25,321 bases of DNA. Source: Acidobacteriaceae bacterium. Its GTDB lineage: Bacteria; Acidobacteriota; Terriglobia; Terriglobales; Acidobacteriaceae. Position numbers and translations under genes: made by a program. The stretch lies in assembly GCA_003167305.1 (NCBI GenBank), contig PMTP01000118.1, forward strand, positions 1 through 25,321, written 5' to 3'. Each line of letters begins with the position of its first letter. The stretch's first letter is position 1. The notes below the pieces were generated by a model. That model was not told the DNA's origin. It made no database searches and saw only the letters and a list, made by a program, of their open reading frames with translations. Shown here one piece after another: positions 1-25,321 of this stretch.

Positions 1-701
1 ACCGAGGTCTCGTGCTGCTCAAACTCGCCGTGGGTGCGATGGAGGGGATGGGCGTCCGGCGAGTCTTCGTCAACACCGTTGCTCCTATCGGACTCTGCAA
101 CGGTCTCAGGCTCTTCAGCGGCCAGAATTTCTTCCTCGGCCGGCACAGCTTCCGGCGGCGCGGGCAGTACCTCGGCAATGGCTTCGAGCAGGTCGCCGAT
201 GCCCAGCCCGTGCTCGGAGCTGATGGGATAGACGTTGCGAATGCCCAACTGGCGGAAGTTCTCCGCCTCAAGCGCCATCGCCTCGCCCTCGACCTTGTTC
301 ACCGCCAGAAAAAGGGGCTTGCCGCCGCGAATCAGCATCCGTACCAGATCGTAATCCGGGCTGGCCAGCTCGGTGCGCGCGTCCACCACCAGCACTAGCG
401 CGTCGGCCTCCTCCAGCGCCACCATCGCCTGGGCATAGATCTCGGTGGGAATCAGCTCCGCGTCGTCGGGCACCATGCCGCCGGTGTCCACCAGGCGAAA
501 GTCCCGGCCCATCCACTCATACTCGCCATAAATGCGGTCGCGGGTGATGCCCGGCTCGTCGCCAACGATGGATCGGCGGCTCTTTGTGAGCCGGTTGAAG
601 AGCGTGGACTTGCCCACATTGGGGCGGCCGACAATGGCCACCAGGGGAAGCGCGCCCGCGCGCGACTTGGTTGGTACGACCGACTTATGATACTTCGACA
701 A
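1..701 (-). CDS. der: Ribosome-assembly GTPase Der (EngA), N-terminal part
   Basis: Der is a double-GTPase that helps mature the 50S ribosomal subunit. About 233 codons are visible; the gene runs off the left edge, so the second GTPase domain and the KH-like domain are missing. The first G domain is complete: G1 VAIVGRPNVGKSTLFNRL, the switch region GDEPGITRD, G3 DTGG and G4 NKVE. The visible C-terminal end is an acidic linker. I chose TTG at 701 as the start because GGAGA lies six bases upstream and the frame closes with a TGA further up. This gives a short lead of about 20 residues before the P-loop, somewhat longer than in many Der proteins. No ATG exists in frame upstream of the P-loop. 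Identification is firm; the start codon is a reasoned choice. Confidence 0.93.
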   Translation of the reverse strand, partial: MSKYHKSVVPTKSRAGALPLVAIVGRPNVGKSTLFNRLTKSRRSIVGDEPGITRDRIYGEYEWMGRDFRLVDTGGMVPDDAELIPTEIYAQAMVALEEADALVLVVDARTELASPDYDLVRMLIRGGKPLFLAVNKVEGEAMALEAENFRQLGIRNVYPISSEHGLGIGDLLEAIAEVLPAPPEAVPAEEEILAAEEPETVAESDRSNGVDEDSPDAHPLHRTHGEFEQHETS

Positions 702-837
702 AACTGATCTCCAATCGCTGTTCAGGCGGCGCAAGCGGTCTATCTCAATCCCAGATTCGCTTCACGCTACACGTATCGATAAACCGGTAACTGCGCTGGG
801 GGCTATGTAAGCAGGATGGCCCTTGAACCCATGCGAG

Positions 838-1008
838 TCATTTCTTCACAGGCTCGGCCCCCGGAGGATTCAACGGCGCGAGGGGCCGGATCGGCACAAT
901 CTTCGCCACCGGCCGCTTGCCGCGCAGAATGATTACTTCCTGCCCCGCCTCTGCCTCTTTTAGTAGCCGCGAAAGATGAGTCCGCGCCTCATAGGTGGTG
1001 TACGTCAT
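838..1008 (-). CDS. Phd/YefM-type antitoxin, apparently orphan
   Basis: A 56-residue protein, MTYTTYEARTHLSRLLKEAE..., with the Phd/YefM antitoxin pattern: an N-terminal strand, a 'THLSRLLKEAEAG' helix, then 'EVIILRGKRPVAKIVPI'. Such proteins bind operator DNA through the N-terminus and neutralise a PIN- or RelE-type toxin through a flexible C-terminus; here the tail is Pro-rich and ends in KK. GAGGTGAGA lies upstream of the ATG. The stop overlaps a new ATG (ATGA), the usual layout for a toxin gene to follow, but that frame stops after 12 codons and der begins about 135 bases further on. So no intact toxin is present. The gene is transcribed toward der. The family call is by eye and fairly secure. 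Confidence 0.8.
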   Translation of the reverse strand: MTYTTYEARTHLSRLLKEAEAGQEVIILRGKRPVAKIVPIRPLAPLNPPGAEPVKK

Positions 1009-1102
1009 AACTTAGTATCTCACCTCGGTCAAGTGCAGTAACGCTTCAACTTCACCATGAACGTCTTCTCATCTTTCCGGCAGAATCCCGGCGCTGAAAT
1101 TG

Positions 1103-1123
1103 TCCTCCTGCACCGCAGGAGGA
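1103..1123 (+). promoter_or_regulatory. Hairpin enclosing the Shine-Dalgarno of the next small ORF
   Basis: TCCTCCTGC (1103-1111) pairs perfectly with GCAGGAGGA (1115-1123) around an ACC loop. The right arm contains the AGGAGG ribosome binding site of the ATG at 1128, so the folded RNA would hide it. No T-run follows, so it is not a standard intrinsic terminator. The pairing is directly visible; a regulatory role is inference. Confidence 0.55.
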
Positions 1124-1127
1124 AACG

Positions 1128-1220
1128 ATGCACATCCACGGGAACTCCATGGCCGTCAACGCGGCCAACTTTTACGCCGTCGCACAATCCAAGCTAATAC
1201 GCCAGTGCTGCCAACCGTAG
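1128..1220 (+). CDS. Small ORF of 30 codons, possible truncated gene
   Basis: ATG at 1128 follows a perfect AGGAGG with good spacing. The peptide begins MHIHGNSMAVNAANFYAVAQ and stops at TAG 1220. The Shine-Dalgarno is much better than those of most genes in this window, which argues that the start is or was used. The start resembles, from memory only, N-termini of short acidobacterial proteins of 80-100 residues, so this may be the surviving front end of such a gene. It lies 40 bases before dinG in the same direction and could act as a leader peptide. No function can be assigned. Confidence 0.4.
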   Translation: MHIHGNSMAVNAANFYAVAQSKLIRQCCQP

Positions 1221-1260
1221 CGAGCGCGCATCACTATGATGGGAAGAGCGCCCGCTCCCG

Positions 1261-3276
1261 ATGCCGCCCACAGACAGCCCAACCCGCGCCCTACCCACGC
1301 TGCACGAGTTCTTCGCGCCCGGCGGCATCCTGGCGCGCTCGTCGCTGCCCTATGAGTACCGTCCGGGCCAACTGGAGATGGCCAAAGCCGTCGAGCGCGC
1401 CCTCGCCGAACGCCGCCATCTGATCGTCGAGGCCGGCACCGGCACCGGCAAGACGCTGGCTTACCTGCTGCCCGCCTTGCGCACCGGCCAGCGCATCATC
1501 ATCTCCACCGGCACCAAGGCTCTGCAGGATCAGCTCTACTTTCGCGATGTGCCCTTCCTGGAAACGCTGGTTGGCGAGCTGCGCGTCTGCTATATGAAAG
1601 GCCGCGCCAACTATCTCTGCCGCCACAAGCTCACGGCGCTGCGCAACCAGCCAATTTTGTCAGGATTAGAAGAGATCGACCAATATCGCCAGATCTCCGA
1701 GTGGGAGCAGACTACCGAATCCGGCGACCGCGCGGAGTTATCCGGGCTGCCCGAGTCGAGCGCCTTGTGGCAAAAGCTCGACGCGAGGACCGAGGCCTGC
1801 CTGGGGTCAACTTGTCCGGATTACCGCCGTTGCTTCATTACCGAGATGCGGCGCAAGGCGCTTGAGTCGGACATCATCATCGTCAATCATCATTTGTTTT
1901 TTGCCGACCTGGCCGTCAAGCGCGAGGCCGCGGGTGCGCCCGACGCCGGCATTTTGCCCGAGGCTGCGGCGGTGGTCTTCGACGAGGCGCATGAGTTAGA
2001 GGATGTCGCTTCGAGTTACTTTGGGCTTTCGGTCAGCAACATTCGCTTTGAGGAGCTGGCGCGCGATACCGACGTTCTGCTGCGCGGCAAGGAAGGCGCG
2101 GAAAGCCTGCCCGCGCTCACTCAGCAGCTCCGCGACCGCGCGCGGATGTTCTTTGCCGGACTGCCGATGAGCGGCGACGGACGGCAGCCTTTCGCCGGGC
2201 GGGAGGAGTTTCTGGAAACGGAGGGCGACTTATATCTTGCCGTGCGCACCACGCTGCAGCGTCTGGAAGCGGAGCTGGATGGAATGAAAGCCGTGGACGA
2301 AGCGCCGGGGCTCAGGAAGCGCGTCGCCCGCCTGCGCTCCGAGCTTGAATTCCTGCTCGAATCCAGCGCCAATAATATGGTTTTTTGGATGGAGCGGCGC
2401 ATCTCCGCCGGGGGTTCTTCGGAAAGGTCCGCCGCACGCAGTGCATTCCGCGCGCAATCGCGGACGACTTTCCTGCAGGCCACGCCCATCGACGTTTCTG
2501 AGCTGCTTTTTGAGTTAGTCTTCGACCAGATTCCCACCGTTGTGCTGACCTCGGCCACGCTCACTGTGCAGGGCGGCTTTGAGCACATCCGCAAGCGGCT
2601 CGGGTTGAGCGAGGCGCGCGAGTTAGTCGTGCCGTCTCATTTCAAGTACGGCGAACAGGCGCTGCTCTATCTGCCGCCGGAGATGCCCGACCCGCGCGAC
2701 GCTGGCTTTCCCGAAGCCGCTGCGCGCTGCATTCAGCGCGTGCTGGAAATTACCCAAGGCCGCGCCTTTTGCCTCTTCACAAGTTATGCGCAGATGCGCG
2801 ACTTATACGAGCGCTTGCTGCCGGTGCTGGACTTTCCCATCCTACTGCACGGCAGCGCTCCGCGCAAAGCTCTCCTGGAGCAATTTCGCGCGACGCCCAA
2901 CGCTGTTCTCTTCGGCACGTCGAGCTTCTGGCAGGGCGTGGATGTGCAGGGCGAGGCGTTGAGTTGCGTCATCATCGACCGGCTGCCCTTCGCCGTGCCC
3001 AGCGACCCGGTCGTCTCGGCGCGCATGAAGGCCATCGAAGAGAACGGCGGCAAACCCTTTTTCGACTATCAAGTCCCTACCGCAGTGCTCACTCTCAAGC
3101 AAGGCTTCGGCCGCCTGATCCGCTCGCTCGAAGACCGCGGCGTGTTGGTCCTGCTCGACCCTCGCGTGCGCACCAAACGCTACGGTCAAACCTTCCTCGC
3201 CAGCCTGCCGCCGTATCGCATGACAGCGACGATTACCGATGTAGAAGAGTTCTTTGATGACGAACACCGATCATGA
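1261..3276 (+). CDS. dinG: ATP-dependent DNA helicase, DinG/XPD family
   Basis: A superfamily 2, 5'-to-3' helicase of the iron-sulfur XPD/DinG group, acting on damaged or R-loop-containing DNA. Visible parts in the 671 residues: Walker A GTGTGKT at 59-65, motif Ia 'ISTGTKALQDQ' at 81-91, four candidate Fe-S cysteines C120, C180, C185 and C191, 'IVNHHLFFADL' at 207-217, and the DEAH box at 241-244. The C-terminal half has 'TSSFWQGVDVQGEALSCVII' and motif VI 'QGFGRLIRS'. There is no exonuclease domain, so it is the short form like Escherichia coli DinG or YoaA. The ATG at 1261 has only a weak GGGAAGAG upstream. A 7-bp inverted repeat (3276-3282 with 3291-3297) follows the stop but has no T-run. 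Confidence 0.93.
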   Translation: MPPTDSPTRALPTLHEFFAPGGILARSSLPYEYRPGQLEMAKAVERALAERRHLIVEAGTGTGKTLAYLLPALRTGQRIIISTGTKALQDQLYFRDVPFLETLVGELRVCYMKGRANYLCRHKLTALRNQPILSGLEEIDQYRQISEWEQTTESGDRAELSGLPESSALWQKLDARTEACLGSTCPDYRRCFITEMRRKALESDIIIVNHHLFFADLAVKREAAGAPDAGILPEAAAVVFDEAHELEDVASSYFGLSVSNIRFEELARDTDVLLRGKEGAESLPALTQQLRDRARMFFAGLPMSGDGRQPFAGREEFLETEGDLYLAVRTTLQRLEAELDGMKAVDEAPGLRKRVARLRSELEFLLESSANNMVFWMERRISAGGSSERSAARSAFRAQSRTTFLQATPIDVSELLFELVFDQIPTVVLTSATLTVQGGFEHIRKRLGLSEARELVVPSHFKYGEQALLYLPPEMPDPRDAGFPEAAARCIQRVLEITQGRAFCLFTSYAQMRDLYERLLPVLDFPILLHGSAPRKALLEQFRATPNAVLFGTSSFWQGVDVQGEALSCVIIDRLPFAVPSDPVVSARMKAIEENGGKPFFDYQVPTAVLTLKQGFGRLIRSLEDRGVLVLLDPRVRTKRYGQTFLASLPPYRMTATITDVEEFFDDEHRS

Positions 3277-3368
3277 TAAGGATATGATGCTCCTTATGAA
3301 CAAAACAGGTTGAGATTTGGGTCTTCTCTATCCTCTCGCCAAGACCCGCGAGAACTGGTTAACAATTT

Positions 3369-3407
3369 AGCAAGTTAGCCACCGCTTCGCGGTGATAGCA
3401 AGTTAGC
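3369..3407. repeat. Direct repeat flanking a small hairpin
   Basis: AGCAAGTTAGC occurs at 3369-3379 and again at 3397-3407. Between them CACCGC (3380-3385) pairs with GCGGTG (3389-3394). The whole unit sits in the 219-base spacer between dinG and the next gene, where I see no convincing ORF. It looks like a dispersed intergenic element; only one unit is present in this window. Confidence 0.5.
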
Positions 3408-3495
3408 GGGATTCCTTGCTGGCGTAACACGCAAACGCGAACCGGCTACTCTAGAATCGCAGCAGGCGCTGTTATTATTGTCGCTGAAGAGAATT

Positions 3496-3741
3496 ATGTC
3501 GCGCAATTTCTACATTCTGGCTGGCACGCTGCTCTCATTCGCGCTAACCTTGGCGGTGCTGTCGCTGGCGCCTTCGAGCCTTCAGTCGAGGCTGCCGGTC
3601 AGCGGGTCGTTGGGCCGGACGGGGGCGCTGCTCCTGCTGCTGGCGAGCCTGGGAGCGGCGCTGATCGGCGTGCTGAGCCACCTCTTCGAGCAGGTGGAAC
3701 GGCGCAGTGAAGAGGAGCGGCGGCGCAAGCGGCGCGGCTAA
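3496..3741 (+). CDS. Small two-TM membrane protein, unknown function
   Basis: An 81-residue protein starting MSRNFYILAGTLLS. There are two hydrophobic segments, about 6-26 and 43-63, and a highly charged C-terminus (EQVERRSEEERRRKRRG) that would lie in the cytoplasm. I start at ATG 3496, preceded by AAGAGA. A TTG at 3478 in the same frame would add six residues. Gene-like composition and an absence of overlap with other coding frames support it, but I do not recognise the family. It stands alone between dinG and queD with clear spacers on both sides. Confidence 0.6.
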   Translation: MSRNFYILAGTLLSFALTLAVLSLAPSSLQSRLPVSGSLGRTGALLLLLASLGAALIGVLSHLFEQVERRSEEERRRKRRG

Positions 3742-3787
3742 CCTGTATGCTCTATCGCTTTTGATTCGCGAGGCCAAATGAGGATCG

Positions 3788-3823
3788 TGGTTTCCCAGGT
3801 CCCAGAATCCGGACCTGGGGCAC
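3788..3823. repeat. REP-like palindromic element
   Basis: CCCAGGTCC (3794-3802) pairs with GGACCTGGG (3811-3819), a perfect 9-bp stem with an 8-base loop. The flanks are TGGTTTCCCA on the left and TGGGGCAC on the right. The same flanks enclose a different stem inside ispE (13627-13671). This marks a dispersed repeat family in which the frame is constant and the stem sequence varies. Similar elements are, from memory, frequent between genes in Acidobacteriaceae. Confidence 0.6.
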
Positions 3824-3897
3824 CCATCATTGGGCAGCACCCGGCAGACTAGAATAGAAGACGGGGCGCATCCCCGCAGAGAATCGAGCAGACGGCC

Positions 3898-4275
3898 ATG
3901 TATGAAGTTACCGTGGAGGCAGGTTTCTCCTCCGGACACTACCTCCGCAACTACAAGGGCAAGTGCGAGAACCCGCACGGGCATAACTACAAGATCCGCG
4001 TCACGCTGGCCGGGACCGAACTGGACCCTGCCGGCCTGCTGCTGGACTTCAAGCTGCTCAAGCAGGTGCTGCGCCCGGTCATCGAGCGCATCGATCACCG
4101 TATGCTCAACGATCTGGAGCCGTTCATCGAGTTGAACCCCTCGGCCGAGAACATCGCCAAGTACTTCTACGACCAGACCAATGAGCAGCTCGCCGCGATG
4201 ACCGAAGGCCGCGTGCGCGTGAAGAACGCGACGATCTGGGAGACGGATACGACTACGGCTACTTACTACGAGTAG
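3898..4275 (+). CDS. queD: 6-carboxytetrahydropterin synthase QueD
   Basis: QueD converts dihydroneopterin triphosphate to 6-carboxy-5,6,7,8-tetrahydropterin, the second step toward the queuosine precursor preQ0. The 125-residue length fits the family. Zinc ligands are H14, H27 and H29 ('GHYL' and 'PHGHNY'), the catalytic cysteine is C23 in KCENPHGH, the Asp-His pair is D66-H67 in 'DHRMLND', and the substrate glutamate is E115 in 'IWETDT'. The Cys with three residues before HGH favours QueD over the eukaryote-type pterin synthase. No other queuosine genes are near. The upstream spacer holds a REP-like element, and TAGAAT at 3850 could be a -10 box. The Shine-Dalgarno is weak. Confidence 0.92.
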   Translation: MYEVTVEAGFSSGHYLRNYKGKCENPHGHNYKIRVTLAGTELDPAGLLLDFKLLKQVLRPVIERIDHRMLNDLEPFIELNPSAENIAKYFYDQTNEQLAAMTEGRVRVKNATIWETDTTTATYYE

Positions 4276-4312
4276 CGCGTTCGCCGGACAGTATGTATAC
4301 CGAGAATCGCTC

Positions 4313-4963
4313 TCAGTTCATTTGGCTGGACTTCGACTTGAGGTACTTGTCGAAGGGAATCTCAAAGTCAAAAAGATCGTTGCCGTCGGCGTCGCGCAGC
4401 TTGCGCAGGTGCAGGCTGGCGCCCTGGAGCGGGTGGTCGATGTCGGTGACGTCGTAGAAGAGGAAGCCGGCGCGCGTGGTGTGCGGTTCAACCATCAGCG
4501 AGCTGAACTCGTAGGTGTTGAAGTCCTGCTCAATCTCCTTATTGCCGGCCTTGGGCTTAAGCTTGATGCCGGGGATTCCGCCGGGCAAGGGAATCTTGCC
4601 GCCCTCGCGCTCCTTGCGGGTCATCAGCCGCTCCACGTCCTCCGGCTCGGCGGCCTGAATCCGGTCGCCGGCGGCGGTGTAGAAGATGATCCGCGCCTCG
4701 CTCAGGCTGATGGGCCGGCTGCCGTTGTTGGTGACGATGAGGCGAATGGGCATCACGCCGTGACCGAGATAATCGATGCGAAAGAGGCTTGCCTTCTCGA
4801 GCGTGTCGTAGGGTTCGGCGGCGATGGAGACCTTCTCGTCCGCGTGCGTCTCGACCGCGGCAAAGGCCGTGGCCGGCTGCACGGGAGGCGGAGTGTGGTC
4901 GCTGGCCACAGCCGGCAGCGCCAGCCAAAGCAGGATCGGCAGAATGGTTCGCAAAGTTTTCAT
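4313..4963 (-). CDS. Secreted protein of unknown function
   Basis: A 216-residue protein with a clear Sec signal peptide, MKTLRTILPILLWLALPAVA, and likely cleavage after AVA. I start at ATG 4963 because it puts the lysine/arginine region at the very N-terminus; an in-frame ATG at 4981 would add six residues. The mature part is predicted globular with beta-type segments such as 'IRLIVTNNGSRPISLSEARIIFYTAAGDRI' split by a lysine-rich loop. It also has 'TTRAGFLFYDVTD' near the end. That pattern resembles an immunoglobulin-like or late-embryogenesis-type fold, but I do not recognise a named family. It has no membrane anchor or lipobox. It is divergent from kdtA across a 55-base spacer, so the two may share a promoter region. 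Confidence 0.8.
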   Translation of the reverse strand: MKTLRTILPILLWLALPAVASDHTPPPVQPATAFAAVETHADEKVSIAAEPYDTLEKASLFRIDYLGHGVMPIRLIVTNNGSRPISLSEARIIFYTAAGDRIQAAEPEDVERLMTRKEREGGKIPLPGGIPGIKLKPKAGNKEIEQDFNTYEFSSLMVEPHTTRAGFLFYDVTDIDHPLQGASLHLRKLRDADGNDLFDFEIPFDKYLKSKSSQMN

Positions 4964-5018
4964 CGTGCTCGACTGTATCATCTGAGGTTAGACACGGAAA
5001 CAGGAAATTCCGCACCGC

Positions 5019-6335
5019 ATGATTCTGTTTTTTTACAATCTGGCCTTGCTGGCGGCGCTGGTGGTGGGCGCGCCATGGTGGCTATTCCGCATCGCCGCCA
5101 CGCAAAAGTACCGCGAGGGGCTGCGGGAGCGGCTGGGCATGATCCGCCCGGAGCTGATCCGTCTGAGCCGTGAACGCCCGGTCATTTGGGTCCATGCCGT
5201 CTCCGTCGGCGAAGTGCTGGCCATCAGCCGCCTAGTCAAGACGCTGGACGCCGCGCTGCCTGGGTACTTCATTGTTATCTCCACCACCACCCGCACCGGC
5301 CAGGCGCTGGCCCGCGAGCGCTTCGGAGCGGAGCGCGTTTTCTATTGCCCGCTGGACCTGCCCTGGGCAGTGCGCACTTACTTGAAGGCCCTCCAGCCGC
5401 GGCTCTTGGTGCTCGCCGAGACTGAGTTCTGGCCGAATCTGCTCAGCACCTGCTACCGGCGCGGAATCCCCGTGGCCGTGGTGAATGCCCGCGTCTCCGA
5501 CCGCTCCTGGCCGCGCTACCGGCGGCTGCGCCGGCACTGGCGGCCTTTCTTGAGCCGGCTCAGCTGCGTGCTGGCGCAGAGCGAGACCGACGCCGAGCGG
5601 CTCAAGGCCATCGGTTGCCTGCCGCAGCGGGTCACCGTCTCCGGAAATCTGAAGTTCGATGTGCGCATCGCGGAGGAGGCCGAAGCAACGCTCCAGTTGA
5701 AGGCGCTGGCTCAGGGGCTACGATTCGTCGTCGCGGGCAGCACCCTGGAGGGCGAAGAGGCCGCGCTGCTCGAAGCGTGGCCGCGGCTGCTCGAAGCCGA
5801 TCCGCAACTGGCGATGGTCCTCGCGCCGCGCCATCCGGAGCGCTTTGGCGCGGTGGCCGCGCTGCTGGACAAGTCGGGCGTCGCGTGGGTGCGGCGTTCC
5901 GATTGGCGGGCTCAGATGGAGGAAATAATCCAGCCCCTGAAGCCCGGAACCATCGTCCTGCTGGACACTATCGGCGAATTGGCTTCGGTCTACTCGCTGG
6001 CCTCCGTCGCTTTCGTCGGCGGCAGCCTGATCCCCGCCGGGGGACACAATCCGCTGGAGCCGGCGCAGTTCGGGGTTCCTATCGTGATGGGTCCGCACTA
6101 CGTCAACTTCCGCGCTATTACCGAGGATTTGTTGGCCCATCAGGCGGTGCGCATCGCCGCCAGGGAGGAGCTGGCCGCGGTCTTGATCGAGCTGCTCCAG
6201 GAGCCGAGCGTTGCCCAGGCGATGGGGAGCCGGGCCAGGCAAGTCTTCTCCAGCCAGGCGGGAGCCACCGGCCGCTGTGTCGAGGCGCTGAAGGAGTTGC
6301 TTGCAGCGCAGGCAGGAATGGAGCCGCCCGCATGA
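5019..6335 (+). CDS. kdtA: 3-deoxy-D-manno-octulosonic acid (Kdo) transferase
   Basis: KdtA (WaaA) adds Kdo from CMP-Kdo to the lipid A precursor at the inner face of the cytoplasmic membrane. The 438-residue length is typical. Seen in order: an N-terminal membrane anchor (residues 1-24), 'YREGLRERLG' at 31-40, 'WVHAVSVGE' at 57-65, 'LAETEFWPN' at 132-140, 'NARVSDRS' at 156-163, 'GNLKFD' at 209-214 and the glycosyltransferase C-terminal motif 'GGSLIPAGGHNPLEPAQFG' at 334-352. The stop overlaps the lpxK start (ATGA), so the two are translationally coupled in one lipid A operon. The start ATG at 5019 has only a weak purine stretch upstream. How many Kdo residues it adds cannot be told from the sequence. 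Confidence 0.95.
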   Translation: MILFFYNLALLAALVVGAPWWLFRIAATQKYREGLRERLGMIRPELIRLSRERPVIWVHAVSVGEVLAISRLVKTLDAALPGYFIVISTTTRTGQALARERFGAERVFYCPLDLPWAVRTYLKALQPRLLVLAETEFWPNLLSTCYRRGIPVAVVNARVSDRSWPRYRRLRRHWRPFLSRLSCVLAQSETDAERLKAIGCLPQRVTVSGNLKFDVRIAEEAEATLQLKALAQGLRFVVAGSTLEGEEAALLEAWPRLLEADPQLAMVLAPRHPERFGAVAALLDKSGVAWVRRSDWRAQMEEIIQPLKPGTIVLLDTIGELASVYSLASVAFVGGSLIPAGGHNPLEPAQFGVPIVMGPHYVNFRAITEDLLAHQAVRIAAREELAAVLIELLQEPSVAQAMGSRARQVFSSQAGATGRCVEALKELLAAQAGMEPPA

Positions 6336-7333
6336 ACCAGCCCTCCTCCGCGCGCCGTTTGCTACTGCCGCTGGTTCCGCTCTACCGGCTGGCGCTCGCC
6401 TCTCGTGAATTGCGGCTTCTCTTGGAGCCGGCGCGGCGGCTGCGCTTTCCGGTGGTCAGCATCGGCAATCTCTCCACCGGCGGCGCGGGCAAGACGCCTC
6501 TCGCCATCGCGCTGGCCCCGGCGCTCAGCGCGCGCGGCCTGCGCGTGGATGTGCTCAGCCGAGGCTACGGCCGCCAGAGCAAACTGGCCGCTCGCGTCCT
6601 CCCCGGCGGAAGCGCCGAAGACTTCGGCGACGAGCCTCTGCTGATCGCCCGCGAGACGGGCGTGCCGGTTTATGTGGCTCTCCGGCGCTACGACGCAGGC
6701 GCGCTGGCCGAGGCGGAGGCGCTGGCGGGTGGAGGGCAGGGCGTTCACCTGCTCGACGACGGCTTCCAGCACCGCCAGTTGGCTCGCGACGTGGACATAT
6801 TACTGCTCAATCAGAGGGATTGGCAGGACTGGCTGCTGCCGGCTGGCAATCTGCGCGAGCCGCTGGAGGCCATCCGCCGCGCCAGCGTCATCGCCATTCC
6901 CGCCAACGAGCCGGAGTTGGAGGCTGCCTTGCATGTATGGGGCTGGACCGGGCCGGTCTGGCGGCTGCATCGCACCGTGGAGATCCCCGCCGCCAGCGGC
7001 CCGGTCGCCGCGTTTTGCGGCATCGCCCGCCCGGAGCAGTTCTTTGCAGGCCTGGAAGACGCCGGCCTCAAAGTCGCGCTCAAGCTCGCCTTTCCCGACC
7101 ACTTCACCTACACCCGGCACGTTATGGAAGAACTGATCGCCGACGCCCGCGAGAAAGATGTTACGGCGATTGTCACCACCGAAAAAGACCTCATCCGGCT
7201 GGGAAATCTTGTTTCGTTCTTCCCTAAATCCACGCCGCTGGTCACCGCCCTCCTGCGCATCAAAATCGAGAACCAGGCCAAGGCCATCGATTGGCTGGTG
7301 GACCGGGTGAGGCAGGGTTCAACGGCAGAATAA
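6332..7333 (+). CDS. lpxK: Tetraacyldisaccharide 4'-kinase LpxK
   Basis: LpxK phosphorylates the 4' position of the tetraacyldisaccharide-1-phosphate to make lipid IVA at the membrane. The 333 residues show a Walker A 'STGGAGKT' at 48-55 with 'IGNLSTGG', 'SRGYGR' at 76-81, 'GDEPLLIA' at 99-106 and the Walker B-like 'DDGFQH' at 142-147. Further on come 'FCGIARPEQFF', 'PDHFTYT' and 'TTEKDLIRL', all family hallmarks. The ATG at 6332 overlaps the kdtA stop by four bases; the open frame extends upstream inside kdtA but that part is only a shadow. In vivo KdtA uses the LpxK product, so the pair makes biochemical sense. Confidence 0.95.
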   Translation: MNQPSSARRLLLPLVPLYRLALASRELRLLLEPARRLRFPVVSIGNLSTGGAGKTPLAIALAPALSARGLRVDVLSRGYGRQSKLAARVLPGGSAEDFGDEPLLIARETGVPVYVALRRYDAGALAEAEALAGGGQGVHLLDDGFQHRQLARDVDILLLNQRDWQDWLLPAGNLREPLEAIRRASVIAIPANEPELEAALHVWGWTGPVWRLHRTVEIPAASGPVAAFCGIARPEQFFAGLEDAGLKVALKLAFPDHFTYTRHVMEELIADAREKDVTAIVTTEKDLIRLGNLVSFFPKSTPLVTALLRIKIENQAKAIDWLVDRVRQGSTAE

Positions 7334-7375
7334 CTTCCGTCCGGGTGTGAGAAAGTGGGAGAATAATTTACAGCT

Positions 7376-7726
7376 ATGACAGATTTTCCAGAATTCATGA
7401 AGCATCCCGCCAACGAGATTGCGAAATCCAGTCAGGCGACTCCGGGGGTGGAGGGTTTTGTCTTTGATGGAGCGGACGGAAGCCAGATGGCGTTTTGGAG
7501 CTGCCCACAAACCGCCGAATCCGCGCCCCACGCCCACGGTTACGATGAATACATGGTCGTCGTGCAGGGCTGCTATACCCTGATCATCGATGGCGAGAGA
7601 ATTCCTGTGAGGGCTGGGGAAGAATACTTCATTCCGCGTGGCGTCGAGCACGGTGGCGAAGTTATGGCTGGAACCAGAACGATCCACGCATTTGGCGGCC
7701 ATCGAGCCGGCCGGGCTCATCCCTAA
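7376..7726 (+). CDS. Cupin-domain protein
   Basis: A 116-residue single-domain cupin. Motif 1 is 'HAHGYDEYMVVVQG', giving two histidines and a glutamate as likely metal ligands. Motif 2 is 'PRGVEHGGEVMAGTRTIHAFGG', giving the last histidine. Such small cupins are metal-binding enzymes or sensors, and the substrate cannot be predicted from sequence. GGGAGA lies about 13 bases before the ATG. It follows lpxK by 42 bases in the same direction but has no obvious link to lipid A. It is convergent with purN across a 129-base spacer. Confidence 0.85.
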   Translation: MTDFPEFMKHPANEIAKSSQATPGVEGFVFDGADGSQMAFWSCPQTAESAPHAHGYDEYMVVVQGCYTLIIDGERIPVRAGEEYFIPRGVEHGGEVMAGTRTIHAFGGHRAGRAHP

Positions 7727-7742
7727 CGGCTTATCGTTATGA

Positions 7743-7792
7743 TCATTGCTCCTGAATCAGTCGATCTCAGGCGTTTTGAGGTTGAGCAATGA
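7743..7792. terminator. Inverted repeat between convergent genes
   Basis: TCATTGCTC (7743-7751) pairs with GAGCAATGA (7784-7792), a perfect 9-bp stem around 32 bases that contain a smaller CCTGA/TCAGG pairing. It sits between the convergent cupin and purN genes, where a bidirectional transcription stop would be expected. No T-run follows on either strand, so the terminator call is tentative. Confidence 0.3.
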
Positions 7793-7855
7793 GGACTTCA
7801 GGGCTTTGCAGAATCTGAATCTTGTTCCCAGTCTGCACTGCATAATCGGGAAGAC

Positions 7856-8473
7856 TCACTTCACAAACCGCCGTCCGCGAATCTCGTACTCTCCGCTGGC
7901 CACGCGGGCAATCGTTTCCGTGTAGGCAAGATGCTCCTCGGCCAGAATCCGCTCGCTGAGCGAGTGCGCGTCGTCGCTCTCCAGCACCGGAATCGCCCTC
8001 TGCACGACGATCACTCCATGGTCCAGATGCTCATCGACAAAGTGGACCGTGCAGCCGGCCACCTGCACGCCGTAGTCGAAGGCCTGCGTCTGCGCTTCGA
8101 GGCCGGGAAAGGCGGGCAGCAGCGAGGGATGAATGTTGAGAATGCGATTGGGAAAGGCGGCGACAAACTCCGGCGAGAGCAGCCTCATGTAGCCGGCCAG
8201 GCAGATCAGCTCCACACTGTGCGCTTTCAGGCAATCGATCACATCGGCGTCGTGCTCGGCGCGCTTGCGGCCCATGGAGACAAAAACGGCTGTCGGCAGC
8301 CCCAACTCACGCGCGGCTTGCAGGCCGGCGGCCTCGGCCACATTCGAGACGACGACGGCAATTTCCACGCCCTTGAGCCGCCCGGCGCGGATCGACTCCG
8401 CAATGGCCAGAAAGTTCGACCCCCGGCCGGAAAGCAGAATGCCCAGCCGGAGTGGATCGCGCACGCCGCTCAT
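7856..8473 (-). CDS. purN: Phosphoribosylglycinamide formyltransferase PurN
   Basis: PurN transfers a formyl group from 10-formyltetrahydrofolate to GAR, the third step of purine synthesis. The 205 residues carry 'ILLSGRGSNF' at 12-21 (phosphate binding), 'LNIHPSLLPAFPG' at 112-124 with catalytic N113 and H115, and D151 in 'DEHLDHGVIVVQ' matching E. coli D144. The start ATG overlaps the purM stop (ATGA), so I do not use the longer open frame that runs back inside purM. The order purM-purN with overlap is a common purine operon. Confidence 0.96.
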   Translation of the reverse strand: MSGVRDPLRLGILLSGRGSNFLAIAESIRAGRLKGVEIAVVVSNVAEAAGLQAARELGLPTAVFVSMGRKRAEHDADVIDCLKAHSVELICLAGYMRLLSPEFVAAFPNRILNIHPSLLPAFPGLEAQTQAFDYGVQVAGCTVHFVDEHLDHGVIVVQRAIPVLESDDAHSLSERILAEEHLAYTETIARVASGEYEIRGRRFVK

Positions 8474-9519
8474 GTGTACTGCACCCGGCGCTCGCCCTTG
8501 ACCACGCGGCCGACGACATAGAACTTCTCCTCGGAGCGGTCGAGCAGGTTCTTGGCGCGCACAAACTTGGCCGCCGGAATCGCCGCAATCAGCCCGATGC
8601 CCATGTTGAAGGTGCGCATCATCTCCTCTTGCGAGACCTGGCCCAGCGTGCGCAGATGCTCGAAGATGGGCAGCACCGGCCAGGAGCCGATCTCGACCTG
8701 CGCGGTGGTGTTCTTGGGCAGGATGCGCGGCAGGTTTTCCGTGATGCCGCCGCCGGTGATGTGCGCCATGCCAGAGGTCAGTCCCGCGGTCACCAGCTTC
8801 TGAATCAGATGCAGGTAGCTGCGATGGGTTCTCATCAGCGCCGCGCCGGCTTTCTCCTTGATGGCGGTCACGTATTGCGTGTGCTTGTATCCGGCCACCT
8901 CGAAGAAGAGCTTGCGGGCCAGCGAATAGCCGTTGGTGTGCAAGCCGGTCGAGGGCAGCCCGATCAGCACATCGCCGGCCTTGATCCCCGCGCCGGTCAC
9001 CATCTTGTCGCGGTCCACCGCGCCCACGATGAAGCCTGCCAGGTCGTACTCCCCCTCGGCATAAAAGCCCGGCATCTGCGCCGTCTCGCCGCCGATCAGC
9101 GCGCAGCCGTTGGCCTTGCACGCATCGGCCAGGCCAGTCACAACGCTCTCGGTCACCTCCGGGTCCAGCTTGCCGCTGGCCAGATAGTCGAGAAAAAACA
9201 GCGGTATGGCGCCCTGCACGGCGATGTCGTTCACGCAGTGGTTCACCAGGTCCGCGCCCACTGTGTGGTGCATCCCCAGCTCGAAGGCAATCTTCAGCTT
9301 GGTGCCCACCCCGTCGGCTGAGCTGACCAGGATGGGGTTCTTCCAGCGCTGCATATCCAGCCGGTAGAGCGCGCCGAAGCCGCCGATGCCACCCAGCACA
9401 TTGCGGTTGAAGGTCTTCTGCGCCAGGTACTTGATGCGTTCCTTGGCGCGGTCGCCACTGCGGATGTCCACGCCGGTGTCGGCGTAGGTCACGGATTTGG
9501 TTTTAGGTTCGTCAGGCAC
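8470..9519 (-). CDS. purM: Phosphoribosylformylglycinamidine cyclo-ligase PurM
   Basis: PurM (AIR synthetase) closes the imidazole ring using ATP, the fifth step of purine synthesis. Visible motifs are 'TYADTGVDI' near the N-terminus, 'GGIGGFGALY', 'SSADGVGTKLKIA', 'GGETAQMPGFY', 'GLPSTGLHTNGYSLARK', 'HITGGGITENLPRILP' and 'TFNMGIGLI'. I choose GTG at 9519, giving 349 residues, the normal family length. An ATG at 9672 is in frame and would add 51 residues of low-complexity, non-family sequence reaching into the XRE promoter, so I reject it. A second GTG at 9492, just before TYADTG, is also possible. TAAAAT on the minus strand at 9575-9580 could be its -10 box. Confidence 0.95.
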   Translation of the reverse strand: MPDEPKTKSVTYADTGVDIRSGDRAKERIKYLAQKTFNRNVLGGIGGFGALYRLDMQRWKNPILVSSADGVGTKLKIAFELGMHHTVGADLVNHCVNDIAVQGAIPLFFLDYLASGKLDPEVTESVVTGLADACKANGCALIGGETAQMPGFYAEGEYDLAGFIVGAVDRDKMVTGAGIKAGDVLIGLPSTGLHTNGYSLARKLFFEVAGYKHTQYVTAIKEKAGAALMRTHRSYLHLIQKLVTAGLTSGMAHITGGGITENLPRILPKNTTAQVEIGSWPVLPIFEHLRTLGQVSQEEMMRTFNMGIGLIAAIPAAKFVRAKNLLDRSEEKFYVVGRVVKGERRVQYT

Positions 9520-9654
9520 GGTGCGGCTTTCTGCGGATGGAGTTGTTGGACGGCGCTGCTGGCCGGGAAGATCAATTTTAGCAGGATTTTGTTGAGGTGG
9601 TAGTGCAATTCGGGCGTTTATCTGTTGATGGATCGAAATAGATGAGTAAAAAAT

Positions 9655-9716
9655 GGAAAGCTGACTTGACAAACTTCGCGACTCATACTACTCTAATTTG
9701 GAAAGCCGACTTTACA
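9655..9716 (+). promoter_or_regulatory. Promoter with paired operator-like repeats for the XRE gene
   Basis: TTGACA (9666-9671), a 17-base spacer and TACTCT (9689-9694) form a plausible sigma-70 promoter. It is bracketed by two copies of a 17-base direct repeat, GGAAAGCTGACTTGACA (9655-9671) and GGAAAGCCGACTTTACA (9700-9716), differing at two positions and 45 bases apart. The second contains the palindromic core AAAG-CCGA-CTTT. One copy covers the -35 box, the other covers the start codon of the XRE gene. This is the expected picture for autorepression by the encoded regulator, which is inference. Confidence 0.6.
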
Positions 9717-9928
9717 TGGCGCGCATCATCACAAACCGGGTCAAAGAACTGCGCGCGGCGCGCGGTTGGACGCAGGAGCAACTGGCGCAGGCCGCGGGCG
9801 TCTCTCGCCAGAGCATCAACTCCATCGAGCGAAACCGATACGTGCCCAGCCTGGAACTGGCGCTCGTCTTCGCCCGCATCTTCGCCTGTTCCACCGATGA
9901 AATTTTTCAGTTGGAGGAGAAAGCATGA
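9716..9928 (+). CDS. Small XRE/Cro-CI family regulator
   Basis: A 70-residue protein that is almost only a helix-turn-helix domain. The DNA-binding part is 'WTQEQLAQAAGVSRQSINSIE' at 18-38, followed by 'RYVPSLELALVFARIF' and 'STDEIFQLEEKA'. This short type usually acts as an autoregulated repressor and often sits in front of membrane protein genes. The ATG at 9716 is used because residues from MARII on match the family; an in-frame TTG at 9698 would add six residues. The stop overlaps the next start (ATGA at 9925-9928), tying it to the membrane protein genes. The promoter region holds two operator-like repeats. Confidence 0.9.
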   Translation: MARIITNRVKELRAARGWTQEQLAQAAGVSRQSINSIERNRYVPSLELALVFARIFACSTDEIFQLEEKA

Positions 9929-10164
9929 TCCATCCTGTTCTCAGCCGCATACTCATGCTCGACCATGTTGCCGACGAGCGGTGCCGCGAGCATAACCGCC
10001 GCTCAACCAGCGCCGCAGCCATCGCCGGAACACTCTTCGCCTTTGCCCTGCTCGAATATCACCTGCTTGTCGAGCACCGCGTCCCGTGGGATCTGATCGT
10101 CGTGATCTATGCCATGGGCGCGGTAAAGATCGCGCTCATGCTCTGGTATCGCTTCAAAAACTAA
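9925..10164 (+). CDS. Small two-TM protein, first of the XRE cluster
   Basis: A 79-residue protein with transmembrane segments at about 29-48 ('TSAAAIAGTLFAFALLEYHL') and 55-75, and a basic/acidic N-terminal stretch of about 28 residues before the membrane. GGAGGAG lies 7 bases upstream and the ATG overlaps the regulator's stop. I do not recognise the family. The tight coupling implies it acts with, or is controlled by, the XRE protein, perhaps as a membrane partner that modulates it; that is inference. Confidence 0.75.
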   Translation: MIHPVLSRILMLDHVADERCREHNRRSTSAAAIAGTLFAFALLEYHLLVEHRVPWDLIVVIYAMGAVKIALMLWYRFKN

Positions 10165-10184
10165 ATCTCCTGGAGGAGTTTCCC

Positions 10185-10412
10185 ATGTGCCTGTTTCATC
10201 GCCACCAACTCGATCCCAAGACCCGTCGAATTCTTGTCGCAGGCAATCTCTGCATCTCATCCAGTCTGATCCTCATGACGCACTTTGCTGAAAGCTCAGG
10301 CCATCGGCATCCGGTTGTCTACGATGGCCTGCGCTTTCTGCTGATCGGCTGTGCCATCACCTTGCTTTACTGGTCCGCGCGCCGGATGCGCAACTGCGCC
10401 CCACGCCCCTGA
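10185..10412 (+). CDS. Small two-TM protein with QLDPKTRR motif, copy 1
   Basis: A 75-residue protein starting MCLFHRHQLDPKTRRILVAGN. GGAGGAG (10172-10178) precedes ATG 10185; the longer open frame upstream lies over the preceding gene and is rejected. Transmembrane segments are near 16-33 and 50-65. Two cysteines and several histidines lie in or near the membrane edges (C2, H5, H7, C22, H40, H42). It is clearly related to the protein encoded at 10720-10968: both begin MC, then share QLDPKTRR followed by a V-A-N pattern. No named family is recognised. Confidence 0.72.
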   Translation: MCLFHRHQLDPKTRRILVAGNLCISSSLILMTHFAESSGHRHPVVYDGLRFLLIGCAITLLYWSARRMRNCAPRP

Positions 10413-10423
10413 AAGGAACTTCT

Positions 10424-10678
10424 ATGCCTCTGCTTGATACTTGCAGTCTGAAAAAATCGCTGCCGCTTCTCATTGCCCTGCTTGTGGTTGCTCAAATCGA
10501 CCTGGCCAGCGCCGCCGGATGGCCGAATGCGCTCTTGTCGCTGCTGCATCTGACGGCTGCGCCTGACGACCATTGCAGGGGTAGTTGCGCGGGACTGGGC
10601 GTCTTCATCGATTTTTTTGTGATCTTCCAGCTCGCCCGCATCTTTGCCAAACGTGCCATGCAACCTCGTCACGATTGA
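10424..10678 (+). CDS. Small two-TM protein of the XRE cluster
   Basis: An 84-residue protein, 11 bases after the previous gene, with AAAGGAA upstream of the ATG. The N-terminus 'MPLLDTCSLKKSLPLLIALLVVAQIDLASAAG' could be a signal peptide or a first membrane segment; a second hydrophobic stretch is at about 56-74. Between them is a cysteine-containing loop, 'DDHCRGSCAG', with a CxxxC pair. It lacks the QLDPKTRR motif of its neighbours, so it is a third type of small protein in the same operon. Function unknown. Confidence 0.7.
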   Translation: MPLLDTCSLKKSLPLLIALLVVAQIDLASAAGWPNALLSLLHLTAAPDDHCRGSCAGLGVFIDFFVIFQLARIFAKRAMQPRHD

Positions 10679-10719
10679 AGCCACTTCGCAACAGCATTAC
10701 CACAAAGGAGGAATCAAAA

Positions 10720-10968
10720 ATGTGCATCTCAAATCGACAACTCGATCCCAAAACTCGCCGCCGGATGGTCATCGCCAACATCTCGTTCATTTTCGCCCTT
10801 CTGCTGTTGAATTCCGAGCGGTGGAATTGGGTTCACCCCTCCAGCCAGTTTGAACTGAATTGGCTCGACGCATTCACGGGCTTTTTCTTCGGCCTGTACA
10901 TTGCGATCATGCTCTTTGGGCTGCGGGGCGCTCGCCGTTGCCGTGCCTCTGAACCCGAAAAGCTATAG
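10720..10968 (+). CDS. Small two-TM protein with QLDPKTRR motif, copy 2
   Basis: An 82-residue protein starting MCISNRQLDPKTRRRMVIANI, a paralog of the protein encoded at 10185-10412. AAAGGAGG precedes the ATG at 10720 with good spacing; the open frame upstream overlaps the previous gene and is ignored. Transmembrane segments are near 15-31 and 47-67, joined by a tryptophan-rich loop ('SERWNWVHP'), with a basic C-terminal tail. It ends the cluster: its TAG lies inside the palindrome CTATAG, whose other strand is the stop of the convergent DCC-family gene. Confidence 0.74.
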   Translation: MCISNRQLDPKTRRRMVIANISFIFALLLLNSERWNWVHPSSQFELNWLDAFTGFFFGLYIAIMLFGLRGARRCRASEPEKL

Positions 10969-11406
10969 AAACCGGGCGCGATTCTCGGGCGCAGGCAGCG
11001 GGCAGCTCTCCAGTCGCCCCCAGATGCGGTAGCGCCAGCGAGCGATGAGTTTGTATGCCGGGTCGCTGAGCAGATCCGGAATCCAGCCCAGCACCAAGGC
11101 AACAGCAGGCCAGGGCGGCGGCAGTTCGCGCAGCGAGACCAATTCACCTGCGAATCTAAGCCACAACTGTTCATTAATTTGCAGCGGATTGCGAAAGACC
11201 AGAACCGTGTCAGGAGCACCACCCGGCTCAAGGAGATCGGGGTGGCGCTCGATCAACTGCGCTACGGCTGGCGAGACGGAAGCGACAAAGCGCAGCCGAT
11301 CCCGCCGGTCGTGGCGGAGCAGCCAACGGACCCAGCCGTTGCACAGGCAGCAATGGCCATCGTAGACCACGAGCAGACGATTGCCGATTCCGTCCATTTC
11401 CTTCAT
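10963..11406 (-). CDS. DCC-family thiol-disulfide oxidoreductase (DUF393)
   Basis: A 147-residue protein with the DUF393 signature near its start: 'LVVYDGHCCLCNGWVRWLLRHD' with C19 and C22 as the redox pair, then 'RLRFV', and later 'DTVLVF' and 'GWIPDLLSDPAYKLIARWRYRIWG'. The family is predicted to catalyse thiol-disulfide exchange; the partner is unknown. I start at ATG 11406; an in-frame ATG at 11397 is the alternative. No good Shine-Dalgarno precedes either. The frame stays open far upstream across hemL, but that is antisense shadow. It is divergent from hemL with 81 bases between and convergent with the small membrane cluster. Confidence 0.88.
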   Translation of the reverse strand: MKEMDGIGNRLLVVYDGHCCLCNGWVRWLLRHDRRDRLRFVASVSPAVAQLIERHPDLLEPGGAPDTVLVFRNPLQINEQLWLRFAGELVSLRELPPPWPAVALVLGWIPDLLSDPAYKLIARWRYRIWGRLESCPLPAPENRARFL

Positions 11407-11471
11407 GTATGTTGAGATGCGACGGCAACGTCTATTGACTCGACTTCTAACTGGCGCCTTGATCGGCCCTC

Positions 11472-11477
11472 TATACT
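11472..11477 (+). promoter_or_regulatory. hemL: Possible -10 box of hemL
   Basis: TATACT lies ten bases before the hemL ATG, with no clear -35 box at the usual distance and no Shine-Dalgarno in between. If used, transcription would begin within a few bases of the start codon, giving an almost leaderless mRNA. The ispE start has the same arrangement (TACAAT at 13242-13247). Confidence 0.35.
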
Positions 11478-11487
11478 GAAACCCACG

Positions 11488-12801
11488 ATGAATTCTCAGA
11501 TGCCAGCCCGCCCCCGCACCCGTTCCCAAGCCCTTCAACAGCGCGCTGAGCGCTTCTTCCCTGGCGGCGTCAACTCGCCGGTGCGGGCCTTTGGCGCGGT
11601 GGGCGGCGCGCCGCCCTTTATCGAGCGCGCGCTGGGCGCATGGCTCACCGACGCCGACGGCAACCGCTATGTGGATTATTTTGGCTCCTGGGGGCCGATG
11701 ATTCTGGGCCACGCCTTTCCGCCGGTGGTCGAGGCTATTCAGAGAGCTGCGTGCAACTCGGCCAGCTTTGGCGCCTCCACGGCGGTTGAGGCGGATTTGG
11801 CTGAGCGCGTCGTCGCCTGCTACCCGGCCATCGAAAAGCTGCGCTTTGTCAGCTCCGGCACCGAGGCCACGATGAGCGCCATTCGGCTGGCCCGCGCCGC
11901 CACCGGACGCAAGATCATCGTCAAATTCGAGGGCTGCTACCACGGCCACTCTGATGGCCTCCTGGTCAAAGCCGGCTCTGGTGTCGCTACTTTTGGAATA
12001 CCAGGGTCGGCCGGCGTGCCGGAGGAGATCGCGCAACTCACCCTTGCTCTGCCCTTCAACGACCTGGCCTCCGTGGAAGCGGCCTTTGCCGCGCATCCCG
12101 GCACAATCGCCGCGGTGATTCTGGAGCCGGTCGTCGGCAACGCCGGCTGCATCCCGCCCGCCGCCGACTACCTGGCTGGCCTGCGCGCACTGACTCAGAG
12201 AGATGGAGCGCTGCTGATTGCCGACGAGGTGATGACCGGCTTCCGCGTGGCGCTGGGCGGAGCACTGGAGCTTTACGGCGTGGATGCCGACCTGGTGACG
12301 CTGGGCAAGATCGTCGGCGGCGGACTGCCGGTGGGCGTCTTCGGCGGCCAGCGCCGCTTCATGGACCTGCTGGCGCCGCTCGGACCGGTTTATCAGGCCG
12401 GAACCCTCAGCGGCAATCCGCTGGCGATGGCCGCCGGCATCGCTACGATCAGCTATTTGCAGGAGCACGCTGCCGAGGTCTATCCGCAACTTGAAGCTAA
12501 CGCCAAGGCCGTCGCCGAGGGTGTGGCCGCCGAAGCCTCCCGCGTCGGCATTTCGCTTACCCTCAACCGCGTCGGCTCGATGTGGACCTGGTTCTTTACG
12601 CCTGGACCCGTCACCGATTACGCCCAGGCCGCACAGAGCGACACGGCCGCCTTTGGACGCTTTCATCGGGCAATGCTGGAGCAGGGCATCTGGCTGCCGC
12701 CCTCGCAATTTGAGGCTGCATTTCTGAGCACGGCGCATGGCGAAGCGGAGGTTGCGGCTACCATTGCAGCGGCTCGGGAGGCGTTCAAAGGATTGGAATA
12801 A
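11488..12801 (+). CDS. hemL: Glutamate-1-semialdehyde 2,1-aminomutase
   Basis: HemL is a PLP enzyme making 5-aminolevulinate from glutamate-1-semialdehyde, the second step of the C5 route to haem. The 437 residues show '[13 protein letters not shown]' at 23-35, '[13 protein letters not shown]' at 63-75, '[20 protein letters not shown]' at 122-141, '[10 protein letters not shown]' at 147-156, 'ADEVMTGFR' at 245-253 and the PLP lysine K274 in '[13 protein letters not shown]'. All are standard. The ATG at 11488 gives the usual N-terminus. It is a single-gene unit here, convergent with the zinc-ribbon gene eight bases downstream. Confidence 0.97.
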
Positions 12802-12809
12802 TCTCGTTG

Positions 12810-13193
12810 TTACCAGAGATCGAAAAAGGCGAAGAATCCGTCACCCCATAAACAGAAAAGTAACGCAAGACTATCCACAACCATGATCGAAATAAAGGAA
12901 TGTCCAGGATGTTCTGCGGAACGTTTCTGCCATGTCACAGCATCGAAGACGATCACGAAACTCACAACCAGCAAAATAGCAAAGATTCTCTCAGCTGCGC
13001 TTCTGCCGTGCTCTTTGTCTCTTGATGTTGCGGTCGCGAAAGGTCGCATCGAACTCATGGCTCCCTGTTCATGGAGATTCATGCCGCAGGTTGCGCAGAG
13101 CCATGCAGCTGGATCAACCTCACAGCCGCATTCCGCGCAGTAGACTGCCGGCGGGCTTGAAGGTTGTATCGGCGGTATACCATAGGGCGGCAT
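12810..13193 (-). CDS. Zinc-ribbon membrane protein, unknown function
   Basis: A 127-residue protein. After a proline-rich start it has a zinc ribbon, 'YCAECGCEVDPAAWLCATCGMNL', with C19/C22 and C33/C36 as likely ligands. A polar linker follows, then two membrane segments at about 68-86 and 101-121, ending FFAFFDLW. This ribbon-then-membrane build is common among uncharacterised bacterial proteins and suggests a cytosolic sensor or tether domain. Start ATG 13193, with GGATG upstream as a poor ribosome site. It is divergent from ispE (62 bases) and convergent with hemL. Confidence 0.8.
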   Translation of the reverse strand: MPPYGIPPIQPSSPPAVYCAECGCEVDPAAWLCATCGMNLHEQGAMSSMRPFATATSRDKEHGRSAAERIFAILLVVSFVIVFDAVTWQKRSAEHPGHSFISIMVVDSLALLFCLWGDGFFAFFDLW

Positions 13194-13255
13194 AACGCAT
13201 CCAGATTAGCACTGATAGAGTCCGGTTGTGCCGTTCCGCTCTACAATGAATCGGT

Positions 13256-14434
13256 ATGCCTACCGCCGTTCGTTCGCACGCGAAGATCAACCTTGGCCTG
13301 GGAATCGGCGCTCCTCGCGCCGATGGCTTTCATGCGCTCTGTACTGTTTATCAGACGCTGGAGCTCTATGACGTGGTGACAGTTGCGGCGCATCCTGCTA
13401 CGGCGACCGCGTTGCGGTTGACTACGAACAACAGCCGCGTTCCCACCGACGCCCGCAACACCGCCTGGAAGATGGTGGCGCTGGCGCTGGAGGCGCTCGG
13501 GATTACCGCCGAGGTCGATATCCACATCGAAAAACGGCTACCGGTGCAGGGAGGGCTGGGAGCTGGGTCGGCCAATGCCGTGGCGGCGCTGGTGGGATTG
13601 GAAGCGGAACTGGGGATCGGAGTTCATGGTTTCCCACCCTTCGAACAAAGTAAGTTCGAAGGATGGGGCACGGAGTTCATGGTTGGAGGAGAAACCGCAG
13701 GTCCTTCGATTCCGCTGCGCTCCGCTCAGGATGACAGTGTTTTTGGAAACACTCAGGATGACAGATCGTTGTGGCCAGCGCGGCGGATGGTGATTGCCGC
13801 CCAGGTTGGCTCGGATGTGCCTCTATTCCTGATTGGAGGCGCGATTCTTGGGCTGGACCGGGGACAGCAGGTTTCTCCGCTGCCGGACTTCGAGCCGGTC
13901 TGGTGCATGGTGGCCACGCCGGAGTTGGGTGTCTCCACGCCGCAGGCTTTTCGCGACTGGGACAGGCTCTGCCTGATTGAGGGTTTGACCGCGGCGGCCA
14001 GTGCGGATAGACTAAGAGAGTTGAGCCGCGCCTATGTCAGCGCCTTTGCGGGAGCGATCCCCGAAGGACGGCCAGGAGTTGGCTCCTCCGGTGTTCTCTC
14101 CAGAGAATTGGATGAAGAGAACCTGGCCGGACCCATGGAGTCCGCGCTTGTCCGCACCGGGATTACGAGCTGGATTGTGAACGACTTTGAACGCGTCGTC
14201 TTTCCCCAGCATCCTTCCCTTGCAGAAATCAAGCGCATTCTATTGGGTTTGGGCACTCCGGAGGCAGCTCTCCATGCTTCGCTGTCCGGGTCAGGTTCAG
14301 CGCTCTTCGGGTTGTACCGAACCCGTGGAGATGCGGAAGCGGCGCGCGAACGACTGCGGCCGATGGGAGTGGCGAGTCTGCTGACCCGCACTCTGCCGCG
14401 AGCGAAGTACTGGCGCGAAATGCTTTTGCCGTAG
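13256..14434 (+). CDS. ispE: 4-diphosphocytidyl-2-C-methyl-D-erythritol kinase IspE with in-frame insert
   Basis: IspE is the GHMP-family kinase of the MEP isoprenoid pathway, phosphorylating CDP-methylerythritol. Key parts: 'AKINLGLGIGAPRADGFH' at 9-26 with catalytic K10, the glycine-rich ATP loop 'PVQGGLGAGSANAVAAL' at 96-112, 'QVGSDVPLFLIGG' at 183-195 with catalytic D187, and 'SLSGSGSALFGLY' near the end. The protein is 392 residues, well above the usual 280-310. Most of the excess is residues 122-171, coded by intergenic-type repeats between the ATP loop and the catalytic aspartate region, in frame and without a stop. Both active-site motifs are intact, so it may still work. The ATG has no Shine-Dalgarno; TACAAT lies nine bases upstream. 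It ends five bases before a tRNA gene. Confidence 0.93.
   Translation: MPTAVRSHAKINLGLGIGAPRADGFHALCTVYQTLELYDVVTVAAHPATATALRLTTNNSRVPTDARNTAWKMVALALEALGITAEVDIHIEKRLPVQGGLGAGSANAVAALVGLEAELGIGVHGFPPFEQSKFEGWGTEFMVGGETAGPSIPLRSAQDDSVFGNTQDDRSLWPARRMVIAAQVGSDVPLFLIGGAILGLDRGQQVSPLPDFEPVWCMVATPELGVSTPQAFRDWDRLCLIEGLTAAASADRLRELSRAYVSAFAGAIPEGRPGVGSSGVLSRELDEENLAGPMESALVRTGITSWIVNDFERVVFPQHPSLAEIKRILLGLGTPEAALHASLSGSGSALFGLYRTRGDAEAARERLRPMGVASLLTRTLPRAKYWREMLLP
13619..13684. repeat. REP-like hairpin inside ispE, flanked by a 13-bp direct repeat
   Basis: GGAGTTCATGGTT occurs at 13619-13631 and 13672-13684. Between and partly within lies a hairpin with arms 13633-13646 and 13654-13667, 13 of 14 positions paired, around a 7-base loop. 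The edges TGGTTTCCCA and TGGGGCAC match the intergenic element at 3788-3823. The direct repeat looks like a target duplication left by insertion. Confidence 0.75.
13701..13764. repeat. Second repeat insert in ispE (CTCAGGATGACAG type)
   Basis: CTCAGGATGACAG occurs at 13725-13737 and 13752-13764. Between them AGTGTTT (13736-13742) pairs with AAACACT (13747-13753). The left part, GTCCTTCGATTCCGCTGCGC, belongs to a dispersed repeat type I remember from many environmental bacterial genomes. It lies 16 bases after the first insert and is also translated as part of IspE. Confidence 0.65.
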
Positions 14435-14439
14435 TTTTT

Positions 14440-14513
14440 TGGGCGATCGTCTAATGGTAGGACAATGCCCTTTGGAGGCATTTGTCCAGGTTCGAATCCT
14501 GGTCGCCCAGCCA
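14440..14513 (+). tRNA. tRNA-Gln (anticodon UUG)
   Basis: A 74-base cloverleaf with encoded CCA. Acceptor arm TGGGCGA pairs with TCGCCCA, the discriminator is G73, the anticodon stem is ATGCC/GGCAT around loop CTTTGGA, which places TTG at positions 34-36, and the T arm is CCAGG-TTCGAAT-CCTGG. The weak U1-A72 pair and G73 are glutaminyl identity features. It starts five bases after the ispE stop, behind a T-run, and is probably co-transcribed with ispE and prs. Confidence 0.95.
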
Positions 14514-14523
14514 AGTTTTAGCT

Positions 14524-14548
14524 GTCAGTGAACATTGGTCAGTGAACA
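14524..14548. repeat. Short direct repeat after the tRNA
   Basis: GTCAGTGAACA is present twice, at 14524-14534 and 14538-14548, three bases apart, in the spacer between the tRNA and prs. It resembles the dispersed GTCAGT-type repeats found again after prs. No role is visible. Confidence 0.5.
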
Positions 14549-14584
14549 GTAGCCCAAAGCCAACCAGCTTGGAGGCAATTGAAG

Positions 14585-15685
14585 ATGGAAGCAGGAAGAT
14601 CGACGGTGACGGCGGAAGACAAACAACAGGACGGCGGGCAGGCGGCGGCAAAAGAGGCCGCGCAGTTTGCCGCGGCGGATGCAGCCGCGAAAGCGAAGGA
14701 GGCCAAACTGGCTCCGGATCGCAAGCGCAGCCGCAACCTGAGCGAGGACAAGCGCTTCAAGCTTTTCAGCGGCACGGCTAACCGGCCTCTGACTGAGGAG
14801 ATTGGCCGCCACATCGGCGTTCCGGTGGGCGAGGTCAAGATTCAGCGCTTTGCCGACGGCGAAGTCTACTTCCAGTTGCTTGAAAATGTGCGCGGGGTGG
14901 ATGTTTTTGTCGTCCAGCCCACCTGCTACCCGGTGGATCAGAACCTGGTGGAGCTGCTGGTCATGATTGATGCGCTGAAAAGGGCATCGGCGGCGCGTAT
15001 CACGGTAGTGGTGCCGTATTACGGCTATGCCCGCCAGGATCGCAAGGATCGTCCGCGCGTGGCCATCAGCGCCAAGCTGATCGCCGACCTGCTGACCACC
15101 GCCGGCGCCAACCGCGCCCTCTTCGTTGACCTGCACGCCGCGCAGATTCAGGGCTTCTTCAACATTCCCGTCGATCACCTTTACGCCAGCCCGGTGCTGG
15201 TGAGTTACTTCCGCGAGCTGAATCTGCCCAACCTGACGGTGGTCTCGCCCGACGCCGGCGGCGTGGAGCGGGCGCGCTTCTTTGCGCAGAAGGTTGGAGC
15301 GCCGCTGGCCATTGTGGACAAGCGCCGCACGGACATGAACGTGACCGAGGTGATGCACGTGATCGGCGATGTGAAGGGCAGATCCTGCCTCATTCTTGAC
15401 GACATAGTCGATACGGCCGGCACGCTGGTCAAGACGGTGGACGCACTTTACGCCGCCGGCGCAGCAACCGTTTACGCCGGAGCCAGTCACGCCGTGCTCT
15501 CCGGCCCGGCAATTGACCGCATCGCCGCATCGCGCCTGGAGCAGTTGGTGGTTACCAACTCCATTCCTCTGCGCGAGGCGGCGCAGAAGTTGCCCAAGAT
15601 CAAGGTACTCTCCATCGCCGGCCTGCTGGGCGCGGCTATCGAGAGCATTCACATGGAAACCAGCGTGAGTACGCTGTTCAACTAA
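14585..15685 (+). CDS. prs: Ribose-phosphate pyrophosphokinase with N-terminal extension
   Basis: Prs makes PRPP from ribose-5-phosphate and ATP, feeding purine, pyrimidine, histidine and tryptophan synthesis. The catalytic protein starts at about residue 57 ('KRFKLFSGTANRPL') and carries 'FADGEVYFQ', 'PYYGYARQDRKDRPRVAISAK', 'DLHAAQIQGFF' and the PRPP loop 'LILDDIVDTAGTL'. The first 56 residues are an Ala/Lys-rich, low-complexity extension absent from standard Prs of about 315 residues. ATG 14585 has GGAGG nine bases upstream, which supports the extended start; TTG at 14579 is too close to that site. PurM and PurN in this window belong to a pathway that uses its product. Confidence 0.94.
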   Translation: MEAGRSTVTAEDKQQDGGQAAAKEAAQFAAADAAAKAKEAKLAPDRKRSRNLSEDKRFKLFSGTANRPLTEEIGRHIGVPVGEVKIQRFADGEVYFQLLENVRGVDVFVVQPTCYPVDQNLVELLVMIDALKRASAARITVVVPYYGYARQDRKDRPRVAISAKLIADLLTTAGANRALFVDLHAAQIQGFFNIPVDHLYASPVLVSYFRELNLPNLTVVSPDAGGVERARFFAQKVGAPLAIVDKRRTDMNVTEVMHVIGDVKGRSCLILDDIVDTAGTLVKTVDALYAAGAATVYAGASHAVLSGPAIDRIAASRLEQLVVTNSIPLREAAQKLPKIKVLSIAGLLGAAIESIHMETSVSTLFN

Positions 15686-15772
15686 GTTGTCAGTTATCAG
15701 TTATAAGTCGTCAGTTACCGGCAGCCGGATTATGGCCTTTGCTGAAAACTGACAACTGAAATCTGATAACTG
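15686..15772. repeat. Nested inverted repeats between prs and rplY
   Basis: GTTGTCAGTT (15686-15695) matches AACTGACAAC (15747-15756) in inverse, and CAGTTATCAG (15691-15700) matches CTGATAACTG (15763-15772). The unit is built from GTCAGTT and ATCAGTT words and begins one base after the prs stop. It has the look of a dispersed intergenic repeat rather than a terminator. Confidence 0.6.
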
Positions 15773-15833
15773 GCCTTCACAAAGGGAGCGGAACTCAACC
15801 GTTCGTGCCCGAAACCAGGAAACGAGAGAGCGA

Positions 15834-16562
15834 ATGTCCGAAGTAGTCGTAGCCAAGCCCCGTGAGGGCAAGTTCAACAAAAATGCCGCTCGCCGCGTGC
15901 GCGTCGCGGGCAAGATTCCCGCCGTGCTGTATGGTCCGGGACACGATCCGGTGGCCATCGAGGTGGACCCCAAGCAGATCTCCCGGATTCTCTTCTCCGA
16001 GACCGGCCACAATACGATCTTTGACGTAGAAGTCGCCGGCCAGAGCGCGGCCAAGGCGATGATCGTCGACTGGCAGCGCGAGCCGCTCAACGACCTCTTG
16101 ATTCACATCGACCTGAAGCGCATTGCTCTGGACAAGACCCTGCGCGTCAGCGTGCGCGTCAAGCTGCTGGGAATTCCGCTGGGCGTCAAGAACTCCGGCG
16201 GCATCCTCGACCAGGTGTTGCGCGAGGTGGAGGTCGAGTGCCTCCCGGCGGACATCCCCGCCAACATTGCGGTGGACGTCAGCCATCTGGAGATGTATGG
16301 GGTACTGCGCGTCAGCGGCCTGCCTCACTCGGACGCTATCAAGTACCTCAACTCCGAGGATGCGACTGTGGCTCACGTCGTCTCCATCCGCGAAGAAGCG
16401 CCGACCGCGGCCGAGGTCGAGGCGGCAGCCACGGCGGCAGCGGCGGCGGCAGCGACAACAGCCGAGCCGGAAGTTGCCAAGAAGGGCAAGCCGGAAGATG
16501 CGGCAGCGGCGAAGAAGCCTGAGGCTGCTGCAGCGGGAAAGAAGCCCGAGGCGAAGAAGTAA
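15834..16562 (+). CDS. rplY: 50S ribosomal protein L25, long (Ctc/TL5) form
   Basis: L25 binds 5S rRNA in the large subunit. The N-terminal 5S-binding domain runs to about residue 95 ('ARRVRVAGKIPAVLYGPGHDPVAIEVD', '...PLNDLLIHIDLKRI'). The second, TL5-type domain spans about 100-190 with 'VRVKLLGIPLGVKNSGGILDQVLREVEVECLP', then 'IPANIAVDVSHLEMYGVLRVSGL'. The last 50 residues are a low-complexity tail of Ala, Lys, Pro and Glu. The 242-residue length fits the long form. The order prs - rplY - pth is a conserved bacterial cluster. The gene is three bases upstream of pth and in the same frame. Confidence 0.95.
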   Translation: MSEVVVAKPREGKFNKNAARRVRVAGKIPAVLYGPGHDPVAIEVDPKQISRILFSETGHNTIFDVEVAGQSAAKAMIVDWQREPLNDLLIHIDLKRIALDKTLRVSVRVKLLGIPLGVKNSGGILDQVLREVEVECLPADIPANIAVDVSHLEMYGVLRVSGLPHSDAIKYLNSEDATVAHVVSIREEAPTAAEVEAAATAAAAAAATTAEPEVAKKGKPEDAAAAKKPEAAAAGKKPEAKK

Positions 16563-16565
16563 CTC

Positions 16566-17270
16566 TTGGACGCGGAAAGCCAGTCCGTTCACCCCAGCGA
16601 GCCAAAATCGCTCGCCGGGGGCCCCGAATCGGGAGCGCGCAACGGCCCCTTTTTGCTGGTGGGGCTGGGCAATCCGGGTCTCGACTATCTGTGGACCCCA
16701 CACAACGCGGGGTTCATGGCCATCGACCGCATCGCCCAGCAAGAAGGGGTTGTGGTCCAGAACCGGCGCTGCCGGGCCGCTACCGCAACCTGCCAAGTGG
16801 CGGGGCGCAAGGTGGTCCTGGGCAAGCCGGAGACATTTATGAACGAGAGCGGGCTGGCAGTGGCCGCTCTCGTTCGGGAGTTTGATGTGGACCCGGCGCT
16901 GGATCTGCTCGTGATTTACGACGAGTTGGACCTGACGCTGGGAACCATCAAGATCAGGGAGCGCGGTTCGGCGGCGGGGCACAAAGGAGCCCGCAGCATT
17001 ATCGGCGCTCTGGGTTCGCAGGAGTGGTTGCGTTTGCGCATTGGAGTAGGGCTGGATTTGCTTCCCGAGGCCATTGCGGCAGGCGGCGGCAGGCGGCCGG
17101 GCAGGGATTACCTGCTCTCGCCGATGCGCCAGAAGGATTTGACGGTGCTGGACGAGGTGCTAGACCGGGTGGCGACCGCCGTGCGGCGCATCCTCTCCGA
17201 CGGTCCGGCAGCCGCGATGAACGAGTTCAACAGGAAAGACAGGGAACAGGGAACAGGGAATAGCGAATAA
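16566..17270 (+). CDS. pth: Peptidyl-tRNA hydrolase
   Basis: Pth frees tRNAs from prematurely released peptidyl-tRNA. The catalytic set is present: N36 in 'VGLGNPG', H46 in 'PHNAGF', N93 in 'FMNESG' and D119 in 'YDELDLTLG', followed by 'GSAAGHKGARSI'. There is no ATG before the conserved core; TTG at 16566 is the only reasonable start, three bases after the rplY stop and in the same frame. It gives a 27-residue non-family lead, and initiation is likely coupled to L25 translation. The C-terminus runs into a 7-base tandem repeat that codes for the last residues (EQGTGNS), so the original stop has probably been displaced. Confidence 0.93.
   Translation: MDAESQSVHPSEPKSLAGGPESGARNGPFLLVGLGNPGLDYLWTPHNAGFMAIDRIAQQEGVVVQNRRCRAATATCQVAGRKVVLGKPETFMNESGLAVAALVREFDVDPALDLLVIYDELDLTLGTIKIRERGSAAGHKGARSIIGALGSQEWLRLRIGVGLDLLPEAIAAGGGRRPGRDYLLSPMRQKDLTVLDEVLDRVATAVRRILSDGPAAAMNEFNRKDREQGTGNSE
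17239..17259. repeat. Tandem repeat of ACAGGGA, three copies
   Basis: Three exact copies of a 7-base unit lie at the 3' end of pth and are translated in its last codons. Repeats of this AACAGGGA type usually sit between genes, so here the repeat seems to have been absorbed into the coding region. Confidence 0.7.
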
Positions 17271-17387
17271 ATCTGGAAGCGCTGAAGCTCTACTGGGATC
17301 GACTGAAGCAGAGGTTGGAAAACAAGACGAGAGTGTAAGGCTGGAGATCAGAGTGAAACCTGAGTGTCCAGCGGAAAAGGAAACCGG

Positions 17388-17834
17388 ATGTTGCGTGTAT
17401 ATGAGGTGATGTTCATTGTTCGGCCCGATGCGGCCGAAGAGGATGTTGACAAGCTGATCGCCGGCTTCTCCGAAAACGTTACCAAGGGTGGCGGATTGGT
17501 GAAGACGGTAGAGAAGATGGGCCGGCGCAAGCTCGCCTACATGGTGCGCAAGTTCAACGACGGCAACTACGTTCTGCTCACCATCGAGGCCAACGGCGCG
17601 GTGGTGCTGGAGCTGGAGCGCCGCTTGCGCGTTACCGAGCCGGTGATCAAGTTCATCACCGTGCGCATTGACGAGGAAGAGAAGCGTCTGGCTAAAGTGA
17701 AGGCCCTGCGCGGCGTCCGCCGGAGTGCAACCGCGCCGGTTCAGTCCGTCGCGCCGGTTCCGGTTGCAGCGCCAGCTACGGTGGCGGAAGCTGCTCCCGT
17801 AGCGGCAGCCGCCGAGCCGGTCCCGGCCGTTTAG
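17388..17834 (+). CDS. rpsF: 30S ribosomal protein S6 with C-terminal tail
   Basis: S6 pairs with S18 on the central platform of the small subunit. The fold covers residues 1-100: 'MLRVYEVMFIVRPDA', 'GGGLVKTVEKMGRRKLAYMVRKFNDGNYVLL', and 'RLRVTEPVIKFITVRID'. The remaining 48 residues are rich in Ala, Pro and Val ('VAPVPVAAPATVAEAAPVAAAAEPVPAV') and are not part of the standard fold. ATG 17388 is preceded by AAAAGGAAA; a GTG at 17364 in frame would add eight residues and lacks a ribosome site. The 117-base spacer after pth shows no gene. It leads the rpsF-rpsR-rplI set. Confidence 0.95.
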   Translation: MLRVYEVMFIVRPDAAEEDVDKLIAGFSENVTKGGGLVKTVEKMGRRKLAYMVRKFNDGNYVLLTIEANGAVVLELERRLRVTEPVIKFITVRIDEEEKRLAKVKALRGVRRSATAPVQSVAPVPVAAPATVAEAAPVAAAAEPVPAV

Positions 17835-17852
17835 CACGGTATGTCACGAATT

Positions 17853-17935
17853 GCCGTTGCCGGCCCGCTATTGCGGGGCGTCGGCATCGGCCCGATCCAG
17901 CGTTCCGGCAGTAGCCCAACGGCTCTTCGCCGGAA
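17853..17935 (+). promoter_or_regulatory. Two tandem hairpins in the rpsF-rpsR spacer
   Basis: The first hairpin spans 17853-17891: GCCG/CGGC, a T-T mismatch, TGCCG/CGGCA and GCCCGC/GCGGGGC around loop TATT. The second spans 17903-17935: TTCCGGC/GCCGGAA, an internal loop, then AGCC/GGCT around loop CAAC. The rpsR start is 25 bases further on. No T-run follows, so they are not standard terminators. They may regulate or process the mRNA between S6 and S18. Confidence 0.5.
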
Positions 17936-17960
17936 GCCAAGAGAGTAAAGAGGAAACAGC

Positions 17961-18341
17961 ATGTCTGATGAGACTCAAGCAACGAGCGCACCCGCAGCAG
18001 CCAGTTCGGAATCCGGCCCGGGTTCGGGCCACAGTTACGGCCACAGTTCAGGCCCCCGCACCGGCGGACGGCCTGCCGGCGGACCCGGCGGACGGCCCTC
18101 CAGCGCTCCTGGCGGCCGCGGCAAGTTCTTCCGCCGCAAGAAGGTCTGCAAGTTTTGCACCGAGAAGATTGACGCAATTCCTTACCGCGATGTCCGGCTG
18201 CTGCAGGGCTTTGTGGCCGAGCGCGGCAAGATCGTGCCCCGCCGGCTGACCGGCGTCTGCACCAAGCACCAGCGCCGCCTGACCCGCGCCATCAAGCAGG
18301 CCCGGAACATCGCCCTGCTGCCGTTTGCCACGCGCCACTAA
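17961..18341 (+). CDS. rpsR: 30S ribosomal protein S18 with N-terminal extension
   Basis: S18 is the S6 partner in the 30S platform. The core is the last 75 residues: '[67 protein letters not shown]' in family order. C63, C66, C100 and H103 suggest the zinc-binding version of S18. The first 53 residues are a Gly/Ser/Pro-rich extension with repeated '[10 protein letters not shown]' and 'GGRP' units that standard S18 lacks. GAGGAA lies upstream of ATG 17961. It follows rpsF after a structured spacer. Confidence 0.95.
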
Positions 18342-18342
18342 T

Positions 18343-18359
18343 GCGATTCCTGGAATCGC
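18343..18359 (+). promoter_or_regulatory. Hairpin just after the rpsR stop
   Basis: GCGATTC (18343-18349) pairs with GAATCGC (18353-18359) around CTG, two bases after the rpsR stop codon. No T-run follows, so it may protect or process the message rather than terminate. rplI starts 119 bases further on. Confidence 0.35.
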
Positions 18360-18478
18360 CGTAACCATCGGCTGCCGTTCCGCCGCCTCGCGCACCCGCT
18401 CGCTGTGAGTGGCTCGCGCGAAGCTGATTTGGCGGAGGGCGATATTGTGGATGCCGAATGCACACAGGAGAGTGAATC

Positions 18479-18985
18479 ATGGAAGTCATTTTGAAGGATG
18501 ATGTAGTCAATCTGGGCCACCGCGGCGATCTGGTTAAAGTCGCCGACGGCTACGCCCGCAACTATCTGCTGCCCCGCAAGCTGGCGCTGCAGGCCACCTC
18601 GGCCAACAAGGCCGTGGTCGAGCAGATGAAGAACGCCGCCGCCCGCCGCTCCGCCACGGAGAAGGCGCTGGCCGAGGCACTGGCCGTCAAGCTTGAGCCC
18701 ATCGTGCTCGACTTTACCCGCAAGTCGGGCGAGGCCGGCCACCTCTTCGGCTCCGTTACCTCGGCCGACATCGCCGCCGCGCTCGACGCCAAGGGCTTCG
18801 AGATCGATCGCCGCAAGATTCAGTTGCCTGAGCCGATCAAGACGGTTGGCGACCACACCGTGACCATCAAGCTCTACCGCGAAGTCGCCGCGCACGTGAA
18901 GATCAATGTGCTGGCCGAAGCTACGGAAGAAGCCGCCGAAGCGCCAGTAGCCGAGCCAGTCGCAGAAGCGGAAGCCGCGGAGTAG
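18479..18985 (+). CDS. rplI: 50S ribosomal protein L9 with acidic tail
   Basis: L9 bridges the L1-stalk base of the large subunit. The N-terminal domain begins 'MEVILKDDVVNLGHRGDLVKVADGYARNYLLPRKLA', a diagnostic pattern. The long connecting helix follows ('EQMKNAAARRSATEKALAEALAVKL'), then the C-terminal domain with 'GHLFGSVTSADIAAAL' and 'DRRKIQLPEPIKTVGDHTVTIKLY'. The final 20 or so residues are an Ala/Glu-rich acidic tail beyond the usual end. AGGAGAG precedes ATG 18479. It closes the S6-S18-L9 set; dnaB, often next, is absent. Confidence 0.96.
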   Translation: MEVILKDDVVNLGHRGDLVKVADGYARNYLLPRKLALQATSANKAVVEQMKNAAARRSATEKALAEALAVKLEPIVLDFTRKSGEAGHLFGSVTSADIAAALDAKGFEIDRRKIQLPEPIKTVGDHTVTIKLYREVAAHVKINVLAEATEEAAEAPVAEPVAEAEAAE

Positions 18986-19005
18986 CTTTTCTCAACCCAC
19001 CGTCA

Positions 19006-19035
19006 CGCCGCCTCCCGGTTCGCCGAGGGGCGGCG
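19006..19035. terminator. GC-rich inverted repeat after rplI
   Basis: CGCCGCC (19006-19012) pairs with GGCGGCG (19029-19035), 20 bases after the rplI stop and just past the end of the convergent hicB-like gene. The location suits a shared terminator, but no T-run is present on either strand, so the call is weak. Confidence 0.35.
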
Positions 19036-19043
19036 CGTGCGTT

Positions 19044-19229
19044 TCAGACTATGCTGTCTTTGTGGTCTTCCAGAATCAGTCGAATGGCGGCGCCCAAGCT
19101 GGCGCGGCACTCTTCAAAGGTGCGGCCCTGCCCGTTGGCGCCGGGGATATCGGGCGACCCACTGACAAACCACTCGCCGTCCCGCTCGATGACTGTTGTG
19201 AATTCATTCCGCATGGGCACCATAAACAT
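19044..19229 (-). CDS. HicB-family antitoxin-like protein, apparently orphan
   Basis: A 61-residue protein of the HicB (UPF0150) fold: 'EFTTVIERDGEWFVSGSPDIPGANGQGRTFEECRASLGAAIRLIL'. This matches the partial RNase-H-like domain that blocks HicA mRNA interferases. There is no added DNA-binding domain. GGAG stands close to the ATG at 19229; in-frame ATGs at 19223 and 19214 are alternatives, and the family core begins near the last. A hicA toxin gene normally lies directly next to hicB, but none is open on either side here, so this is a solitary copy or a relic. Confidence 0.82.
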   Translation of the reverse strand: MFMVPMRNEFTTVIERDGEWFVSGSPDIPGANGQGRTFEECRASLGAAIRLILEDHKDSIV

Positions 19230-19283
19230 TTTTCTCCGCCTGAACCAACCTCCATCTTACCGATTCATGCACGAACGTCGCGG

Positions 19284-20429
19284 TTACCAAGGCGCCGTTT
19301 CCTTGTGTTCGATCTCTGCGTAGGCTTGGTAACCTGTCTGGCGGTCAACACGCTTACCCTCCGTTTCCAGCTCCGCAATCCGCTGCTGATGCGAGGCCCA
19401 GGTCTCGCTGATGCTGGCTTTTTGGCCATGCCTCTCAATCATTGGTCCAGCGGGCATACCCCCATCAGCGTACGTCGTCGATATGAGAAGGGAGCCGTCC
19501 TGAAAGGTAGTATAGAATTTTGTACCAAGTCCGCTCGGCTCGGCAAAAGCAGTCTTGTTTTTAGAGATATAGACCGGATGTCCTACAAGATGCTTCGTTC
19601 CATCGTGAATGGTCATTACCTCTCGCTTGCACCACATCGCGAATACGACGAGAGCCGGGAGCAGTAGAACCAGACGAATCAGCGTGAAGGTCTCTCCGTC
19701 TGAAAAATGGTAGTCAAATCCCAAATCTTTTAGTTGGTCAATTTCGGATTGATACCTCGTCCGAATGCGCTGCTCGATATCTGGAGAGAAGATTTGTACG
19801 TGGCCAATGGTGCCGAATATCAAACGGAGAAAACTCAGCGTTCTTTTGTCTAATGATTCTTTGGACGAGGCCGCCGGCTCTGTGAGTTCCGCGGGCCGAT
19901 GCCCCTGCAGATACCGAACGATGATCCATGCCCCCTGCAGAGACATCGTAACTCCTACGCCCATCAGCGTCAGCAGGCAGCGCTGCTCATTCGGCCAGGA
20001 AACCTCAAGCGACAACAAACCCGCGAGGAGACTACCGGCTGACAGGAAAAGGTAGGAGCGTTTGGTGGACTTCGAGCGCGCCCAGAAAAAGGTCGCTAAC
20101 AGTGCGCCGACTGCCACAGGAGCCCAGTAGTGCGCGCGCATGAAAAACAGCCCAGCGAGGAAACCAAGGAGGGCAAGCCCCATGAGACAACCCGAGCCAG
20201 GTCTCTCATCCTCGGAGAAGAGGTCTGGAACTGCCAGGATCAATGGGGATAGTTCTAGTATGATTCCCCAATGGGAATGAGGATTACGTAACGCCAGCAA
20301 TCCAGAGCCGGAAAGCAACGCGAACCCGATTCCCCCAAGAAACATTCTCATAACCCGAACTGCTATTTTCAGTTTGCGGCGAAATTCGGATTGAGTCTTT
20401 GGCTCGCGCCCGTCTCTTTCGTTTTCCAC
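19284..20429 (-). CDS. Polytopic membrane protein, unknown function
   Basis: A 381-residue protein of unknown family. A charged N-terminus is followed by about six hydrophobic segments in residues 28-170 (for example 'FLGGIGFALLSGSGLLAL' and 'GCLMGLALLGFLAGLFF'). A soluble stretch of some 70 residues follows, then a further membrane segment near 252-270 ('LVLLLPALVVFAMWC') and a C-terminal soluble domain of about 110 residues with 'GTKFYTTFQDGSLLISTTYADGG'. GTG at 20429 has GGAG six bases upstream, so I take GTG as the start. It looks richer in AT than its neighbours, which may mean later acquisition. It lies 45 bases after DUF58 on the same strand and may be the last gene of that operon. Confidence 0.75.
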   Translation of the reverse strand: MENERDGREPKTQSEFRRKLKIAVRVMRMFLGGIGFALLSGSGLLALRNPHSHWGIILELSPLILAVPDLFSEDERPGSGCLMGLALLGFLAGLFFMRAHYWAPVAVGALLATFFWARSKSTKRSYLFLSAGSLLAGLLSLEVSWPNEQRCLLTLMGVGVTMSLQGAWIIVRYLQGHRPAELTEPAASSKESLDKRTLSFLRLIFGTIGHVQIFSPDIEQRIRTRYQSEIDQLKDLGFDYHFSDGETFTLIRLVLLLPALVVFAMWCKREVMTIHDGTKHLVGHPVYISKNKTAFAEPSGLGTKFYTTFQDGSLLISTTYADGGMPAGPMIERHGQKASISETWASHQQRIAELETEGKRVDRQTGYQAYAEIEHKETAPW

Positions 20430-20474
20430 ATCTTTCTCCTTACAGTACCGCTCAAACAGTAAATCCTATCACCC

Positions 20475-21902
20475 CTATACCATCGCCCGTTCCTTCACCG
20501 TCAGGTACTGATTCAGCACCGAGGAAGTGAGGGCTTCGGGGTTGAGGTCCAGGGTGAGCGCGCCCTGCTCATGCAGGCGGGCGAGCAGCAGTTCGCGGCG
20601 GCCGGCCATCTCCTGGGCGGCGGCGGCGCGGAAGAGCTCGTTGATGTTTTTTGGCCTTGCCTGAGCGATTTGCTCGACCTCCGGTTGGGCCATCGCGACA
20701 AACAAAAGCACGTGGCGGCGGAGCAGTTGCAGCGCGCCGTCGATGACTTCGGGGCGCATCGCGGTCTCGGCCAGGTCGGTGATCCACAAGATCAAAGAAC
20801 GGCGGAGTTGCAAGCGGTTGAGCACGGCGGTGGCTCTCAGGTGGTCGGCCTCGCCGGCTTCGGCCCTCGCCAGGGCCAGCGACTCGATGAGTTGCCGCAG
20901 GTGGGCCGCGCCCCGGCCGGGAAGCAGGCGCTGCTGAATACCGTGGCCGTATGCCAGCAGTCCAACGCGGTCGCCGGAGTAGAGCGCGAGCTGGGCCAGC
21001 GCGACCGCCGTGGCGCAGGCGTGGTCGAGCTTGGAATGTACCCCTGCCCCTTGCTTCATGACCGGTAGGACCGGCTGCCCCGGAGGCGCCCCCGCCACAC
21101 GCGCCCTCATCAGCCGGCCGCAGTCGAGGACGATCCAGACTGGCTGGCTGCGCTCGGTCTGGTACTGGCGGGTGATGGGACTGCCGCGCCGCGCCGTTGC
21201 CGTCCAGCAGATGTCGCGCAGGTCGTCGCCCTCGCGGTAGTCGCGCAGGCTCTCGAAGTCGCGGCCCAGGCCGCGCAGCTGCGAACGGCGCAGTTGCAGG
21301 TCGATCTGGCGGCTGCGGGCGAGAAAGATTTGCTGCTCTTCGCCGGCGCGCAGGGCCGGGTAAACGCGGACGGTTTGCGTGAGCGGCGCGCGAGCCCAGC
21401 GTTCGATGAGGCCCAAGGGCAAACCATAGCGCACATAGAGCCAACCCGTCTCCCAGTCGCCGCGCTCTGTGGGCTGCACGCGGTAGCGGAGCTTGGCGGG
21501 GATGCGGGGAAAGGCGGTCAGCCGGAGCGTTGCCGGCTCCGCGACCAGGGCTGGCGGCAGATCGTCCACCAGCCGGCAATCGATGATGAGCCGCCCCCGG
21601 TTTTCAATCGTCAATTCGATTTCGGTCTCGCTATCGAGAGCGGGAGCGTTGGACCAGGAGCGGCTGGCGGTGAGTTCTGCCGGGGCGGGCAGTCGCAAGC
21701 CGTCAAGCAGCGCGAAGAGCAGCACCAGCGCATTCCAGGCCGGCATCGCATACGCCAGTCGCCCATCCCAGAAGCCCGGAACGAGCCAGACAAAGCCGGC
21801 GAGCAGCAGGCCAATGCTCCGCGGCGTGAGGGCGAAGCCCCAACGCCGCCGCCGCTCGCAGGCGGCGCTGACCGGGGCGGGATGGAGCGAGGGCGAAATC
21901 AT
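20475..21902 (-). CDS. DUF58 domain protein (vWA-like, MoxR partner)
   Basis: A 475-residue protein. Two N-terminal membrane segments (about 28-45 and 54-70) precede a beta-rich region of about residues 75-190. The DUF58 core is 'LRGLGRDFESLRDYREGDDLRDICWTATARRGSPITRQYQTERSQPVWIVLDCGRLM'-like, shown here in parts: RGLGRDFESLRDYREGDD, then ICWTATARRG and VWIVLDCGRLM. The following domain resembles a von Willebrand A fold, with 'GDRVGLLAYG' and 'LILWITDLAE'. Such proteins work with MoxR AAA+ ATPases, probably as adaptors or chaperone clients. Its ATG overlaps the moxR stop (ATGA). Confidence 0.9.
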   Translation of the reverse strand: MISPSLHPAPVSAACERRRRWGFALTPRSIGLLLAGFVWLVPGFWDGRLAYAMPAWNALVLLFALLDGLRLPAPAELTASRSWSNAPALDSETEIELTIENRGRLIIDCRLVDDLPPALVAEPATLRLTAFPRIPAKLRYRVQPTERGDWETGWLYVRYGLPLGLIERWARAPLTQTVRVYPALRAGEEQQIFLARSRQIDLQLRRSQLRGLGRDFESLRDYREGDDLRDICWTATARRGSPITRQYQTERSQPVWIVLDCGRLMRARVAGAPPGQPVLPVMKQGAGVHSKLDHACATAVALAQLALYSGDRVGLLAYGHGIQQRLLPGRGAAHLRQLIESLALARAEAGEADHLRATAVLNRLQLRRSLILWITDLAETAMRPEVIDGALQLLRRHVLLFVAMAQPEVEQIAQARPKNINELFRAAAAQEMAGRRELLLARLHEQGALTLDLNPEALTSSVLNQYLTVKERAMV

Positions 21903-22902
21903 TGCCGCGGCACCGGGACAGCGCCAACGACGTCGGCCAGCACGCGGTCGGCGTCGAAGCCTTCGAGCTCGGCTTCGGGCTTCAGGATCACGCGATGGCG
22001 CAGCACCGGCTGGACGGCGCGCTTTACGTCGTCTGGCAGCAGGTAGTCGCGGCCATCAAAGGCGGCGGCCGCTTGAGCCACGCGCATCAAGCTCACGGCG
22101 GCGCGAGGACTTGCGCCCAGCAGCAACGTGGGCCACTCGCGTGTGCGGCGGGCAAGCGCGAGGATGTAACTGTACAGCTCCGGTTCGATGCGAATGGCGC
22201 GCACCTCGGCACAGGCTGCTGTCAGCAGGCCGTCGGGAATGGGCGCGATGGAGGCGTCTTCGAGCAGGCCAGCGCCGGAGCCGCGTGGTGGTGCTCTAGA
22301 ATCTGGCGCTCCTCGGACTCGGAGGGGTAGGCGACCCGAATCTTGAGCAGGAAGCGGTCGAGTTGCGCCTCGGGCAGCGGATAAGTGCCCTCGAAGTCGA
22401 TCGGGTTCTGGGTGGCGAAGACGGTGAACCAGGCGGGCAGCGGGCGGCGCGTGCCGTCGCTGGTCACCTGCCGCTCTTCCATGCATTCGAGCAGCGCGGC
22501 CTGGGTGCGCGGCGGCATGCGGTTGATCTCGTCCACCAGAAGCAGGTCGGTGAAGACCGGTCCGGCGTGGAAGGCGAAGCTGTCTGAGCCGGGGCGCAGG
22601 ATGGTCGTGCCCAGAATGTCCGCCGGCATCAGGTCGGGGGTGGCCTGTACGCGCTGGAAGCCGAGGCCGAGCAGCCGGCCCAGAGCCTTCACGATCAGCG
22701 TCTTGGCAATGCCGGGAACACCCTCCAGCAGCGCATGGCCCTGGCAGAGAACGGCGATCAGTACCTCCTCGATCACCTCGTTCTGGCCGGAGATCACCCG
22801 GCCCAACTCCGCGCGGGAGTGGGCGATAAGCTGGCTGGTGGAGCGCAACCGCTCCGCGGGTTCGGCGTTTTGGTCTAGTTCCTGGTTGTTTTCCTGGCTC
22901 AT
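21899..22902 (-). pseudogene. MoxR-family AAA+ ATPase interrupted by a frameshift
   Basis: The first frame (22902-22222) encodes a normal MoxR AAA+ core: Walker A 'GVPGIAKT' at 61-68, Walker B 'LLLVDEINR' at 120-128, sensor 1 'FATQNP' at 162-167 and R183 in 'EAQLDRF'. After 'ERQILEHHHA' this frame loses family sequence and stops at 22222. The expected lid domain continues in the -1 frame: 'GAGLLEDASIAPIPDGLL', 'LLLGASPRAAVSLMRVAQAAA', 'YLLPDDVKRAVQPVLRHRV', ending at 21899. The change lies at about 22270-22296, next to a CAC triplet repeat. One missing base explains it. Both flanking junctions are ATGA overlaps and all neighbours are open, so a sequencing error is possible, as is true inactivation. 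Confidence 0.85.
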
Positions 22903-24140
22903 AAAACCCTTTCCTGCGGTTGGGATTGAATCTTCTCAGATTGTGCGGCCTGGTTGCCCCTTTGCCTGTCCGGCCTGGCCGCTTCTTTCAGCTTTTCATA
23001 GTGCGCGTGCAGCGTCTGAATCAGCTTGAGCGCCTGACGGGGGTTGGCGGTTTCAGCCCATGCGGCCTCTTCGCAGGCGGCGAGATCGGCTTCCAGATTG
23101 GCGTCAGCGCGGGGAAAGCGGCGGCGAATCACCGCTGCCAGCTCCGCCGCGCCCATCTTGCTTCCCCGTTGCCCGCAGAGCCGCAAACTATGGCGGCGAA
23201 AGCGCTCCCAGGCAACCGAGACGGCGGTCGATGCGGCTCCGGCTTTGCGGTACAGTGCGCCCAGCGCCTCAAGGAATTCGATGGGCGTGGCGCGCGGCGG
23301 CGGCGGCAGGTCGCGGACCGGCCCGCTGCGCCGGCTAAAGCTGAAAACGATCAACAGCGCCAGCACCGGCAGGCCAATCCACAACGAATTCCACGCCACC
23401 CCGCCGGCGTAGCTCCAGACCGAGCGAATCTCGCCGTGCAGCGACTCGTCCCAGTAGAAGCGATGCCCCGCGCGCGGACCCAGCGAAGCCAGCAGCAGGT
23501 CGAGGTTGTGGGCGCGGCTGAGCGAGCCGTTTTCCAGAGGCGTCGAGCTGGCCCACCAGACGATGTGCCCCTTGCCCCAGTCGTACTCGACGACTGCGGG
23601 ATTGCCGGCGCAACTGTATTCGACGCGCTGCATGGGGTTGCCCACCTTCCAGGTAGCCTCGGGAACCATCCACGCCTCGCCCGAGCCGGCTAGCGCGTCC
23701 AATCCTTCAGGCTCCAGCTTACAGGCGGCAAAATGGAACTCTTTGGGCGTATCGCTGGCCTCGGCGGGCAGGATAAAACCGCCCATGTAGCCGGTGGAGA
23801 GCACGCGGCCCCCACGCTCGACAATCTTCCGCACCGCCTTGATGTCGTTGGGCTCGCGAGTGAACGGCTGGGCAAAGATCACCACCGTCTCCGGGCCGGC
23901 CGTGGCGGCCAGCTCGCTCAGGGGCCGCTCCCAGCGCTCCAGCGAGTAGCCGGAGCGGAGCAGCGTCTCATAGGCAGCGCGGGCGCCATGCTGTCCGGCG
24001 AGATAAGACGAGGGCAGCGGATTGTCGTTGTTGCCATTGGGCAGCAGGAAGCCGGTGGCCACGGCCAAAGCGATGGCGATCCCCACGCACCAGAGCAGCA
24101 GGCGGCGATCTTGAGAGTCGAGCGAAGAGAGGAACGTCAT
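22899..24140 (-). CDS. DUF4350 domain membrane protein
   Basis: A 413-residue protein with one N-terminal membrane segment (about 13-33), then a DUF4350 / GATase-like domain: 'SSYLAGQHGARAAYETLLRSGYSLERWERPL', 'ETVVIFAQPF', 'VRKIVERGGRVLSTG', and 'GHIVWWASSTPLENGSLSRAHN'. A second membrane segment is at about 255-270 ('LWIGLPVLALLIVFSF'), followed by a cytoplasmic, arginine-rich helical region ('EFLEALGALYRKAGAASTAVS'). The family is typical of MoxR-DUF58-DUF4129 clusters; its biochemical role is not known. The start at 24140 overlaps the preceding stop and its own stop overlaps moxR. Confidence 0.88.
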   Translation of the reverse strand: MTFLSSLDSQDRRLLLWCVGIAIALAVATGFLLPNGNNDNPLPSSYLAGQHGARAAYETLLRSGYSLERWERPLSELAATAGPETVVIFAQPFTREPNDIKAVRKIVERGGRVLSTGYMGGFILPAEASDTPKEFHFAACKLEPEGLDALAGSGEAWMVPEATWKVGNPMQRVEYSCAGNPAVVEYDWGKGHIVWWASSTPLENGSLSRAHNLDLLLASLGPRAGHRFYWDESLHGEIRSVWSYAGGVAWNSLWIGLPVLALLIVFSFSRRSGPVRDLPPPPRATPIEFLEALGALYRKAGAASTAVSVAWERFRRHSLRLCGQRGSKMGAAELAAVIRRRFPRADANLEADLAACEEAAWAETANPRQALKLIQTLHAHYEKLKEAARPDRQRGNQAAQSEKIQSQPQERVL

Positions 24141-24403
24141 CGCGCGCCACCGTCTCCTCGATCAACATTGGTTGGCTGGTCGGATTTCATTTCCAACGAT
24201 TGCTTCTGTCGCAATTTGCCACGGTACCACAAAAGTATGAGATTAAGAAAACTATAGGCAAAAAGAACTATCCAGAACCAACGCGCAGGCAAGCCATGTC
24301 CCATGAACAAGCCCGCCAAAAGGGCCGGCATCGCACTGAGCCACAGAAGCCAACGCAATAGACGAATCCAGTCAAATTCAGACCAGGAAACGGACTTTAT
24401 CAC
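24137..24403 (-). CDS. Small two-TM protein inside the MoxR operon
   Basis: An 88-residue protein starting MIKSVSWSEFDWIRLLRWLL, with hydrophobic segments at about 16-34 and 40-60, then a basic/polar tail. Four-base ATGA overlaps join it to both the upstream DUF4129 gene and the downstream DUF4350 gene, which strongly supports it as real. It looks richer in AT than the neighbours. I know no family for it. Its position suggests a small membrane component of the same complex, which is inference. Confidence 0.78.
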   Translation of the reverse strand: MIKSVSWSEFDWIRLLRWLLWLSAMPALLAGLFMGHGLPARWFWIVLFAYSFLNLILLWYRGKLRQKQSLEMKSDQPTNVDRGDGGAR

Positions 24404-25321
24404 TGTGTGCCTCCCGTATTGTCGAAACTGGCTTGAGATCTGGAAGCGCCTCCACCAGATCCCTGAATGAGTGATGAGGCAATTTCTTCGGCCTTCATGT
24501 AGTCGCTCTCGCCCGCCGCGCGGCCACCGTACCAGGTCCGCTCAAAACTGTGGGTCAATTTACTCAATCCGGCGCGGCGCGGGTCTTCGGCGGCTACCAG
24601 CGACAGGTACTCGCGCGGCGTGCGCGCCCGGTCAGCCGGCCACAGGCGCTTCGATTCCAGCCGGGAGATTGCCGCCCAGTAGACGAAATGAATCGCCTCG
24701 CGCCATTGGCTGGCGGCGGCGGTACGGCGCGCGTCGGCCAGCCAAAGCTGCCAATCACGGGCCGAGGCGGCTCCGGCGGCAGGCCCGTCGCTCTCCGGCA
24801 CCAGCCGGATGCGCCAGCGGCGTTCCAGTTGCATCAGTCCCCAAACCAGCCCTACGCAGACGGCCAGGACGAAGCCCCAAACCAGCAGCGGCCCCAGCCA
24901 GGCTACATTGGCCTGTAGTTTGCCGAAGCTCGCCAAGAGCCCGTTGAGCCACGCGCCCAGCTTTTCCAGAGCCGAATCGCGCGCTGTGGGCGCCTCCAGC
25001 CCGCGGAAGTCGCGACCGGCCAGCACCTGCTTCATCGCGTCGCGCTCCTGAGCATGATCGGGCGCGGCGACGGGCTGGGCGGCCGCTGCTCCGTCCGCCT
25101 GGGCAATGTCCTGGGTCAGGCGCGCCTCGGCAGCCTGCAACAATTCGCTGGTGGTGGGCTTGGGCGGCCGCGTAGGCTCCTCGACCGGAGCCTGTTCTGA
25201 GCCAACGACGGGCTTGACTTGCGGTTTGGCCTGGGCCTTGTCCTTGGCTTCGTCATTCTCTTGAGCTTGTGTGAGCAGCGCGCGCAGCCAGCTGTAGCGC
25301 ACCAGCCGCCGGACGGCGTTG
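24400..25321 (-). CDS. DUF4129 domain membrane protein, C-terminal part
   Basis: About 307 codons are visible and the frame is still open at the right edge ('NAVRRLVRYSW' is the first visible sequence), so the N-terminus lies outside. A long Ala/Pro/Lys/Gln-rich linker comes first ('KDKAQAKPQVKPVV', 'PTRPPKPTTSELL'), then a membrane segment ('WLGPLLVWGFVLAVCVGLVWGL'), then the DUF4129 domain: 'QWREAIHFVYWAAISRLESKRLW', 'ARTPREYLSLVA' and 'LTHSFERTWYGG'. The family is of unknown function; it resembles the C-terminal region of some membrane transglutaminase-like proteins and accompanies MoxR and DUF58. It is the first visible gene of the operon. Confidence 0.87.
   Translation of the reverse strand, partial: NAVRRLVRYSWLRALLTQAQENDEAKDKAQAKPQVKPVVGSEQAPVEEPTRPPKPTTSELLQAAEARLTQDIAQADGAAAAQPVAAPDHAQERDAMKQVLAGRDFRGLEAPTARDSALEKLGAWLNGLLASFGKLQANVAWLGPLLVWGFVLAVCVGLVWGLMQLERRWRIRLVPESDGPAAGAASARDWQLWLADARRTAAASQWREAIHFVYWAAISRLESKRLWPADRARTPREYLSLVAAEDPRRAGLSKLTHSFERTWYGGRAAGESDYMKAEEIASSLIQGSGGGASRSQASFDNTGGTQ

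Follow-up and report, generated by a model that had tools for sequence, protein, structure and literature searches.

Intergenic REP-like repeats in frame in a probably tolerant loop of the essential enzyme IspE in a genus of Acidobacteriaceae

The ispE locus and its extra segment

The window, by which we mean the whole stretch of 25,321 nucleotides that was analysed, belongs to contig C28; the draft genome, that of a soil bacterium of the Acidobacteriaceae, has 2,478,023 bases in 207 contigs and is 80% complete. The open reading frame at 13256..14434 scored 138.7 bits against the ispE profile TIGR00154, whose cut-off is 138.7, and thus belongs to this family. The ispE gene is an essential gene of the MEP pathway. 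The features referred to below are these:

13256..14434 (+): ispE, 4-diphosphocytidyl-2-C-methyl-D-erythritol kinase, 392 amino acids, no internal stop
13619..13768 (+): extra segment, very probably repeat-derived, residues 122-171, with two multicopy repeats and a 27-bp in-frame duplication
13619..13631 (+): first copy of a 13-bp direct repeat, conserved 5' arm of REP-A
13620..13680 (+): REP-A element
13633..13667 (+): REP-A hairpin
13672..13684 (+): second copy of the 13-bp direct repeat, 3' flank of REP-A; absent from the relative G216
13693..13737 (+): EL2 element, GCAGGTCCTTCGA..CTCAGGATGACAG
13738..13764 (+): 27-bp in-frame duplication, 9 residues, closing with the second CTCAGGATGACAG; zero, one or two copies in near relatives
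14440-14513: tRNA-Gln gene, downstream of ispE

The original prediction was that two repeats of the intergenic type lie in frame within ispE, that the gene keeps a single stop-free frame and that the K10 and D187 motifs are intact. All of this was borne out: both repeats are multicopy in their own genome, the frame runs through 392 codons without a stop, and K10 and D187, which we take to be catalytic, were invariant in an alignment of 34 IspE rows. The core of the protein is under purifying selection, with a dN/dS of 0.12-0.20 against five relatives. The relatives that bear names and were found via IspE are mostly uncultured Acidobacteriaceae, a Terracidiphilus sp. among them. The enzyme with the insert probably works. 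When the whole window was searched against Rfam at the gathering threshold, the hairpin was not matched as a known RNA and the only match was to a tRNA.

A structure model of IspE of moderate confidence (mean pLDDT 68, from 34 rows) gave a pLDDT below 50 to residues 127-167 and flanked them by helices at 103-119 and 170-184. It had been suggested that residues 122-171 might form a surface loop, and the model agrees in so far as it predicts a disordered loop that joins two helices; in the cell this loop would be unstructured and exposed if the model is right. The earlier proposal that the insertion is tolerated is supported since it is in frame, the loop is predicted to be disordered and the core is conserved. 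Measured between fixed anchors the loop has 74 residues here, compared to 27 in the shortest members of the genus, 46 in G205 and 65 in G216, with which the insert is shared, so that the gain of about 50 residues given earlier depends on the relative chosen. A second low-confidence stretch is present at residues 266-309 (window 14051-14182) and it has no repeat match in any relative; thus, disorder alone is no predictor of colonisation by repeats.

The REP-A and EL2 elements

The predicted REP-like hairpin was found with 14-nt arms at 13633-13646 and 13654-13667 in which 13 of 14 positions pair (93%). The element that carries it matched, with an E value of 5.4e-14, a profile that was built without ispE copies. 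Comparison of copies showed that REP-A consists of GGTTCGTGGTTTCCCACCC, then a variable stem-loop and then GGATGGGGCAC. The stretch 13611-13690 gave at least 42 own-genome matches at E<=10, itself counted, and at least 41 at E<=0.0021, with 40 of 96 candidates scored, and this many matches excludes chance as the source of the repeat. A REP-A consensus query found matches in 75/79 genus genomes at E<=0.001. REP-A is thus a short multicopy palindrome, as a REP should be. The four bases 5' of its core, tallied at the left end of 19 copies, were GTGG in nine, ATGG in three, TTGG, GTAG and CTGG in two each and GAGG in one; the consensus at this end is therefore not the GTAG/CGTC tag.

The second repeat was described originally as of the CTCAGGATGACAG type with its own inverted repeat, and this also holds. 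CTCAGGATGACAG occurs twice in the segment, at 13725-13737 and at 13752-13764, together with the inverted repeat GTGTTT/AAACAC at 13737-13752. The EL2 element matched its own profile, again made without ispE copies, with an E value of 6.7e-16, and its sequence is close to GCAGGTCCTTCGACTCCGCTGCGCTCCGCTCAGGATGACAG. With the stretch 13690-13775 there were 17 own-genome matches at E<0.01, itself counted. Hence, the own-genome search turned up further copies of both repeats. By eye, EL2 is at times nested between REP-A-like ends (L035, L037, L040). The 27-bp duplication is translated as SVFGNxQDD, of which P0004, P0001 and P0024 have 0, 1 and 2 copies, respectively. Among the proteins P0001-P0121 (the best 120 of 7997 matches) the loop has 37 to 120 residues, and the REP-A peptide has two forms, the flanks of which are similar.

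The same loop across the genus

A match to ispE was obtained in 75 of the 80 genus genomes. G218 and G223, which have assembly gaps, and G265, in which a contig ends, were excluded from the loop counts; a frame-broken ispE in G218 or G223 was considered and rejected because of these gaps. The loop set consisted of 73 ispE sequences, 72 of the genus plus G181, and between the two conserved anchors the loop ranged from 27 to 104 residues. The loop of G181 (L062, contig C140) is identical to that of G210 (L093, contig C198), although these are of two genera; the presence of a second, different ispE in G181 makes it probable that C140 is a stray contig.

Profiles without any ispE copy were made for REP-A (19 copies), for EL2 (10) and for REP-B (10), a second hairpin family of the form TCCCAGGTC..GACCTGGGGCAC, and were run against 76 ispE sequences (81,420 nt). 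Every match at E<=0.01 (36 matches) or at E<=0.1 (41 matches) was in the loop, and the single match outside it at E<=1 had an E value of 0.77. By rule-based assignment at least one of five repeat classes was present in 34/73 loops, or in 33/72 without G181. By the same rules the other 39 had no recognisable repeat and were 27 to 68 residues long; since some of these have 40-68 residues, part of the length is of other or decayed origin. Two of the five classes, tandem repeats of heptad GGGATCA units and of octamer AGCAAGTC units that were seen in further loops, are weaker. With up to 3 mismatches, the heptad was found in 13 loops against 3 in the reversed control and the octamer in 5 against 0, while outside the loop the counts were 2 against 2 and 0 against 1, respectively.

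These repeats were also searched for genome-wide. With the REP-B query, each of eight carrier genomes had 17 to 50 matches at E<=1, ispE copies counted. Of 10 genomes, 7 had the octamer pattern, and G263 had 69 matches to it; no genome copy was found in two carriers, G251 and G235, and G228 had only one besides that in ispE. The heptad pattern was present in 9/10 genomes and the reversed control was generally lower, but in G264 the two were close (15 vs 13). The 21 ispE genes of other genera gave no match to the three profiles at E<=0.1, which is a weak test because the profiles were derived from this genus. The insert is in frame in a conserved gene and absent from relatives, though G216 shares it, and alignment with relatives did not reveal a conserved, non-repeat segment common to all of them.

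Repeats in other genes and a candidate transposase

Beyond ispE, 51 own-genome match places, taken from 58 loci, were examined; a few of these are two parts of one element. Ten open reading frames were scanned with Pfam and three matched, of which that at L003 was not counted because the repeat is near the predicted start. Two of the 51 places, L025 and L029, are within genes in which the repeat lies between Pfam domains:

L025:829-2865, contig C173 (-): putative AddA/UvrD-like helicase-nuclease gene, REP-A and REP-B in frame, UvrD_C before and PDDEXK after
L029:348-1937, contig C201 (-): Lnt gene, reverse REP-A in frame, LNT_N before and CN_hydrolase after
L228:1110-1622, contig C182 (-): Y1_Tnp (RAYT-like) gene, bracketed by inverted GGCACGACTTCAGTCGTGCC copies

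We read the L025 gene as AddA-like. Its linker contains repeats in 5/10 genomes, namely, REP-A plus REP-B in our genome and in G205, REP-B in G214, reverse REP-A in G217 and a weaker REP-B match (E 0.0012) in G212; none was recognised in G216, G211, G224, G083 and G270. The Lnt linker has repeats in 3/10 genomes: the reverse REP-A in our genome, a REP-A-like hairpin in G217 and GGCACGACTTCAGTCGTGCC in G216. No repeat was recognised in this linker in the other 7/10 genomes, and in G224 and G212 it has only 13 residues from anchor to anchor. The phenomenon was first noticed in one gene of one genome; the in-frame repeats stand, and they are now seen genus-wide and in at least three genes.

Y1_Tnp is present in 78/79 genus genomes. 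Of the two GGCACGACTTCAGTCGTGCC copies at the Y1_Tnp gene on C182, one overlaps the 3' end of the open reading frame and one is about 40 bases upstream. GGCACGACTTCAGTCGTGCC has 27 own-genome copies at no more than 1 mismatch, and it is in frame in lnt of G216 as mentioned above. It provides the best evidence that ties an in-frame insertion to a RAYT-type transposase, but it is a repeat other than REP-A. At one of two own-genome Y1_Tnp matches no match to REP-A or EL2 was found at E<=1 in 2.7 kb; a REP-B copy (26 bits) was near the inspected gene. A RAYT adjoining REP-A was thus looked for and not found at the one own-genome gene inspected.

Origin of the loop repeats

In ispE the repeats occur genus-wide, in the loop only (E<=0.1), they are multicopy and of varied families, and the core around them is conserved. 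REP-A is present in the ispE loops in two reading phases and both orientations, with an indel in the G227 copy, and REP-B is present in both orientations. G271 has three REP-B copies in its loop and G217 has two REP-A copies in opposite orientation. In G214 (L107) we see, by eye, a hairpin in EL2 in REP-A and then a second EL2 with another hairpin, all in frame; this loop spans 97 residues between its anchors. For a core-protein tree of 70 rows, with rule-based class lists, the minimum number of changes was 10 for REP-A (12 carriers), 9 for REP-B (10), 3 for EL2 (4), 8 for the heptad (9) and 5 for the octamer (5). G210 was omitted from the REP-A list, its match being taken as a cross-match to REP-B ends. 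These counts are a guide, because the tree is modest (15/67 inner branches starred) and the changes include losses.

That modest support also leaves room for a single early repeat that was inherited, the repeats of today being its diverged descendants or products of gene conversion, with losses. REP-A and REP-B do have outer ends in common (TTTCCCA..TGGGGCAC), most forward REP-A copies have the same phase, and the right junction of EL2 is common to G000, G216 and G214. But opposite orientations, other phases and three REP-B copies in G271 cannot all come from one insert, and the heptad and octamer tandem repeats are unrelated to REPs, so we regard one ancestral insert as rather unlikely. No empty site with identical flanks was found for ispE, and therefore the insertion event itself is unseen. 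The original prediction saw evidence of movement in the direct repeat around the hairpin, which had the look of a target duplication. The exact 13-mer GGAGTTCATGGTT is indeed at 13619-13631 and 13672-13684, within a pair of 21 nt that is 90% identical, and it would suit a classical transposon or MITE insertion with target-site duplication. In 34 other own-genome REP-A copies, however, the left and right 13 bases were no more alike within a copy than across copies (5.74 vs 5.82 matches, permutation p 0.73). The left 13-mer of ispE agrees with the left ends of other copies at a mean of 8.5/13 positions, compared to 4.9 for random 13-mers of the window, and with their right ends at a mean of 6.3/13, reaching 10/13 in three copies. 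Moreover, in G216, the row closest to ours (92% over 328 core columns), the same REP-A and EL2 block is present, but REP-A has CACCCAACTTATGACT at its right end and the direct repeat is lacking. The block of repeats in the AddA-like gene seems, by eye, to replace linker sequence with no adjoining duplication. The MITE was accordingly rejected as a candidate, and a target-site duplication is very improbable for REP-A in this genome. That the elements move is supported instead by the relatives, in which this site holds other repeats or repeats in another orientation or phase.

It could also be argued that the loop repeats are retained for a function, either because an mRNA hairpin tunes translation or stability or because the peptide alters the enzyme. 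Pairing in the stem is kept despite letter differences between G000 and G216 (by eye), and the dN/dS of the loop against G216 is about 0.64 (0.166/0.261, 52 codons), which is below neutral. On the other hand, 39/73 loops have no recognisable repeat, and the carriers have unrelated repeats on both strands and in several reading phases. The stem sequence differs among REP copies anyway, so the pairing may come with the element, and retention for function is quite unlikely. Since the genome is a draft metagenome bin with the contig number and completeness given above, repeats could have been mis-joined in assembly. This is hardly credible, because the insert keeps the reading frame and because REP-A and EL2 with the 9-residue unit are also in P0003 (90% identical, JGI) and P0020 (4 contigs) and, without that unit, in P0011 (106 contigs) and the named MAG L117. 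P0002 (99% identical) was left out of this argument as it is sourceless and may be the window's own protein.

The most likely explanation, which we hold with considerable confidence, is that residues 122-171 are what is left of intergenic repeats that came to be translated within an IspE loop able to accommodate them. The REP-A hairpin and EL2 would have come to lie in frame at a connection between two helices where many stop-free sequences are acceptable. The genus is rich in REP-like elements, and most of those that enter genes are presumably removed by selection; at a few permissive sites, either loops or linkers between domains, in-frame repeats may survive, decay, duplicate and be replaced. 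The inserting agent could be a RAYT-type (Y1) transposase or template switching, and movement of REP-A may be driven by a RAYT. Finding different repeats in the same loop of related species points to stray repeats turning into protein, and we see the translated REP-like insertions described here as an ongoing turnover of repeats in an essential enzyme, at a loop that tolerates them.

Comparison with known repeat systems

The original work on Rickettsia palindromic elements (RPEs) in protein-coding genes is reportedly that of Ogata. RPEs are described as short palindromes in frame within conserved genes, presumably at sites that the fold tolerates (PMC10969869, PMC3733652), and their families are said to encode a conserved peptide (PMC10969869). 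Going by these descriptions, the ispE loop is similar in that palindromic repeats are translated in frame in a conserved gene. It differs in that one family occurs here in several phases and orientations, in that unrelated classes occupy one site and in its acidobacterial host. The constancy of phase and peptide per insertion that would be expected of RPE-like elements was not seen, as REP-A has two phases and two orientations.

Intragenic REPs of the GTAG/CGTC superfamilies, which are multicopy hairpins found also in uvrD/rep helicase and recBCD genes, are covered in PMC3733652, where flexible linkers and loops are proposed as neutral sites for REPs. Our AddA-like case resembles the genes listed there (uvrD/rep, recBCD). 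The left tag of REP-A, in contrast to these superfamilies, is GTGG in 9/19 copies and GTAG in only 2/19. As in REP/RAYT systems (Y1_Tnp, PF01797), nearly all genomes of the genus have Y1_Tnp and one such gene is bracketed by inverted GGCACGACTTCAGTCGTGCC; unlike in them, the bracketing repeat is neither REP-A nor EL2, and at the one gene inspected no link of a transposase to either was found. REPs in frame were already known (PMC3733652), and what is new, as far as the available portion of that paper goes, is that the loop of an essential enzyme is filled repeatedly by unrelated repeats; this portion gives no account of one loop being filled by different repeats across a genus. Among open-licence papers nothing was found on repeats in ispE, on such a pattern in Acidobacteria or on one enzyme loop refilled by unrelated repeats across a genus.

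Significance

The ispE loop is a replicated natural experiment in the change from non-coding repeat to protein, since a single loop in an essential enzyme can be followed over dozens of species and holds repeats of five classes, and the repeat-free relatives serve as controls. It permits measurement of the insertions that selection allows and of whether REP movement is targeted to sites or merely filtered. In this respect we suggest, tentatively, that in this genus intergenic repeats might be a standing source of linker sequence, such that particular loops of essential enzymes are repeatedly entered by REP-like elements, which nest and replace each other there so quickly that near relatives differ; the loop might even be a preferred target because of DNA structure or replication and not just a tolerant one. 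There is also a caution for annotation: in genomes of this kind, a variable segment that looks like a repeat within a conserved enzyme need not be a misannotation and may be genuine protein.

One further long open frame, at L199 (G249, contig C52), has EL2 in frame; by motif it is presumably M56/BlaR1-like.
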